Source: Halothece sp. PCC 7418 (GTDB taxonomy: Bacteria > Cyanobacteriota > Cyanobacteriia > Cyanobacteriales > Rubidibacteraceae). From it: a DNA stretch of 64,000 nt. Position 1 is the first letter of the stretch. The number at the start of each line of letters is the position of its first letter. Made by a program: the position numbers and the translations under genes. The notes beneath the pieces are model-generated. The model was not told the origin of the DNA and made no database searches. It saw only the letters and a program-made list of their open reading frames with translations. The stretch is from assembly GCF_000317635.1 (NCBI RefSeq), contig NC_019779.1, forward strand, positions 3,968,001 through 4,032,000. The letters are read 5' to 3'. This document shows, piece after piece, positions 1-64,000 of this stretch.

Positions 1-315
1 AACAATCCATCTTTGATAGGGAGCAAAAATTTGTTGATAGGCTTCTCGTAATTCAGCAGGAAGAAAACGAGAAACCAAAAAACTCAAAATTTTGGGAAGA
101 ACGAAAATAATCGTGATTAAAACTAGAGCTAGAACCCCTAAAATCAGATAAAGCGGGTCAATCGCTAGGGGTTCACCAGAAGTCAATCGATCCACTTGAT
201 CGAGTAATTCCAGCATCGATTCCGCAGCTTCCAGAGAAGAAGAATCTGCTTCTAAAAAACTGTGGAAAGATGGAAAAAAATGATTGAGATTGGTTGTGCT
301 GAACACAGTAATCAT
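1..315 (-). CDS. N-terminal fragment of a probable mechanosensitive-channel-like membrane protein (cut by window edge)
   Basis: An ATG at 315 opens 105 codons that run off the left edge, so only the N-terminus is visible. About 45 polar residues rich in Ser and Glu precede one strongly hydrophobic segment (roughly residues 52-75), followed by an amphipathic stretch with the sequence PAELREAYQQIFAPYQRW. The layout of a single early membrane helix followed by a charged linker resembles the beginning of cyanobacterial MscS-type proteins, two of which occur elsewhere in this window. The diagnostic pore helix would lie outside the window, so the family call is inference. It is transcribed in the same direction as sufE, about 90 bp downstream of it. 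Confidence 0.45.
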   Translation of the reverse strand, partial: MITVFSTTNLNHFFPSFHSFLEADSSSLEAAESMLELLDQVDRLTSGEPLAIDPLYLILGVLALVLITIIFVLPKILSFLVSRFLPAELREAYQQIFAPYQRWIV

Positions 316-408
316 CTACCTGAGTAGTCAAAATAAACAACGAAGTCCAGCACATTTTACAAGACAACTCTTTTTTCTGCATATCTCGATCAGCATAGAT
401 CGAAATGC

Positions 409-843
409 TTAGTTCGATTGCGCCATATTAAATCCTAATGCTTTTTTCTTCATGGTTTGGAAGATATTATAAAAGCCATTTGCCCGTGAAGGAGTGAGGC
501 TAACTTTTAATCCCGTTTCTTCAATAAAGTCGGGAGAAACCTCTAAAATTTCTTCTGGGGGCAAATCATTTAAGCCATCAATTAAAAGGGCAACTAATCC
601 TTTCACTAATTGGGCATCAGAATCTCCTAAATAATGGACTTTACCATCTTGCAAACTTGCCGTAATATAAACTTGAGAAACACAACCCGAAACTTTATTA
701 TCGGGATTTTTGGCTTCTTCTGGTATCGGTTCTAATTTCTTGGCATACCAAAGCAACTGTTGATATTTCTGTTTTGGATCGCTCCGACGTTTGAAACGTT
801 GTACAATTTTGTCTAGTTTGGGAGGTAAAGCAGTAGCGGACAT
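409..843 (-). CDS. sufE: SufE family sulfur acceptor for Fe-S cluster assembly
   Basis: 144 residues, the usual SufE length. SufE accepts persulfide sulfur from the cysteine desulfurase SufS and passes it to the SufBCD scaffold in the cytoplasm. The persulfide-carrying cysteine is Cys54 in the conserved VSGCVSQVY context. The preceding WYAKKLEPIPEEAKNPDNK stretch and the later LVKGLVALLIDGL helix also fit the family. The start is the ATG at 843. No other suf gene is adjacent, so in this genome sufE stands apart from a sufBCDS operon, as is common in cyanobacteria. Confidence 0.93.
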   Translation of the reverse strand: MSATALPPKLDKIVQRFKRRSDPKQKYQQLLWYAKKLEPIPEEAKNPDNKVSGCVSQVYITASLQDGKVHYLGDSDAQLVKGLVALLIDGLNDLPPEEILEVSPDFIEETGLKVSLTPSRANGFYNIFQTMKKKALGFNMAQSN

Positions 844-959
844 CTTTAACTTCTTAAGTTTACTCTCATTGCTTTCTTAATCCCCTTTATCATAACAATT
901 CAATCCGCTCGTTAAAAGCTAGACATTAATTGACATAGTTCGATTTTTGTTGACCTAGA

Positions 960-1220
960 AAGGTACGAGCGTGCAGACTCAGGTATAAGTCCTAAAATAC
1001 AAGGCTACCTACCTTCTTTTCGTGATCACACCTTTCGGTGAACGCCAGCCGTTAGCTACTGTGGTCTGTAATTAAACTAAGTACCGATGCTTTATAAGGT
1101 CGTGTTACAGATGTAAAAAGCGATTAGAAGTTTGTCGAGGCACACTTTACTGAGAAATCAGATTGGCGAAAGCAAGCCGTTTAGGAAAGGGAAAGGGGTC
1201 TTAGCCATTTCCCTTTCCAC
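960..1220 (+). ncRNA. Unassigned region with several RNA-like hairpins (gap between sufE and bvdR)
   Basis: The 443-bp space between the divergent genes sufE and bvdR has no convincing ORF. It holds several short hairpins: CACC-TTTC-GGTG (1029-1040); a 7-bp stem TCTGTAA/TTACAGA (1065-1071 with 1105-1111); CTGA-GAAA-TCAG closed by a GNRA loop (1150-1161); GC-GAAA-GC, a second GNRA loop (1166-1173); and a perfect 11-bp stem GGAAAGGGAAA/TTTCCCTTTCC (1184-1194 with 1208-1218). A possible long-range helix pairs GGCTA near 1003 with TAGCT near 1053. I do not recognise tmRNA, RNase P RNA, SRP RNA or a known riboswitch core. The strand is uncertain; the plus strand is chosen because GNRA loops read that way. 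Confidence 0.4.
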
Positions 1221-1286
1221 TAAAAAGTAAAGCTAAGTCAAAAAATGTACAATAATTTACCTACTAGGAGTTAACCCCGAGAACTG

Positions 1287-2267
1287 ATGACAAAATTGAT
1301 TCGGATTGGTATTATCGGAACTGGCTTCGCAGCCCAACGACGAGCAGAAGCATTTGCAGAAGACGATCGCGCTGAAGTAATTGCAGTTGCAGGGCATCGC
1401 CCAGAAAGCCGAGACACATTCTGTCAAACCTATTCTATCAAGGGATATGACTCGCCACAGGAGCTCATTGCCAATCCTGATCTTGATCTGGTTGTCATTT
1501 GCAACATCAATGCGGAACATGGGAATCTCGCCCAAGCAGCCCTCGAAGCAGACAAGCACGTTGTTGTTGAATATCCCCTTTCCCTCAACCCCGAACAAGC
1601 CCAATATTTAATCACCTTAGCAAAGCAAAAAAACAAATTGCTTCATGTGGAGCATATTGAATTACTCGGTGGGCTACACAATGCGATTCGTGAATGGTTG
1701 CCTAAAATTGGTAATGTTTTTTATGCGCGATATAGTACCATTAACCCGCAACGTCCCGCCCCAGACAAATGGACGTATCACAAACAATTATTTGGTTTCC
1801 CGTTTAGTGGTGCGCTATCGCGGTTTCATCGCTTTACAGACTTATTTGGCAAGGTCAACACCGTTAACTGTTATACCCGCTATTGGGAAAGAGAAAACCG
1901 GGATCAATATTTGGCTTGCTTGAATCATGCCCAATTACAGTTTGAAACGGGCTTACTGGCGGATGTTATTTACGGGAAAGGAGAAGTATTTTGGCAACCG
2001 AATCGTGATTTTGAACTCCATGGGGATCAAGGAACATTGATTTTTGTCGGGAGTGAAGGAAAATTAGTCCGAGGCGAGGAAGAAACTCCCATTGAGGTCG
2101 GAAGTCGGCGCGGTTTATTTGCGAAAGATACAGCTTTTGTTTTAGATTATCTCACCGCCAACCAACCCCTTTATCTCCCTGTTGAATCCAGTTATTATGC
2201 AACCCGAGTTGCCGATGCAGCGCGAGTTGCAGCAGAAACTGGCAAGACCATCTTTTTAGAGAAATGA
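1287..2267 (+). CDS. bvdR: Biliverdin reductase (Gfo/Idh/MocA fold)
   Basis: 326 residues. The N-terminal Rossmann fold shows IGIIGTGFAAQRRAEAF at about residues 6-22, then the conserved EYPLSL motif near residue 95 and HVEHIELLGGLH near 125. These features and the length match cyanobacterial BvdR, which reduces biliverdin IXalpha to bilirubin with NADPH and is linked to phycobiliprotein metabolism. A generic Gfo/Idh oxidoreductase is the alternative, but the HVEHIELLGGLH segment is typical of BvdR. The ATG at 1287 follows an AGGAG at 1266-1270, a somewhat long spacing. It lies 86 bp before ackA on the same strand. Confidence 0.78.
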   Translation: MTKLIRIGIIGTGFAAQRRAEAFAEDDRAEVIAVAGHRPESRDTFCQTYSIKGYDSPQELIANPDLDLVVICNINAEHGNLAQAALEADKHVVVEYPLSLNPEQAQYLITLAKQKNKLLHVEHIELLGGLHNAIREWLPKIGNVFYARYSTINPQRPAPDKWTYHKQLFGFPFSGALSRFHRFTDLFGKVNTVNCYTRYWERENRDQYLACLNHAQLQFETGLLADVIYGKGEVFWQPNRDFELHGDQGTLIFVGSEGKLVRGEEETPIEVGSRRGLFAKDTAFVLDYLTANQPLYLPVESSYYATRVADAARVAAETGKTIFLEK

Positions 2268-2353
2268 CTCTTAAAACAGGTTTAATTTCAGCGCGATCGC
2301 GCGATCATGACCTTACCCTGAAAACAAGCCATTGGTCTGAGCAATAATATAAT

Positions 2354-3574
2354 ATGAAGATTCTCGTTTTAAACGCTGGTTCTAGCAGTCAAAAAAGTTC
2401 TCTTTACTATATCCCCAATGATGAACGTTCTCAAGAGGTGATCACCTTACTCTGGTCAGGAAGTATTGATTTTAGCCAACAGCAAGGGGTTGCCAAGCTG
2501 AAAGTCGAAAGTAATGGCGTAGTTTGGGAAGACAAGCAGGAAACCGAAGATCGGTTAGTGGCAATGGAAGCCCTCTTTAAGATGCTATGTGAAGGGGATA
2601 CGGCGGTTTTAGAGTCTTGGCAAGAAATTGATTATATTGGTCATCGGGTGGTGCATGGGGGAAGTGAATATCAACAACCGACTTGGGTAACCGAAGAGGT
2701 CAAAAGCGCGATCGCGCAACTGATTTCTCTTGCGCCTAATCATAATCCATCTAACTTGCAAGGAATTGAGATGATGGAAACACTGCTTCCCAACGCTGGA
2801 CAAGTGGCGGTTTTTGACACCGCGTTTCATAGTCGAATTCCCACAACATCGGCAATTTATCCCCTACCTTATCAATGGTACGAAGAAGGAATCCGCCGTT
2901 ATGGGTTCCATGGGATTAGTCATGAATATTGCGCTCAAAAAACAGCCCAACTCTTAGATCAACCCTTATCTAACTTAAAATTAGTCACCTGTCACCTCGG
3001 AAACGGTGCGTCTCTCGCTGCGGTGAAAAATGGACACAGTATTGACACCACAATGGGCTTTACGCCTCTAGAAGGGTTAATGATGGGAACGCGCTGCGGT
3101 TCCATTGATCCAGGAATTATTATCCATTTATTGCGAGAAAAAGGGCTAAGTGCGGATGAAATTGATCAAACCCTGAATAAAGAATCAGGATTAAAAGGGC
3201 TTTCGGGGCTGTCTGGAGATATGCGAACCGTGACTGAAGCCATGGGAGAAAATGAACGCGCTCAACTTGCCTTTGATACTTATATCCATCATCTCTGTCG
3301 CCAAATCGGAGCAATGGTCGCCAGTTTACAAGGGTTAGATGTGCTGGTTTTTACTGCAGGTGTCGGGGAAAATTCAGCAATTGTTCGTCAAGCAGCCTGT
3401 GAGCGTCTCGGGTATCTTGGGGTTGAAATTGATCCTGAGAAAAATCAGAATTCTCCTCAAAATGAGGATATCGCCACACCAGATTCATCGGTGAGAGTGT
3501 TTGTCTTGCATACTAATGAAGATCGCGCGATCGCGCAAACGGTCTGGCAACTCGCCCAAGCTAATTCGTATTAG
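2354..3574 (+). CDS. ackA: Acetate kinase
   Basis: 406 residues, the normal length. The enzyme interconverts acetyl phosphate plus ADP with acetate plus ATP. The ASKHA-type motifs are all present: the N-terminal MKILVLNAGSSS, GHRVVHGG near residue 97, VFDTAFHSRIP near 153, YGFHGISHEY near 179, HLGNGASL near 214 and FTAGVGENSAIVR near 336. No pta gene is next to it here. A weak inverted repeat at about 3711-3751 lies downstream and may end transcription, but no clear T-tract follows. Confidence 0.96.
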   Translation: MKILVLNAGSSSQKSSLYYIPNDERSQEVITLLWSGSIDFSQQQGVAKLKVESNGVVWEDKQETEDRLVAMEALFKMLCEGDTAVLESWQEIDYIGHRVVHGGSEYQQPTWVTEEVKSAIAQLISLAPNHNPSNLQGIEMMETLLPNAGQVAVFDTAFHSRIPTTSAIYPLPYQWYEEGIRRYGFHGISHEYCAQKTAQLLDQPLSNLKLVTCHLGNGASLAAVKNGHSIDTTMGFTPLEGLMMGTRCGSIDPGIIIHLLREKGLSADEIDQTLNKESGLKGLSGLSGDMRTVTEAMGENERAQLAFDTYIHHLCRQIGAMVASLQGLDVLVFTAGVGENSAIVRQAACERLGYLGVEIDPEKNQNSPQNEDIATPDSSVRVFVLHTNEDRAIAQTVWQLAQANSY

Positions 3575-3766
3575 GATCAATCCCTAACTCTGGAAACTCA
3601 CTCGGGAGATCAGACATCGTAGGAAGTGTTTCTTTTGGCGATTTGGGGGGATCGCTTTGGTACATAACAGCCAATAACGAGAAAGAGAAAGCACTTTGCT
3701 CCTAACGTATTTCTCCAACCTTAAGAAAGGCTTACCATTAAGTTAGAGAAAACATCGAAAATCTTG

Positions 3767-4693
3767 TTAATTATTTCCTAAACAGTTCGCCAACCAACCC
3801 CTTAAATCCTGCTCATTTTCTAAATTATATGATGCTAAACCGAGTTCATCTAACTGAGAACTATTTAAACTCATAATTTCCCTTTGTATTTGGGAGGATA
3901 ACTCTCCTAGGCGATAAGTTAGTAAGTTAAGGATTAATTCCCGTTTTCCTTCCCGTTTTCCTTCTTCTTTCCAGCTAGTTGTAATTTCCATAATTTCCTC
4001 CTTAACTGTTGTTGATTCGATTTGTTCAAACTCTTGATTAAATACTTCTAATTCCCTGACGGTTAAACGCAGATAAGTATCCACAAACCCAGAAATCAAT
4101 TGCATTCGGGCGGGGTCTAGCCGTAAAGTGGCTAATAAGCGCAGACATTCCAGCTTGACTCGCGGACGTTCCGCAGGGGCTATGTTCATTTTTGACATTA
4201 ACGCACAAGCGACTGGGTTGGCTTGATTCAGGAAATCTCGCCAGTTTAAGCGGTTCAACTGAATCACCCGATAATTAAATTGTAAGACTTGGAAATCAGG
4301 AAATTCAACTTGGTAATAATTAATCGCTTGTTTTTGCGGTTGGTCATAAGAAAAAATGACGATGGGATAAATCGGTAAGTTGAATTTTTCATGCAACCGC
4401 GCAAAGTAGCGGAACATTCTTTGATTAAAGTTACTTTCGGAGGAGGCTTGATTTTCCAGATGAATGAGAAAATAAGAGTTTTCCCCCCGAAACCGAACTT
4501 CTGCTAATAAATCAGTTTCATAGCGTTCTCCCCTTGTGACATCGGTAAAGACTTCTTTATCCTGAAAGGTGACGGATTCAGGTTCGAGATAGTCTAAAAC
4601 TTGCGGAAAGAAAAGTTCTAGGAATTCGAGAAAAAAGGTTGATATTAATTCTTTGAATAACCGATCATGGTCGATCGCGCCTTGGTTTGCCAT
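3767..4693 (-). CDS. Rpn/DUF4351 family PD-(D/E)XK protein, copy 1
   Basis: 308 residues. The N-terminal part carries the Rpn-type (recombination-promoting nuclease / transposase-31-like) signature: DHDRLFKELISTFFLEFLE, then TDLLAEVRF and LIHLENQ, which supply the Asp and Glu-x-Gln positions of a PD-(D/E)XK-like core. The C-terminal 60 residues (LILNLLTYRLGEL onward) are the DUF4351 helical domain common in cyanobacteria. The ATG is at 4693. It is almost identical to the next copy upstream, differing by four extra residues (EGKR) from a duplicated 12-bp unit and by a few substitutions. Members of this family are expanded in cyanobacteria and their function is poorly known; nuclease activity is inferred from the fold. 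Confidence 0.85.
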   Translation of the reverse strand: MANQGAIDHDRLFKELISTFFLEFLELFFPQVLDYLEPESVTFQDKEVFTDVTRGERYETDLLAEVRFRGENSYFLIHLENQASSESNFNQRMFRYFARLHEKFNLPIYPIVIFSYDQPQKQAINYYQVEFPDFQVLQFNYRVIQLNRLNWRDFLNQANPVACALMSKMNIAPAERPRVKLECLRLLATLRLDPARMQLISGFVDTYLRLTVRELEVFNQEFEQIESTTVKEEIMEITTSWKEEGKREGKRELILNLLTYRLGELSSQIQREIMSLNSSQLDELGLASYNLENEQDLRGWLANCLGNN

Positions 4694-4738
4694 TTTTGAT
4701 TGGATTGTAGCGCGATCGCGCTCTGTGAAAACATCTTG

Positions 4739-5653
4739 TTAATTATTTCCTAAACAGTTCGCCAACCAACCCCTTAAATCCTGCTCATTTTCTAAATTAT
4801 ATGATGCTAAACCGAGTTCATCTAACTGAGAACTATTTAAACTCATAATTTCCCTTTGTATTTGGGAGGATAACTCTCCTAGGCGATAAGTTAGTAAGTT
4901 AAGGATTAATTCCCGTTTTCCTTCTTCTTTCCAGCTAGTTGTAATTTCCATAATTTCCTCCTTAACTGTTGTTGATTCGATTTGTTCAAACTCTTGATTA
5001 AATACTTCTAATTCCCTGGCGGTTAAACGCAGATAAGTATCAACAAACCCAGAAATCAATTGCATTCGGGCGGGGTCTAAGCGTAAAGTGGCTAATAAGC
5101 GCAGACATTCCAGCTTGACTCGTGGACGTTCCGCAGGGGCTATGTTCATTTTTGACATTAACGCACAAGCGACTGGGTTGGCTTGATTCAGGAAATCTCG
5201 CCAGTTTAAGCGGTTCAACTGAATCACCCGATAATTAAATTGTAAGACTTGGAAATCAGGAAATTCAACTTGGTAATAATTAATCGCTTGTTTTTGCGGT
5301 TGGTCATAAGAAAAAATGACGATGGGATAAATCGGTAAGTTGAATTTTTCATGCAACCGCGCAAAGTAGCGGAACATTCTTTGATTAAAGTTACTTTCGG
5401 AGGAGGCTTGATTTTCCAGATGAATGAGAAAATAAGAGTTTTCCCCCCGAAACCGAACTTCTGCTAATAAATCAGTTTCATACCGTTCTCCCCTTGTGAC
5501 ATCGGTAAAGACTTCTTTATCCTGAAAGGTGACGGATTCAGGTTCGAGATAGTCTAAAACTTGCGGAAAGAAAAGTTCTAGGAATTCGAGAAAAAAGGTT
5601 GATATTAATTCTTTGAATAACCGATCATGGTCGATCGCGTCTTGATTTGCCAT
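4739..5653 (-). CDS. Rpn/DUF4351 family PD-(D/E)XK protein, copy 2
   Basis: 304 residues and nearly the same protein as the gene 45 bp downstream. Visible differences are Asp versus Gly at residue 5, Ala versus Val just before RELEVFNQEF, and the loss of one EGKR unit. All putative catalytic residues seen in copy 1 (TDLLAEVRF, HLENQ) are retained, so both copies look intact. The ATG at 5653 matches that of copy 1, and about 25 bp of upstream sequence is also duplicated before the copies diverge in a HIP1 site. The very low divergence points to recent tandem duplication or continuing gene conversion. Confidence 0.85.
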   Translation of the reverse strand: MANQDAIDHDRLFKELISTFFLEFLELFFPQVLDYLEPESVTFQDKEVFTDVTRGERYETDLLAEVRFRGENSYFLIHLENQASSESNFNQRMFRYFARLHEKFNLPIYPIVIFSYDQPQKQAINYYQVEFPDFQVLQFNYRVIQLNRLNWRDFLNQANPVACALMSKMNIAPAERPRVKLECLRLLATLRLDPARMQLISGFVDTYLRLTARELEVFNQEFEQIESTTVKEEIMEITTSWKEEGKRELILNLLTYRLGELSSQIQREIMSLNSSQLDELGLASYNLENEQDLRGWLANCLGNN

Positions 5654-5760
5654 TTTTGATTTGATTGTAGCGCGATCGCCTCTAATAGTACCTTCGCGCG
5701 ATCGCGCTTCACGAAACCGCTAAAGCTATCAGGTGAGCTAAAATGTAACGAAATGCAAAG

Positions 5761-5766
5761 TATAAT
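5761..5766 (+). promoter_or_regulatory. Candidate -10 element of crtP
   Basis: A perfect TATAAT lies 33 bp before the crtP start codon. No good -35 hexamer is visible at the expected distance (around 5738-5743), so if used it would be an activator-dependent or extended type of promoter. Confidence 0.35.
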
Positions 5767-5768
5767 GA

Positions 5769-7226
<1,458 letters not shown>

Positions 7227-7300
7227 TCTTCTGTGTTCCTATCTACCGATTAATGGGACAATTTTTGTGTCTTAACGTGAACCCTACTCGCCTGCGGTGA

Positions 7301-8230
7301 ATGCTGCAACTGCCAAACCCTGAACAGACTTGTTCCCACCCCTCCGTCGAATCCGCTTATGAGTTCTGCCGTCAAGTGACTGCGGAATACTCCAAGACGT
7401 TCTATCTCGGAACGCTTCTCATGCCCAAAGAGAAACGGAAAGCCATTTGGGCAATTTACGTCTGGTGTCGGCGCACCGATCAACTGGTCGATGGGCCTGA
7501 AGCCGAGTTTACCACTCTCGATACTCTCGATCAGTGGGAAGCCACCTTAGAATCCATTTTTGCGGGTCATCCGGTAGAAAATCCTGATACCGCGCTGGTG
7601 GATACCTTAGAAAAGTTTCCCCTAGAGATTCAGCCCTTCCGCGATATGATTGCCGGACAACGGATGGATCTCAAGCGCGATCGGTATGAAACCTTTGAAG
7701 ACCTCTATCTCTACTGTTATCGAGTCGCGGGAACAGTCGGACTCATGTCTAATGCCGTCTTAGGGGTAGAATCTGAGGGGGGGACACCGCCTTGGCGTAA
7801 ACAACAAAAAACTCATATCCCCACAGAAGAAGCGGTTGCTCTTGGCATTGCTAACCAACTGACAAACATTTTAAGAGATGTGGGAGAAGATGCGGAACGG
7901 GGACGCATTTATCTCCCTCTAGAAGATTTAGAACGGTTTAATTATCGTGAGGAAGATTTATTCCAAGGGGTGATTAATGAAAATTGGCGACAATTGATGC
8001 AATTTCAAATTGAACGAGCACGAGGATTTTACACCCAAGCGGAAAAAGGAATCTGTGATCTTAGTCGAGATTCCCGATGGCCCGTTTGGACGGCTCTAAT
8101 GCTCTATCAAGGAATTTTAGACGTTATCGAGCGCAATGAGTATGATGTATTTAGTCAACGAGCTTATGTTCCCAAAGCAGAGAAGTTTCTCTATCTCCCC
8201 ATTGCTTGGCTACGCGCACAAGTGCTTTGA
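7301..8230 (+). CDS. crtB: Phytoene synthase
   Basis: 309 residues. It condenses two geranylgeranyl diphosphates to 15-cis-phytoene, the first committed carotenoid step and the substrate supplier for the upstream desaturase. Both Mg-binding aspartate motifs are present: DQLVD in WCRRTDQLVDGPEAEF near residue 60, and DVGED in LTNILRDVGEDAERGRIYLP near residue 196. A short insertion (ESEGGTPPWRKQQKTH) precedes the second motif. The start at 7301 is the first in-frame ATG and gives the usual length. It is co-directional with crtP, and co-transcription is likely. Confidence 0.97.
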   Translation: MLQLPNPEQTCSHPSVESAYEFCRQVTAEYSKTFYLGTLLMPKEKRKAIWAIYVWCRRTDQLVDGPEAEFTTLDTLDQWEATLESIFAGHPVENPDTALVDTLEKFPLEIQPFRDMIAGQRMDLKRDRYETFEDLYLYCYRVAGTVGLMSNAVLGVESEGGTPPWRKQQKTHIPTEEAVALGIANQLTNILRDVGEDAERGRIYLPLEDLERFNYREEDLFQGVINENWRQLMQFQIERARGFYTQAEKGICDLSRDSRWPVWTALMLYQGILDVIERNEYDVFSQRAYVPKAEKFLYLPIAWLRAQVL

Positions 8231-8273
8231 TGAAGTGTCGAGTTAACGAAGAACCAATAACGAAATTGGAAAG

Positions 8274-9089
8274 ATGATCAATTGGAAAACACTACCGAGA
8301 CAGCGGGGAATTTATCAAATTACCACAGGTAGTGTTAGTTATGTTGGATTATCCGATAATATTCAACTCCGAGTGAAACAGCATTTAGAGAGTTCTTCCT
8401 GTCGATCGCGCATTATTCTGGATACCAATAAAGCCAAAATTATTGTTTTAGAATTACTCCCCGATAGTGATGATAAAACACTTGCGCTGCGAGAATGGTA
8501 TTGGTTTTATAAGCTCAAGAAAAAAGGGCATATTATGGTCAATGACCCGAAAACTTTGGGCAAAACAAAAACGGGTCAATTTTTTCCTCCACAAACCCAA
8601 AAAGCAACCGCAGCAAACACTTCTTCTTCGCTTCCTTTCGGATGTGGGGTAAAACTAGCGGGAGTGACAACAGTGGTCGTGGGCTTTTTCTGTTTGGGGT
8701 TTTTGGTTGCGGGAAACTTAGTCCAACAAGGGGTTTCTGGTACACCTGATTCAGAAGCAAAACCAGAAGAGGCTTCAGAAACTAATTCAGAGTCTCAGGT
8801 TTCAGGGAATCGGGAAGGACTGCAGGAAACTAGCAACAGCCAGCGTACTGTGAATATGCAGCCGTTGAGTGCTTGCATCCGCCCTTTACAACGAGGAAGC
8901 TCGAAAGAAGCAGTCAGGCTATTACAAGAGCAATTAGAACAGTTAGGGTATTATCAAGGAGAAAAGGATGGCCTCTATGGTCCAGGTACGGAAGGAGCGG
9001 TTGCTGAGTTTCAACGGGATCATGATCTAGGAGTAGATGGTATTGTCGGTTGTGATACCCAAGCAGCGATTAATCAAGAATTACGTTAA
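8274..9089 (+). CDS. GIY-YIG-like domain fused to a membrane helix and a peptidoglycan-binding domain
   Basis: 271 residues in three parts. Residues 1-95 resemble a GIY-YIG nuclease fold: GIYQI near 13, YVG near 23, an Arg in the following helix (QLRVKQHL) and a Glu in ALREWYWFYKLKKKGHIMVN. A hydrophobic helix spans about 127-148 (VTTVVVGFFCLGFLVAG). After a Ser/Glu-rich linker, residues 205-270 form a PG_binding_1 domain (LQRGSSKEAVRLLQEQLEQL, then DGLYGPGTEGAVAEFQ and VDGIVG). By topology the GIY-YIG part would be cytoplasmic and the wall-binding part periplasmic. Function unknown. It starts 43 bp after crtB and may share its transcript. Confidence 0.8.
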   Translation: MINWKTLPRQRGIYQITTGSVSYVGLSDNIQLRVKQHLESSSCRSRIILDTNKAKIIVLELLPDSDDKTLALREWYWFYKLKKKGHIMVNDPKTLGKTKTGQFFPPQTQKATAANTSSSLPFGCGVKLAGVTTVVVGFFCLGFLVAGNLVQQGVSGTPDSEAKPEEASETNSESQVSGNREGLQETSNSQRTVNMQPLSACIRPLQRGSSKEAVRLLQEQLEQLGYYQGEKDGLYGPGTEGAVAEFQRDHDLGVDGIVGCDTQAAINQELR

Positions 9090-9113
9090 TTATTATTGTT
9101 CTTGGTTCATTGT

Positions 9114-10739
9114 TCACTGATCATCTGATGGGCTGCTCTCTTGAGAAAGCCAAATTTTTTGATGAGGAAGGGCGAGATCAATTCCTGCTTGATCAAGGGC
9201 TATTTTCAGGCGACGGCGATATTCTCGACCAATGGGCCACTGTTGTAAGGGTTTGGTTTTAATCCAGACGCGAATCATTATTCCTTGATGACTAAACTCG
9301 TCAACACCGAGTAAGACGGGGGCTTCTAAAATTTCTTTTTTCCAAGCGCGATCGCGCATCATACTATCACTAATTTCTTCAATAATTCGCATCGCTTTTT
9401 CCACATCTGCATGATAAGCAATGGGAATCTTTAAATCCACTTGTGACCAATTACTGGTGTAGTTAGTTACTGTCCGAATTTCACTATTGGGAATCGTAAT
9501 TAACCGTCCTTCCGTATCTCGCAACTGCGTAATTCTTAAATTAATCGCTTCCACAAAACCTGTTGCATCAGCAATTCCAACCACATCGCCCACAGCATAC
9601 TGGTCTTCCAGAATAATAAAAAAGCCATTAATTGCATCCCGAATTAAGTTTTGAGAGGCTAGAGAAATGGCAACCCCAATTAAACCCGCACCCGCCAGTA
9701 ACGGACCGATATTAATCCCAATAACAGAAAGACCGACTAAAACGCCAACAACTGTCCAACTGACAGCAATAATGCTTTTTGCGACACTAGAAATGGTTGA
9801 AATTCGCAGTTGTAAGCGCAGATTGGCTTCTGGGGTGAGGAGATAGTTGTTAGCAAGAGCACCATTAAATTTATCAATTAAAATAAATGAGAAACGAGTC
9901 AAAAAATACGTTCCTAATCCGACAATGAACAAGCGAAAAGGAACGCGAAAGATATTAATAATTAGCCCTTGCAAAAATCGCGTGTAAGGAAATAAACCGA
10001 CTAAATAAAGACTCCCCCCTAACCAAACCGCAAAGCGGAAGATTTGGATTAAGCGATATTTAATTTCTGCTAATTGTTGGCGTTGGTTTTGGGTCAGTTG
10101 TGTAGAAATTGCTTGCTCGGAGCTACTATCAAGAGTGGTCTGGAGAGATTTTTTTTCTTGATGAAATCGCCTTTCCAAAGCATAGAGAGCAATTGTTAGT
10201 GCAACCAGGAAGAGTAGCGCGATCGCGCCCTTTTTTGCCTGAGCAATCAAATACTCCTGTTCTCGCTCTCGTTTAGCTTGTTGTAGCGCATTTTTAATCT
10301 CAAGGATCACTTGCTCAGCCCGACGCTGAATCGTCATCCCTTTCAGATTCGCATCTTGACTGGTGACACTCAACAAACGAATTTCCCGTTGGTCAACAGC
10401 AACATAAATATCAACCAGTTGTCCCACTGCTTCTTGACGAACATCTACGTCTGCAGAGGGATTTTGCAGATAGTAACCCGTAATGTTTTCCAGTCGCTGC
10501 TCAATTTCGGTGATGCGAGCGGATAAATCCGATTCATTAGCCCCCACCTCCAGCACACAGCGTCCGTCTAAATGAATACATCCCGAAATCACTTTTTCTG
10601 TTGCTGGAGACATAAAAATAGACGAATTTCCAGAAAAATTAGGCAAAAGTGGGAATTGTGCTTGTGCAGACTGCTTAAACGGGAGTAATACGAGCAAAAG
10701 CGCCATCAAACTCCCCAACCAAATATATTTGCGCTTCAT
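9114..10739 (-). CDS. MscS-type mechanosensitive ion channel family protein
   Basis: 541 residues. A signal-like hydrophobic N-terminus (about 8-28) is followed by a roughly 140-residue periplasmic, helix-rich region and then several membrane segments (around 170-190, 230-250, 265-290, 320-345). The pore-lining helix is LLAGAGLIGVAISLASQNLI near 350-370, leading into the beta domain (INGFFIILEDQYAVGDVVGI) and a C-terminal cytoplasmic region. Channels of this class open under membrane tension to release solutes on hypo-osmotic shock. The N-terminal periplasmic extension makes it a larger variant than E. coli MscS. The gene is convergent with the upstream fusion gene and divergent from ahcY. 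Confidence 0.9.
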   Translation of the reverse strand: MKRKYIWLGSLMALLLVLLPFKQSAQAQFPLLPNFSGNSSIFMSPATEKVISGCIHLDGRCVLEVGANESDLSARITEIEQRLENITGYYLQNPSADVDVRQEAVGQLVDIYVAVDQREIRLLSVTSQDANLKGMTIQRRAEQVILEIKNALQQAKREREQEYLIAQAKKGAIALLFLVALTIALYALERRFHQEKKSLQTTLDSSSEQAISTQLTQNQRQQLAEIKYRLIQIFRFAVWLGGSLYLVGLFPYTRFLQGLIINIFRVPFRLFIVGLGTYFLTRFSFILIDKFNGALANNYLLTPEANLRLQLRISTISSVAKSIIAVSWTVVGVLVGLSVIGINIGPLLAGAGLIGVAISLASQNLIRDAINGFFIILEDQYAVGDVVGIADATGFVEAINLRITQLRDTEGRLITIPNSEIRTVTNYTSNWSQVDLKIPIAYHADVEKAMRIIEEISDSMMRDRAWKKEILEAPVLLGVDEFSHQGIMIRVWIKTKPLQQWPIGREYRRRLKIALDQAGIDLALPHQKIWLSQESSPSDDQ

Positions 10740-10789
10740 AAATCGTAAGGAATCAGAAAAGAAGGTTGAGTTAAACTATCCCAAAAATT

Positions 10790-10817
10790 TTGACATCTGA
10801 TCAATATGCAGTAACCT
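10790..10817 (+). promoter_or_regulatory. Candidate sigma-70 promoter of ahcY
   Basis: TTGACA at 10790-10795 and TAACCT at 10812-10817 are separated by 16 bp and lie about 40 bp before the ahcY ATG. The -35 is perfect and the -10 is a 4/6 match. Confidence 0.4.
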
Positions 10818-10857
10818 AGTAGAGATCGCAATGTGAAATAACAACTCGTAAAGTTAA

Positions 10858-12132
<1,275 letters not shown>

Positions 12133-12164
12133 TTGGCTCTTGCTTAGTCTAGATTAATCCTCAA

Positions 12165-12191
12165 GCCCCGATCGCGCGATCGGGGTTTTTC
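12165..12191 (+). terminator. Rho-independent terminator of ahcY built from a HIP1 palindrome
   Basis: CCCCGATCGC and GCGATCGGGG form a perfect palindromic stem at 12166-12185, followed immediately by five T. The centre of the stem is the HIP1-related sequence GATCGCGCGATC. Confidence 0.85.
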
Positions 12192-12316
12192 TGATTTGAT
12201 TGGATCGGAAATCCTAGAGAATTTTTATAGCATTTTGTAACAATTCATATCGTTTCTGACTCAACATACTGCAAAGTAGTAAGAGAATATTGTCTGTTGA
12301 GAGGAGACTATAAATT

Positions 12317-12412
12317 ATGCCATTATCTGATACCCAAATCTTAATTGCTTTAGTCGTTGCTTTAGTTCCTGGCGTTCTCGCCTTTCGGTTAGCAACAGAA
12401 CTTTACAAGTAA
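12317..12412 (+). CDS. psaM: Photosystem I reaction centre subunit XII
   Basis: A 31-residue [22 protein letters not shown] followed by [12 protein letters not shown], matching the known PsaM protein almost position for position (SDTQ start, single membrane helix, FRLxTELYK end). PsaM is a one-helix subunit at the trimer-facing side of photosystem I. A strong ribosome site GAGGAGA at 12301-12307 precedes the ATG at the right distance. It has its own downstream hairpin and is flanked upstream by the ahcY terminator, so it is probably monocistronic. Confidence 0.93.
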
Positions 12413-12439
12413 GGTTATCCTTAGCTCACTGACTGATCA

Positions 12440-12475
12440 CGCCTACAGACTTGTTCTGTGGGCGGATTGTTTGTA
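12440..12475 (+). terminator. Probable terminator of psaM
   Basis: CGCCTACAGA (12440-12449) pairs with TCTGTGGGCG (12455-12464) over 10 bp with one G-T pair and a 5-base loop, followed by the T-rich ATTGTTTGTATTGT. Confidence 0.65.
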
Positions 12476-12529
12476 TTGTAGTTCCTATGACAGACCGCAG
12501 AAAACCGATAGCATGAGGTTAATCCATTA

Positions 12530-12922
12530 ATGTCTCTATGTTTTCTGATTATGTCTCCTGCACAAGTCACGCCTCCCCGTCGGAAAAAGACTCGTTCTCG
12601 CCGTAAAAAAAGTAATCGCCGTCAGTTACCACCTCATACTGGATTAACCCTTGAAATCGGTGCAAAAATTGTGGTCAATGCTGTCCTTGCTACCGCAGCG
12701 ATCGCTGCAATTAATAAACTTGTTCCTAACTATCAAACTCAACGTTTACGTTTAGAAGAAGTTCAACAAGAAGTTCAACAAACCCAAGCCCGTGTTGATG
12801 AATTGAATCAAGAATTTACCCGCAATTTTGATCCCAATCAAAGCGAGATTATTATGCAGCAACAAACCAATCAAATCAAACCCAATCAGCGTCATCTGGT
12901 TTGGTTAAAACCGAAGCAGTGA
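12530..12922 (+). CDS. Small cyanobacterial membrane protein with basic head and coiled coil
   Basis: 130 residues from the ATG at 12530, or 123 from the ATG at 12551. The first start has a TGAGGT just upstream and is kept. The N-terminal 35 residues are very basic (RRKKTRSRRKKSNRRQ). A hydrophobic helix spans about 45-66 (IGAKIVVNAVLATAAIAAI), then a Gln/Glu-rich coiled coil follows (LRLEEVQQEVQQTQARVDEL). The arrangement of short basic cytoplasmic end, single helix and coiled coil resembles FtsB/FtsL/DivIC-like division proteins, but no diagnostic motif was seen. Function not assigned. polA begins 61 bp downstream. Confidence 0.75.
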   Translation: MSLCFLIMSPAQVTPPRRKKTRSRRKKSNRRQLPPHTGLTLEIGAKIVVNAVLATAAIAAINKLVPNYQTQRLRLEEVQQEVQQTQARVDELNQEFTRNFDPNQSEIIMQQQTNQIKPNQRHLVWLKPKQ

Positions 12923-12983
12923 CCGTTCCAAGAAACGTCTCCCCGTAACCAGTCATCAGTTATCCAGAAAACCAAGAACAAAA

Positions 12984-15860
12984 ATGTCTGATTCCTCCCC
13001 TGTCTTATTGTTAGTTGATGGTCATTCGCTGGCGTTTCGGGCCTATTACGCCTTTGCGAAAAGTCGAGATGGGGGGTTAAAAGCCTCAGATGGAACGCCG
13101 ACAAGTATCTGTTTTGGCTTCCTCAAGTCTTTATTGCTAGTGTTAGAAGCCGAAAAACCACAAGCCTGCGCGATCGCGTTTGATTTAGGCTTACCCACCT
13201 TTCGCCATGACGCAGATGAAACCTATAAAGCCGATCGCGCTGAAACACCAGATGACTTTATTCCTGATTTAGCTAATTTACAAGAAATTCTGGTAGCGTT
13301 GAATTTACAAGTCGTGACCGCAGAAGGCTACGAAGCGGATGATGTCTTGGGAACGCTGGCAAGACAAGGAAAGAGCCAAGGATACTTTACTAAAATTATA
13401 AGCGGCGATCGCGATTTATTTCAACTGATTGATGAAACCGAACAAATTAGTGTTCTTTATTTGGATAAATCCGTCTTAAAAGGGTCAAAAACCATTCGAG
13501 AATATAACAGTGCAGATGTCGAAGAAACCTTGGGTATTCAACCGCAGCAAGTTATTGATTATAAAGCCCTTTGTGGAGATAAATCAGATAATATTCCAGG
13601 GGTGAATGGGATTGGGGAAAAAACAGCAGTTAAACTTCTCCAGCAGTATGGAACACTAGAAAATATTTATGACCAGATTGATGAAATTAAAGGCGCAGTC
13701 CAAAAGCGATTAATCACAGGAAAAGAGAATGCAGAACATTCCCGTTATCTGGCGACAATTAAAGATGATATTCCTTTAGAAATTGACTTTGATGAGTTAC
13801 AACTGAAAGGAATTAACCTTGTAAAACTCAAACCTCTTCTCGCCAAACTCGAACTCAAACAGTTCTTAAAACAACTGGACTATCTCCAGCAACAACTAGG
13901 AGGAAGTAGCAGTCCCGACCCTGAAAAAAAGGAAGAAATAGAAGACGAAAGCCTGTGGTTTTTTAGTGCAGAAGAGACCAAGCAGCAACAAGAAAACTTA
14001 GTCACTGTTCAACCAGAAATCATTGATACCCGAGAAAAACTGGATCAGTTAATCGCAATTTTAGAACAACATCAAGACCCAGATTATCCAGTGAGTTGGG
14101 ATACAGAAACGACAGCCTTAAAACCTCGTGATGCGACATTAGTTGGGATTGGCTGCTGTTGGGGAAATGATCTTACAGAAACCGCTTATATTCCCATTCA
14201 TCATCAGCAAGGAATCGCCTTAGACGCAGCAGAAATTACAACCGCTTTATCTCCAATTCTCGAAAGTGAACAGTATCCCAAGACCCTACAAAATGCCAAA
14301 TTTGATCGCTTGATGTTACGCCATTTTGGAATTCAATTAAATGGTGTGGTATTTGACACGATGTTAGCCAGTTATGTCTTGCATCCAGAACGCAATCATA
14401 ATTTAAGTGATTTAGCAGCCCGATATTTACCTGATTTATCCACTCAAAGTTATCAAGAATTAGCGATTCCGAAAGAAGGAACGATTGCTGACTTAGACAT
14501 GGCAACGGTTGCAGAATATTGTGGGATGGATGCTTATGTCACCTACCAACTCACTCAGTTATTAGCAACAGAATTAAAAGCCATTCCTCAGTTAGATCAA
14601 TTATTCCGAGACCTTGAACGCCCCCTCGAACCCGTTTTAGCAGACATGGAGTATTGGGGAATCAGAATCGATACTGCTTATCTGAAAACTCTGTCTGAGG
14701 AATTGGGAAATAAGTTAGAACAGATTGAAACCAAAGCCTATGACTTAGCAGGACAAACCTTTAATCTTAATTCTCCGAAACAGTTAAGCGAGATTTTATT
14801 TGAGAAACTAGAGTTAAATCCGAAAAAGTCTCGGAAAACGAAAACAGGTTATTCCACTAATCATGCGATTTTAGAAAAATTACAGGGCGATCATCCCATT
14901 ATTGATTTAATCTTAGAACATCGTACCCTATCCAAATTAAAATCCACTTATGTGGATGCACTTCCCAACTTAGTCAACCCAGACACTCAACGCATCTACA
15001 CCGATTTTAATCAAGCGATTACCACAACAGGAAGATTATCTTCTTCTAATCCCAACTTACAAAATATTCCCATTCGCACTGAGTTTTCCCGTCAAATTCG
15101 ACGGGCGTTTCTACCCGAAGATGATTGGTTACTTGTCTCTGCTGACTATTCCCAAATTGAACTCAGAATTCTGACTCATTTCAGTCAAGAATCCATTTTA
15201 CTGGATGCCTATCAAACGGGAAAAGATGTCCATCGTGTGACAGCACAATTATTGTTTGAAAAAGAAGACGTTACCGATGAGGAAAGACGACTGGGAAAAA
15301 CCATTAACTTTGGGGTGATTTATGGCATGGGACCGCAACGATTTGCCAGAGAAGCTGCGGTGAGTAATCAACGAGGGAAAGAATTTATTGAGAAATATCA
15401 AGCCCGTTATCCCCTCGTATTTGAATATCTCAAAAACCAGAAAAAACGCGCGATCGCGCAAGGCTATGTGGAAACCTTACTCGGACGCAGACGCTATTTT
15501 TACTTTACCAGTTCCCCCCTCGACCAACTAAAAGGAAGCGACCCCAAGACCATTGATTTCAGCCAAATTAAAATCGGAAGAGACGAAAGCGAAACCCTCC
15601 GTGCTGCTGCTAACGCCCCCATTCAGGGGTCAAGCGCAGATATTATCAAAATTGCCATGGTTAAACTCAATGAACTGCTAAAGCCCTACCAAAGCCGTCT
15701 CCTACTACAAGTTCATGACGAGTTAGTCTTTGAAATTCCGCCTCACGAATGGGATGAACTGCGTCCCCAAATTCAAGCAACCATGGAGAACGCCATCTCT
15801 CTTAGCATCCCCCTAGAGGTAGAAATTAACGTGGGGAAAAACTGGATGGAAGCCAAGTAA
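12984..15860 (+). CDS. polA: DNA polymerase I
   Basis: 958 residues with all three domains. The 5'-3' exonuclease occupies about 1-300 (LLLVDGHSLAFRAYYAF at the start, ISGDRDLFQL near 138, DYKALCGDKSDNIPGV near 191). The 3'-5' proofreading domain covers about 340-540 and looks active: DTETT (exo I), NAKFD (exo II) and YCGMDA (exo III). The polymerase domain follows with motif A LVSADYSQIELRIL, motif B GKTINFGVIYG and motif C LLQVHDELVFE. It fills gaps in replication and repair. An IS607-family element sits 25 bp beyond the stop without damaging the gene. Confidence 0.98.
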   Translation: MSDSSPVLLLVDGHSLAFRAYYAFAKSRDGGLKASDGTPTSICFGFLKSLLLVLEAEKPQACAIAFDLGLPTFRHDADETYKADRAETPDDFIPDLANLQEILVALNLQVVTAEGYEADDVLGTLARQGKSQGYFTKIISGDRDLFQLIDETEQISVLYLDKSVLKGSKTIREYNSADVEETLGIQPQQVIDYKALCGDKSDNIPGVNGIGEKTAVKLLQQYGTLENIYDQIDEIKGAVQKRLITGKENAEHSRYLATIKDDIPLEIDFDELQLKGINLVKLKPLLAKLELKQFLKQLDYLQQQLGGSSSPDPEKKEEIEDESLWFFSAEETKQQQENLVTVQPEIIDTREKLDQLIAILEQHQDPDYPVSWDTETTALKPRDATLVGIGCCWGNDLTETAYIPIHHQQGIALDAAEITTALSPILESEQYPKTLQNAKFDRLMLRHFGIQLNGVVFDTMLASYVLHPERNHNLSDLAARYLPDLSTQSYQELAIPKEGTIADLDMATVAEYCGMDAYVTYQLTQLLATELKAIPQLDQLFRDLERPLEPVLADMEYWGIRIDTAYLKTLSEELGNKLEQIETKAYDLAGQTFNLNSPKQLSEILFEKLELNPKKSRKTKTGYSTNHAILEKLQGDHPIIDLILEHRTLSKLKSTYVDALPNLVNPDTQRIYTDFNQAITTTGRLSSSNPNLQNIPIRTEFSRQIRRAFLPEDDWLLVSADYSQIELRILTHFSQESILLDAYQTGKDVHRVTAQLLFEKEDVTDEERRLGKTINFGVIYGMGPQRFAREAAVSNQRGKEFIEKYQARYPLVFEYLKNQKKRAIAQGYVETLLGRRRYFYFTSSPLDQLKGSDPKTIDFSQIKIGRDESETLRAAANAPIQGSSADIIKIAMVKLNELLKPYQSRLLLQVHDELVFEIPPHEWDELRPQIQATMENAISLSIPLEVEINVGKNWMEAK

Positions 15861-15884
15861 CTGATAGTTCAAGACTGAACAATA

Positions 15885-17117
15885 CTATACATTAACTGTA
15901 AAAGTAAAGCAGTCAGAGCGTACTTCGGAAAGTACGGTGCTATCCCACAACGCCTTGAGGAAATTCCCCAAAGCTCCTACAAAATCTCTTTTTAGAGAAA
16001 ACCCACAGTTAGGACAAGTAAACTGTTTTCTTCCGCCTAACTTCTGATGAATATGACCACAATGAGGACAAGTTTTCGATGTATATTCTTCGGTGTGACG
16101 GGTCAGAATCGAGCCATATTTAGCACACTGACGCTCTAACACCTGAGAAAAGCGATACATCGCCCAACTCAACATACTACGAGCCGTTTTACTCCGAATC
16201 TTTCTTTTGGCTTTACACACCATTTGAGAAGATTCATAAGTTGGCAACGCTATCACCCGATAGTTTTTAGCTAACCAACTCGCAGTCTTTCGGTGCATTT
16301 CATCAACGAGATTACGAATTTTTCGTCGTTTCCGTTTCATCTTTTGATTGAGTTGATAACGGAGATGGCGATTTTTATGTCCTTTCAATAAGTCTCGTTG
16401 ACTTTGCATCTTATCCAAAGAACGGCACAATCTTACAATGCGATTAATGTCGCCTTCCCCCAACTCGATGAACTGATTACCATCAAATCCTGTTAGGAAA
16501 GTTCGCACACCAGGGTCAAACGCAATGAAACTTTCTTTCCCGTTGTCTTCTACTTTTGTATCTTGAGGAAGAGAAAGATAGAAATTACCGTTTTTGTAAG
16601 TGACTTCTGGCGTGTAGTCTGGGTTAAGAACACAGAAGCGTCTTCCGTTATCAGAACATTCAAATGCTCCTAAATTTCCCCAATATTTAGGAAGAAGTCT
16701 CCCTTGGTTTAAATCGGAAGCGACCTTAAACTGGAGGGTTTGAGATTTGTCTCGAATAGAACGAAATCTCGCTATTTTTAATCCAGCTTGGGGGTGAGGT
16801 TGTTTCTGCTTACCTTTACCCACATATTTGGGATTCTTTTTGGTTTTAGACCATGCTGAGTACGCCTCCATCACTGCTTGGTCAAGAATAGCTGCGGGGA
16901 GTTTTTCTTTTAACCAGTCGGGTCTGATTTGAGCCTTAAAAAAGGTCTTAAAGGCTTGCTTTCCAGTCCCTCCAATTCCTGTTCGGTCAAAGCCTTGATG
17001 CTGGTTTAAGTATTCTATAGCCAGATTATAGGCTTTCCGATTCAGTCTGACCCATTTCTTTAGAAGATGGCGTTGTTCCTTGGTTAGTACCATTCGATAC
17101 TGGGTGCAAGTCTTCAC
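15885..17117 (-). CDS. tnpB: TnpB RNA-guided nuclease of an IS607-family element
   Basis: About 410 residues from a GTG at 17117 (VKTCTQYRMVLTKEQ); an ATG at 17093 is the alternative. The RuvC acidic residues are visible: Asp in AFDPGVRTFLTGFD, Glu in ALPTYESSQM and Asp in LKRDFVGALG. The zinc ribbon has two CxxC pairs (CPHCGHIHQ and FTCPNCGF). TnpB proteins cut DNA next to a target motif, guided by an RNA from the element's 3' end, and help retain the element. The reading frame stays open upstream to 17660 out of frame with tnpA, but that extension has no TnpB similarity. It overlaps the 3' end of tnpA. Confidence 0.88.
   Translation of the reverse strand: MKTCTQYRMVLTKEQRHLLKKWVRLNRKAYNLAIEYLNQHQGFDRTGIGGTGKQAFKTFFKAQIRPDWLKEKLPAAILDQAVMEAYSAWSKTKKNPKYVGKGKQKQPHPQAGLKIARFRSIRDKSQTLQFKVASDLNQGRLLPKYWGNLGAFECSDNGRRFCVLNPDYTPEVTYKNGNFYLSLPQDTKVEDNGKESFIAFDPGVRTFLTGFDGNQFIELGEGDINRIVRLCRSLDKMQSQRDLLKGHKNRHLRYQLNQKMKRKRRKIRNLVDEMHRKTASWLAKNYRVIALPTYESSQMVCKAKRKIRSKTARSMLSWAMYRFSQVLERQCAKYGSILTRHTEEYTSKTCPHCGHIHQKLGGRKQFTCPNCGFSLKRDFVGALGNFLKALWDSTVLSEVRSDCFTFTVNV
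15905..15950 (-). ncRNA. Candidate omega-RNA hairpin at the 3' end of tnpB
   Basis: GTACTT (15920-15925) and AAGTAC (15930-15935) form a perfect stem with a four-base loop inside the last codons of tnpB. In TnpB elements the guide RNA overlaps the 3' end of tnpB and runs to the element's right end, so a structured RNA is expected exactly here. The element end itself was not located; polA ends only 25 bp beyond the tnpB stop. Confidence 0.35.
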
Positions 17118-17670
17118 GGATGGGTTTCTTGTACTTTTGGAGTCCGTATAATCGACAACTGAAGACGTGGATGATAGCAAGGATATCTTCGACCATTTCT
17201 CGTTCTGGAGAGAGGTCACTTTGTTGGAGAACCACGAGTTGACAACCTTGTCTTTCGCAGAGCCATTGGATAAGTTCAACACCGAAACGGGCGAGTCGAT
17301 CCTTATGACAGACCACAACCATTGAAACATCTCCTGCGAGAACTCGTTCCAATAGGGAGCGAAGTTTTTTCCTTTTGAAGTTGAGTCCCGACGCGATTTC
17401 TTTGACAAGTTCACCGTTGGGGAAACGAGTGAGAAGAAAGTCAGCTTGTCTCTCAAGGTCAGGTTTTTGAGCATGACTGCTAACTCTGGCGTACAGGAGA
17501 ATTGATTTCTCTGATGGAGAGGGGTTGAGGACTGATTCGACGTTGTAACGTCTTTGACCGTTGGGAGTTCGGATGGTTTCGATTTTTCCAGCTTCATCCC
17601 ATCGGAGGAGGGTTCGGAGTGAAACGCCGAGTTGTTCTTGGGCGACTCTGGCTGGTACATACTTTGACAT
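17026..17670 (-). CDS. tnpA: IS607-family TnpA serine recombinase
   Basis: 214 residues. The N-terminus is a MerR-like helix-turn-helix (YVPARVAQEQLGVSLRTLLR, residues 4-23, then NGQRRYNVESV). The serine recombinase catalytic domain follows, with the nucleophile in LLYARVSSHAQ near residue 63, DLERQADFL, and VVVCHKDRLARFG near 120. Such N-terminal-HTH small serine recombinases are specific to IS607 elements, which move without inverted repeats or target duplications. The last 45 residues are encoded where tnpB begins in another frame. All visible catalytic residues are intact, so the element could be active. Confidence 0.92.
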   Translation of the reverse strand: MSKYVPARVAQEQLGVSLRTLLRWDEAGKIETIRTPNGQRRYNVESVLNPSPSEKSILLYARVSSHAQKPDLERQADFLLTRFPNGELVKEIASGLNFKRKKLRSLLERVLAGDVSMVVVCHKDRLARFGVELIQWLCERQGCQLVVLQQSDLSPEREMVEDILAIIHVFSCRLYGLQKYKKPIREDLHPVSNGTNQGTTPSSKEMGQTESESL

Positions 17671-18021
17671 TGAAAAACAACTTGATTGACTACTTTAGAG
17701 TCTAGTAAAGAAGTTAAGTAATGTCAATTGATGTTCAGTTATTATTCTTCTAGCAAACAACTCCTAAATGATAGTAATTCCAAATCAGAGACATAAGATT
17801 CTTTGTCATCGCTGATCTGGCTTCCCACCTAAGATGGAGATAATCCCACGATTAACCGGCTCGGCTTTGATCTCCCGCTATTGCGTTTGTTAGCGGGAGA
17901 GCATCAATCCTATAATAGAAATAAATCCAAAAAAACCTAAAAGTTTAAAATCGGTAACGGAAAATATAAACTGTCTTCAGAAACAGCTTAAGTTGGGAAG
18001 GCAAATTAAAAGGAAACTATC
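17671..18021. other. Gene-free stretch between tnpA and the repeat-protein gene
   Basis: 351 bp with no supported gene. It contains the IS-end-like hairpin at 17871-17900 and, right after it, a perfect TATAAT at 17911-17916. The right arm of the hairpin overlaps a TTGTTA (17887-17892) at 18-bp spacing, so an IS remnant may supply a promoter for the gene at 18022. The remaining sequence shows no further structure I can name. Confidence 0.5.
17871..17900 (+). repeat. IS-end-type hairpin, copy A
   Basis: TCTCCCGCTA (17871-17880) and TAGCGGGAGA (17891-17900) form a perfect 10-bp stem with a 10-base loop, followed by GCATCAA. The same hairpin with one compensatory pair change and the same flank (GCGTCAA) occurs at 35977-36008, immediately after a TnpB relic. 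This identifies it as a probable right end of an IS200/IS605-type element whose body has been lost here. Confidence 0.6.
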
Positions 18022-18459
18022 ATGAGTGAAGAACAAGTTCAAGAATATGCAACCTTAGAAGCGGAAAAAGAGGAAACGACCGCCAAGTCCGAGACTAAAG
18101 CGACCAAAGAAACTAAAGCTACCAAGGATAGTCAAAACTCCCTCGCTTTGAAAACAGTGGGAGATCGACCAGTTAGTGGTGGAAAACTCGAACTCGCGGG
18201 AACTTTCCGTACTATGGGAGGAGACCGTCCCATTTTAGCCAGTCACCTCCATGTCGTAGAAAAATTCCGCACCATGGGTGGCGAACGCCCAGTTTTTGCT
18301 ACTCAGTTACCAACAGTCGGGAACTTTTATTCTTCAGGAAGTCGTCCCATTGGGGCAAGTACCCTCAAAATTGATGAGACTTATTCTAATTTTGGAAACC
18401 GTCCTGTTGCCTCTAATCAAATTGATGATCCGAGCTTATTAATGGGTTATATTGATTAA
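18022..18459 (+). CDS. Protein with five approximately 20-residue RP repeats
   Basis: 145 residues. The first 40 are Glu/Lys/Thr-rich and look disordered. From residue 45 onward a unit with consensus (F)RTMGG(D/E)RP(I/V)xAxxL recurs, with RP at 49-50, 69-70, 89-90, 108-109 and 127-128, so the period is 20 then 19 residues. Units two and three are nearest the consensus; units four and five are degenerate (SSGSRPIGASTL, NFGNRPVASNQI). No signal peptide or membrane helix is present. I do not recognise a named family. A ribosome site AAGGAAA precedes the ATG and a terminator follows at 18505. The repeats suggest a multivalent binding or scaffold protein, which is inference. Confidence 0.8.
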   Translation: MSEEQVQEYATLEAEKEETTAKSETKATKETKATKDSQNSLALKTVGDRPVSGGKLELAGTFRTMGGDRPILASHLHVVEKFRTMGGERPVFATQLPTVGNFYSSGSRPIGASTLKIDETYSNFGNRPVASNQIDDPSLLMGYID

Positions 18460-18504
18460 ATCTTTGGCTAAAAAAATACTTCTTTTGGATGATTAATTTC
18501 TCCC

Positions 18505-18530
18505 TTGCTCCGTCAGGGGAGCTTTTTTGT
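18505..18530 (+). terminator. Rho-independent terminator
   Basis: GCTCC (18507-18511) pairs with GGAGC (18518-18522), followed by six T. It ends the repeat-protein transcript. Confidence 0.75.
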
Positions 18531-18702
18531 TATTTTATTGGTTTCTGATAGCACTTCGATCAATTAGGTAAGTCATTAGATATTCCTTCCTTTGAGGGAA
18601 GAAGCGCGATCGCGCTTTTGTTATCTTAAGGAAAACTATATAACAACTTTTCATAAAATCATTTTTTTCCCAGAATTGTCTTCATTCAAAAGGAGTATAA
18701 CA

Positions 18703-19218
18703 ATGTCATCTCAACCTGAAAAAATAAAACCTAAAATTAATATTAATGAATCAGCCATCAAGGGTCAACCCGAGAAATCACTGGCTAAAAGAAAAAAGGA
18801 AACACCAGTAACGGATCGACAATGGGGCGGGACAAATCAGTTTCCTCATCAGCCATTTCCGAAACCACAAACTCCATCAAAAATGAGTAAATCAGCCCCA
18901 GTTATCCAACGAGAAATCAGGCGAATTCTTCCCAAACTTAGACCTGAACAACGTCGAGAGATTGCAGATGAACTCATTGCTAAGTTACAGGAAAAAGGCA
19001 TTGATCAACAAAGGATCAAACAAAATCTTTCTCTGACGACAATCAATCCTCAAGCCATGAATACTGAACAAATCAGTCAAGTGGTCACTTTTGCTTATCA
19101 GCATGATCCAGAAGCATTTGAAGCGGTACTGACTAAACCCAAGGTTGTGCAGTTTTTAAGCAACCCGATTTTATCAGCAATCGTTGGTATTATGGCAGCT
19201 AAATGGCTCAAGCAATAG
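18703..19218 (+). CDS. Hypothetical protein with short hydrophobic C-terminus
   Basis: 171 residues from the ATG at 18703, chosen because AAGGAG lies about 10 bp upstream. The reading frame continues upstream to 18592, but that part lacks a good start. The first 70 residues are polar, Lys/Pro-rich and probably unfolded. Residues 70-150 are predicted mostly helical (VIQREIRRILPKLRPEQRRE, then IADELIAKLQEKG). The last 20 (LSNPILSAIVGIMAAKWLKQ) are hydrophobic and could anchor in or touch a membrane. No family recognised. It sits 28 bp before the TamB-like gene, so co-transcription is possible. Confidence 0.7.
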   Translation: MSSQPEKIKPKININESAIKGQPEKSLAKRKKETPVTDRQWGGTNQFPHQPFPKPQTPSKMSKSAPVIQREIRRILPKLRPEQRREIADELIAKLQEKGIDQQRIKQNLSLTTINPQAMNTEQISQVVTFAYQHDPEAFEAVLTKPKVVQFLSNPILSAIVGIMAAKWLKQ

Positions 19219-19246
19219 CCACTTTATCGTTTGATTTTCAATCATC

Positions 19247-22200
19247 ATGAGCGATCAAAATCCTTCCCCATCCGAAGCACCATCAGAGGAATTATCCCCC
19301 GAACCGCACCCTCCTCAGCGTCCCCCTTGGCTGCGATCGCTGCTGATGCTGATGCTTTTAGGATTAGGGGGAGGAGCAGGTTATGGTTGGTATTTTATTC
19401 AGTCTCGCCTGTCCCCAACTGTCGCCGAAAGCCTGAGCAATCTTCTCTCGCGTCCCGTGGAAATGGGAACGTTAGACTCATTCTCCTTCACCTCCCTCAC
19501 CTTTGGGGAAACCGTCATTCCGCCCACTGAAGATAACTCAGAAGCAGTGATTATCCCCGCTATAGAAGTGGATTTCACCCCATTCAAACTGATCACTGAA
19601 CAGACCATTGAACTCGATGTCACCTTAGTTGAACCTGAGATTACCGTTGAGCAAACCCCAGAGGGAAAATGGATTACTACTGAACTGACTCCGCAACCTG
19701 CTGGCGCGATCGAGATTAAACTCAATACCCTTGCGGTTGAACAGGGAAACCTTTCTCTCTCTCCCCGAACGCCAGAAGGACAACTGCAACCTCCCGTTAA
19801 TTTGACCTTACCGCAACTCAACAGTCAGTTTCGGGATAACAACCAACGGATTTCGTTTCAGGTGCAAAATTTATCCGTTACCGATGGACAAGGAAGTCTT
19901 AACTTAGATGGAGAAGCCCGTCTTGATACTGGGGAAGTGGATGTCGCCGTTACCAGTAATCAACTCGCCATGGGGGAATTAGCCCGTCTGGTATCTTCTC
20001 CCCTTGAGATTAAAGGAGGGATGCTCGATGCCAATACCAAGGTTTCCTTAACCCTTGATGGCAGTTTACCCAGTTTTGAAGGGACGGCTCAATTAGAAAA
20101 CGTCGAAGGAAAACTCGATCAATTTACCACCGCAATCACTAATACCAATGCTGATGTCCAGTTAGCGGGAAAAGATATTATTATCAAAGAGTTTAACACT
20201 CAATTTGGAGATGTCAGCGCGATCGCGCAAGGAACAATTAATCTGGATCAGGGGTATGACCTCACCGCAAATCTTGAACCAACCCCCGTTTCCAAGCTGT
20301 TAACCGCCATTGATCTTGATCCGACTGAAGTTCCCCTAACTGGAACCATTGAAGCCCAGATTGAGATTACAGGCGAATTAGATAATCCCCAACTGAATAT
20401 CACCGCCAACAGTACCGACACAACAACTGTCGATCAAATCAAAGTGAGTGGCTTTCAAACTCAACTCTTTGTCCAAGGAACACAAGTTATTATTGAAACC
20501 TTCCAAGCAACACCGCAAACAGGGGGAGAAATTACCGCTCAAGGGACATTGAACTTAACCGCAGAACAAGAAATAGCTCTCGATGTTGAAGTCAAAGATG
20601 TTTCAGGAGAAGCCATTCGTCCCTATCAAGCCAATCTTCCCCCTGATTTGGGAACACTCAACGCCTCAGCCGAAATTACAGGATCATTAAAAGACTGGAA
20701 AAATCTGAAAGCAGACGGAACAGCAAACTTCGCCATTGCCGAAGGGACAGTGACCTTACCCCAACTGCAACTTTCCCAAGGTCAGTTACAAGCCCAAATT
20801 AAGATTAATGGCTTACAACCCGAAAAACTCAGTAATCAAATTCCTCCCCAATTTCAAAATCCCATTTCAGGACAATTTCGCCTCGATGCGGATGTCACTG
20901 ACTTATCTCCCGAAAAACTGCAACTCACTGGATCAGGCGCTTTAAACGTCCCCCAAGGCGAACTCGCTGCAACCAACATTACCTTCAATGAAGGTCAGTT
21001 AAATGCTGATTTGAGACTGCAAGACATTCCCCTTGCCTTACTCGCCCCCGAAACACCACCCGATTTAAACGAATTACTCTCCGCCCAGTTGCAAGTGCAA
21101 GCAGATGTGCAAGCATTTGATGATCTCAACCAAGTTCAAGGAACGGGTTCTGGATCAATTAATGTTAGAGGCAGTGATCAAAATCAAAACATTGCCCTCA
21201 ATAATCTTCGTCTCAACCAAGGGAAATGGCAAGGAGAGTTACAAGTCGAAAACTTCACTCTGTCTCGTTTTGTTCCTCAGCTTCCCTCTCCACTAACAAA
21301 CGCGCTTTTTAATACCCAACTGACCGCCCAAGGCACATTAGATAATTTAACCCCCTCAGGAATTACGGTTCAAGGAACAGCAGCTATTAATCAAATTTTA
21401 GGCGGGAAGGTTACAGCAAATCTGATTCGTTTAGAAGACGGGGAATTTCAAATTGTTGCCACCCCAGAGAATCTCCAACTGTCTCAACTTTCTGATCAAT
21501 TACAAGGCGACCTCACTGGAGAAGTCAATCTTGATGGCAATCTAGATAATCTCACACCCGCAGGAATTACAGCCCAAGCCAACTTAAACTTCAGTGAAGG
21601 ACTCGCCCTGATGACCAATCCCCTAACTACCCGCCTCAGTTGGGAGGGTGAACAAGTCATTCTCGAAGAAGCAACCGCCGAAAACTTCTTTGCTGAAGGG
21701 GTGATTGCTCTCAACTTAGAACAAGAAGGACAAGACATTATTGAAAATATCAACTTAACCGTTGATGCCCAAAACCTTGATTTAGCCCAACTTCCTCTCC
21801 CCAGTCCAGAACCAGTGGGTAAAATTGATGTGCAAGGCTTAGCCAACTTCTCTGGCAACATTACAGGAAATCTTACTCAACCCCAAGCCGAAGGAGACAT
21901 TCGCTTACAAAACTTTGCCGTCGAACGCTTTACCTTTGATTCAGAAATGACGGGAGGCGTTCAAGTGAATGCACAGCAAGGAGTGAGACTGAACTTAATT
22001 GGGAATCGTGAAACTCCTGATCAAATTCGTTTCGCCTTATCCTCTCCCCAGCGCGATCGATTACTCCCTCTCGAACCCGAATCCTTCTTGATTCAACGAG
22101 ACAAAGCCCTTGCAGAAGGAACGCGCCAAGGAGACACCTTACAAGCCAGTTTAGAAGCAATTCCTCTTGACCTACTTAAAGACTTTGCCCCCCTCTCTGC

Positions 22201-24688
22201 CGAATTTGCCAATCAACCCGCATCAGGCACATTAGAAGGCAACTTGGCCCTGAATTTAGACAATTATGATGTTTCGGGAGAGCTTACCCTCCAAGAGCCC
22301 TCCTTAGGACGCTTTAACAGCGATCGCGCAACAGCAAACTTTACCTATACTAAGAACACCCTCACCGTCAAAGAAGCGGTCCTCATCGAACAAGAAAGCG
22401 AATATCGCGGAAGCGGTCGCCTCACTCTCGCTGCACCCAGCCCTGATTTTGAAGTGAATCTCAACATTGAACAAGGACGCATTCAAGATCTTCTCAGCAA
22501 CCTGCAAGTGTTTAATCTTTCTGATATCAACCAAAACTTCACGACCCCGACTTATGGCAATGCGGATGACCTTGATGTCGCTGCGGTTGGTGTTGACCAA
22601 CTCCCCCTTCCCATCCAACTGCGACGCTTCTCAGAAATTAAAGCTCTCCTTGCTCAAATGCAAGCCCAAGAAGAGACAGTAACCGCCATTCCTCCCCTAG
22701 CTTCCGCCCAAGGAAACTTTACAGGCAATTTGAGTCTGCAAGGGCAATCCTTTAATCTCGAAGAGATCCAAGGAGAATTTCGCCTTAATGGTAAAGCCTG
22801 GCAATGGGGCCCCTATCAAGCGCAAACGGTTAACGCCAAAGTCAGTCTTTCCAATGGTGTAATCACTTTATTACCCGTTCGTCTCGCCTCTGGAGAAAGT
22901 TTTATTAATCTCTCAGGGACAGTTGGGGGAGAAAACCAATCGGCACAATTAAAAGTCAATCAAATCCCCATTGCCGGCTTGCAAAACCTGATTGAACTAC
23001 CTGAATTTATTGGGGTAAGCGGTTTTGTTAATGCGACAGCAACCGTTGCAGGGAAACAAGATAACCCCACCGCTAGAGGAGAACTCAGCGTTGAACAAGC
23101 CACGCTCAATCAAACCCCCATTCAAACCATTCAAGGCAGTTTTAACTATAACAACTCACAATTGAATTTCTTCGCTGAAGGATTACTCTCCGAAGATAGC
23201 AACCCCCTAACCCTCAGTGGCGACATTCCCTATCAACTCCCCTTTGCTGTTGTTCCTCCTCCTTCTGATGATTTGAATATTGATATTAACCTCCAAGATG
23301 ATGGTTTTGCCCTTCTTGATGTGGTGAGTAATGGTCAACTCACGTGGGAAGGCGGAGAAGGGGCGGTCAACCTGGCGATTAATGGCCCCTTCAATCTCGA
23401 AAACTTCCAATTTGATCAACTCAACACCACAGGCGTTGTCACCCTTTCCCAAGCGAGTCTTGGGACGGCGGTATTACCTGAACCGTTAACAGATATTAAC
23501 AGCCGTGTGACATTTAATTTCAATCAGTTCACGGTGGAACAATTTAATGCTGACTTTGGGGGCGGAGAAGTCACCGCAACAGGAGGACTCCCCTTATTTG
23601 AAGCGACCCCTGACTCACAAACCCTTGCGATTGCTTTAGATGATTTGACCGTTAATTTGCCTGATCTTTATGAAGGTGATGTCGCTGGAAATATTAATAT
23701 TGCCCAAAGCGCGTTAGAACCCGAAATTGGTGGGGAAATGACGGTTTCCGATGGCGAAGTGATTCTCGCTGGACAAGACTCCGCAGCCACCAATCGCGAG
23801 TCAACCGAAGAAAATACTTCCAATATTGCTTTCAGTGACTTGAAAATTAATCTTGGGGAGAATGTTAATGTCGTTCGTCCGCCCATTATGGACTTTTTGG
23901 CAAAAGGCGATTTAACCCTCAATGGAACGTTAGCCAATATGCGTCCTGAAGGAACAATCAATTTAGAACGCGGTCAAGTCAATTTGGGACCCACTCAATT
24001 TCGCTTAGCCCAAGGTTACGAGCAAACCGCAACCTTTATTCCCAGCCAAGGGTTAGACCCCACTCTCAATGTCCGTTTAGTGACCTCTGTCGCTGAAACC
24101 AGTGGTAATGTTCGGACTGAGACCACAGGAACGGAAACCACCACCCGAGTTAATTCAGGTGTGGGTACATTGCAATCCGTGCAAGTGGAAGCCTTAGTAC
24201 AGGGACGCGCCAGTACACTCCAGCCTGGACAATTAACCGCTAATAACGATGTTCTGACTCTCAGTAGCGACCCCCGTCGCAGTGAAACAGAGATTATTGC
24301 TCTGCTCGGGGGTGGGTTAACCAGTGGCTTGGGACAAGGAAATACAGCATTAGGACTGGCTAATTTAGCAGGTTCAACATTTTTAGGCAGTTTTCAAAAT
24401 ACTATTGGTGATGCTTTAGGCTTAAGTGAATTTCGGATCTTCCCCACTCTGATTCCCACTGAAACCGAAGAAGGAGAAGATAGTTCTGATTCTACTTTAG
24501 GCTTTGCAGCAGAAGCTGGGGTTGAAATTAGTAATGATTTTTCCTTCTCTGTCCTTACCCTCTTTAATGCGGATCAAACATTTCAATATAGTGTTCGCTA
24601 TCGTTTAAGTGATGATATTTTATTACGGGGTTCAACCGATTTATCCGATAATGAAAGCCTGACCGTTGAATATGAAACCCGTTTCTAG
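19247..24688 (+). CDS. TamB/TIC236-like giant translocation and assembly module protein
   Basis: 1813 residues. A Pro/Glu-rich cytoplasmic start is followed by one membrane helix (about 28-50, LRSLLMLMLLGLGGGAGYGW), then more than 1,600 residues of beta-rich repeated units typical of AsmA/TamB proteins (recurring motifs like GxLNLxGxxxxLxxxG). The C-terminal 400 residues contain the TamB domain (GTINLERGQVNLGPTQFRLA, later SDDILLRGSTDLSDNESLTV). Cyanobacterial and chloroplast homologues bridge inner and outer envelope membranes and are thought to carry lipids and/or aid outer-membrane protein insertion together with Omp85. The length is normal for cyanobacterial members. Confidence 0.92.
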   Translation: MSDQNPSPSEAPSEELSPEPHPPQRPPWLRSLLMLMLLGLGGGAGYGWYFIQSRLSPTVAESLSNLLSRPVEMGTLDSFSFTSLTFGETVIPPTEDNSEAVIIPAIEVDFTPFKLITEQTIELDVTLVEPEITVEQTPEGKWITTELTPQPAGAIEIKLNTLAVEQGNLSLSPRTPEGQLQPPVNLTLPQLNSQFRDNNQRISFQVQNLSVTDGQGSLNLDGEARLDTGEVDVAVTSNQLAMGELARLVSSPLEIKGGMLDANTKVSLTLDGSLPSFEGTAQLENVEGKLDQFTTAITNTNADVQLAGKDIIIKEFNTQFGDVSAIAQGTINLDQGYDLTANLEPTPVSKLLTAIDLDPTEVPLTGTIEAQIEITGELDNPQLNITANSTDTTTVDQIKVSGFQTQLFVQGTQVIIETFQATPQTGGEITAQGTLNLTAEQEIALDVEVKDVSGEAIRPYQANLPPDLGTLNASAEITGSLKDWKNLKADGTANFAIAEGTVTLPQLQLSQGQLQAQIKINGLQPEKLSNQIPPQFQNPISGQFRLDADVTDLSPEKLQLTGSGALNVPQGELAATNITFNEGQLNADLRLQDIPLALLAPETPPDLNELLSAQLQVQADVQAFDDLNQVQGTGSGSINVRGSDQNQNIALNNLRLNQGKWQGELQVENFTLSRFVPQLPSPLTNALFNTQLTAQGTLDNLTPSGITVQGTAAINQILGGKVTANLIRLEDGEFQIVATPENLQLSQLSDQLQGDLTGEVNLDGNLDNLTPAGITAQANLNFSEGLALMTNPLTTRLSWEGEQVILEEATAENFFAEGVIALNLEQEGQDIIENINLTVDAQNLDLAQLPLPSPEPVGKIDVQGLANFSGNITGNLTQPQAEGDIRLQNFAVERFTFDSEMTGGVQVNAQQGVRLNLIGNRETPDQIRFALSSPQRDRLLPLEPESFLIQRDKALAEGTRQGDTLQASLEAIPLDLLKDFAPLSAEFANQPASGTLEGNLALNLDNYDVSGELTLQEPSLGRFNSDRATANFTYTKNTLTVKEAVLIEQESEYRGSGRLTLAAPSPDFEVNLNIEQGRIQDLLSNLQVFNLSDINQNFTTPTYGNADDLDVAAVGVDQLPLPIQLRRFSEIKALLAQMQAQEETVTAIPPLASAQGNFTGNLSLQGQSFNLEEIQGEFRLNGKAWQWGPYQAQTVNAKVSLSNGVITLLPVRLASGESFINLSGTVGGENQSAQLKVNQIPIAGLQNLIELPEFIGVSGFVNATATVAGKQDNPTARGELSVEQATLNQTPIQTIQGSFNYNNSQLNFFAEGLLSEDSNPLTLSGDIPYQLPFAVVPPPSDDLNIDINLQDDGFALLDVVSNGQLTWEGGEGAVNLAINGPFNLENFQFDQLNTTGVVTLSQASLGTAVLPEPLTDINSRVTFNFNQFTVEQFNADFGGGEVTATGGLPLFEATPDSQTLAIALDDLTVNLPDLYEGDVAGNINIAQSALEPEIGGEMTVSDGEVILAGQDSAATNRESTEENTSNIAFSDLKINLGENVNVVRPPIMDFLAKGDLTLNGTLANMRPEGTINLERGQVNLGPTQFRLAQGYEQTATFIPSQGLDPTLNVRLVTSVAETSGNVRTETTGTETTTRVNSGVGTLQSVQVEALVQGRASTLQPGQLTANNDVLTLSSDPRRSETEIIALLGGGLTSGLGQGNTALGLANLAGSTFLGSFQNTIGDALGLSEFRIFPTLIPTETEEGEDSSDSTLGFAAEAGVEISNDFSFSVLTLFNADQTFQYSVRYRLSDDILLRGSTDLSDNESLTVEYETRF

Positions 24689-24868
24689 TTACCAATCATG
24701 TCGAGACCTGCCATGGAATGTTTCCAAAGAACAAACAACAAAGAACGAATCATTACTGAGAGTTAAATCAGAGTTAACCCATTATTAAATTGATGATGAT
24801 GAAATGGTGAGGGAAAGTCCATAAGATAAAAAATGGAACTATAAACGGCAACACTTAATTGAATCACC

Positions 24869-26053
24869 GTGACCTCATCTAACCAGACTCCCCTTAATCC
24901 CAGTTCAACAATTGCTGATTTAGAAACTCACAAGTATCAGGTAAATGCTGATACCCTTGGAGAAGTTGTTGCTAACGAATTTCAAGACCACCCGAGCCTC
25001 CCCGGTGTGATTATTACCGAGGCAGATCAACTTCTCGGAGTAATTTCTAGGCGAAAATTTCTGGAACAGATGAGTCAGCCCTACAGCTTAGAGTTATATC
25101 TCCGTCGCCCAATTCGAGTGTTGCTAGAGGTGATGGAAACGGATACGCTTACCTTAGAACCAGACTGTCGCATTGATAAAGCGGTGAGACAAGCCCTGAA
25201 TCGTTCTTTAGACTTACTCTATGAACCGATTTTGGTTCGGAAGGAAAATCAGTCATTAGAATTGCTAGAACTTCACCATTTACTGCTCGCGCAATCTAAA
25301 ATTTTTGCTCAAGTTAATAAAATTATTAATAATCAAAAAGAAGAAGCTCGCCGATACGCAGAAAACTTAAAACAAGAACAAGCCAAAGTTAAAGAATATA
25401 CCCGTCAGTTAGAACAGCAACAACTCGAAGCCCAAAGGCGAAATCAAGTCTTGGAAATGCAACGGGCAAAATTATCGCGACAAGCAAATGCGATTTCGGA
25501 ATTAAATGAGCGCTTTGTGCAGTTAGGGGAACTCCTCTCGGAAGAAGGAAAACAAACTTTTGCTCAAATGTTGAGTAGTGTTGAGGCAATTTCGGATTAT
25601 ACCGCTCGCATTATGAAAATTGGGGAGGGGTTTAACGAAGAATTAGAATCGGTGAATAATGCAACCAAGTTGATTGAACGGGTGAGTCAACAGGTACGGA
25701 ATTTGTCCATTCAAGCAGCATTAGTGGCAAATCGCCCTCAAAGTGACTCATCAGGTCAAATGAGCGGTTTAAGTCGCATTACCACCGAAATTGGCAATTT
25801 AGGGAATAAAACTTTTGAAGCAACCACCGAAGTGAACCAGATTGCTTATCGTTTTCAAAGTCAGATTGAAGATTTGACCAATGCAGCCCAAGAAAGCGAA
25901 ACCGTCGCGCGATCGCTGGTGAAACGATCTCAACAAACGCAACAAGCCCTTGAGGAGTTGGAACGCTTGATTAATGAGTATAAACAAGATAACACGATTA
26001 TCGAATCCAACCCCTCCCCACAGGAAACACCAGAAGCGGATAATGTTCACTAA
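24869..26053 (+). CDS. Soluble CBS-domain protein with chemoreceptor-like signalling region
   Basis: 394 residues from a GTG at 24869, the only plausible start. A CBS pair covers about 12-135 (VIITEADQLLGVISRRKFLE; LEPDCRIDKAVRQALNRS). It leads to a long coiled coil (about 150-215, Gln/Glu/Arg-rich), then an MCP-like helical hairpin (about 225-375, with VNNATKLIERVSQQVRNLSI near 265 and FEATTEVNQIAYRFQSQIED near 330). No membrane helix is present. CBS pairs bind adenylates, so this could couple nucleotide state to a CheA-type kinase or another partner. That coupling is inference. Confidence 0.82.
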   Translation: MTSSNQTPLNPSSTIADLETHKYQVNADTLGEVVANEFQDHPSLPGVIITEADQLLGVISRRKFLEQMSQPYSLELYLRRPIRVLLEVMETDTLTLEPDCRIDKAVRQALNRSLDLLYEPILVRKENQSLELLELHHLLLAQSKIFAQVNKIINNQKEEARRYAENLKQEQAKVKEYTRQLEQQQLEAQRRNQVLEMQRAKLSRQANAISELNERFVQLGELLSEEGKQTFAQMLSSVEAISDYTARIMKIGEGFNEELESVNNATKLIERVSQQVRNLSIQAALVANRPQSDSSGQMSGLSRITTEIGNLGNKTFEATTEVNQIAYRFQSQIEDLTNAAQESETVARSLVKRSQQTQQALEELERLINEYKQDNTIIESNPSPQETPEADNVH

Positions 26054-26116
26054 GCACAAAAGTTTAAAATTAGATTAGAATAGACGAGTTTTTGTGAATT
26101 TATTTTTAGTGTTCTT

Positions 26117-26317
26117 ATGTTCTTTAGCGAACTGACACCAATCTTAAAAGAACTAACCCAACAACCCATTACCTTTACTGGGGGATTAGTTTCTGGATTT
26201 TTACGCCTCAATCCGAATGAAGATCCCCTAAAAAGCTGGCTCTCTCAGCAAGGGGAAGCCTCCTCCTCTGCTAGCCGTCAAGAGAGTCATCCCCCCCAAA
26301 GTATTGATATTGAATAG
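26117..26317 (+). CDS. Conserved small cyanobacterial protein
   Basis: 66 residues. The first 42 (MFFSELTPILKELTQQPITF, then TGGLVSGFLRLNPNEDPLKSWL) look like a small protein family that recurs across cyanobacteria, and the remainder is a Ser-rich tail. The segment ITFTGGLVSGFLRL is mildly hydrophobic. Function unknown. It starts 63 bp after the CBS/MCP-like gene on the same strand. Confidence 0.75.
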   Translation: MFFSELTPILKELTQQPITFTGGLVSGFLRLNPNEDPLKSWLSQQGEASSSASRQESHPPQSIDIE

Positions 26318-26922
26318 GGTTGAGCGGTTTCAAACGCTCCCTTATCCTTTTGTCATGGGAGCACTCACTCTCAAAGCAATGATTAAATTAAGTTGCTATT
26401 GGTTGCCTAAAGGTGACACTTAATCTCTTTTTCCCTGTCATTCCTGAAAGCAATGATTAAAATATTCTCAGGGGTTAAACTTGACGAGATTCCATTTTCA
26501 TGGCGCACTCAATCTTGTCCATTTTCAATCTTTGGAAGAGAAGGAGTTCCACCCCGATTCTCGGCAAGTGCAAAAATTATGATTAATGTGCTAGAAGAGT
26601 TAAACGGTGGCAATCAATGCAGTTATTAAAAATATGAAGCAACTCAACTGGAAGGAAAGATTTGATGCACTCTTATCCAATCAAAAAAATTGCTTCTGAA
26701 CTTAAACACTATTATCATTCCCACTTCTGAGTAAGAGTTGGGGCAGACTCATCGGAGTCGTTGTCAATTTGGTAAGAAAGGCTACAATCATGGCTAGTGT
26801 TTCCTGTCCAACTCTCTAAACTGCCGTGAGCAAAGGGATGATTAAACCTCAAACAGAGAAGCAACAGGAAAAGTAGCAATCAAATCTCAATTTTAAAATG
26901 ATTGATTATCATTCATTTTCAG
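26318..26922. other. Gene-poor 0.6-kb stretch upstream of sigA
   Basis: No established gene is visible. The phrase GCAATGATTAAA occurs at about 26378 and 26452, and a related GATGATTAAA at 26838. A 58-codon ORF lies at 26453-26629. The rest shows no tRNA, terminator or clear repeat. The length suggests a long sigA leader or upstream control region. Confidence 0.5.
26453..26629 (+). CDS. Possible 58-residue ORF, unassigned
   Basis: ATG at 26453 to TAA at 26627-26629, beginning MIKIFSGVKLDEIPFSWRTQ and ending NGGNQCSY. Composition is protein-like, with a Pro/Arg-rich middle. There is no strong ribosome site and no recognised family. It may be a gene fragment or chance ORF. Confidence 0.25.
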   Translation: MIKIFSGVKLDEIPFSWRTQSCPFSIFGREGVPPRFSASAKIMINVLEELNGGNQCSY

Positions 26923-28143
26923 ATGAAAACAGCAAGCAGTAAGAGGAAAACGAGCCTTATGCAGGTACACGCACTAACCAGCCAGCAGCAAAAAAGTGAA
27001 TTAGAACGCTTAATTGAAGAACAAAGTCACGAAGCAGCCCAAGGTAATACCGTCCCCTTGGAAGTTGAACCCGCCGATGCCGACTTAGAAAAAGAGGCGT
27101 TGTTAGAGGTTGCTGAAGCATCAGAAGAAACATCAACCAAAGCGGTTACTGCAACTAAAGAGGAGAATAGTAAAGAGGATAGTAAAAAGAAGTCTTACAC
27201 AGAAGATTCGATTCGCCTTTACCTGCAAGAAATCGGTCGAATTCGCTTGCTGCGGGCTGATGAAGAAATTGAGTTAGCGCGGAAAATTGCTGATTTATTA
27301 GAGTTAGAACGCAAACGGACGGAGTTGGAAGCCACCATTGGCTGTGAACCCACCGATGAAGAGTGGGCCGAAGAGGTGGATATGCCATTACAGAAGTTTC
27401 GCCGTCGCTTAATGCTGGGGCGTAGAGCGAAAGAAAAAATGGTACAGTCAAATTTGCGGTTGGTGGTCTCGATCGCGAAAAAATATATGAATCGCGGATT
27501 GTCATTTCAAGATTTGATTCAAGAGGGGTCTTTAGGCTTGATTCGCGCTGCGGAAAAGTTTGATCATGAAAAAGGATATAAGTTTTCGACTTATGCCACG
27601 TGGTGGATTCGTCAGGCAATTACTCGCGCGATCGCGGATCAATCGCGAACGATTCGCCTTCCCGTTCACTTATACGAAACCATTTCTCGCATTAAGAAAA
27701 CCACGAAACTCCTTTCCCAAGAGTTAGGGCGCAAGCCAACGGAAGAAGAAATTGCGGAACGGATGGAAATGACCATCGAAAAGTTACGTTTTATTGCTAA
27801 ATCGGCGCAACTTCCCATTTCTTTGGAAACACCGATTGGGAAAGAAGAAGATTCTCGTCTTGGTGATTTCATCGAAGCCGATGGAGAAACGCCAGAAGAT
27901 GAAGTCTCGAAAAGTTTATTACGAGAAGATTTAGAAGATGTCCTTGATACCCTGAGTCCCCGCGAACGAGATGTTCTCCGTCTCCGCTACGGTTTAGAAG
28001 ATGGACGGATGAAAACTCTTGAAGAAATTGGACAAATCTTTAATGTCACTCGCGAACGCATCCGACAAATTGAAGCGAAAGCCTTAAGAAAGTTACGCCA
28101 TCCCAACCGCAACAGTATTTTAAAAGAATATATTCGCACCTAA
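26923..28143 (+). CDS. sigA: Principal RNA polymerase sigma factor (group 1, RpoD/SigA)
   Basis: About 406 residues from the ATG at 26923. The ATG at 26959, with GAGG 12 bp upstream, is an equally good start; a TTG at 26902 is unlikely. The acidic N-terminal 85 residues are followed by region 1.2 ([16 protein letters not shown]), region 2 ([20 protein letters not shown], then [17 protein letters not shown] for -10 recognition), region 3, and region 4 ([18 protein letters not shown], then [19 protein letters not shown] for -35 recognition). The completeness of region 1 to 4 and the strong match to the housekeeping factor support group 1 over group 2. Confidence 0.93.
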
Positions 28144-28170
28144 AGATTCAACCGTGGCAAGGTGAAAAAG

Positions 28171-28210
28171 CGAAAGCTGGGTGAGTTGATCAACTTTCCC
28201 CAGCTTTTGC
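28171..28210 (+). terminator. Terminator downstream of sigA
   Basis: AAAGCTGGG (28173-28181) pairs with CCCAGCTTT (28199-28207) around a 17-base loop, ending in TTTTGCT. The stem begins with A and ends with T runs, so it could act in both directions. Confidence 0.65.
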
Positions 28211-28304
28211 TATAATGTTTCAGCGAATGAGTTTAAGTTAGCTTGGTTAGAGAAGGCTGAAAGGGCTCTTCTCTCCAAGTTAGCTTAGTGGTGACTAATC
28301 TGGT

Positions 28305-28454
28305 TTAGAGGAGTCCCCAGAAGTGGAGAACGCCTTGTCCACTGAGAATTTCGGTGAGTAATGCAGCCACGAAGCCGATCATTGCTAAGCGACCATTCCA
28401 ATTCTCTGCAGATGTGTTGAAACCAAATTTGAAATCGTTGCGATTTTCTTCCAT
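28305..28454 (-). CDS. High light inducible protein (one-helix CAB-like)
   Basis: 49 residues from the ATG at 28454, which follows AGAGGTC. Upstream in-frame codons exist but lack a ribosome site. The chlorophyll-binding helix motif is clear: [19 protein letters not shown] at about residues 17-35, with the ExxNxR and AMIGF features of Hlips, and an [13 protein letters not shown] end. Hlips bind chlorophyll and carotenoid and protect photosystem assembly under light stress. Convergent with sigA. Confidence 0.92.
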
Positions 28455-28592
28455 GATGACCTCTTGATAAATAAATGCTAGTGCAATCAACTCTGTAAAT
28501 AAATGTAACTAAAGATTGCAAAAAAAGCAATCCTCTGTAAGGAATAGAAGCATTGTGTTTTCCAATGTAATCAATTACACCATTTCAAGTTA

Positions 28593-28901
28593 ATGTTAGA
28601 TAAACAAACCCTTTTTGCAGCTTCTCTGTTTCCCTATTTGGGATTTCTTTGGTTTATGACGCGATCGCGCTCCTTTCCTCGCTTAGCAGTGATTGGGTTT
28701 TATGTGCTGCTGCTGTTTGTGTTCGTGACGATTCCTGCAGGAATTTATGCCCAACGCGCTTATGGGGAATCTCTAGCGAATGTGGACTGGCTGCATGGGA
28801 GCGCGGAATCGTTTCTGACTCTCTCCAATATCTTAGTGGCGTTAGGGTTTCAAGCTGCGATTCAACGCCAGAAAACGGCTTCTTCTGATCAAAAAGAATA
28901 A
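28593..28901 (+). CDS. DUF3593 family membrane protein
   Basis: 102 residues with three hydrophobic stretches (about 5-22, 30-50, 75-92) and conserved LFPYLGFLWFMTRS, VTIPAGIYA and LANVDWLHGSAESFLTLSN segments that mark this cyanobacterial and plastid family. Function is not established; the strict distribution in oxygenic phototrophs suggests a photosynthesis-related role. The stop codon lies 2 bp before the ATG of the next gene, so the two are probably translated from one message. Confidence 0.88.
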   Translation: MLDKQTLFAASLFPYLGFLWFMTRSRSFPRLAVIGFYVLLLFVFVTIPAGIYAQRAYGESLANVDWLHGSAESFLTLSNILVALGFQAAIQRQKTASSDQKE

Positions 28902-28903
28902 AT

Positions 28904-29665
28904 ATGAGTTTTTCCTCTCCCAGTCATCCCTTATCAACTCAGCCTGAATCAGCAAAGGTTTTGGGGATTCCCGTTCACCTGTTATCGGATTATTTAAGCT
29001 GGCTAGAAGACCGTTGGCAGCAGGGAAAGGGGACTCATGTGGTGACCTTAAATGCAGAAATGGTAATGTTAGCCCGAAAAAATCGGAAACTGGCGGGCGC
29101 GATCGCGCAAGCGGATCTAATTATCCCTGATGGGGCGGGAGTTGTGTTATCTTTAAGCCTACAAGGGAAAAAACAACAGCGTTTTCCTGGGATTGAACTG
29201 GCGGGCGCACTTTTAAAACGAATCGCACAAGAGAAGCACTCAGGAACAGTGTTTTTTTATGGCGGGGTCCCTGGACGAGCAGAAGCATCCGCCCAATTTT
29301 GGCAGCAACAGCATCCCGAATTAACCATTCACAGCCAACATGGTTATCTCTCAGAGCAGGAAACGGTAAACCTTACTGAAACCTTACGCCAAAAGCAACC
29401 GCAACTCATTTTAGTAGGATTGGGCGTTCCGCGACAAGAACTTTGGATTGCTCAACATCGCCACTTATGCCCACAAGCGATTTGGATTGGTGTGGGAGGC
29501 GCGTTTGATATTTGGGGCGGGGCAAAATCCCGAGCGCCTGCATGGTTTCGGAATAATAACTTAGAATGGCTGTATCGTTTCTATCAAGAGCCGTCCCGAT
29601 GGCGACGGATGTTGGTATTGCCCTTATTTGCTTGGGCTGCCCTCATCCACCGCGATCGCGGTTAG
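28904..29665 (+). CDS. WecG/TagA/CpsF family glycosyltransferase
   Basis: 253 residues. Family signature: VVTLNAEMVMLARKN near 45, ADLIIPDGAGVVLSL near 68, FFYGGVPGRAEASA near 115 and ILVGLGVPRQELWIAQHR near 168, then WIGVGGAFDIWGG. These enzymes move a sugar such as N-acetylmannosaminuronate or a related residue onto a lipid-linked intermediate in surface polysaccharide assembly. The gene is 2 bp behind the DUF3593 gene and its last 4 bp overlap the converging gene at 29662. Confidence 0.92.
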   Translation: MSFSSPSHPLSTQPESAKVLGIPVHLLSDYLSWLEDRWQQGKGTHVVTLNAEMVMLARKNRKLAGAIAQADLIIPDGAGVVLSLSLQGKKQQRFPGIELAGALLKRIAQEKHSGTVFFYGGVPGRAEASAQFWQQQHPELTIHSQHGYLSEQETVNLTETLRQKQPQLILVGLGVPRQELWIAQHRHLCPQAIWIGVGGAFDIWGGAKSRAPAWFRNNNLEWLYRFYQEPSRWRRMLVLPLFAWAALIHRDRG

Positions 29666-30009
29666 CCAGCAACTTTCTCTAAAAGCTCCCATTGGGAATA
29701 TTCGACTAACGCCTGTTGGAGTAAATCAAACATTTGGCGACAGTGGTTATCCGTTTGTAGAGGGAGTTCTTCATTTTTCATTACTAAATTCATGCGGATC
29801 GCTTCTGGTGTGGCTGTGGTGCGATCAATTAAAACTTCTGTTGTCACCAGTTTCGGAAACGGGGCGCGATTAGGAACTTCCCGCGCCATAATATATTCTC
29901 CTGTATCGTAGATAATTTCAAGATGACAGGATTCTAAAATCTCTATCAGAGAGGCTTGAAGTTGCTCTAAAGGAATCGCAACCGAAAACGTGCAAGTATA
30001 TCGAGCCAT
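29662..30009 (-). CDS. Conserved cyanobacterial hypothetical protein
   Basis: 115 residues, predicted alpha/beta, no membrane segment or signal peptide. The pattern (ARYTCTFSVAIPLEQLQASL, EILESCHLEIIYDTGEYIMA, VTTEVLIDRTTATPEAIRMN) looks like a compact ligand- or protein-binding fold with three or four strands. I do not recognise a named family. Its stop overlaps the converging wecG-like gene by 4 bp. Confidence 0.75.
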   Translation of the reverse strand: MARYTCTFSVAIPLEQLQASLIEILESCHLEIIYDTGEYIMAREVPNRAPFPKLVTTEVLIDRTTATPEAIRMNLVMKNEELPLQTDNHCRQMFDLLQQALVEYSQWELLEKVAG

Positions 30010-30197
30010 AGTGTAACGGGGAGTTATCTGCTTAAGCGTCTTTACTCATCATATTATCGAACCTAGTTTTGTCTTCATCACAGAGTTGACAATAAACGAT
30101 GGACAACTGAAAATTGAGAATTGGTTATCCGTCATTGGTCATCCATTAATTGTAAACAAATACCAATGACTAGTGACAAAGGACAAAGGACAAATCT

Positions 30198-31010
30198 ATG
30201 AAATCATATCTGGCGGGTGCTATTCAGATGACAAGTCAGCCTGATTTAGAGAAAAATTTGGCGACAGCAGCAGATTTAGTCGAATTAGCAGTACGCAGAG
30301 GGGCGCAATTGATTACTCTTCCTGAAAACTTTTCCTTTCTGGGACAAGAAACAGAAAAGGTAAAACAAGCCAGCGCGATCGCGCAACAAACGGAAAAATT
30401 CCTGAAAACCATGGCTCAACGGTATCAAATTACCATTGTCGGTGGCGGTTTTCCGATTCCTGTGGCTGATGGTAAAGTGTCTAACACTGCCCTCATGATT
30501 AATGCCAATGGGGAAGAATTAGCCCGTTACGAAAAAGTGCATCTGTTTGATGTCAATCTTCCTGATGGTAATACTTATCAAGAATCCCAAACTGTCAAAG
30601 CTGGGGTTTCTCTTCCGCCGTTATGTATTTCCCCTGAATATGGAAAAATTGGGCTGTCTGTGTGCTACGATGTCCGCTTTCCTGAGTTATATCGCCAGTT
30701 ATCTAAACAGGGGGCAGAAATCCTGCTCATTCCTGCTGCGTTTACCGCTTACACAGGGAAAGACCATTGGCAAGTCTTATTACAAGCCCGCGCCATTGAA
30801 AACACCGCTTATGTCATCGCCCCCGCCCAAACGGGAAATCATTATGCGCGACGACACAGCCACGGTCATGCCATGATTGTCGATCCTTGGGGGATTGTCT
30901 TAAGTGATGCGGGAGAAGATGAAGGGGTCGCGATCGCGGAAATCAACCCCTCCCGCTTAGAACAAGTTCGCCGTCAGATGCCATCCTTAGAACACAGCGT
31001 ATTTATTTAA
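30198..31010 (+). CDS. Carbon-nitrogen hydrolase (NIT1-type amidase)
   Basis: 270 residues. The nitrilase catalytic triad is complete: Glu43 in LPENF, Lys113 in YEKVHLFD and Cys156 in SVCYDVRFPELYR. The YEKVHLFDV and CYDVRFPELY contexts match the Nit1 branch, whose members hydrolyse deaminated glutathione, an unwanted side product of transaminases. The substrate is inferred from family similarity. The upstream spacer carries short heptamer repeats (GACAAAG). Convergent with the YlqD gene at 3 bp. Confidence 0.9.
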   Translation: MKSYLAGAIQMTSQPDLEKNLATAADLVELAVRRGAQLITLPENFSFLGQETEKVKQASAIAQQTEKFLKTMAQRYQITIVGGGFPIPVADGKVSNTALMINANGEELARYEKVHLFDVNLPDGNTYQESQTVKAGVSLPPLCISPEYGKIGLSVCYDVRFPELYRQLSKQGAEILLIPAAFTAYTGKDHWQVLLQARAIENTAYVIAPAQTGNHYARRHSHGHAMIVDPWGIVLSDAGEDEGVAIAEINPSRLEQVRRQMPSLEHSVFI

Positions 31011-31012
31011 TT

Positions 31013-31462
31013 TTAAACCTCACCGCGAATCTCTTGGATCACACCATCTTTGACCACAACTTCCACATTCATTTTCTGGACTAAGTTATCTCCCACTTGA
31101 ATGCGAACAAAGCTGTCGAGTTGTCCTTGACCCACTTCTTGCCCTTCCTCTAAAAGCTGGACTTGTTGCAACTGTTGGAGGGCTTGGTTTTTTTGTTCTG
31201 TGACCTTACTTTTTTGTTGATTGAGTTGGTTTTGGATGTTCCGAAGTTGTTGTTGCACTTGCGGATCACTGGGATTACTCCCTTGTTGAGTCACCTGCGC
31301 GATCGCGCTTTGCCCTTGATTTTCTAACTGTTGCAGTTGTCCATCTTGCTGATTAATCTGGGATTGTAACTGTTGTTGCACCTCTTCTTTCCAACGCTGA
31401 GTTACAATCACCTTTAAATTAATGGGACGCTTCAGTAATAAATTTTTATTGTCTTGGTTCAT
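31013..31462 (-). CDS. YlqD family protein
   Basis: 149 residues from the ATG at 31462; a second ATG at 31483 would add seven residues. The N-terminus LLLKRPINLKVIVTQRWKEE is the conserved YlqD start. The middle is a Gln-rich coiled coil (about 25-105, QQLQSQINQQDGQLQQLENQ), and the end (VRIQVGDNLVQKMNVEVVVK) is a small beta element. Function in cyanobacteria is unknown. The extreme Gln content is normal for the family. Confidence 0.82.
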   Translation of the reverse strand: MNQDNKNLLLKRPINLKVIVTQRWKEEVQQQLQSQINQQDGQLQQLENQGQSAIAQVTQQGSNPSDPQVQQQLRNIQNQLNQQKSKVTEQKNQALQQLQQVQLLEEGQEVGQGQLDSFVRIQVGDNLVQKMNVEVVVKDGVIQEIRGEV

Positions 31463-31633
31463 TGTTTCTTCTAAATTAACCATTACACAGCCTCAAACTT
31501 GTTCTGTTTTCATACAAACCGATTGCTAATCCATCGAGCAGTTCTCACATTTGTTTGTTGTTCTCTGTTCTGGGTTCGTTGTTATCTTTTCCCAAGAACG
31601 AAGAACAAAGAACAAATAACATTTATAAGAAGA

Positions 31634-33544
31634 CTATCCCTTAGCAAACATCCCGTCAATCATATCCTGATACCGTTCATAAACAACAGGACGTTTAATT
31701 TTTAGGGTTTGGGTCATCATCCCATTGTCCATGGAGAAGGGTTCTAAAATGAGCTTAAACACCCCAATACGGTCATCAATGCGATAACCGGGGCGATTTT
31801 TGACCTCGCGGTTTAATTCATCTCGAAATAACTTCTGGATCTGGCTATTCGCTAAAGTTTCTTCTAACTGTCCTTCCGCAAAATCGAGATTGAGATTATG
31901 GTCTTTTGCCCATTGTTCCAAAATTTCCACATTCGGCACAATCAACGCCCCTAAACACCGTTGATCTTGACCCACAACCATAATCTGGTCAATATAGATA
32001 CTCCGTAAACAAGCATTTTCTAACGGTTGCGGTTCGATATTTTCCCCATTAGAGAGGACAATGGTATCTTTTGCCCGTCCTGTCAAGACTAAATCACCCG
32101 TAGGCGTAATCCAACCTAAATCCCCTGTATTAAACCATCCTTCCTCATCAATCGCTTTGGCGGTGGCTTCTGGCTTTTTATAGTAGCCTTGCATTACTTG
32201 TGTCCCCCGAATCATCACTAACCCTTTTTCCCCGTCAGGGAGCGATTTTTTGGTCTCAGGGTCAACAATTTTCGTTTCCGTCTCAGGAATCGCAGGACCC
32301 GATGAACCGCGCAGATTATGATATAAACGGCGGGCATGAGTAACAGGAGAGGTTTCGGTTAAGCCGTATCCCACTAGCAAGGGAATACCAATTAATTCGT
32401 AAAAATCATCAATATGTTTGGCTAAAGCACCACCACCACTAATGACTGCTTTTAAGTTTCCTCCTGTGGCTTCGCGAACGGTTTGATAAACAATTTTATC
32501 GCCTAAATTATGCAAAGGTTTTAACACAGAACATTGTGAAGAAGCAGTTAGTTTTGCGATGAGAGATGGACGCAAATTTTCTAAATCTAAGCCTTCACTA
32601 ATGCGTTTAGTTTTCAGGTAGCGGTTAGAGATACTTAAAAAGAAATCAATCAGTTTTTTCTTATTTCCTGTTTGTTGGTTTAGGTTTTTCTGAATGCCAT
32701 CATAAACCGATTCCCAAAGTCGAGGAACACCGACCATATAATTCGGTTTTTGTTCCCGTAAATCTTTCTTAAATGAGCGTAAGTTCGTATAAATGAGATG
32801 ACACCCTCTGGATAATAAAAAATATTCTGCTGCCCGTTCATAAGCGTGCCAACTAGGAAGAATACTTAAAACGCGATCGCCTGCTTGCGGTTGAATTACG
32901 TCTCCAATCGCACGAACTTGATGCAGAAAGTTACCATGAGATAGCATTGCGCCTTTAGGTTTTCCCGTTGTTCCCGATGTATAAATTAAAGTCGCTAAAT
33001 CATCTTTTTTTCGAGGAACAAGTGTAAACTCTTTTTGATTTCCTTGCGCCATTAGTTGGCTAAAATTTAGGGTTGGTATCTCTTCACTTTCTATCGTTTC
33101 ATCCGACAATAAAATCACCAGTTGAATTGGTAAATTAGCCAATTCTCCTTGCAATTTCTCAAGGGTTTTATAATCTTCAACCATCAAAACCTTGCTATCA
33201 CTATCGGTGAGAATATAAGCTAACTCTGCGGGATCGGCTTGTGAGGATCTGACCACATCAACGGCCCCTGCACTAAGAATTCCTTGATCCGCAATAAACC
33301 AGCGCGGACTGTTATCAGAAAATAGAGCAATTTTTGTATCAGGTTCAATTCCTTGGGCTTGTAAGCCACTGGCAAATTGTTTAATTTTTTGGTTTAATTG
33401 TTGATAAGTAATCTGGACAGGAGGGTCTTGATGGGGGTCATCGAGAGCGATCAATTTACCGCAATAGGGCGCAACTTGTGACCAGATTTCGGGCAAGGAC
33501 TGTGCAGTAGAATAGTCCACAGGGGTCGTCGTTGGTTTAAACAT
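31634..33544 (-). CDS. aas: Long-chain acyl-ACP/acyl-CoA synthetase
   Basis: 636 residues. AMP-binding enzyme motifs are clear: LIYTSGTTGKPKGAMLSHGN (P-loop) near 190, LLVGYGLTETSPV near 395, EEGWFNTGDLGWITPTGDLV near 475 and GRAKDTIVLSNGENIEP near 497. Cyanobacteria have a single such enzyme that activates free fatty acids, mainly onto acyl carrier protein, to recycle lipids released from membranes. The large insert after residue 265 (LRSFKKDLREQKPNYMVGVP onward) is typical of this long-chain class. Confidence 0.9.
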   Translation of the reverse strand: MFKPTTTPVDYSTAQSLPEIWSQVAPYCGKLIALDDPHQDPPVQITYQQLNQKIKQFASGLQAQGIEPDTKIALFSDNSPRWFIADQGILSAGAVDVVRSSQADPAELAYILTDSDSKVLMVEDYKTLEKLQGELANLPIQLVILLSDETIESEEIPTLNFSQLMAQGNQKEFTLVPRKKDDLATLIYTSGTTGKPKGAMLSHGNFLHQVRAIGDVIQPQAGDRVLSILPSWHAYERAAEYFLLSRGCHLIYTNLRSFKKDLREQKPNYMVGVPRLWESVYDGIQKNLNQQTGNKKKLIDFFLSISNRYLKTKRISEGLDLENLRPSLIAKLTASSQCSVLKPLHNLGDKIVYQTVREATGGNLKAVISGGGALAKHIDDFYELIGIPLLVGYGLTETSPVTHARRLYHNLRGSSGPAIPETETKIVDPETKKSLPDGEKGLVMIRGTQVMQGYYKKPEATAKAIDEEGWFNTGDLGWITPTGDLVLTGRAKDTIVLSNGENIEPQPLENACLRSIYIDQIMVVGQDQRCLGALIVPNVEILEQWAKDHNLNLDFAEGQLEETLANSQIQKLFRDELNREVKNRPGYRIDDRIGVFKLILEPFSMDNGMMTQTLKIKRPVVYERYQDMIDGMFAKG

Positions 33545-33669
33545 ACTATCGAATTCTGTTATTGAACTTTTTCACTACTTTACTCGTTTCTTCACGCTTC
33601 TAGTGCTTCTAGAAAAAATAATTTTACTGATATCATTAAGTTGAGATTGATTCTTGGGAAGTTTTCACG

Positions 33670-34194
33670 ATGGGTGTAATTACTTGGTTACAAGGGGGAA
33701 GTGACCCCAATAATGGGACAAATTTTGAAACCATCCGTCAGTGGTGGGGAAAGTTAAGCGGAAAAGAAGTTGTTGTGGCGCAACGCTTAATTCCAGATCA
33801 TGGAGAGATGGCTCAAATTGATTGGGAACGTCAAAAGTTTGATGACCAGTTGGTGATGTTCAAGTCAGAAATCAGAGGAATTACCCTCTATTGGCAAAAA
33901 TCCTTATCAGAAGAGGAACGGAGTTTTACGCCGTATAAGTTGGAATTAGATACTGTTCAAGATAAGTTGTATATTTATCCGCAATCCCAGCGTCAAGTTG
34001 TCATTCGGGTGGGAACGCCTGATGTCCACTATACGACAGTTTCCTTAAATGAGCCAGAATTGTTGCTTAGTGGTGCGGAAGGGGAAGAGCAAGCCTTATT
34101 AATGCGCGATCGCGCTCGTCAAATTGCCGTACAATTAGCATTAACCCCAGCCACTCGCCAAAAATTACAAGACCTCCTCTCTGGTGGAAATTAA
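33670..34194 (+). CDS. Conserved cyanobacterial hypothetical protein
   Basis: 174 residues, no signal peptide or membrane helix. It begins MGVITWLQGGSDPNNGTNFE and ends with a helical LTPATRQKLQDLLSGG. The central part is strand-rich with alternating polar and hydrophobic residues (LYIYPQSQRQVVIRVGTPDV). I cannot assign a family. It stands alone: divergent from aas and followed by a broken Uma2 fragment on the opposite strand. Confidence 0.75.
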   Translation: MGVITWLQGGSDPNNGTNFETIRQWWGKLSGKEVVVAQRLIPDHGEMAQIDWERQKFDDQLVMFKSEIRGITLYWQKSLSEEERSFTPYKLELDTVQDKLYIYPQSQRQVVIRVGTPDVHYTTVSLNEPELLLSGAEGEEQALLMRDRARQIAVQLALTPATRQKLQDLLSGGN

Positions 34195-34199
34195 AATCA

Positions 34200-34392
34200 T
34201 CAAGATCGCTAGACCTTGGAAAACAAAAGCAATTTGATTCCCCTCCTGTTGGTGGATTCACAATCAATTCCCCATTGATCCACGCTCCAATTGTAAGTCT
34301 GGGTTAGCAGCAGCGATCGCTGCAAACTCCTCAGATGTAACCGTTAGTGGCATTTCTGGTAAACGGATGGATTGCTGTGGCATAACAGTCAT
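34200..34392 (-). pseudogene. Frameshifted N-terminal fragment of a Uma2-family endonuclease
   Basis: From the ATG at 34392 the minus strand encodes MTVMPQQSIRLPEMPLTVTS, then EEFAAIAAANPDLQLERG before a premature stop. In the neighbouring frame the text continues as NGELIVNPPTGGES, the hallmark of Uma2 (DUF820) restriction-endonuclease-like proteins. One base shift near 34275 explains both halves. The catalytic core that should follow is absent, replaced by sequence running into the gene at 34194. It is a decayed remnant. Confidence 0.6.
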
Positions 34393-34467
34393 CTTTCACT
34401 CTGCGAGCAAGTGCTGAAAATGATCCCAAATCAGAGCTTGCTCTTCAGGTCTGATGAATAGAAAAAA

Positions 34468-34540
34468 CGAGCACGGGAGGATTTGAACCTCCGACACCCA
34501 GAACCGGAATCTGGTGCTCTATCCACTGAGCTACGCGCCC
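34468..34540 (-). tRNA. tRNA-Arg (anticodon CCG)
   Basis: The 73-nt cloverleaf has acceptor GGGCGCG pairing with CGTGCTC (two G-T pairs), the D-arm GTAGCTCAGTGGATAGAGC, the anticodon stem CCAGA/TCTGG with loop TTCCGGT, and the T-arm GGAGGTTCAAATCCTCC. The loop gives CCG, decoding CGG. The CCA end is not encoded. Confidence 0.96.
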
Positions 34541-34566
34541 ACACTCTCATTAAGATAGCATTTTTT

Positions 34567-35538
34567 TTAATTCATGGCTACAGAGTCTAGAGTGGTTTCC
34601 GTTTCTTCTCCGAGAGAGGGATTCTGTACGGTTAAGCGGAGGTTGTTTCGTGTGGCAGGATTGAGAAAATATTGTTGCAATTGTTCCCAGTCTTGCCATT
34701 TTTCTTGACGGAATACGCTCAATTGTTGAGCCAGACTTGGAAACTCCGCCGATAAGGTTTCCCCACAACAGTCCGAGAGAAATTCTCCTAACACAACACT
34801 ATCTTGGATCTCTCCTAAAACACTTTGAATGGCTTTCACTTGCTTCACATACTGCTGATAGGGTTCATCATAGCAATGGGTGAACAGTTCCATTTGATAA
34901 CGACATTTTTTCGCTGCTTTCCGCAAACTGTGAAGGGTTTCTCCTTGTTGATCTAAGAGGGTTGCTGGCTCAAGATTCGTATTTTGACCCACTAACCAAC
35001 CTGGATGGAGGAGTAAGTTACTGACGTGAGGGAGTAATAAATCGGGTAAGACTTCGGTAATGGGTAACGGCGCGATCGCGCTTAATTTGGGTTTTTCTAA
35101 CCACTGCTTTAAACTGGCTTTCAGATTTTGATAGTCTTTACTTTCTAGAGCCTTAATCACCTTTTTATAAGCCTGTTGCCTTTGTTTCCCCAACTCTTTG
35201 AAAACGGATTTTAAATCTTTCTGTTCAGATGGAGGAAGAGAGGGCAAATAATGGTTTTCTAAACTTGCCTTTAAAACATCTAAATCCCGTAATGTTCCTA
35301 ATTCTCTAGCAAGTTTACCCACCTTCTTCTCACGGGCTGCTTTCGGCATTTCAATGGCGCGAGAAAAGCCAACTAAAGCCGTGCGTAGTCTTCGCATTCC
35401 CACCCGCATCTGATGGAGGGCTTCGGGATCTTGATCTTCATACACCCCTGCTTCATGTTTTGCCATTTTCTGGCTATGCTTTTCTAAAGCAGCGATCGCG
35501 CTGTGACCAAAGGTTTCTACTGTTGTCTCTTCGCTCAT
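34567..35538 (-). CDS. CHAD domain protein
   Basis: 323 residues, almost entirely the all-helical CHAD fold with conserved basic/His residues: HQMRVGMRRLRTALVGF near 42-58, LGTLRDLDVLKASL near 80-93 and LHSLRKAAKKCRYQMELF near 205-222. CHAD domains bind inorganic polyphosphate. No CYTH partner domain is fused or adjacent. A role at polyphosphate granules is an inference from the family. Confidence 0.9.
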   Translation of the reverse strand: MSEETTVETFGHSAIAALEKHSQKMAKHEAGVYEDQDPEALHQMRVGMRRLRTALVGFSRAIEMPKAAREKKVGKLARELGTLRDLDVLKASLENHYLPSLPPSEQKDLKSVFKELGKQRQQAYKKVIKALESKDYQNLKASLKQWLEKPKLSAIAPLPITEVLPDLLLPHVSNLLLHPGWLVGQNTNLEPATLLDQQGETLHSLRKAAKKCRYQMELFTHCYDEPYQQYVKQVKAIQSVLGEIQDSVVLGEFLSDCCGETLSAEFPSLAQQLSVFRQEKWQDWEQLQQYFLNPATRNNLRLTVQNPSLGEETETTLDSVAMN

Positions 35539-35617
35539 TTCATAAGCCTTTGCTAGTGCCGTTCCCCTTCATTTTAACCTAAACTTAACCTCACGTCATC
35601 GGGAGAGTGGGGGGTGA

Positions 35618-35989
35618 TTAGGCTGGTATCAGTTCCGAGTTTGGCTAGAATACTTTGCCACTAAGTTTGGGAAGGTAGCAGTTGCTGTTCCTCCTCAATA
35701 CACTTCTCAAGAATGATCTAACTGCGGTCGGATTTTTAAAAAGGCACTATCAACTAGAACCCATGCTTGTCAGTGTGGGACGATGTTAGATAGAGACGAG
35801 AACGCAGCTATTAACCTTCTGAGAGAAGGACTCCGTACCGTCGGGCGGACGGGAACGGCTGGCTTCGAGCCAGATCAACGCTTGTGGAGAGACCCGCCTC
35901 GACTCGCTTTTGTTTGCGAACAATTGGAGCAAGCGGACTCGTTTTGTGAACTAGGTTCACAGGTTAGAAGCAAGAATCTCCCGTTATAA
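35618..35989 (+). pseudogene. TnpB C-terminal relic with in-frame stop
   Basis: The plus-strand text LGWYQFRVWLEYFATKFGKV is followed by a short linker, QYTSQE, a TGA (35714-35716) and SNCG. This matches the end of IS200/IS605-type TnpB up to and across the zinc ribbon, with the TGA replacing the first zinc cysteine codon. After the stop the frame continues through CQCG, LDRDENAAINLL (third RuvC Asp) and a tail. Everything upstream is missing. A later ATG would give a 69-residue product, but this is only the transposon relic. The gap 35541-36068 otherwise holds only the adjoining hairpin. Confidence 0.8.
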
Positions 35990-36008
35990 TTTATTATTTA
36001 ACGGGAGA
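35977..36008 (+). repeat. IS-end-type hairpin, copy B
   Basis: TCTCCCGTTA (35977-35986) pairs perfectly with TAACGGGAGA (35999-36008) around a 12-base AT-rich loop and is followed by GCGTCAA. It begins inside the last codons of the TnpB relic, the place of the right-end hairpin and guide-RNA 3' region in IS200/IS605 elements. It differs from the copy at 17871-17900 by one C-G to T-A pair swap in the stem. Confidence 0.65.
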
Positions 36009-36068
36009 GCGTCAAAACTAAAGTTGGGATAATAACTTTACTAATTAGGGTGGAGAAACGAAGACAGA

Positions 36069-36458
36069 ATGAAAAAAGTGGGAACTCATCTGGTCGTAGA
36101 GGCTTGGCAAGCTCCGGAAGATGTACTCAATGATGCTGAGCAGATTCGTCACGCATTAGCGGAAGCAGTGTTTGCAGGAGGAGCAACTTTGCTCAATCTA
36201 TGTGTGCATCAATTTAGTCCTCATGGTGTAACAGCAACAGCAACATTGTCCGAGTCACATATTGCCATTCACACTTGGCCAGAATATGGATATTTTGCTG
36301 CGGATCTCTTTTTCTGTGGCAAAGGCGATCCCCATCAAGCGATGAAGGTTTTACAAAGTGTTCTGGGAGCAAAACAAATTTCCATGCAAGAAATTGATCG
36401 AGGCTTACCGAGTTCAGAAGTCCCAGAAGAATCAGGAAAAGAATCAATCTTCGCTTAA
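36069..36458 (+). CDS. speH: S-adenosylmethionine decarboxylase proenzyme (bacterial class 1B)
   Basis: 129 residues. It decarboxylates SAM to supply aminopropyl groups for spermidine. The self-cleavage site is LSESHIAIHTWPE: cleavage between Glu62 and Ser63 turns the serine into the pyruvoyl cofactor. His68 in the same motif and Cys83 in FFCGKGDP are the usual processing/catalytic residues. Length and motif spacing fit the short prokaryotic enzyme. A strong hairpin terminator follows. The gene lies directly downstream of an IS relic but appears intact. Confidence 0.95.
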   Translation: MKKVGTHLVVEAWQAPEDVLNDAEQIRHALAEAVFAGGATLLNLCVHQFSPHGVTATATLSESHIAIHTWPEYGYFAADLFFCGKGDPHQAMKVLQSVLGAKQISMQEIDRGLPSSEVPEESGKESIFA

Positions 36459-36464
36459 AAGCAA

Positions 36465-36500
36465 CAAATAGCCGGGGAAACGACTCCGGCTATTTGTTTG
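36465..36500 (+). terminator. Terminator of speH
   Basis: CAAATAGCCGG (36465-36475) pairs perfectly with CCGGCTATTTG (36486-36496) over 11 bp, followed by TTTG. The T-tract is partly within the stem. Confidence 0.75.
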
Positions 36501-36507
36501 AGAAAAA

Positions 36508-36588
36508 TGCGGACGGAGAGACTCGAACTCTCACGTCAGAGACACTAGAACCTAAATCTAGCGCGTCTACCAATTCCGCCACGTCCGC
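36508..36588 (-). tRNA. tRNA-Leu (anticodon UAG)
   Basis: The 81-nt class II tRNA has acceptor GCGGACG/CGTCCGC, an anticodon stem CTAGA/TCTAG with loop TTTAGGT, a long variable arm (TGTCTCTGACG) and T-arm GAGAGTTCGAGTCTCTC. The anticodon TAG reads CUA/CUN leucine codons. The discriminator is A and no CCA is encoded. Confidence 0.96.
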
Positions 36589-36657
36589 TTAGGATTCAAT
36601 CCCACCGACATGTAACACTAGCATAGTTTTGAGGAAACTGACAAGGAGAAACGGAAA

Positions 36658-37551
36658 ATGAAGGGAAGATGGGGGGTTGCGGGCTTATTAATTGCAGTGT
36701 TAGCGATAACGAATCCTCAATCGGCGCAAGGACAATCTTTACCTGTCTTAACGCCAACGACACCCAAGGCCATTGAATCTTTAAATCGAGGGTTAGAGGA
36801 AGTCCGTGTGGGAAATATTGATCGCGCGATCGCGCTTTTTGAAGAAGCGATTCGCCTTGACAAAACCCTCGCCCCCGCACACTATAATCTCGGTTTAGCC
36901 CTGAGAGAAAAGGGACAACTGCAAGCTGCTGCGGATGCTTTTCATCGTGCTTTATCCATTAATCCGAAACTGGCGGTGGCTTATGCGAACTTAGGTGCAG
37001 CTTTAATTGAAGGGAATAATTTTGAACAAGCTCAAGTCTATCTGGATCGCGCGATCGATCTCTCACCCCAACTCGGGATTACTCACTATAACTTAGGCTT
37101 AGTCGCACTCGGACAAGACAAGCCTGAACGTGCCATTGAACATTTCCGTAACGCCCAGAAATATCGCTCACAAGCCCCTGAAATCTCCTATCAAATGGGA
37201 TTAGCTTATCTTCAACAAAACCAGCTAGAACAAGCGAAAACGGCTTTTGAATCGGCGATTGGTCTTCGCCCTCGTTACAGCCAAGCTCACTACGGATTAG
37301 GACAAGTCTGGTTTCAACAAAATCAACCCGAAGTTGCCTTAGAGGCATTTCAACAAGCCATTGCTTTCAATTCTGAATTAGCCAGTGCTTACTACGCTGC
37401 GGGTGTTGTTTTCTTTGAAGGGAAACAATTTTCGCAAGCGGTTGCTATGTTACAAAAAGCACAAAAACTATACGCAGAGCAAGGACAAGTGCTATGGGCA
37501 GTGTATGCGAAACAACTTTCCCAAAGAGCCATTTCTCGCAATCAGGATTAA
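36658..37551 (+). CDS. Secreted TPR repeat protein
   Basis: 297 residues. A typical signal peptide (about 1-25, VAGLLIAVLAITNPQSAQG) is followed by some seven 34-residue TPR units; clear ones contain NIDRAIALFEEAIRLDKTLA, LQAAADAFHRALSINPKLAV and LEQAKTAFESAIGLRPRYSQ. TPR solenoids bind other proteins, so this is probably a periplasmic or thylakoid-lumen adaptor. The partner is unknown. It starts 70 bp from the divergent tRNA-Leu. Confidence 0.87.
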   Translation: MKGRWGVAGLLIAVLAITNPQSAQGQSLPVLTPTTPKAIESLNRGLEEVRVGNIDRAIALFEEAIRLDKTLAPAHYNLGLALREKGQLQAAADAFHRALSINPKLAVAYANLGAALIEGNNFEQAQVYLDRAIDLSPQLGITHYNLGLVALGQDKPERAIEHFRNAQKYRSQAPEISYQMGLAYLQQNQLEQAKTAFESAIGLRPRYSQAHYGLGQVWFQQNQPEVALEAFQQAIAFNSELASAYYAAGVVFFEGKQFSQAVAMLQKAQKLYAEQGQVLWAVYAKQLSQRAISRNQD

Positions 37552-37552
37552 A

Positions 37553-37774
37553 TTAGCAACTTGATGCGCGATCGCGCTCAGACTTGTTATCCCAATACCG
37601 ATGACTGCTCAAGCCCAATCTAATGCGCCAATAGCTATCATCCCTAGGTGCTTCAAAATTAAACACCTCTAATTTTTCTCGTAAGTCTCGCTCTTGAAAT
37701 GCAAGCTCCTCTAGGGAGTGTCTCGCTCTTGCAATTTGTTTGGTTAATCTCTCTAGTTTAGATTCTGACACCAT
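37553..37774 (-). CDS. Small hypothetical protein with helical N-terminus
   Basis: 73 residues from the ATG at 37774 (a further ATG at 37813 would add 13 residues). The first 45 residues form an amphipathic, coiled-coil-like helix (LTKQIARARHSLEELAFQER), followed by a WRIRLGLSSHRYWDNKS segment. The ribosome site is weak. No family recognised. The stop is 1 bp from the converging TPR gene. Coding status moderately likely from its composition. Confidence 0.45.
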   Translation of the reverse strand: MVSESKLERLTKQIARARHSLEELAFQERDLREKLEVFNFEAPRDDSYWRIRLGLSSHRYWDNKSERDRASSC

Positions 37775-38022
37775 GACTGAAATACTTACACATAAATTCT
37801 CATTGACATTCATATCACCGAAAGCAACTTAACTGATTATACTGAAGTATTACAAGTTTTGTCAAGATTCCAACCGTAACTTATTTTATGTGTTAACTCT
37901 GACAAAATTTTTCTCTGATCACGATACATAATGAATAATGCTAAAAATCCTACTTCAGCCCTCTTTTGAAGCGATGGTAAAGGAGATGATAAACTTAAAG
38001 AAACTTTACAATCAGGATAACA

Positions 38023-38808
38023 ATGAAAACTGCCCTTGTCACTGGTGCATCCTCTGGAATTGGTTATGCTTTTGCCCAAACATTGGCTGAGCGTGGTTAT
38101 AACCTAGTGTTGGTTGCTCGTTCTCAGGACAAACTGGAGCAATTAGCAAACAATCTCCAAAGCAGCCACAACATTACAACAGAAGTCATTCCTCAAGATT
38201 TAACTGCAACCAACGCAGCACAAAATCTTTTCAACATTGTGACTAGCAAAGAGATGAATATTGACTTACTCATTAACAATGCTGGCTTTGGAGACTATGG
38301 TGTCTTTGCAGACTCCTCTCTGGATAAACAACTAGAGATGATTCAACTAAATATTACATCTTTGACAGCTTTGACCCATCTTTTCCTGTCTCCGATGCGG
38401 GAAAAGGGGACTGGCGGAATTATTAATATTTCTTCGATCGCGGGGTTTCAACCTCTCCCCTATATGTCAATCTATGCAGCAACAAAAGCCTTTGTCCTCA
38501 GTTTTAGTGAAGCCATTTGGGCAGAAAATCGAGATGCTGGTATTACAGTCACTTGTGTTTGTCCGGGTCCCACTGAAACTGAATTTTTTAAAGTGGCTAA
38601 CTTTCCCGATTCTGCCGTTGCATCAGCCCAACAAAATTACACCTCTCCCGAAGCAGTCGTCAAAGCTGCTTTAGAAGCCTTCGACAAACAACAAGCCAAT
38701 GTGGTCACAGGAGGATTACCGAATCAATTAATTGTCAATATTCCCCGCTTTTTACCCCGAGAAACCCTAGTCAGTGCAGTTGCTCAACAATTTCGACCCC
38801 ATCAGTGA
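38023..38808 (+). CDS. Short-chain dehydrogenase/reductase
   Basis: 261 residues of the classical SDR type. NADP-binding TGASSGIG is at residues 7-14, with a basic pair after strand 2 (VLVARSQDKL) that suggests NADPH, then LLINNAGFG near 87, ISSIAG near 135 and the catalytic YAATK near 153. It resembles the DltE/YqjQ-like subgroup of unknown substrate. It is monocistronic in appearance, with short direct-repeat sequence after the stop. Confidence 0.9.
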   Translation: MKTALVTGASSGIGYAFAQTLAERGYNLVLVARSQDKLEQLANNLQSSHNITTEVIPQDLTATNAAQNLFNIVTSKEMNIDLLINNAGFGDYGVFADSSLDKQLEMIQLNITSLTALTHLFLSPMREKGTGGIINISSIAGFQPLPYMSIYAATKAFVLSFSEAIWAENRDAGITVTCVCPGPTETEFFKVANFPDSAVASAQQNYTSPEAVVKAALEAFDKQQANVVTGGLPNQLIVNIPRFLPRETLVSAVAQQFRPHQ

Positions 38809-38949
38809 TCAGTGACCAGTGGATGGTAAAGAAGAAAAAACTACCCACTACTCACTACCCACTAACATAGCGATCGCGCTGCTAAACAGGATACAATCGA
38901 AACAGAAATCTTTTAAAAAAGTTTACATTAGAGCGTTTAACTCTTGATA

Positions 38950-40623
38950 GTGGATTCGCAAGCAACCTATCCCATAGAATTTGACCCCATCGAAGAAGCA
39001 CTGGCTGACTTCCGTTCCGGTCGCCCCATTGTCGTCGTGGATGATGAAAACCGCGAAAATGAAGGCGATCTGATTTGTGCTGCTCAATTTGCTACTCCAC
39101 CCATGATTAACTTTATGGCTGTGGAAGCGCGAGGCTTAATTTGTCTCGCTATGAGTGGTGAGCGACTCGATACCCTTGATTTACCGTTAATGGTGAGTAA
39201 AAACACTGATAGTAATCAGACGGCGTTTACGGTCAGCATTGATGCAGCGAAACATTTGGGGACAACCACAGGCATTTCCGCCGAAGATCGCGCCCGCACG
39301 ATTCAAATTGCCATCAATCCCACCTCTCGCCCCGAAGATCTGACCCGTCCTGGTCATGTTTTCCCGATTCGGGCGAAAGAAGGAGGAGTCTTAAAACGAG
39401 CCGGACATACTGAAGCAGCGATTGATTTATGTCGCTTATCAGGATTGACTCCTGCGGGAGTGATCTGTGAAATTCAAAATCCTGATGGGTCAATGGCGCG
39501 TTTGCCTGAACTCGCAGAGTATGCCCAAAAGCATCATCTGAAACTGATTAGTATTGCTGATTTAATTAGTTACCGCTTACAACACGATCGCTTTGTGTAT
39601 AGAGAAACCATTTGTCAACTACCCACTCAGTTTGGCGATTTTCAAATCTACGCCTACCGTAATCAACTTGACGACAGCGAACATATCGCGATTGTCAAAG
39701 GTGATCCCAGCACGTTTTCAGATCAACCCGTAATGGTACGGATGCACTCCGAATGTCTCACTGGGGATGCTCTCGGATCAATGCGCTGTGACTGTCGGAT
39801 GCAACTGCAAGCAGCCCTAAAAATGATTGAAAACGCTGGAAAAGGGGTTGTGGTTTATCTGCGTCAAGAAGGGCGCGGGATTGGCTTATTGAATAAGTTA
39901 AAAGCCTATTCACTGCAAGATATGGGCTTAGATACTGTAGAAGCCAATGAACGTCTCGGGTTTCCTGCTGATTTAAGAGACTATGGGATGGGGGCGCAAA
40001 TGCTCAATGATTTGGGAATTAAACAGATTCGCCTCATTACCAATAATCCTCGCAAAATTGCAGGGTTGAAAGGGTATGGTTTAGAAATTGTAGAGCGTGT
40101 TCCCTTGCTGATTGAAGCCACCGATTATAATTCTGTATATCTTGCTACAAAAGCGAAAAAATTGGGTCATCTGTTGCTGCAAACCTATTTGGCAAGTGTC
40201 GCGATCGATTGGCGAGATAATTTGCAATCAGTGACTGATCGGTATCAACGATTAGAACGCTTGCGGGAATTAGCTAATGATTATCATCTTTTAGTGCAAG
40301 AAGAAGCCCGTCCTGTCGCGATCGCGCTGTTTGGAACCCCTGATCTAACGGTTCATTTTGGCTTTGATCAACCCAATGTAGCAAACCCCGATTGGTACAC
40401 TAATTCTGGTCATCCCTATGTCATCGCCATCTGTAAAATTCTGGATGAAATCGCCAGTTGGGAAGAAGTGAAGCGAATTGAATTTTTGATTTCCCCTGGA
40501 GATGATCCGATGACAGGATTACAAGTTAAACTCAATCGTGAGCCTCATCAGCACGGTGAAAAGCCTTCTCTTGTCTGTCACCATCTCACCCCGCAAACCA
40601 TCTATAGTTTTGTGAATAATTGA
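38950..40623 (+). CDS. ribBA: Bifunctional riboflavin biosynthesis enzyme RibBA with cyanobacterial C-terminal extension
   Basis: 557 residues from the GTG at 38950; a TTG two codons earlier is also open. The N-terminal half is 3,4-dihydroxy-2-butanone-4-phosphate synthase ([17 protein letters not shown] near 30, [20 protein letters not shown] near 135). The second is GTP cyclohydrolase II (zinc site [15 protein letters not shown] near 273, RQEGRGIGL near 305, DYGMGAQML near 348). The last 140 residues are an extra domain usual in cyanobacterial RibBA. Together they make the two precursors of lumazine. Confidence 0.95.
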
Positions 40624-40624
40624 A

Positions 40625-40765
40625 GTTCTTTGTTCTTTGTTCTTTGTTCTTTGTTCTTTGTTCTTCGTTCTTTGTTCTTTGTTCTTCGTTCTTCGTTATT
40701 TGGTCACTGATTACTGGTCACTGGTCACTGGTCACTGATTACTGGTCACTGGTCACTGGTCACTG
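40625..40765. repeat. Short tandem heptamer repeats between convergent genes
   Basis: About ten copies of GTTCTTT/GTTCTTC run from 40625 to 40698, followed by about eight copies of GGTCACT mixed with GATTACT to 40765. Such short tandemly repeated heptamers are well known in cyanobacterial intergenic DNA. The second block reaches into the 3' end of the MscS gene, whose last codons it therefore encodes. Related fragments occur at about 9090, 12950, 24725, 30160, 31590, 38810 and 43880. Confidence 0.9.
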
Positions 40766-42375
40766 TTCTGATTCTCAGCAATAACGCCAATATTTTGCGG
40801 GATAGGGATAACAATTCCTTCCCGATCAAAGGCTTCTTTCACCATTTTCCGTAACTCCCCTTGAATGTCATCGTGAACCCCGCGACGGCTGTTATTGGGT
40901 TTGAGTTTAGTAACAGCACGAACCATTAACTGTAATGTCCCAAATTCTTCTAAGCCATCCACTTTCGTCGGTTCTAACACATCATTGGGAAACCGTTGTT
41001 GAATCTCCTCTCCCACTTCTTCTAGAACTTGATAGACTACATTTAAATCTGAATCGTAAGCAACGCCAACATCAATCACAGCGTAAATATATTCTCGCGA
41101 GTAATTACTAATGGATTTGATATCGCCATTGCGAATAATTTGGAGTTGACCGTTGGGATGTCGAATGCGAGTATTGCGAAGCTCGATCGCCTCAACCAGC
41201 CCTTCTGCTTTTTCTAGCTTAATATAATCCCCGACGAGATAGTAGTTTTCAAAGAGGATAAAAAATCCACTGACCGTATCATTGACTAAATTTTGCGCCC
41301 CTAACCCAACCGCAAGCCCCAAAAGCCCCGCAGCAGCTAAAATCGGAGCAGGATCAATCCCAATGGTTGCTAGGGCCAAAATGCCTAACCAGACATAAAT
41401 CCCATATTTGAGAAAACTTTGGAGGATCGGAATAAATGTTAAGCGTCGTTTGCGTTCTCCCTCTCCGAGTCTTTTTTTCCCAACGAACAGTTGCACCACA
41501 AACAAGTTACTAAACTCAATTAAAATTCTTCCCGCAAGAATAATTCCCAAAATCCGAATCCCTTTAACCCCAATTTGGGAAAGACCGACTAAGGGTTCGA
41601 TTTGCGCGATCGCGAAAGCAGTTGTTCCAATAATGATGGTATATTCAAGGCAGCTAATTAAAAAGGGAATCAGGGTTCTCAGTTGGGCATAAGACCGTAA
41701 AGCAGCATTGCGATTAAAGTAGGCTTCACTAAACGCATCCAGTGTATCGACAATCGCTGGGGGAATCTTCAAAATCAGTAAACCAAGGGCGACAATGAGA
41801 TAGATTTTGAGGATGGTGAAGAGGATTTCGCCCAAGGCTTGTAGATCAAAAGCAAGAGTGCAGATGAGAAAGGCGGTTAACCAGAGACTGTTGTTGAGAT
41901 GGAGCTTTAAAACTTGGAAAAATTGATCAATGCTGAAGTCGTTATCGGTAAATTGATCCCAATCTTGAAGCCGTCTGCTGATGCGGTCTAAGAGTTTTCG
42001 TAGCGGTTTATTAATGACGATGACGGTTATGATCGCGATCGCGCTTGGAAGAAGACTGATACTAAAATCTAGCCAAAAACGCGGAGACAGTTGATTAAAT
42101 ACAGCAAGGGTCGTCGGTAACAAAGAATGACCGTTCCATAGTAAGACGACATTCATTCCCATGACCCCAAGACTGAAAACCAGCCATAGAGACAAAAAGA
42201 GTTTCACATTGATTGTTTGCAGGGTCGTGAGAAGTTGCTGTTGGAACTGTAATCTCGGAATTTGTTTCAGTCGTTGGAAGCATAAATTCATCCCCCAAAG
42301 CAGCAGAGAAAACGCGATCGCCAACAAGATGACTTCCCCTGCAATCACCAATAAATCAATCAGTGTTAAATTCAT
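40753..42375 (-). CDS. MscS-type mechanosensitive ion channel family protein
   Basis: 540 residues without a signal peptide. Hydrophobic segments lie at about 8-30, 60-80, 105-125, 160-200, 240-260 and 325-345. The pore helix is ILAAAGLLGLAVGLGAQNLV near 340-360, followed by the conserved SGFFILFENYYLVGDYIKLE and the beta domain (LEAIELRNTRIRHPNGQ). Distinct in sequence from the channel at 9114. The last residues, including SDQ, come from heptamer-repeat DNA, which suggests the C-terminus has been changed by repeat expansion. Confidence 0.9.
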   Translation of the reverse strand: MNLTLIDLLVIAGEVILLAIAFSLLLWGMNLCFQRLKQIPRLQFQQQLLTTLQTINVKLFLSLWLVFSLGVMGMNVVLLWNGHSLLPTTLAVFNQLSPRFWLDFSISLLPSAIAIITVIVINKPLRKLLDRISRRLQDWDQFTDNDFSIDQFFQVLKLHLNNSLWLTAFLICTLAFDLQALGEILFTILKIYLIVALGLLILKIPPAIVDTLDAFSEAYFNRNAALRSYAQLRTLIPFLISCLEYTIIIGTTAFAIAQIEPLVGLSQIGVKGIRILGIILAGRILIEFSNLFVVQLFVGKKRLGEGERKRRLTFIPILQSFLKYGIYVWLGILALATIGIDPAPILAAAGLLGLAVGLGAQNLVNDTVSGFFILFENYYLVGDYIKLEKAEGLVEAIELRNTRIRHPNGQLQIIRNGDIKSISNYSREYIYAVIDVGVAYDSDLNVVYQVLEEVGEEIQQRFPNDVLEPTKVDGLEEFGTLQLMVRAVTKLKPNNSRRGVHDDIQGELRKMVKEAFDREGIVIPIPQNIGVIAENQNSDQ

Positions 42376-42485
42376 AGTTGATCAGGTCTGGATAATTTCT
42401 CCGCAACAGTATCTATCATTAGAAATGGGATCTTAAAAAACTTCCATAGAAGGTCTCCACAAATATGATATGATTTTTGGGAAGT

Positions 42486-42560
42486 ATGTCCACTGGTTGG
42501 TCAGCAGCCCTTAGCAAAGCTGCAAGGTTAATGTCAGAGATGGGAAGCCGTGAAAAATGA
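42486..42560 (+). CDS. Possible 24-residue upstream ORF coupled to the response regulator
   Basis: ATG at 42486, 24 codons (MSTGWSAALSKAARLMSE, then MGSREK), stop TGA at 42558-42560. The stop overlaps the regulator ATG at 42557 as ATGA, the classic layout for translational coupling. The purine run GGGAAG lies only two bases before the ATG, too close for an ideal ribosome site. No known peptide resembles it, so it may be chance. Confidence 0.3.
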   Translation: MSTGWSAALSKAARLMSEMGSREK

Positions 42561-43270
42561 GTAATATTAGAGTCATTTTAATTGAAGACCATGATTTGAC
42601 TCGCGTTGGCATTCGCACTGCGCTAGAACAACGGGGTGAAGTCGCATTTTTAGGGGAAGCGGTTAATGCAAAAGAGGGCTTGGCACTCATTGAAGAGAAA
42701 CAGCCAGATGTCGCGATCGTTGATATTGGTTTGCCCGATATGGATGGAATTGAGTTGACCAGCCAATTTAAGCAAGCCCAAGCGGAAAACGAAGCCCTCA
42801 AAGATGTCAAAATTTTAATTCTGACGCTGCAAGATAGCCAAGAGTATGTGTTAGCTGCGTTTGCTGCGGGTGCTGATTCTTACTGCATGAAAGATATCAG
42901 CTTTGACTTACTGTTAGAAGCCTTGCGAGTGACGAAAGACGGGAGTTCTTGGATTGATCCCGCGATCGCGCGTGTTGTCATTTCCCAAGCGAAAACTATT
43001 TCTTCCCACGAAGAAGAGGAAAAAACCCGACAAATCAGTGCTGCTGAACCAGAATATGAACAATTGGTTGAAGCCTATCCCCTCACGGAACGAGAATTAG
43101 AAGTGCTACAACTGATTGTAGAAGGGGCAAGTAATGCAGAAATTGCCGAAAAACTCTATATCACCGTGGGAACGGTGAAAACTCACGTTCGCAATATCTT
43201 AAACAAACTTTGTGCTGATGATCGGACACAAGCTGCGGTTCGGGCTTTACGTTCAGGCTTGGTGGGATAA
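42557..43270 (+). CDS. NarL/FixJ-type response regulator
   Basis: 237 residues. The receiver domain (1-125) has the acidic pair Glu10-Asp11, phospho-acceptor Asp56 in VAIVDIGLPDMDG, Thr87-region LILTLQD and Lys near 108 (YCMKDIS). A linker of about 40 polar residues leads to a LuxR-type helix-turn-helix (PLTERELEVLQLIVEGASNA, IAEKLYITVGTVKTHVRNIL). No histidine kinase is adjacent, so it is an orphan regulator. Target genes unknown; pyrE follows 28 bp later on the same strand. Confidence 0.93.
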   Translation: MSNIRVILIEDHDLTRVGIRTALEQRGEVAFLGEAVNAKEGLALIEEKQPDVAIVDIGLPDMDGIELTSQFKQAQAENEALKDVKILILTLQDSQEYVLAAFAAGADSYCMKDISFDLLLEALRVTKDGSSWIDPAIARVVISQAKTISSHEEEEKTRQISAAEPEYEQLVEAYPLTERELEVLQLIVEGASNAEIAEKLYITVGTVKTHVRNILNKLCADDRTQAAVRALRSGLVG

Positions 43271-43298
43271 TTTAAGAATTAATAATGGAACTTGACAA

Positions 43299-43886
43299 TT
43301 GAAACTAGTAAAGGAACAAAATTTAGAGCAATTAAAAGAAACCTTACTGCATTTAATCGCCACGGAAGCCTATCAAGAAGGAGACTTTACCCTTTCTTCC
43401 GGACAAAAAAGTTCTTATTACGTCAATAGCAAACCCGTTTCTTTGAGTGCAGAGGGAGCATTTGCCATTGGACACTTGTTTCTCTCTATCTTATCTCCAG
43501 ATACACAAGCCGTTGCTGGCTTAACCCTAGGGGCTGATCCGTTAGTTAGTGCAGTGACGGTGGTATCGGCTTATGAAAATTGTCCTTTGCCTGGCATTAT
43601 TGTCCGTAAAAAGCCGAAAGGACACGGTACAAATGCTTATCTGGAAGGAAAAACCCTTCCCGCCAAGGCGAAAGTTGTGGTTTTAGAAGATGTGGTCACC
43701 ACTGGTCAATCGGCGTTATTTGCGGTGGAACAACTGCAAGCTGCGGGGTATGCGGTGAGTCAGATTGTAGCGATTCTTGACCGCGAACAAGGGGGAAAAG
43801 AACTCTATGAAAAACAAGGGATTCCTTTCCAATCACTCTTCTCGATTCGGGAGGTGCAGGCTTATGCCCAAAACCTTGACCAGTGA
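43299..43886 (+). CDS. pyrE: Orotate phosphoribosyltransferase
   Basis: 195 residues from a TTG at 43299. An upstream ATG at 43285 is in another frame and stops, so the TTG is the best start, giving (M)KLVKEQNLEQLKET. Family motifs: GDFTLSSGQKSSYYVNSK near 28, the orotate-loop region RKKPKGHGTNAYLEG near 109 and the PRPP-binding VVVLEDVVTTGQSAL near 128. It makes OMP from orotate and PRPP in pyrimidine synthesis. Clustering with the response regulator is unusual and may be only positional. Confidence 0.93.
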   Translation: MKLVKEQNLEQLKETLLHLIATEAYQEGDFTLSSGQKSSYYVNSKPVSLSAEGAFAIGHLFLSILSPDTQAVAGLTLGADPLVSAVTVVSAYENCPLPGIIVRKKPKGHGTNAYLEGKTLPAKAKVVVLEDVVTTGQSALFAVEQLQAAGYAVSQIVAILDREQGGKELYEKQGIPFQSLFSIREVQAYAQNLDQ

Positions 43887-43965
43887 CCAGTGAACAATAA
43901 ACCAAGAACCAAGAACAAAAATTTAGAATGTACCTTACGAGAGTGAACCGTGCTAGAGTTACTGA

Positions 43966-44688
43966 TTAAGTGTATTTAGACACATCTTCATTGCACTCAT
44001 CAGCAAGGAAGGATAGTGCACGGAAACGGAGTCCCACTAATTGTTCATAAAGGGGATTCAACTTGCATAATGGGGGGATGTGAACCAGTTTGTGCCCAAA
44101 TAGTCTGATATCTCGTTCAAATGGACATTGTGAAGGTACTAATTTACAAATAAATCTGGCGACACGCGGATCATCCACTTCCATTCCATCCAGCCAATCT
44201 CGCACGGGCTTTAAGATATCAGAATGAGGATGATCAGGGTGATCTTGCTGTGGATCTTGAGTAATGGAAACACTCGCCCCTGATTCTTCCGATTCGCGGT
44301 TGTAAAGGGTATGTTCTAGGCTTTTTAGGGCTTCCACTTCTAGGTCAAGGGCTGCACAGAAAGAATTCAATAAGTCTGCTTCTGGGCGAGAGTAAACCCC
44401 GTCAGCGACCGCAACCATGACTGCTGTGCGGAGGAAGTTTTCGGCAACTGCCTTATCTTTCCCAAGGGTTGCTGCTAGTTCTTCAGGGCTGATTAAATCA
44501 ATTTTATTCAGTTCGAGATCAGGGGTTAACTCTTCCTTGGTGATTTTGGTAATGAGATGTTTTTCTTCGATGTCAAAGTCTCCGTCTGCCCAAGCCACGG
44601 TTAGTAAACCACGAATCCAGACAGAGGCTTCTTGATCGGATTTAGGGTGGGAAATTTGAGTAAAGCTAGTCATAACAAGTTTGTTCAA
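43966..44688 (-). CDS. TerB-like domain fused to Mo-dependent nitrogenase C-terminal domain
   Basis: 240 residues (235 from the second Met). The N-terminal half is TerB-like: VWIRGLLTVAWADGDFDIEE near 24 and AVMVAVADGVYSRPEADLLN near 88 both hold the acidic metal-binding type motif. After a Asp/His-rich linker, residues 155-240 match the 'Mo-dependent nitrogenase C-terminal' domain (ARFICKLVPSQCPFERDIRL, HIPPLCKLNPLYEQLVGLRF, ECNEDVSKY). Despite the domain name, this protein occurs widely in non-diazotrophic cyanobacteria and no nif genes are nearby. Function unknown. Confidence 0.82.
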   Translation of the reverse strand: MNKLVMTSFTQISHPKSDQEASVWIRGLLTVAWADGDFDIEEKHLITKITKEELTPDLELNKIDLISPEELAATLGKDKAVAENFLRTAVMVAVADGVYSRPEADLLNSFCAALDLEVEALKSLEHTLYNRESEESGASVSITQDPQQDHPDHPHSDILKPVRDWLDGMEVDDPRVARFICKLVPSQCPFERDIRLFGHKLVHIPPLCKLNPLYEQLVGLRFRALSFLADECNEDVSKYT

Positions 44689-44989
44689 ACGAATTTGATA
44701 CTGCTATTGTTGGGATGAGGCGAGTAAGTAATTATTACACCCTGTCGTCCTAATAGAGAGTTTAGTTCCTATATCTTTGGGATCAGAGCATAGCGTTACA
44801 AAAAACTGACTTCTTTATTTTTCTTATCTTAACTTCAGAATTCTTAATATTTCATGATCCGATCGATGGAAATTAAAAAGCAATTCATCTACTTAATTAA
44901 TTATATAAGTGAAGAGTTAATGTAAGCACCCAGAAAACCCCCCTCGCCCTTTTGATGAAAAGAGATTGAGGGGAGTGGATCACCGGTGG
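44689..44989. other. 301-bp gene-free stretch holding the psaX terminator
   Basis: Contains no ORF of note. On the minus strand, CCCCTC (complement of 44968-44973) and GAGGGG (complement of 44940-44945) form a stem followed by GGTTTTC, a probable terminator for the psaX/lipA transcript. The remaining AT-rich part presumably holds the promoter of the TerB-like gene; no clear hexamers were found. Confidence 0.5.
44935..44975 (-). terminator. Probable terminator of psaX
   Basis: A 6-bp G/C-rich stem (44940-44945 with 44968-44973) with a 22-base loop that may pair further (TCTTTTC/GAAAAGA-like), then a short T-run on the minus strand. Confidence 0.5.
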
Positions 44990-45130
44990 TTATATATTCA
45001 GGACGTGGAAATAAATGCCAGCAACAATGAGATTACCGACGAGTAGGATTAACGCCCAAATCGTGCGAAAACGATAGGGGGGTTCACCAGATTGAGGGAC
45101 TGGCATTTTATCAGCAGATGTTTTTGCCAT
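44990..45130 (-). CDS. psaX: Photosystem I subunit PsaX
   Basis: 46 residues from the ATG at 45130, with AAGGAAG at a good distance upstream. The N-terminal 16 residues are polar, then PPYRFRTIWALILLVGNLIV and AGIYFHVLNI form the rest. The pattern YxFRTxWAxLLLxxNxxVAxxYFxxL is that of PsaX, the single-helix peripheral photosystem I subunit known from thermophilic and some other cyanobacteria, where it binds a chlorophyll. Only some cyanobacteria carry it. It lies 38 bp downstream of lipA on the same strand. Confidence 0.85.
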   Translation of the reverse strand: MAKTSADKMPVPQSGEPPYRFRTIWALILLVGNLIVAGIYFHVLNI

Positions 45131-45168
45131 AGTTTTTTCTTCCTTTTTTTAATCGGTCAAATGAGAAA

Positions 45169-46089
45169 TTAATCAGCTTCTCCAGCGTGATAAGAACTAC
45201 GCACAAGAGGACCGGAACGGACATGACCAAATCCCATTTCTTGCGCGATCGCGCCGAGACGATCAAATTCCTCTGGTGTCCAATATTTTTGCACAGGGCG
45301 GTGTTCTAGGGAAGGGCGCATATATTGTCCAATTGTTACGCGATCGCAGTCGATCGCGCGTAAGTCTTGCAGGGTCTCAATGACTTCTTCTTCCGTCTCC
45401 CCATGCCCCAACATTAGCCCTGATTTCGTGGGAAGACTAGGGTCAATTTCTTTTACAATTTTTAACACTGCGAGGGAACGGTCATATTTTGCCCCCCGAC
45501 GCACAGGTCCCTGTAAACGAGGAACTGTTTCAACGTTGTGATTATAACAAGCGGGTTTCGCTGCGACCACTGTTGCCACGCGATCGCGCTGTTTTAAGTC
45601 TGAATCTTTTCCGCCCCAAAAATCAGGCGTTAACACCTCAATTCCAGTCTCTGGGGAGCGTTCCCAAATCGCTTCCATGGTCTTCACAAACCAACTCGCG
45701 CCCCCATCTTCGAGATCATCTCGCGCCACTGAAGTTAATACCGCATATTTTAAGCCTAATGCTTCTACTGCTTCCGCCACTTTTTGGGGTTCTTCGGGGT
45801 CAAGGATCATCGGCGCATGACCTTTATCCACTTGACAAAATGCACAGGCTCTGGTGCAAGTTGCTCCCATTAAGAGGAACGTTGCCGTTTTGTTACTATA
45901 ACATTCTCCTCGGTTCGGACAACGCCCTTCTTCACAGATGGTGTGAATATCACGCTGTTTCACCACCTGTTGCACAGTTGAAATTTCGCTGGCATTCCCA
46001 ATGGGGCGTTTTAACCAAGACGGTAGCGCCGTAATCTCTTCCCGCCATTGCTGTCTTGTTTGAGAGTTCGTTTGAGGAGTTTTTACCAT
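45169..46089 (-). CDS. lipA: Lipoyl synthase
   Basis: 306 residues. A radical-SAM enzyme that inserts two sulfur atoms into octanoyl groups on carrier proteins. Both Fe-S cluster sites are visible: [12 protein letters not shown] (auxiliary cluster, near 52) and [12 protein letters not shown] (CxxxCxxC radical-SAM cluster, near 77). The C-terminal RSSYHAGE contains the conserved serine that ligates the auxiliary cluster. It precedes psaX. Many cyanobacteria have two lipA genes, and this window shows one. Confidence 0.96.
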
Positions 46090-46187
46090 CTGATTACTGC
46101 TTTCTAAACGTTTTCGGAGAAGAAATTGCTTCTCACAACTGGCAAAATTCTAGTTTTGCTAACTTTTATCTAACTTTCCGTTTTATT

Positions 46188-47132
46188 TTAACGTTTTTGA
46201 TGATGGAGTTTAAACACATCAGTCAGTGTGGGGCAATATGGAGTTAAGCCGAACGTTTCGGGGTTGACTGGGTTTTCATGACTAAAATGCCGATATTGCA
46301 GACAAAAGCGATCCCATTGCGCCATTTCAATCCGAAATAAAACAATCAAGAAATTGGCTAGAGTTAGAGATAACGGAATCCGAAAATAAATCGGTTTATT
46401 TAAGTACGAACATAAACTTTCAATTAATTGATTTGCAGTTACTTTTGTCCTACCTAGAACAAATTCTCTGGTGTTTTGATCCGATGAGGGATGATGAATT
46501 AAATAATTAACTGTGGTCGCAATATCTTGGGCATGGATAAAATGAAAACTGCCATCTGCTTTTAACCAACGAGCTAAATTTACCCATTTTGAGACTTCTG
46601 GTAGTCCTGAAGAAATATGAGAATAGGGTTTATTTTCATCGCCTCCTAAGACTAAAGTGGGGAAAACAATAGTTAATTTGGAAGCAAGGGGATGTTGTTT
46701 AATTTTGAAATAACATTGATATTTAGAGCGAATATATTCTGTTCCTACTTCTCCCGCCGATTTTAAGGGGTGATGATGATAATCCAGAATACTGGCGGTG
46801 GAAAAATAAATAACTTGCTGACAAGTTTCAAGGTCTAATAAGTCTAAAAGGTCAAGAGTGCGATCTACATTAATCCGAAAGGTTTCCGTTTCTCCTCCCC
46901 AAATAGTTGCTGCTAAAATAGCGACATCAATGGTTTTTAATAACGCTTCAAACTGATGGATTTCTTCTAAATCACCCGTGAGGATATGAAGGCGCGATCG
47001 CGCTTCCGAATCAAACTGAACTTTGGCAGGATTTCGCACTAAAAAAAATAATTCGTGGTCGGTATTATTAATTAAATATTCAGCAATATAGTGACCAATG
47101 CAGCCACTTGCACCTGTAATAAAAATTCGCAT
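46188..47132 (-). CDS. NAD(P)-dependent epimerase/dehydratase family protein
   Basis: 314 residues, extended SDR type. The Rossmann motif FITGASGCIGHYIAEYL is at residues 4-20, VAILAATIWGG near 71 and the YIRSKYQCY variant of the catalytic YxxxK near 133. The serine is in IYFSTASIL. The C-terminal part with IPLSLTLANFLIVLFRIEMA is more hydrophobic than usual. Substrate unknown; nucleotide-sugar or lipid-linked compounds are possible for this group. Confidence 0.87.
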   Translation of the reverse strand: MRIFITGASGCIGHYIAEYLINNTDHELFFLVRNPAKVQFDSEARSRLHILTGDLEEIHQFEALLKTIDVAILAATIWGGETETFRINVDRTLDLLDLLDLETCQQVIYFSTASILDYHHHPLKSAGEVGTEYIRSKYQCYFKIKQHPLASKLTIVFPTLVLGGDENKPYSHISSGLPEVSKWVNLARWLKADGSFHFIHAQDIATTVNYLIHHPSSDQNTREFVLGRTKVTANQLIESLCSYLNKPIYFRIPLSLTLANFLIVLFRIEMAQWDRFCLQYRHFSHENPVNPETFGLTPYCPTLTDVFKLHHQKR

Positions 47133-47200
47133 TCTACTTTTTAGTAATTAAGATATAATATTTTCTAGTGTGGTGAGGTAGAAAATTATTCAATGGAGAA

Positions 47201-47252
47201 TCGTCGCTCCTTTAAACTAGCCGTTTATTTCAGAAACAGAGCGACGAAACGG
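47201..47252 (-). promoter_or_regulatory. Interleaved stem structures between trpS and the epimerase gene
   Basis: TCGTCGCTC (47201-47209) pairs perfectly with GAGCGACGA (47239-47247), and CCGTTT (47221-47226) with AAACGG (47247-47252). The two stems are interleaved, so they compete or make a pseudoknot. There is no strong T-run, so it is not a simple trpS terminator. Confidence 0.35.
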
Positions 47253-47296
47253 TAACTGTGTTTCTCCCCTAACCGATGAATTCTGAGTTTTTGATC

Positions 47297-48307
47297 TTAA
47301 AAAGGGGGAAGATAACCGAGAGCATTTTTGACCCGAGAAAGCGTTTGTTGCGCGATCGCGCTGGCTTTTTCTTGTCCTTCTTTTAACACGGAATCAAGAT
47401 AGCCTTCTTCGGTCATCAATTGCTGATATTTTTCCTGAATCGGACGTAAGGCTTCCACTGTTGCTTCTGCTAACAAAGGTTTAAACTGTCCCCAACCCAT
47501 ATCCTGACATTCCGCTGCAACCGTTTCTTTACTTTGACTGGATAATAGCATATAAAGACTTAATAAATTATCGCATTCGGGACGTTCGGGATCATCAAAA
47601 GTTAACCCTTTAACGGGATCAGTTTTACAGCGTTTAATTTTCTTTTGAATCAGATCAGGGGGATCAAGTAAATTAATCCGACTCATCTCAGACGGGTCAG
47701 ATTTTGACATTTTTTTCGTCCCATCCAGTAAACTCATCACCCGTGCGCCTTCAGGACGAATTAATGGGGTGGGAAGTTTTAAAACGGGTTCGTCTTTTTT
47801 ACCGAATTGATCATTCACGCGGAGGGCGATATTTCGGGTTAACTCTAAATGCTGTTTTTGATCTTCTCCAACGGGAACTTTATCCGCATCATATAATAAG
47901 ATATCTGCTGCCATTAGAACTGGATAATCGAGCAAACCCGCACTGACATTTTCCCCTTGTTTAACAGCTTTTTCCTTAAACTGAATCATCCGTTCTAACC
48001 AGTTTAAGGGGGTAATACAATTTAATAACCAAGCGAGTTCACTATGGGCGCTGACATGAGATTGGACAAAAATGGTGGAATAATTCAAATCAATGCCACA
48101 AGCAAGATACAACGCTGCAATGGTATAAGTATCTTGAGCGAGGGTTTCTGGGTTATGGGGAACAGTAATGGCATGAAGATCAACAACGCAAAAGAAGTTA
48201 TCATATTCTTGTTGAGTTTCGACCCAATTCCGAATTGCGCCTAAGTAGTTTCCTAAATGAAGATTTCCGGTCGGTTGAACTCCCGAAAGTATCCGTTGTT
48301 GTGCCAT
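47297..48307 (-). CDS. trpS: Tryptophanyl-tRNA synthetase
   Basis: 336 residues, class I synthetase. The HIGH-like motif is GNLHLGNYLG (residues 14-23), after the ILSGVQPTG signature, and the KMSKS motif is KKMSKSDPS near 195. The Trp-pocket segments DLHAITVPHNP and MAADILLYDADKVPVGEDQK are as in the bacterial enzyme. It charges tRNA-Trp. The start is the ATG at 48307, 83 bp from the divergent hypothetical gene. Confidence 0.97.
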   Translation of the reverse strand: MAQQRILSGVQPTGNLHLGNYLGAIRNWVETQQEYDNFFCVVDLHAITVPHNPETLAQDTYTIAALYLACGIDLNYSTIFVQSHVSAHSELAWLLNCITPLNWLERMIQFKEKAVKQGENVSAGLLDYPVLMAADILLYDADKVPVGEDQKQHLELTRNIALRVNDQFGKKDEPVLKLPTPLIRPEGARVMSLLDGTKKMSKSDPSEMSRINLLDPPDLIQKKIKRCKTDPVKGLTFDDPERPECDNLLSLYMLLSSQSKETVAAECQDMGWGQFKPLLAEATVEALRPIQEKYQQLMTEEGYLDSVLKEGQEKASAIAQQTLSRVKNALGYLPPF

Positions 48308-48390
48308 AAAATTTCCTTGTCATTACCTGACAAAATTATATAGCATGAGCAGCTATCGCTTAATATTGTTGTTTTAGGCTAAGTCAGTAG

Positions 48391-49995
48391 ATGTCTTCTG
48401 TGTCGAATTCCGATCGCCCCTATAAAAGTCGAATCCTGAACTTTGTCAATCGCCAATGGTTACGAGTCGGCGATCGCGCAAAAATGGGTTTCCGAAAACT
48501 GCAAACCGCCACGGTTTGGGGAATCCAGATCCTCGCTTATCCCCTTTACTTACTAGTTCAAACTTCTACTGTCGTTAGTAAACAACTGCAAAGCAAAGCG
48601 GTTAAACTGCTGTCTCCTGCTGAAGAGAAAGAAACCGCTTCTGTGGGAAGCCAACCCACTGCTGTCATCTTAAATAGTCTGCATCCTTGGTTAGAGGGAA
48701 CGCCCTATCACCTGTATCCCCTTCCACCAACCCGCCGTAGTCTGGGGGAAAAACTGCAATTTTGGCGACAACAGGAGACTTCTTCCACACAGCCTCATAT
48801 AACTGTTCCAGCTTCACCGCAACAGCAAGGATTTTTCAAGACCCTCTCATTTCTCTCGAACAAGAAATCCAACTCAACCCAACATTATCTCATTCAAGGC
48901 ATCGCAACCTATCTCGAAACAGGAAAACTGGTCTTAGTCACCACAGAAAATCAAGCTGTTGATCTCCTCTCCGAAACTCAACACGAACAACTCAAACAAC
49001 GGATGAAAATTCTCCTAGAATGTTATGAACAGATGCAGCAACCTTGGTGGTGGCGGGTTGCGTCTCAACCGAAAAAAGGACGTTTTCATCCCGTCCATTG
49101 GTTATCAAAATTAATGATTTGGATTCAAACCAGTCCTTTAGCCAAACGCTTAAACTGGTTTCAAGAGTCACAGTTAAGTTTGACCTCGGGTTATGAAGCA
49201 ATTTCTCAAAAGCCACCGTTTCCTGCAAAAACTGGACTGTTAGATCAGCTTGATCGCGCCCTTTCACGCTGGGAAAATACTCAACTGAGTCCCGTCATCG
49301 ACAAGATTCGACAGTGGAAAACCAACCTTGACGCAACAGAGGATCAAAATGGAATTCTCGCCCTCATTCGATCCGCAGTGGATTATTTTTATGGGGTGAA
49401 TCCTGAAAACACTTTGACTGGAGATAGCAGTGGTGAAAAAACAGTCAATTCACGTCCAAAACTGCTAAAACCCATTGAGCGGGTCATCGAACAAGGAAAA
49501 GGAAGGATTCAAAATTCTCCCGTTGGCTGTTATCTGAAGCGGATGCAAGAAGCGGATCAAGATCCGTTTACCGTTCAACAGTTGATTCAAGCTGCAATTG
49601 ATCACTTTTTTGGTAATCCTAATTCTCGCCTCACATCTTCTCCCCCTGAAGCGGAATTTTCCAATGAACCCTGGTTAACTCGCGCGGATCTTTTTGGAGA
49701 TGATGAATCCCCTCCCGCCTTACCATCGGGAACAACCCATCATCATGAAAAGGAAGATTTTACTGTTGCTATCACTCGTTACCTCAGCGAGGATTTTGCA
49801 GTGTCAAACCCCCTTCCGCAAGCAGAAACCGAATCGGATCAAAGTTCGGACTGGTTACACACAGAAGCGGTTTCCATGGGATATGAAAAACATATCCTAG
49901 CCCGAATTTTAGAAGTGCTCGATCGCGCTTTAGTCTGGTTAGAAGAGAAGTTATTACAGATCTGGAAATGGTTGTCTTCCCTGCGTCAAAAATGA
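48391..49995 (+). CDS. Cyanobacterial hypothetical protein with repeated AAIDxFFG motif
   Basis: 534 residues. A hydrophobic patch at about 44-62 (VWGIQILAYPLYLLVQTSTV) could be an amphipathic or monotopic membrane helix. Two related motifs occur: LIRSAVDYFYGVNPE near 340 and LIQAAIDHFFGNPNS near 408, both followed by Pro/Ser-rich linkers. The C-terminus has a helical ILEVLDRALVWLEEKLLQIW. No enzyme motif is visible. The protein looks like a peripheral membrane or cell-architecture protein, but this is inference. Confidence 0.78.
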   Translation: MSSVSNSDRPYKSRILNFVNRQWLRVGDRAKMGFRKLQTATVWGIQILAYPLYLLVQTSTVVSKQLQSKAVKLLSPAEEKETASVGSQPTAVILNSLHPWLEGTPYHLYPLPPTRRSLGEKLQFWRQQETSSTQPHITVPASPQQQGFFKTLSFLSNKKSNSTQHYLIQGIATYLETGKLVLVTTENQAVDLLSETQHEQLKQRMKILLECYEQMQQPWWWRVASQPKKGRFHPVHWLSKLMIWIQTSPLAKRLNWFQESQLSLTSGYEAISQKPPFPAKTGLLDQLDRALSRWENTQLSPVIDKIRQWKTNLDATEDQNGILALIRSAVDYFYGVNPENTLTGDSSGEKTVNSRPKLLKPIERVIEQGKGRIQNSPVGCYLKRMQEADQDPFTVQQLIQAAIDHFFGNPNSRLTSSPPEAEFSNEPWLTRADLFGDDESPPALPSGTTHHHEKEDFTVAITRYLSEDFAVSNPLPQAETESDQSSDWLHTEAVSMGYEKHILARILEVLDRALVWLEEKLLQIWKWLSSLRQK

Positions 49996-50043
49996 TTGCG
50001 ATAAGCTGAAAATCAAAATAATACAGGTTGGAGAGGTTTCAAA

Positions 50044-50295
50044 ATGCTAACTAGTATCGAAGGCATTTATCACAAAGGTCAAATTCAACTGATGGAAGAT
50101 CCGAAGTCTGTACCAGAAGGAACTCGGGTTATTGTTACCTTTATGGAAGGAGAGCAAATTGATCTGAAAGCACAAGGAATTGAGGAAAAAGAAGCTCAGA
50201 TTTTACGGGAAAGTTTTGCCTCTTTTTCAGAAGATTGGGAGAGTCCTGAAATGAGTATTTACGATGATTATGACGCAGCCCAAAGTAACAGTTAA
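50044..50295 (+). CDS. Antitoxin partner of the MazF-type toxin
   Basis: 83 residues. The N-terminus MLTSIEGIYHKGQIQLMEDP, followed by PEGTRVIVTFMEG, is the beta-hairpin seen in DUF104/AF2212-type and related small antitoxins. The acidic C-terminal half (FASFSEDWESPEMSIYDDYD) would wrap and neutralise the toxin. It overlaps the toxin gene by 32 bp in another frame, so translation is likely coupled. GGAGAGG precedes the ATG. Confidence 0.8.
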   Translation: MLTSIEGIYHKGQIQLMEDPKSVPEGTRVIVTFMEGEQIDLKAQGIEEKEAQILRESFASFSEDWESPEMSIYDDYDAAQSNS

Positions 50296-50629
50296 ACGCG
50301 GTGATGTGGCTTTGGTGCTGTTTCCAAACTCTAACTTAACCTCTGCTAAAACGCGACCTGTCCTCGTTGTGCAACGGAATCACTTACAAACCGAATTGTC
50401 ACAAATTATCGTTGCTATGATTACTAGCCGAATGTTTCGAGCGGGACATCCGAGTCGTGTCACAGTTTTACTCAACTCTCCACAGGGAAAACAATCTGGT
50501 TTACTCACGGATTCAGTTGTGATGACGGATAACTTGGCAACAATTACAGTTTCTGCAATCTATCGTGTGATTGGTTCTCTACCAACATCAGACATTGATA
50601 CAGCATTCAAATATACCTTAGGATTATGA
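50264..50629 (+). CDS. PemK/MazF family mRNA interferase toxin
   Basis: 121 residues (119 if the ATG at 50270 is used). Family hallmarks: VKRGDVALVLFPNSN near 9-23, KTRPVLVVQ near 29 and ITSRMFR near 53, with the later GLLTDSVVMTDNLATI segment. These enzymes cut mRNA at short sequences when freed from antitoxin. It sits directly behind its overlapping antitoxin gene and converges on moaC at 5 bp. Confidence 0.88.
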   Translation: MIMTQPKVTVKRGDVALVLFPNSNLTSAKTRPVLVVQRNHLQTELSQIIVAMITSRMFRAGHPSRVTVLLNSPQGKQSGLLTDSVVMTDNLATITVSAIYRVIGSLPTSDIDTAFKYTLGL

Positions 50630-50634
50630 AAAAT

Positions 50635-51141
50635 TTACTCCTTCATAAAGGATGATTTTCCACCGGTTTTCTTAACCACCTGAATCGACTCAATGGTCAT
50701 CGTTTTTTCTAGGGCTTTGGCCATATCATATAGGGTAAGAGCGGTAACAGAAACGGCGGTTAGGGCTTCCATTTCTACTCCCGTTTGTGCGGTGGTGATC
50801 ACTTCTGCTTGAATGTGATAACCGGGTAAGTCTGGATCAGGAGTTAAATCAACTTTTACGTTTTGTAAGGGTAAAGAATGACACAGAGGGATCAGTTGGG
50901 CGGTTTGTTTTGCAGCCATAATCCCAGCGAGACGGGCGCTGGCTAAAACATCTCCTTTCGGGGCGTTTCCTGCTTCAATGGTCTCTAGGGTTTGTGATAA
51001 CATTCGGATTTGTCCTTGCGCGATCGCGCTGCGTTTGGTGACGGCTTTCTCTGAAACGTCCACCATGCGGGCTTCTCCATGCTGATCCAGATGGGTCATT
51101 TTGTCAGATTGAAAATGATTTGGATTTTCCCCTTGTGTCAT
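50635..51141 (-). CDS. moaC: Cyclic pyranopterin monophosphate synthase
   Basis: 168 residues. It works with MoaA in the first step of molybdenum cofactor synthesis. Conserved segments: [20 protein letters not shown] near 24, [16 protein letters not shown] near 77 and [20 protein letters not shown] near 118, with KKTGGKSS at the end. The active-site His and Lys residues of the family lie in these segments. Length is typical. No other mo genes are in the window. Confidence 0.96.
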
Positions 51142-51192
51142 TGCTGAAGTTTGTGTTATATTTAATTACTGTTGGCTGAAAGGCTGACGCGC

Positions 51193-51266
51193 GGGCTTGT
51201 AGCTCAGTGGACTAGAGCACGTGGCTACGGACCACGGTGTCGGGGGTTCGAATCCTCCCAAGCCCG
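51193..51266 (+). tRNA. tRNA-Arg (anticodon ACG)
   Basis: The 74-nt cloverleaf has acceptor GGGCTTG/CAAGCCC, D-arm TAGCTCAGTGGACTAGAGC, anticodon stem CGTGG/CCACG with loop CTACGGA and T-arm GGGGGTTCGAATCCTCC. The ACG anticodon, read as ICG after deamination, decodes CGU/CGC/CGA. No CCA is encoded. Confidence 0.96.
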
Positions 51267-51363
51267 TTTAGATAAAATCATAGCAAGAGATCAAGAAGGG
51301 GAAACAGTGTTTCCTCTTTTTTGATTTCAATGGAAATCAACGGAAAAAATTTTAGATTTCCCC

Positions 51364-51393
51364 TTGACATCTCAAAAAATCCCTTGCTATATT
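51364..51393 (+). promoter_or_regulatory. Promoter of tRNA-Gln
   Basis: A near-consensus sigma-70 promoter: TTGACA (51364-51369), 18-bp spacer, TATATT (51388-51393), 25 bp before the tRNA 5' end. It is the cleanest promoter in the window. Confidence 0.8.
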
Positions 51394-51418
51394 AATAGAG
51401 GTTTGCAAGCCAGCCCAT

Positions 51419-51490
51419 TGGGGTGTAGCCAAGCGGTAAGGCAGCGGGTTTTGGTCTCGCCATTCCTAGGTTCGAATCCTAGCACCCCAG
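51419..51490 (+). tRNA. tRNA-Gln (anticodon UUG)
   Basis: The 72-nt cloverleaf has acceptor TGGGGTG/CACCCCA, D-arm GTAGCCAAGCGGTAAGGC, anticodon stem GCGGG/CTCGC with loop TTTTGGT, and T-arm CCTAGGTTCGAATCCTAG. The T1 at the acceptor end and TTG anticodon identify glutamine. Confidence 0.96.
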
Positions 51491-51569
51491 TTGAACTCCC
51501 TCAGCACAATGCTTTTCTGTTTGATCGTTACTCTAAAATTGATGGAGTCATGTTGATTGCAAGGGATGG

Positions 51570-52358
51570 GTGGTTGTGTCAAAGTTGAAAGGTCCTGGAG
51601 TCCTCGCCTTAGATTTTGATGGCGTATTGTGCGATGGTCGCGCCGAATATCTTGAAAGTAGTTGGCGCGTTTACACTGAGATTTGGGAGGGATCAGAGGT
51701 TGATTTAGAGACGCTGAGACCGCGTTTTTATCAATTGCGATCAGTGATTGAAACAGGCTGGGAAATGCCTTTATTGCTAAGATCGCTGCAGGAAGGAATG
51801 ACAGATGCAAGCATTTTAGAAAATTGGTCGGCGGTGGTAACGGAAACGTTAGAGCAAAATGGGTTAACTCAGCAGGAAATGGCGCGACTCTTAGATGAAA
51901 AGCGCGATCATTGGATTGAAACTAATCCTCAAGATTGGCTAGCCCATCACCAGTTTTATCCTGGGGTCATTCCTCGCTTACAAGCAATTCTCAAGGAAGC
52001 AACGACACAAGTTTATATTATCACCACGAAAGAAGGGCGATTTGCGAGAACATTACTGGCAGAACAAGGAATCCGTTTTCCCAGTGATCACATCATGGGA
52101 AAAGAGTCTCAGCAACCCAAACGCAAGACATTAACCAGTTTAAGCCAAAAGCATGATCAGCCTTGGCTGTGGTTTGTGGAAGATCGGTTGAAAACCTTGC
52201 TTTCTGTGGCTGATTCCCCAGAATTAGATGCAGTACGCCTGTTTTTAGCAGCATGGGGCTATAATACCGCGCGATCGCGCCAACAAGCCCAAGATCATCA
52301 ACAGATTCAGTTACTCAGCTTGCAGCAGTTTCATCAAGATTTTTCTCATTGGTGCTAA
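51570..52358 (+). CDS. HAD-superfamily hydrolase
   Basis: 262 residues from a GTG at 51570. The first HAD motif is VLALDFDGVLCDG (nucleophile Asp and +2 Asp), followed by a helical cap of about 120 residues. Motif II is VYIITTKEGRFA near 150, the motif III Lys lies in GKESQQPKRKTL near 180 and motif IV is WFVEDRLKTLLSVAD near 202. The pattern matches phosphoglycolate-phosphatase-like HADs of cyanobacteria; the substrate is not known. Its stop lies 1 bp from converging surE. Confidence 0.87.
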   Translation: MVVSKLKGPGVLALDFDGVLCDGRAEYLESSWRVYTEIWEGSEVDLETLRPRFYQLRSVIETGWEMPLLLRSLQEGMTDASILENWSAVVTETLEQNGLTQQEMARLLDEKRDHWIETNPQDWLAHHQFYPGVIPRLQAILKEATTQVYIITTKEGRFARTLLAEQGIRFPSDHIMGKESQQPKRKTLTSLSQKHDQPWLWFVEDRLKTLLSVADSPELDAVRLFLAAWGYNTARSRQQAQDHQQIQLLSLQQFHQDFSHWC

Positions 52359-52359
52359 T

Positions 52360-53160
52360 TTATCCTATAATGTCATCAATTCCTTGATTCTGTAACGCCA
52401 GAAAACTCTTGGCATTGGTTAAATCAAACTCAAGAGGCGTAATCGTGACATAATTCTGTTTGATCGCTTCTACATCCGTGGGAACATCAGAGGGAAGATG
52501 CTTGGCTTCGGGTTGGGGAATATCTTCAATGGCTTCTCCCGCTAGCCAATAATAACTTTTCCCCCGTGGATCAAGCCGTTTTTCAAATTGTTCGATGTAG
52601 CGTCGTAACCCTTGACGAGTTAGCATCATTCCCGCAATCTCTGCTTGAGAAACCGCAGGAATATTCACGTTGAGTAATGTTCCTTCAGGAATTGGGGGTA
52701 ACTTTTCTAAAAGTTGACTGGTCACCTGTGCTGCAATTGTAAACTCAGTGGAGGTATAACTGGCTAAACTAATCGCAAGACTGGGAATCCCATCAATGGT
52801 TCCTTCCATTGCAGCAGAAACGGTTCCCGAATAGAGAATATCTGTTCCTAAATTTGACCCATGATTAATTCCAGAGAGAACAAAGTCTGGAGAAGACTCT
52901 AAAAGGGCGCTGAGGGCAAATTTTACGCAGTCTGAGGGCGTTCCCGAACAAGACCAAGCGGTAACAGAAGGATGAAAGATACTATCCACAACATTAGCGC
53001 GAATCGGTTGATGGAGAGTTAAACCATGTCCAGTGGCTGATCGTTCTCGATCGGGACAGACCACTGTCACATCATATCCTTTTTCTGCAAGCGTATTGGC
53101 TAAGGTTCGGATTCCTAGCGCAAAAATGCCATCATCGTTGCTAATCAACAATTTTGTCAT
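52360..53160 (-). CDS. surE: 5'/3'-nucleotidase SurE
   Basis: 266 residues. Metal-binding motif ISNDDG at residues 6-11, [18 protein letters not shown] near 35, [11 protein letters not shown] near 78 and [20 protein letters not shown] near 95. SurE hydrolyses nucleoside monophosphates and exopolyphosphate and aids survival in stress. The gene is 13 bp downstream of the PPC-domain gene on the same strand, so they form a likely pair. Confidence 0.95.
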
Positions 53161-53173
53161 AAATGATTCCCAC

Positions 53174-53626
53174 TTATTCTTCTTCCACAGGCTGTAAACG
53201 GGTTAGTTTCAAGGTAAAGCGTCCGCCTCCAGTTTGACCAAAAGCACGCACACGAATAATATAACGCCCTGATTCGGTAATGCGAGTAAAGAGGAGGGAA
53301 TTGGTTGTTCCATCGGGACCGTCATCGTTTTCCGCAACGGTTGTTCCATCGGACGCAATGAGTAAGACAATACTGTCAAAGTCTTCTGATTTCACATCAA
53401 TGGAGACTTGATCGCCTTTTTGCAAGTTGACTTGATAGTCTCGCGCAAACCCCCCTTCTCCTGTGGGAATATCTTTCGCAGACAGTCGATCACTAATGGA
53501 ACGATTCAACGGGAGAATCAGAGGATTGTATAAGTTTGATTGCGCTTGAATGGGACGAACTTCATGACTGAGTAATAGCAGTAAAGTTCCGAAAAATAGG
53601 GGGATTTTCCAAGGAGACACCAGCAT
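53174..53626 (-). CDS. Secreted protein with bacterial pre-peptidase C-terminal (PPC) domain
   Basis: 150 residues. A signal peptide covers about 1-29 ([20 protein letters not shown] then AQS). The rest is one PPC beta-sandwich domain ([60 protein letters not shown]). PPC domains are usually appended to secreted peptidases or adhesins; here the domain stands alone, as is common in cyanobacteria. Probably periplasmic or extracellular. Upstream of surE by 13 bp. Confidence 0.87.
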
Positions 53627-53680
53627 TTCTCTATTTTTGACAGCAACCTGTTCATTATCTCTTAATTGAGCCAGATTCTA

Positions 53681-54784
53681 CTATAAAAATTCTCTGAGAA
53701 GTTCAACTGTTGCTTGTCCTGTTTTTTCCCAACTAAACTGAGACGCGCGTTTTAATCCTTGTTCCCGCAACTTCGATCGCAAATGAGAATCTTTAGCAAT
53801 TGTCGTCATGGCGTTTGTCATGTCATCGGTATTGGTGGGATCGATTAAAATGGCAGCATCTCCAGCCACTTCGGGTAAAGCGGAACAATTGGAGGTAATC
53901 ACAGGTGTTCCACAGCCCATCGCTTCTAAAACGGGGAAACCGAAGCCTTCCCAGAGACTCGGAAAGACTAAAGCGGTTGCATTTCTAATCAGATCGGGTA
54001 ACTGGTTATAGGGAATGTAATCAAGAAAATCAGCGCGATCGCGCAGTCCTAATGCTTCCACCTGCTGTTTTAATTTTGGCGTATAACGAGAATCAGTCGG
54101 ACCGGCTAACCACAGTTGCGTATCAGACACGGACACCTGTGAAAAAGCATTAATCAGACGTTCCACGTTTTTATGGGGGTCATGTCGTCCTAAATAGAGA
54201 AAATAATTCTGATGTTGAGAGGTAGCAGCAGGAGTAAAATGCTGTTGATTGTAAGCCAGCAAAATCGGTGTAATTTTTTTGGCGGGGATGTCCCAAAAGT
54301 GAATGATATCATCGGCGGTGGCTTGAGAGTTGCAAATAATATGTTCGGCTTGCTTTAAAACTTGGGGAATGTAAAGGCGAAAATAGGGGGTGAGAGGAGA
54401 TGTCCATCTCGGGTAACGCAGGGGAATTAAATCATGTACTGTAACAATAGACCGACAGGGGGAATATAAGGGGGATTCGGGGACGGGAGAAAAGAGTAAA
54501 CTAGCGTTTAATTGCTGGTAAAGGTGGGGGAGTTGTTGTTGGGTCCACCGCAAGCGACGGAAATGCGCGATCGTTCCATGATCTGGGCTTAAGCGATCAG
54601 GAATTGGGTAATAATTGTAATGCGCGATCGGATCTGAGGCGAGAAGAGTCGGTTCTAAGGATGCTAAAGACGGTAAGATGTTTTGCGTATAAGCCGAGAT
54701 TCCTGTCGGCTGTTGCATCAAAATTGAACAATTAATTAGAAGGGGGTTAAACACGCCAAGAATTTTTGTTGGAAATAGTGCCAT
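53681..54784 (-). CDS. Glycosyltransferase family 4 protein
   Basis: 367 residues, GT-B fold. The N-terminal acceptor domain includes ISAYTQNILPSL and IVTVHDLIPLRYPRW. The C-terminal donor domain has YFLYLGRHDPHKNVERLINA near 195 and the EX7E motif WEGFGFPVLEAMGCGTPVIT near 278. It probably adds a mannose- or glucose-type sugar to a surface glycan. The start ATG at 54784 lies inside the 43-bp direct repeat that flanks hicAB; an ATG 22 codons further in (MQQPTGISAY) could be the original start. Confidence 0.9.
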   Translation of the reverse strand: MALFPTKILGVFNPLLINCSILMQQPTGISAYTQNILPSLASLEPTLLASDPIAHYNYYPIPDRLSPDHGTIAHFRRLRWTQQQLPHLYQQLNASLLFSPVPESPLYSPCRSIVTVHDLIPLRYPRWTSPLTPYFRLYIPQVLKQAEHIICNSQATADDIIHFWDIPAKKITPILLAYNQQHFTPAATSQHQNYFLYLGRHDPHKNVERLINAFSQVSVSDTQLWLAGPTDSRYTPKLKQQVEALGLRDRADFLDYIPYNQLPDLIRNATALVFPSLWEGFGFPVLEAMGCGTPVITSNCSALPEVAGDAAILIDPTNTDDMTNAMTTIAKDSHLRSKLREQGLKRASQFSWEKTGQATVELLREFL

Positions 54785-54811
54785 GTTCCTGTTATTTTAC
54801 CAAGCGCGATC
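54769..54811. repeat. 43-bp direct repeat flanking hicAB, copy A
   Basis: TTGGAAATAGTGCCATGT, one variable base, then CCTGTTATTTTACCAAGCGC and GATC. Copy B at 55317-55359 differs at a single position. On the minus strand this copy also reads as the C-terminus of the GT2 gene (ALGKITGTWHYFQ), although the GT2 gene proper ends 0.5 kb away. Confidence 0.92.
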
Positions 54812-54837
54812 AATCTTTAAAATAGTAAAATCATTAG

Positions 54838-55089
54838 ATGAACAGGAAACAACGTAAAATTTACGCTGCTATTTTTAGTGAACCGATTCGGCGTAATATT
54901 GTGTGGGATGATGTTGTTACCTTAATTAAAGGAATAGGAGGTACAGTTACCCAAGGTGATGGTTCTAGAGTGCGTTTTGATTTAAATAATATTTCCTTAA
55001 ATATTCATTCACCCCATCCTGAAAAGGAATTAAAAAAATATCAAGTGAAAGTGCTTAGAGAGTTTTTAGAAAAAGCAGGAGTTGATTGA
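54838..55089 (+). CDS. hicA: HicA family toxin
   Basis: 83 residues. HicA is a small double-stranded-RNA-binding-like fold that cuts mRNA. The core is VTLIKGIGGTVTQGDGSRVR with the catalytic His in LNIHSPHPEKELKKYQVKVL, followed by the family's end helix LREFLEKAG. It overlaps hicB by 4 bp (ATGA). Both genes lie between two glycosyltransferase genes transcribed in the opposite direction. Confidence 0.9.
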   Translation: MNRKQRKIYAAIFSEPIRRNIVWDDVVTLIKGIGGTVTQGDGSRVRFDLNNISLNIHSPHPEKELKKYQVKVLREFLEKAGVD

Positions 55090-55304
55090 TGATTTATAAA
55101 GGATATGAAGCAGTTATTGAATATGATGAAGAAGATCAAATTTTAGTAGGACGAGTCATTAATACAAAAGATATTATCGTTTTTGATGGTTTATCAGTTG
55201 ATGAAATTAAACAGAGTTTCCATCAAGTTATTGATGAGTATTTAGCAGACTGTCAACAATTCAATAAAACGCCTAGTCAGATGACATCAAATCAATTGAC
55301 TTGA
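55086..55304 (+). CDS. hicB: HicB family antitoxin
   Basis: 72 residues, the short HicB form: YEAVIEYDEEDQILVGRVIN then IIVFDGLSVDEIKQSFHQVI and DEYLADCQQFNKTPSQ. This is the partially degraded RNase H-like fold that caps HicA. A separate DNA-binding tail is absent, so autoregulation may be weak or need another factor. It starts 4 bp before the hicA stop and its own stop abuts the stop of the converging GT2 gene. Confidence 0.9.
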   Translation: MMIYKGYEAVIEYDEEDQILVGRVINTKDIIVFDGLSVDEIKQSFHQVIDEYLADCQQFNKTPSQMTSNQLT

Positions 55305-56153
55305 TTAAAATCTCTCTTGGAAATAGTGCCATGTCCCTGTTATTTTACCAAGCGCGATCGCGCGTTTAATTGGGAATAAAATCAGACTATATACTAAGAT
55401 CCGAATTAAACGCAAATAGAAAACGATGGGACTTGTATGTTTTTCTAAGGTGAGTAAGTAACTATAAGTGCTGTGATAAAACTTGCGTCTCAAGTTCTGG
55501 TTTGTGATCGCAGAAACTTGATGTGTAATTCGGATTTGATCGGTTACTACAACTAAATGACCTTGCTGTTGATAGCGTTGACAAAAATCGAAATCTTCGT
55601 AATAAAGAAAGTAATTGGGATTAAATTGCGGACATTCCTTAAAATGACTGAGATTAATGATCAGACTACAACCACTGACCCAATCTGATAGAGAATAGGC
55701 TGTTTTAGAGTTTCTATGCAGTAAGTTTTCTGATACGATTTTTCCTGTTTTGGGGTTAAACCTTCCGCCAGCGAACCAAATTTTATGATCGGTTGAGTAA
55801 ATGAGCGTCCCTAAAATAGAAATTTCAGGGTAAGTATAAAAGAAAGATTGAGCCTTTGTTATCATTTCAGGCTCAAAAAAAGTATCAGGATTAATTAACC
55901 AAACAAGGGCTTGTGGATGCTGATGATAAATCCAAGATAACCCAAGATTGCACGCTCTCCCAAAGCCGATATTTCCCCCCGCATCCATAATGTGAGTGGT
56001 TTGTGTTGCTAATGTTATTAAATCTTTTTGGTCAGGGGGAAAGTTATTGACAATCACAACCTTGTTTGCATACTGTGGGAAGGCGGAAAAACTTGCAAGG
56101 AGACGCTGAACCAAGTGAGTGGATTGGTAATTAACAATTAAAAAATATAACAC
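55305..56153 (-). CDS. Glycosyltransferase family 2 protein
   Basis: 282 residues, GT-A fold of the rhamnosyltransferase-like type: FLIVNYQSTHLVQRLLASF at the start, GGNIGFGRACNLGLSWI near 70, the metal motif in VWLINPDTFF near 97, and NPNYFLYYEDFDFCQRY near 182 (acidic pair). The C-terminal 40 residues are hydrophobic/basic (LRLIRILVYSLILFPIKRAI) and may touch the membrane. It presumably adds a sugar to the exported glycan. Divergent from the ABC permease by 21 bp. Confidence 0.9.
   Translation of the reverse strand: MLYFLIVNYQSTHLVQRLLASFSAFPQYANKVVIVNNFPPDQKDLITLATQTTHIMDAGGNIGFGRACNLGLSWIYHQHPQALVWLINPDTFFEPEMITKAQSFFYTYPEISILGTLIYSTDHKIWFAGGRFNPKTGKIVSENLLHRNSKTAYSLSDWVSGCSLIINLSHFKECPQFNPNYFLYYEDFDFCQRYQQQGHLVVVTDQIRITHQVSAITNQNLRRKFYHSTYSYLLTLEKHTSPIVFYLRLIRILVYSLILFPIKRAIALGKITGTWHYFQERF
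55317..55359. repeat. 43-bp direct repeat flanking hicAB, copy B
   Basis: Lies inside the 3' end of the GT2 gene (encoding ALGKITGTWHYFQ). It matches copy A at 42 of 43 positions. The distance between equivalent positions of the copies is 548 bp, just enough to hold hicAB. Confidence 0.92.
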
Positions 56154-56174
56154 TTAAGAAAAATACTAGATATT

Positions 56175-57014
56175 GTGAAAGAAAGTATGATTAATTTCCA
56201 GAAAAAAAATCCTAAGTTTCAAGACTGGAGTTTAAAGTTTGATTTGCTCCGAATGTTAGTCAAGCGAGACTTAGAGGCACGCTATAAAGGATCAGTATTA
56301 GGAAATTTGTGGTCAGTTGTCAATCAACTTTCTCAACTCTTAATTTATACTTATGTCTTCTCAGTTGTCTTAAAAGTTAAACTCAGTCTGAAAGGAATCC
56401 CCGAAGAAAACAGTCTGATTTTTGGCTTATGGTTATTTGCAGGATTAGTTCCTTGGATTGCATTTACAACTGGATTAACCCAAGCCACAAACTCGGTCGT
56501 CGAGCAAACCAATCTGGTGAAAAAAGTCGTGTTTCCCTTAAGTTTGCTCCCTTTGGTTCCTGTGTTTTCAACCTTAATTGAAAGTGCATTTGGCTTAATC
56601 ATTCTCATTATTTTTGTCGCCTTGAGAATGGGAACATTACATGAAACATTAGCGTTATTACCCTTAATTTGGCTACCTCAGTTATTATTGACTTCAGGAC
56701 TAGCCTATTTCACTGCTAGTTTAACCGTCTTCTTTCGAGATATTCCCCAAACCTTAGCGGTTGTCTTAAATCTTTGGTTTTATCTCACTCCCATTGTTTA
56801 TCCCATTGATGTGGTTCCCGAAACTGTGAGAGATTGGGTGTTATGGTTAAATCCGATCGCAGCGATCGCGCAACTGTACCGTGATCTGATTTTAATTGGA
56901 GAAATCAATCATGGCGGAGAATGGTTGATGTTAATGGTGATTTCCCTAGTGATTTTCTCAGGAGGATTGTGGGTTTACCAGCGTTTACGGTCTGGGTTTG
57001 CTGATGTTTTGTAA
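56175..57014 (+). CDS. ABC-2 type polysaccharide export permease (Wzm-like)
   Basis: 279 residues from a GTG at 56175, or 275 from the ATG at 56187. The N-terminal cytoplasmic part has LLRMLVKRDLEARYKGSVLG, the characteristic Wzm/TagG start. Six membrane segments follow, with FTTGLTQATNSVVEQTNLVK between helices 2 and 3. It would form the channel of a lipid-linked O-antigen or teichoic-acid-type glycan exporter with the ATPase encoded next. The intergenic space is 73 bp. Confidence 0.92.
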   Translation: MKESMINFQKKNPKFQDWSLKFDLLRMLVKRDLEARYKGSVLGNLWSVVNQLSQLLIYTYVFSVVLKVKLSLKGIPEENSLIFGLWLFAGLVPWIAFTTGLTQATNSVVEQTNLVKKVVFPLSLLPLVPVFSTLIESAFGLIILIIFVALRMGTLHETLALLPLIWLPQLLLTSGLAYFTASLTVFFRDIPQTLAVVLNLWFYLTPIVYPIDVVPETVRDWVLWLNPIAAIAQLYRDLILIGEINHGGEWLMLMVISLVIFSGGLWVYQRLRSGFADVL

Positions 57015-57087
57015 CTTGGTGTTGTTCCCAAGGGGTAAGAGGCAGCATCTGCTAAAATTCTAAGGATGGTGTGAGTCATGGGTTAGA

Positions 57088-58437
57088 ATGAGTGAGATTG
57101 CGGTTTCTCTAAAAAATGTCTCGAAATGTTTTAAGCGTTATGCTCATCCCGCCGATCGGTTGAAAGATTTACTCTTCAAAAATCGTTCCCGAGGAGATGA
57201 GTTTTGGGCGTTGAAAGACATTAACTTAGAAATTCCTCGTGGAGAAACGTGGGGCTTAGTGGGACGCAATGGGTCAGGAAAAAGCACCCTCTTACAAATT
57301 TTAGTGGGAACTCTCACGCCAACGCACGGTCAGGTCAAAGTATCAGGTCGTGTTTCCGCCTTACTGGAATTGGGAAGTGGTTTCAATCCTGAATTTACAG
57401 GACGACAAAATGTTTTTTTTAATGGCAAGATTTTAGGGTTAAGTCGTCAAGAAATTGAAAATAAATTTGATGAAATCGCTGCTTTTGCTGATATTGGCGA
57501 TTTTATGGATCAACCAGTAAAAACCTATTCCAGTGGGATGTTTGTGCGCTTAGCGTTTGCGGTTGCAACCACTATTGAACCAGATATTTTAGTGGTAGAT
57601 GAAGCGTTAGCAGTGGGAGATGAAGTCTTTCAACGCAAATGCTTTGCTCGGATTGAAAACATACAAGAACGAGGAGGAACAGTTTTATTTGTTTCTCATG
57701 CAGCGAGTTCTATTATCGAACTGTGTAATGCAGCCATTTTACTAGATCAAGGGGAGTTATTGTTGCAGGGAACTCCCAAATTAATTGTTTCTAAATATCA
57801 TAAGTTGATTTACGCTCCACCTGCTCAACTCAATGAGATTAAACAAAGTATTCGAGATTCTACACAGAGCAATAAAACTGATGGGAAACCGTCAAATCAT
57901 CGTGAAACGACAGCAATTTCTGAGGAAGTTTCCGAAGACTTTTATGACCCTAACTTAATTCCAAAAAGTACAGTGACATACGTTGATCGGGGAGCGACAA
58001 TTGAGACGGCGTACTTAAAAAATATAGCGGGACAGCAGGTTAACTTGTTGTGTCTTGGCAAAAAATATACCTATTGTTACACGGTTAAATTTAAAGAACC
58101 CGCTTTTGCTGTCCGCTTTGCCATGTTAATTAAAACTAATAGCGGTATTCCTCTTGGAGGAGCAGTTTCTCATTCTCCCACAGACGCGATCGAATTAATT
58201 CGACCTGGCACAATAATGCGAGTAGAATTTAATTTTTACTGTTCTCTTTTGCCAGGAACTTATTTCCTTAACTCAGGGGTATTAGGATTAGTTGATGGCT
58301 CGGAAACTTTCTTGCACCGCTGTCTTGATATTGCCATGTTTCGGGTTCAACCAGAGCAAGACTTATTAGTAACAGGAACTGTCGATTTTAGTATCGAAAC
58401 TCAAATCATCTTTTCTCCTCACTTGTTAGAAGTCTAA
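57088..58437 (+). CDS. ABC polysaccharide exporter ATPase with carbohydrate-binding C-terminal domain (Wzt-like)
   Basis: 449 residues. The nucleotide-binding domain (about 1-250) has Walker A GLVGRNGSGKSTLLQIL near 56, the ABC signature KTYSSGMFVRLAFAVAT and Walker B PDILVVDEALAVGDEV. The C-terminal 170 residues form a Wzt-type beta-sandwich (TYVDRGATIETAYLKNIAGQ onward), which in homologues recognises the capped non-reducing end of the glycan before export. A methylated or sulfated cap fits the two genes that follow. Confidence 0.94.
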   Translation: MSEIAVSLKNVSKCFKRYAHPADRLKDLLFKNRSRGDEFWALKDINLEIPRGETWGLVGRNGSGKSTLLQILVGTLTPTHGQVKVSGRVSALLELGSGFNPEFTGRQNVFFNGKILGLSRQEIENKFDEIAAFADIGDFMDQPVKTYSSGMFVRLAFAVATTIEPDILVVDEALAVGDEVFQRKCFARIENIQERGGTVLFVSHAASSIIELCNAAILLDQGELLLQGTPKLIVSKYHKLIYAPPAQLNEIKQSIRDSTQSNKTDGKPSNHRETTAISEEVSEDFYDPNLIPKSTVTYVDRGATIETAYLKNIAGQQVNLLCLGKKYTYCYTVKFKEPAFAVRFAMLIKTNSGIPLGGAVSHSPTDAIELIRPGTIMRVEFNFYCSLLPGTYFLNSGVLGLVDGSETFLHRCLDIAMFRVQPEQDLLVTGTVDFSIETQIIFSPHLLEV

Positions 58438-58440
58438 TCT

Positions 58441-59336
58441 TTATTTGTATAGTCTCCCTTCATAAAAACCATGATTTAAGTAATGTTCTTTGGCGTTGAT
58501 ACCTGCTGCTGCAACATCTGGATTCAACCTCAGATAAGTTTCATCTTCAAAGCCACTGGGAATCGCTGGTTCAGACGATTGCTTGCTAAGAATGACGATA
58601 AATTCAAACTGATTATTTTTTGTATCAATTCAATTTCAAAAGGAAAGGATAGATCATTTTGACAGTAAAGCAGCAATTCAAAAAAATCAATTTGTCTCCA
58701 AACATGAAAGTGGATGCTGTAATCAATAGACATTAAATATTGCACCCTTGGAGTCACTCGATCTTCAGGAACTTTTTCTCTTAATCTCACCCAGTCTTCA
58801 AAGTGAGATTTCATTGACCATTCAGGGCCTTCGGTATAATCTTTAATTAAATGTTCTAAAGAGGTGACAGCGCGATCGCGGTCAAAAGTATAACGCATAT
58901 CAGGAACAGCCATATAGAGAATACCATGGTGTCGTAAAACTCTCAAATGTTGCTCCATTGCACTGATTGGATTTTGACAATGTTCAATCATGTGATTAGC
59001 AATGACAAAATCAACAGAAGCATCTGGGATAGAATTGAGACGTTCACCATCATCAATAATGTCAACTTCCACTAATTTATAGTTCTTTAATTTGGGATAT
59101 TGCTTTCTTAATTCAGGAACAGACATCCGATCAACATATTTGACTGTGACATGATGTGGAACATTGAGGGGTGAATGTAATGCTCCAATCTCAATCCCAT
59201 TTCCCAATAAATAAGAGGATGCAATTTGCGCCCGTAATGCTTGTTCTGGTGATGTTTCCGCTTCTTTCACTATTTTTTTGTGAATTGGCAACGGATTAAA
59301 TAGATTTTTCAATGAATTCATAGTTTGATTTTTCAT
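58441..59336 (-). pseudogene. SAM-dependent methyltransferase gene with apparent frameshift
   Basis: The ATG at 59336 encodes a class I methyltransferase (GNGIEIGALHSPL near 49, LVEVDIIDDGERLNSIPDAS near 85, FVIANHMIEHCQNPISAMEQ near 108). As annotated it ends at 58530 with the unusual tail SLNLSSFLASNRL. In the adjacent frame the sequence continues as NNQFEFIVILSKQSSEPAI, then DETYLRLNPDVAAAGI and HYLNHGFYEGRLYK, stopping at 58441. That tail is the familiar NPDV...HYxxxGxxEGR element of cyanobacterial glycan enzymes. One missing base near 58627 joins the two. The catalytic domain is upstream of the shift and may still work. Confidence 0.75.
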
Positions 59337-59349
59337 AGAATAAAAAAAT

Positions 59350-62199
59350 CTAGATCTCGATTGTAAAGTCTTCTCTTTCTCTGGTTAAATTTGGATTATA
59401 GCAAGGGTCATGTTCAATGAACTCCTTCCATTTAGATTTCATGTATTTGACCTCTTGGCTAAACCTTGCTTGTTTTTCTGGTGTGTCATCATAACCACGA
59501 CTTTTAGATTCATAATGATAAAGTCTGACATGAGAGACGCATATATTTTTGTAGCCTTGATTCAGCATCTTAAAGCATAAATCTACATCATTGAAAGCGA
59601 CAGCTAACTCAGGTTCAAAACCTCCAACTTTTTGAAAAACTTCACGACGACACATTAAACAAGCTGCGGTAACGGCGGAATAGTTATTATTCGTTTTAAG
59701 TTGATTAAAATAACCATGAGATTCTCCATGATAATATTTATGACTATGTCCAGCGACACCACCAACGCCTCCGACGACACCAGCGTGTTGTATCGTATTA
59801 TCTTGATGTAATAATAAAGCTCCAACTGCGCCGATGCTTGGTCTTTGTGCTTGTTCGACCATCGCCTCCAGCCAATCATTATCAATCACTTCCGTATCAT
59901 TATTCAAGAAAAGCAAATATTTCCCTGTTGTCTGCTCTACTCCATAATTATTAAGTTTAGAAAAATTAAAAGGAATATCTAGGGTTTCATATCTAAACCG
60001 ATTCGGTTCTCTCATTTTCCACGATTCAAAAATGTTTTTAGTCTGTTGCTCGGTGCTTCCATTATCAATCACTAATACTTCATAATGAGGATAAGTTGTT
60101 TTTTCAAAAATAGACTTCAGACAAGTATTCAGAACATTTCCTAAATTTTTGGTTGGGATAATAATACTCACTAAATCAGGGTCTTTGACCTCATACCTGA
60201 TAATATGATGTCCCCCTTCTACGGGGACAATTTTTCCTTTTTCTTCTCTTCTCTTCAAAGCATCCTCCAGAGCTTTTTTAGCTGCCTCCGTTGCATAATT
60301 TTTACTAGATAAATTCTCAGCCGTTGAGTTGGGATGAATCCGCCAATGATATAAAATCTTAGGAAGATGGAAAATCTGATCGGTTTTTTCTGTCAGTCTT
60401 AAAACGAGATCATAGTCTTGACTCCCTTCGTAACCTTCTCGAAAACCCCCAATTTCTTGAATGAGTTGATGACGATAAATTCCTAAATGGTTGGTGTACA
60501 TTCTAGATAAAAAAGAATCGGGACACCAGTCTGGCTTAAAGTATGGATCTTGCAGTTTTCCCTCTTCGTTAATCTTATCTTCATCAGAATAAATCATATC
60601 GGCTTCAGGGGTTTGATTGAGGAATTTAACCACTTGATATAAGGCATCAGGAGTTAGCAAATCATCATGATCTAATAAGGCTATATATTCCCCAGTTGCC
60701 AACTCTAAAGCGGAATTAGAGGTCTTTGAAATGTGACCATTTTCTGGTCTGAAAATAACTTTTATTCTTGCATCTTGAGCTTGATAGTGATTTAATAAAT
60801 CTCGAATGTGACGTTGAGTTGAAGCATCATCAGCAATACATAACTCCCAGTGGGGATAAACTTGAGTGAGGACGGTCTCGATTGATTCCTTTAAAAATGC
60901 TTCAGGTGTGTTAAAAACAGGCATGATGATACTAATGACAGGTTGATACTTTAAAGAGTTCAACTTTTCAGCCATTGCCATGAGATCGGACTTTTTAGGG
61001 TAATGTAGTGCTAACCATTTTTGATAGTTAATATCATCACTCAAAGGAATTTTATAGTCTTGCCTTAACCTTTGAATGGTATCAGGTATGCCATATTTCA
61101 GAGATAAGAAAATAACTAACTTTAATTGATTCAAATAGTGGACATAGAGTTGAGATTTGAGCAAGTTTTTGCACTTAAACCAGAGTTTCCGTAATTTCCA
61201 AAACTTGCTAGTTTCCATAGCAATTATGGTGGTTTGTGCTTCTTTTAACTGAACTTGATAATGATAGATTTGGGATTGACTCTTCTCTAGTTCAGTTTGA
61301 GTCTGTTCTAGTTCAGTTTCAATCTGTTTGAGTTCTCGCTCTTTTTGACGCAGGTTTAACCAGTCTTGAAGCACCCAAGATTGATAATTAGAAAATGGAG
61401 AGTTTCTCCCATTGCAATCACTTTTATAATTCGATAAGATATTGGTACAGTTTTGATTTAACTTTTGATAAATTTCTATTGCCTTGGGAAAGTGAGTCTG
61501 AATAATTGTGGGGCGATGTTTCCCCAATTTTGAGTTGTTAAATAGAGAGGGATTATAGATTTTAGATAGCTGATTCGGTTGGAGAGGAATGCCAAATTTT
61601 TGCTGTATTTCTTCGAGAAAACTTTGATCATTGTGAATGATATGGTCAATATCAGACAAAAGACAGGATTCTGGATTTTGATTACAGAAATCTAAAATAA
61701 TTTCATTATAAGAGCACCATAAATCAATGGCTAAATTAGGATTTTTAAGAAATGCTCCATCCCCACGACGATATAAAGAATCAATGACTTCCCATGGCGA
61801 ACGATAAATAAATAAAAACTTCGCATTGGGTAAAAAGGTTTGCCAAAAATTTAGAAAAAGTGTGGTTCTTGGATCTTTCCATCCCCATAAAAATTTGTGC
61901 TGTTTTTTTTCAATAATGCTTTGAGCTTGCTCTAAAAACTGTTCTGGCACATCAATCTTTGATTCTGTTGTCCAACCTTGGGTACTAATCCCTTTAGAGG
62001 CGAGAACTTCTTCATGAAATTTGACAAAATCTAAATCTTCAAAATGTCCTTTAATATTATCAAATTGACCACTCATTAAATAATCTCCCACATCTAAACC
62101 TGATGTGTGCAAAAGAGAGGTCGCTAAAGATGTTCCCGAACGATGCATTCCTGTAATAATCAAGATCTGGGATTGCCGTTTACTATTAGTTTGGCTCAT
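59350..62199 (-). CDS. Sulfotransferase-glycosyltransferase-glycosyltransferase fusion
   Basis: 949 residues. An N-terminal P-loop sulfotransferase-like domain (about 10-265) has the PAPS motif ILIITGMHRSGTSLATSLL near 12 and WKDPRTTLF near 106. A Glu/Gln coiled coil spans about 285-330 (LKQIETELEQTQTELEKSQS). Two GT2 domains follow: one around 425-650 (ISIIMPVFNTPEAFL, LLDHDDLLTPDALY) and one around 690-930 (VSIIIPTKNLGNVL, FLNNDTEVIDNDWLE). It could sulfate and extend the same surface glycan. Located 13 bp upstream of the methyltransferase gene. Confidence 0.88.
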   Translation of the reverse strand: MSQTNSKRQSQILIITGMHRSGTSLATSLLHTSGLDVGDYLMSGQFDNIKGHFEDLDFVKFHEEVLASKGISTQGWTTESKIDVPEQFLEQAQSIIEKKQHKFLWGWKDPRTTLFLNFWQTFLPNAKFLFIYRSPWEVIDSLYRRGDGAFLKNPNLAIDLWCSYNEIILDFCNQNPESCLLSDIDHIIHNDQSFLEEIQQKFGIPLQPNQLSKIYNPSLFNNSKLGKHRPTIIQTHFPKAIEIYQKLNQNCTNILSNYKSDCNGRNSPFSNYQSWVLQDWLNLRQKERELKQIETELEQTQTELEKSQSQIYHYQVQLKEAQTTIIAMETSKFWKLRKLWFKCKNLLKSQLYVHYLNQLKLVIFLSLKYGIPDTIQRLRQDYKIPLSDDINYQKWLALHYPKKSDLMAMAEKLNSLKYQPVISIIMPVFNTPEAFLKESIETVLTQVYPHWELCIADDASTQRHIRDLLNHYQAQDARIKVIFRPENGHISKTSNSALELATGEYIALLDHDDLLTPDALYQVVKFLNQTPEADMIYSDEDKINEEGKLQDPYFKPDWCPDSFLSRMYTNHLGIYRHQLIQEIGGFREGYEGSQDYDLVLRLTEKTDQIFHLPKILYHWRIHPNSTAENLSSKNYATEAAKKALEDALKRREEKGKIVPVEGGHHIIRYEVKDPDLVSIIIPTKNLGNVLNTCLKSIFEKTTYPHYEVLVIDNGSTEQQTKNIFESWKMREPNRFRYETLDIPFNFSKLNNYGVEQTTGKYLLFLNNDTEVIDNDWLEAMVEQAQRPSIGAVGALLLHQDNTIQHAGVVGGVGGVAGHSHKYYHGESHGYFNQLKTNNNYSAVTAACLMCRREVFQKVGGFEPELAVAFNDVDLCFKMLNQGYKNICVSHVRLYHYESKSRGYDDTPEKQARFSQEVKYMKSKWKEFIEHDPCYNPNLTREREDFTIEI

Positions 62200-62389
62200 T
62201 AATATTTTTGCAGCGTGATTATTGAATTTTGTAATCAGTCAATAATTTACACGATTAAATCTTTTTTGACAACTACTAAGCCATTAATCCTTATTAAGTT
62301 GTGTTTTTAGGCTCGGATTTGAGAGGAGATAAAAAAGATTAATAATAGTAAGGTAAAATAAGGATGACTAGAGATGAAAAGTCATTGTA

Positions 62390-63583
62390 ATGAGCACCAA
62401 TCCATCAGGAACAAAGTACAGAATGAATGACATCATAATTCCCATTTTAGATTTAACCACTCAATATCAAAGCATTCAAACCGAAATTCAAGAAGCAATG
62501 AATCGAGTGCTGGAGTCGGGTCGCTTTATTTTAGGGGAAGAAGTGGCTCAATTTGAGCAAGCGGTTGCCAATTATTTAGGCGTTAAACACGCGATCGGTG
62601 TTAATTCTGGAACCGATGCCCTAATCATTAGTTTACGCAGTTTAGGAATTGGCAAAGGGGATGAAGTAATTACGACTCCTTTTAGTTTTTTTGCCACAGC
62701 AGAAGCGGTTAGTCAAGTGGGCGCAATTCCAATTTTCGTCGATGTAGAAGCAGATACCTTTAATATTAATCCTCGGAAAATTATTCAGAAAATTACTCCG
62801 CAAACTCAAGCTATTTTACCAGTTCACTTATACGGAAATCCCGCAGCGATCGCGCAAATTGTAGAAATTGCAAAAACTTATAACTTAAAAATAGTAGAAG
62901 ACTGCGCTCAATCATTTGGCGCGAAGTATGAAGCCGATTGCGTCACTTGTCAACAAGAATGTTCGGAAACCATGCGTTTGAGTCAACAAGGAAAATTCAC
63001 AGGTAGCATCGGTGATATGGGAGCGTTTTCCTTTTTTCCCACGAAGAATCTTGGGGCTTATGGTGACGGTGGGTTAATCGCTACCGATGATGACCAACTC
63101 GCCGAGTCAGCGCGAATGTTGCGAGTTCATGGAGAACGCAAAAAATATCATAATGAAATGTTTGGATATAATTCCCGTTTAGATGCGCTACAAGCTGCGA
63201 TTCTCAGGGTGAAATTAAAGTATATTGACCAATGGAATGAACAGCGCAGACGAGTGGCGCAAGAGTATAATGAGCGCTTAAGTGCTGTCGAAAATCTCAT
63301 TACACCAACCCTCAAAAAAGGTCATGTTTTCCATCAATATACGGTAAGAATTTTAGGAGGAAAACGAGACCAGTTAAGAGATCGTTTGAGGGACGCTGGA
63401 ATTGCAACCATGATTTATTATCCCGTTTCTCAAGATCAATTACCCGTTTATGAAGGTCGATATGAAAAACTTCCTGTGAGTGAACGGTTAACGCAAGAAG
63501 TTCTTAGTCTTCCGATTTGGCCAGAATTGACAACTGCGAACATTGACACCATTACCGAAGTCATTAAAACTGATCTGGCTTAA
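62390..63583 (+). CDS. DegT/DnrJ/EryC1/StrS aminotransferase
   Basis: 397 residues (386 from the ATG at 62423, where IIPILDLTTQYQSI starts the conserved region). PLP enzyme of sugar aminotransferase type: GVNSGTDALIISLRSL near 75, ILPVHLYGNPAAI near 144, VEDCAQSFGAKYE near 170 and the Schiff-base Lys in FFPTKNLGAYGDGG near 222. It converts keto-sugar nucleotides to amino sugars for the glycan made by the neighbouring genes. An insert of about 20 residues (CVTCQQECSETMRLSQQ) follows the Asp motif. It overlaps the tldD-like gene by 4 bp at its stop. Confidence 0.93.
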   Translation: MSTNPSGTKYRMNDIIIPILDLTTQYQSIQTEIQEAMNRVLESGRFILGEEVAQFEQAVANYLGVKHAIGVNSGTDALIISLRSLGIGKGDEVITTPFSFFATAEAVSQVGAIPIFVDVEADTFNINPRKIIQKITPQTQAILPVHLYGNPAAIAQIVEIAKTYNLKIVEDCAQSFGAKYEADCVTCQQECSETMRLSQQGKFTGSIGDMGAFSFFPTKNLGAYGDGGLIATDDDQLAESARMLRVHGERKKYHNEMFGYNSRLDALQAAILRVKLKYIDQWNEQRRRVAQEYNERLSAVENLITPTLKKGHVFHQYTVRILGGKRDQLRDRLRDAGIATMIYYPVSQDQLPVYEGRYEKLPVSERLTQEVLSLPIWPELTTANIDTITEVIKTDLA

Positions 63584-64000
63584 CTTTCGTTTTCGCTGTC
63601 TCCACCCACAACAACATCTTTGATCCGCAGACTGGGGCCACCACAGCCGACGGGTAAACCACTTTGTCCACCTTTCCCGCAACCGCCAGATTCATCCCAA
63701 TAGAAATCATTGCCAATGGCTTCAATATTGGCAAGGGTTTTGAAAACATTCCCAGACAGGGTGACATCGCGGACAGGTTCAGCTAGTTTCCCATCACGAA
63801 TCATCCAGGCTTCTCCTGCAGAGAAAGTAAACATTTCGCCGTTGGTCATTCCCCCCAGCCAGTTTTTGGCATAGACTCCCAGGGGAATATCTTGAAATAA
63901 GTCTTCGACAGGCGTTTCTCCCTGTTCGATCCAAGTGTTGGTCATGCGGACAAGAGGGGGATATTGATAGTCTAAACAACGCGCATTTCCTGTGGGACGT
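63580..64000 (-). CDS. TldD/PmbA family metalloprotease, C-terminal part (cut by window edge)
   Basis: 140 codons are visible, ending at 63580; the gene continues beyond 64000. The text RPTGNARCLDYQYPPLVRMT then NTWIEQGETPVEDL, YAKNWLGGMTNGEMFTFSAG and GGCGKGGQSGLPVGCGGPSL is the C-terminal domain of TldD, the part that contributes the metal-binding Cys and active-site wall. The HExxxH helix lies in the unseen region. TldD/TldE degrade unfolded peptides. The stop overlaps the converging DegT gene. Confidence 0.9.
   Translation of the reverse strand, partial: RPTGNARCLDYQYPPLVRMTNTWIEQGETPVEDLFQDIPLGVYAKNWLGGMTNGEMFTFSAGEAWMIRDGKLAEPVRDVTLSGNVFKTLANIEAIGNDFYWDESGGCGKGGQSGLPVGCGGPSLRIKDVVVGGDSENES

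Follow-up and report, generated by a model that had tools for sequence, protein, structure and literature searches.

A GIY-YIG domain fused to a membrane helix and a PG_binding_1 domain in Halothece-like cyanobacteria

Gene and domain architecture

Within the window, the 64,000-nucleotide stretch of the Halothece sp. PCC 7418 genome analysed here, an open reading frame spanning exactly positions 8274–9089 on the forward strand encodes a protein of 271 aa which, from the frame and its Pfam matches, consists of a GIY-YIG domain, a membrane helix, a linker and a PG_binding_1 domain. The GIY-YIG domain, including a conserved motif at its C-terminal end, is assigned to residues 1–106 (8274–8591; forward strand, as for all features of the gene given below) from the Pfam match, an alignment (A2) and a structural model. 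The membrane helix corresponds to a hydrophobic stretch at residues 128–146 (8655–8711) with a mean Kyte–Doolittle hydropathy of 2.33, the runner-up in the protein reaching 0.75. A variable linker at residues 153–200 (8730–8873) leads to the PG_binding_1 region at residues 201–271 (8874–9086), recognised by Pfam and by orthologue comparison and carrying invariant Cys201 and Cys260; the match to PF01471 itself covers residues 211–266 (E 5e-19). Both Pfam families are matched by all seven orthologues, each of which also has one membrane helix. The initial annotation, that the gene encodes a GIY-YIG domain joined to a single membrane helix and a PG_binding_1 domain, holds.

Two carotenoid genes precede the gene on the same strand: crtB (phytoene synthase; 7301–8230), 43 bases away, and, upstream of it, pds/crtP (phytoene desaturase; 5799–7226). 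This succession of pds, crtB and the gene is found in five of the six genomes of the genus; the sixth genome and the sister genus carry the gene elsewhere, with crtB on a different contig. A scan for terminators around the gene found none and was uninformative. Just upstream of pds, on the reverse strand (3767–5653), a tandem pair of genes with Transposase_31 (YhgA-like) and DUF4351 domains shows 97.8% identity over 927 bases and represents a recent tandem duplication. An adjoining MscS-type channel gene in genome G003 (L044:9358–10948, reverse strand) is present as two ORFs, possibly a broken gene or a sequencing error.

The GIY-YIG fold and its catalytic residues

PF01541 (GIY-YIG) matches residues 12–83 above its curated cut-off (E 4.1e-6; 27.4 bits against 22.6), and the match strengthens to E 5.5e-7 with the N-terminal part alone as query. 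The residues described from the letters alone as being kept are all present: G12-I13-Y14 (8307–8315), Y23-V24-G25 (8340–8348), and the Arg and Glu at the catalytic positions, Arg33 (8370–8372) and Glu74 (8493–8495). Among the seven orthologues these residues and His37 (8382–8384) are invariant, the sole variation being V or I at position 24, so that the Arg/Glu pair, whose loss would have spoken against the assignment, is retained throughout. When the orthologues are aligned with 15 other cyanobacterial GIY-YIG domains (from UvrC, standalone and other proteins), only Y14, Y23, G25, R33 and E74 are invariant across the 22 rows.

AlphaFold2 prediction of the full-length protein from the seven orthologues only gave a confident model for the PG_binding_1 region alone, with the GIY-YIG part of low confidence; with the 22-row alignment, a model of the domain reached a pLDDT of 78 and a pTM of 0.72. 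Structure comparison of this domain model placed I-TevI first (1mk0, Z 9.8, rmsd 2.3 over 85 residues; 1ln0, Z 9.4), followed by the N-terminal domain of AtGRXS16 (2lwf, Z 8.1) and UvrC (1yd6, Z 8.0), the first rows outside the GIY-YIG class appearing at Z 3.5; the match is partly circular, since the wider alignment includes other GIY-YIG rows and may lean the model towards that fold. Foldseek by itself returned the same leading names for the model (best E 1.7e-3). The domain sequence alone found no significant relative among solved structures, and a wider alignment (A3) matched UvrC and I-TevI significantly and SLX1 at E 4.5e-4, matches which, because A3 includes UvrC rows, are not independent proof of the fold. 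The Pfam match is independent of the wider alignment used for the model and, together with the likeness of the model to I-TevI and UvrC, bears out the GIY-YIG fold proposed for the first ∼95 residues. The domain is best described as I-TevI/UvrC-type with a complete set of catalytic residues, from which nuclease activity is predicted.

Identity with UvrC itself was rejected at 12.4 bits against a cut-off of 285.45, the protein not being of UvrC length; a separate GIY-YIG gene of 633 aa in the same genome is of that length.

Topology and the wall-binding region

The two ends of the protein differ in charge in all seven orthologues, the GIY-YIG domain being strongly basic (net charge +6 to +12, pI 9.7–10.6) and the PG_binding_1 region acidic (pI 4.3–5.7), with its two cysteines spaced by exactly 59 residues in every case. 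A Cys201–Cys260 disulphide probably closes the latter domain, and its acidity and the invariant cysteine pair are signs consistent with peptidoglycan binding. A basic domain close to DNA and an acidic, probably disulphide-bonded domain in the salty outside fit an N-in, C-out arrangement, so that the topology initially proposed, with the nuclease fold inside and the wall anchor outside, is favoured by charge, acidity and cysteine pattern. Other cyanobacterial PG_binding_1 proteins examined often have an N-terminal hydrophobic segment, as expected of a domain that works outside. Alternatively, the helix could reside in the thylakoid membrane, where there is no murein.

Distribution and evolution

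A search of 60 related genomes recovered a full-length relative from each of the genus's five other genomes (62–76% identity) and from one genome of a sister genus (47%). The domain order is thus present in all six genomes of this genus of Halothece-like, salt-loving cyanobacteria and in one sister genus, or 7/9 genomes of the family; the survey proposed for other cyanobacteria found it in this one family only. A profile of the GIY-YIG domain run against 386 phylum and 389 order genomes, two overlapping samples in which 12 first-look candidates were scored in most genomes, found no further member among the candidates scored; the few matches at E 1e-3 to 1e-5 were mostly frames of 558–631 aa, the length of UvrC. 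From 20 more GIY-YIG locations in relatives, a motif filter recovered 11 frames, none with a predicted membrane segment. Searches beyond cellular genomes went the same way: 59 pattern matches in viral contigs included no confirmed relative, phages gave only weak matches to phage GIY-YIG endonucleases (best E 0.4), and no relative was found on plasmids, so that nothing points to a recent origin from mobile DNA.

The gene is single copy, and its base composition is close to that of its surroundings in both genera (43% in this genome, 57% in the sister genus). Across the genus, the GIY-YIG domains share 84–92% identity with a dN/dS of 0.045–0.073, compared with identities of 21–42% for the linker and 54–82% for the PG_binding_1 region (dN/dS 0.07–0.24 where estimable), which marks the GIY-YIG part as the most constrained; between the two genera the GIY-YIG domains are ∼60% identical. 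Compared against the same genomes, the GIY-YIG half shows fewer synonymous differences (pS 0.49–0.67) than the PG_binding_1 half (0.64–0.79). Overall, the gene looks old, vertically inherited and genus-core rather than recently arrived, and this genus-core status, together with the conserved carotenoid-gene neighbourhood, does not look like that of a mobile defence gene.

Relation to known systems

The closest functional parallel is SNIPE, a GIY-YIG nuclease of the Escherichia coli inner membrane, which cleaves phage DNA as it is injected and turns toxic once its membrane part is removed (PMC13190303). SNIPE demonstrates that a nuclease can distinguish self from non-self by sitting at the point of phage DNA entry. 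The initial remark that GIY-YIG enzymes normally work free in the cytoplasm has to be qualified, since SNIPE is a proven membrane-bound example and gives a tethered GIY-YIG nuclease its precedent (PMC13190303). A single helix holds the GIY-YIG domain of SNIPE on the inner membrane, facing the cytoplasm, as would be the case in the present protein, and in both this domain is the most conserved region. Their construction differs: SNIPE has an N-terminal helix, DUF4041 and a C-terminal GIY-YIG domain, whereas the protein described here begins with its GIY-YIG domain (residues 12–83), continues into the helix (128–146), lacks DUF4041 and adds a predicted wall-binding domain outside; the gene is also genus-core, unlike the scattered SNIPE. 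A Pfam scan of the protein up to E 10 found no match to DUF4041 (PF13250), and a search for this domain across the nine family genomes gave none, although the control likewise matched nowhere, so that the search does not establish that these genomes lack SNIPE. Membership of SNIPE was rejected, the protein sharing a GIY-YIG domain and a membrane helix with that system while lacking DUF4041 and having the reverse domain order.

I-TevI and the group I intron endonucleases provide the closest solved fold (Z 9.8) and, in TIGR01453, the best NCBIfam model for all seven members; membership of this family was rejected at 26 bits, below the cut-off of 56.05, and in place of an intron or a DNA-binding tail, neither of which was found, the protein has a membrane helix and a wall domain. 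The N-terminal GIY-YIG domain of chloroplast AtGRXS16, which has endonuclease activity in isolation (PMC5890173), is similar in fold (2lwf, Z 8.1) but belongs to a soluble glutaredoxin fusion with weak sequence similarity (E 0.15). ZorB of the Zorya defence system, in which wall binding is essential, is an inner-membrane protein whose wall-binding domain lies outside, and is linked in its system to nucleases inside (PMC11890865); it differs in its OmpA-like wall domain, its ion-driven motor partner ZorA and its separate effector proteins, and no sequence relation between ZorB and the present protein was found. The animal nuclease LEM-3, located at the midbody, where it cuts DNA bridges (PMC11975286), shares with ANKLE1 the placement of a GIY-YIG nuclease at the site of cell division, although these proteins carry ankyrin and LEM domains and the idea alone is alike. 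The PADLOC-DB 2023 defence models gave no significant match (best UzuA, E 0.035).

The text of a 2006 survey of GIY-YIG domain fusions contains neither the word peptidoglycan nor the word transmembrane (PMC1564403), and text searches of an open-access library brought up no paper evidently concerned with a GIY-YIG fusion of this type. Membrane tethering of a GIY-YIG nuclease has a precedent, and the protein is not a member of SNIPE; what is new is the arrangement, with the GIY-YIG domain first, a wall anchor and no DUF4041.

Proposed function

In the mechanism proposed here, the acidic PG_binding_1 domain would grip murein outside the membrane, and the flexible linker and single helix would cross to the basic GIY-YIG domain inside, keeping a putative endonuclease on the cytoplasmic face of the membrane by wall anchoring. 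Such tethering would restrict cutting to DNA lying against the envelope and thereby spare the nucleoid. DNA cutting at the envelope is the likeliest function for the protein; by analogy with SNIPE, the likeliest substrate would be DNA entering across the membrane, as phage or transforming DNA, followed by DNA trapped at the closing septum. Entering DNA is slightly favoured over the cell's own DNA, and the full reading, of a wall-anchored inner-membrane protein presenting an I-TevI/UvrC-type endonuclease at the cytoplasmic face with entering DNA as its most likely substrate, is put forward tentatively.

A narrower version, in which the protein would be an always-on, one-protein barrier to DNA entry, fixed in the genus and separating self from non-self by position through its grip on the wall with no phage-binding domain, is possible but speculative. 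The gene lies outside any defence island, unlike most defence genes, and the case for a role in defence is weakened by this fixed, non-island setting and by the absence of a phage-binding part resembling DUF4041.

The same constancy within the genus would suit housekeeping of the cell's own DNA, in which the PG_binding_1 region would concentrate the protein at a part of the wall such as the septum, and branched or trapped chromosomal DNA would be cut before closure, comparably to LEM-3/ANKLE1: the gene is genus-core, single copy and vertically inherited, its nuclease part is under strong purifying selection, and LEM-3 establishes that a GIY-YIG nuclease can cut DNA bridges at a midbody (PMC11975286). 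Absence from two family genomes and from the other sampled cyanobacteria would, however, be odd for a general division factor. No septum-specificity is known for PG_binding_1, which also counts against this reading, and own-DNA housekeeping is considered rather unlikely, if a serious contender. The geometry would also fit a tethered nuclease trimming or cutting DNA beside ComEC, where it is taken up during natural transformation, and ComEC is encoded in all nine family genomes; since these include the two without the gene, its presence lends no special support to uptake, and ComEC is likewise widespread in cyanobacteria without the gene. Moreover, transforming DNA is single-stranded in the cytoplasm, the side on which the nuclease domain would lie, and processing of this kind is regarded as quite improbable.

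Two further explanations dispense with cutting altogether. The strongly basic GIY-YIG domain, whose nuclease activity is predicted, might instead bind DNA or another ligand and link the wall to the nucleoid or to a partner, but Arg33, Glu74 and the rest of the catalytic set do not vary among the seven proteins from two genera, although the domains are just ∼60% identical between these genera, making a non-cutting tether unlikely. A chance or recent fusion without function, for which the narrow distribution was the one favourable point found, is highly improbable given that seven genomes from two genera share the domain order across three different neighbourhoods, that internal stops are lacking and that both ends are under purifying selection. 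A delivered or polymorphic toxin was dropped from consideration, as the nuclease domain lies at the N-terminus and shows conservation, not polymorphism, and an immunity gene was not seen.

A GIY-YIG domain held inside the cell while the other end of the protein grips the wall would be an unusual design. Should the preferred reading of entry control be correct, it would constitute an independent route to a SNIPE-like geometry, with a wall anchor replacing the phage-binding domain; otherwise, the protein may be a bacterial GIY-YIG nuclease that handles the DNA of its own cell from a position set by the wall.

Two features downstream of the gene are recorded as minor observations. At 18022–18459 on the forward strand, a 145-aa protein without a Pfam match contains repeated G(D/E/-)RP(V/I) motifs; and at 15885–17670 on the reverse strand, a MerR-resolvase gene overlaps a TnpB-like gene (Cas12f1-like_TNB), an arrangement seen in IS607-type elements.
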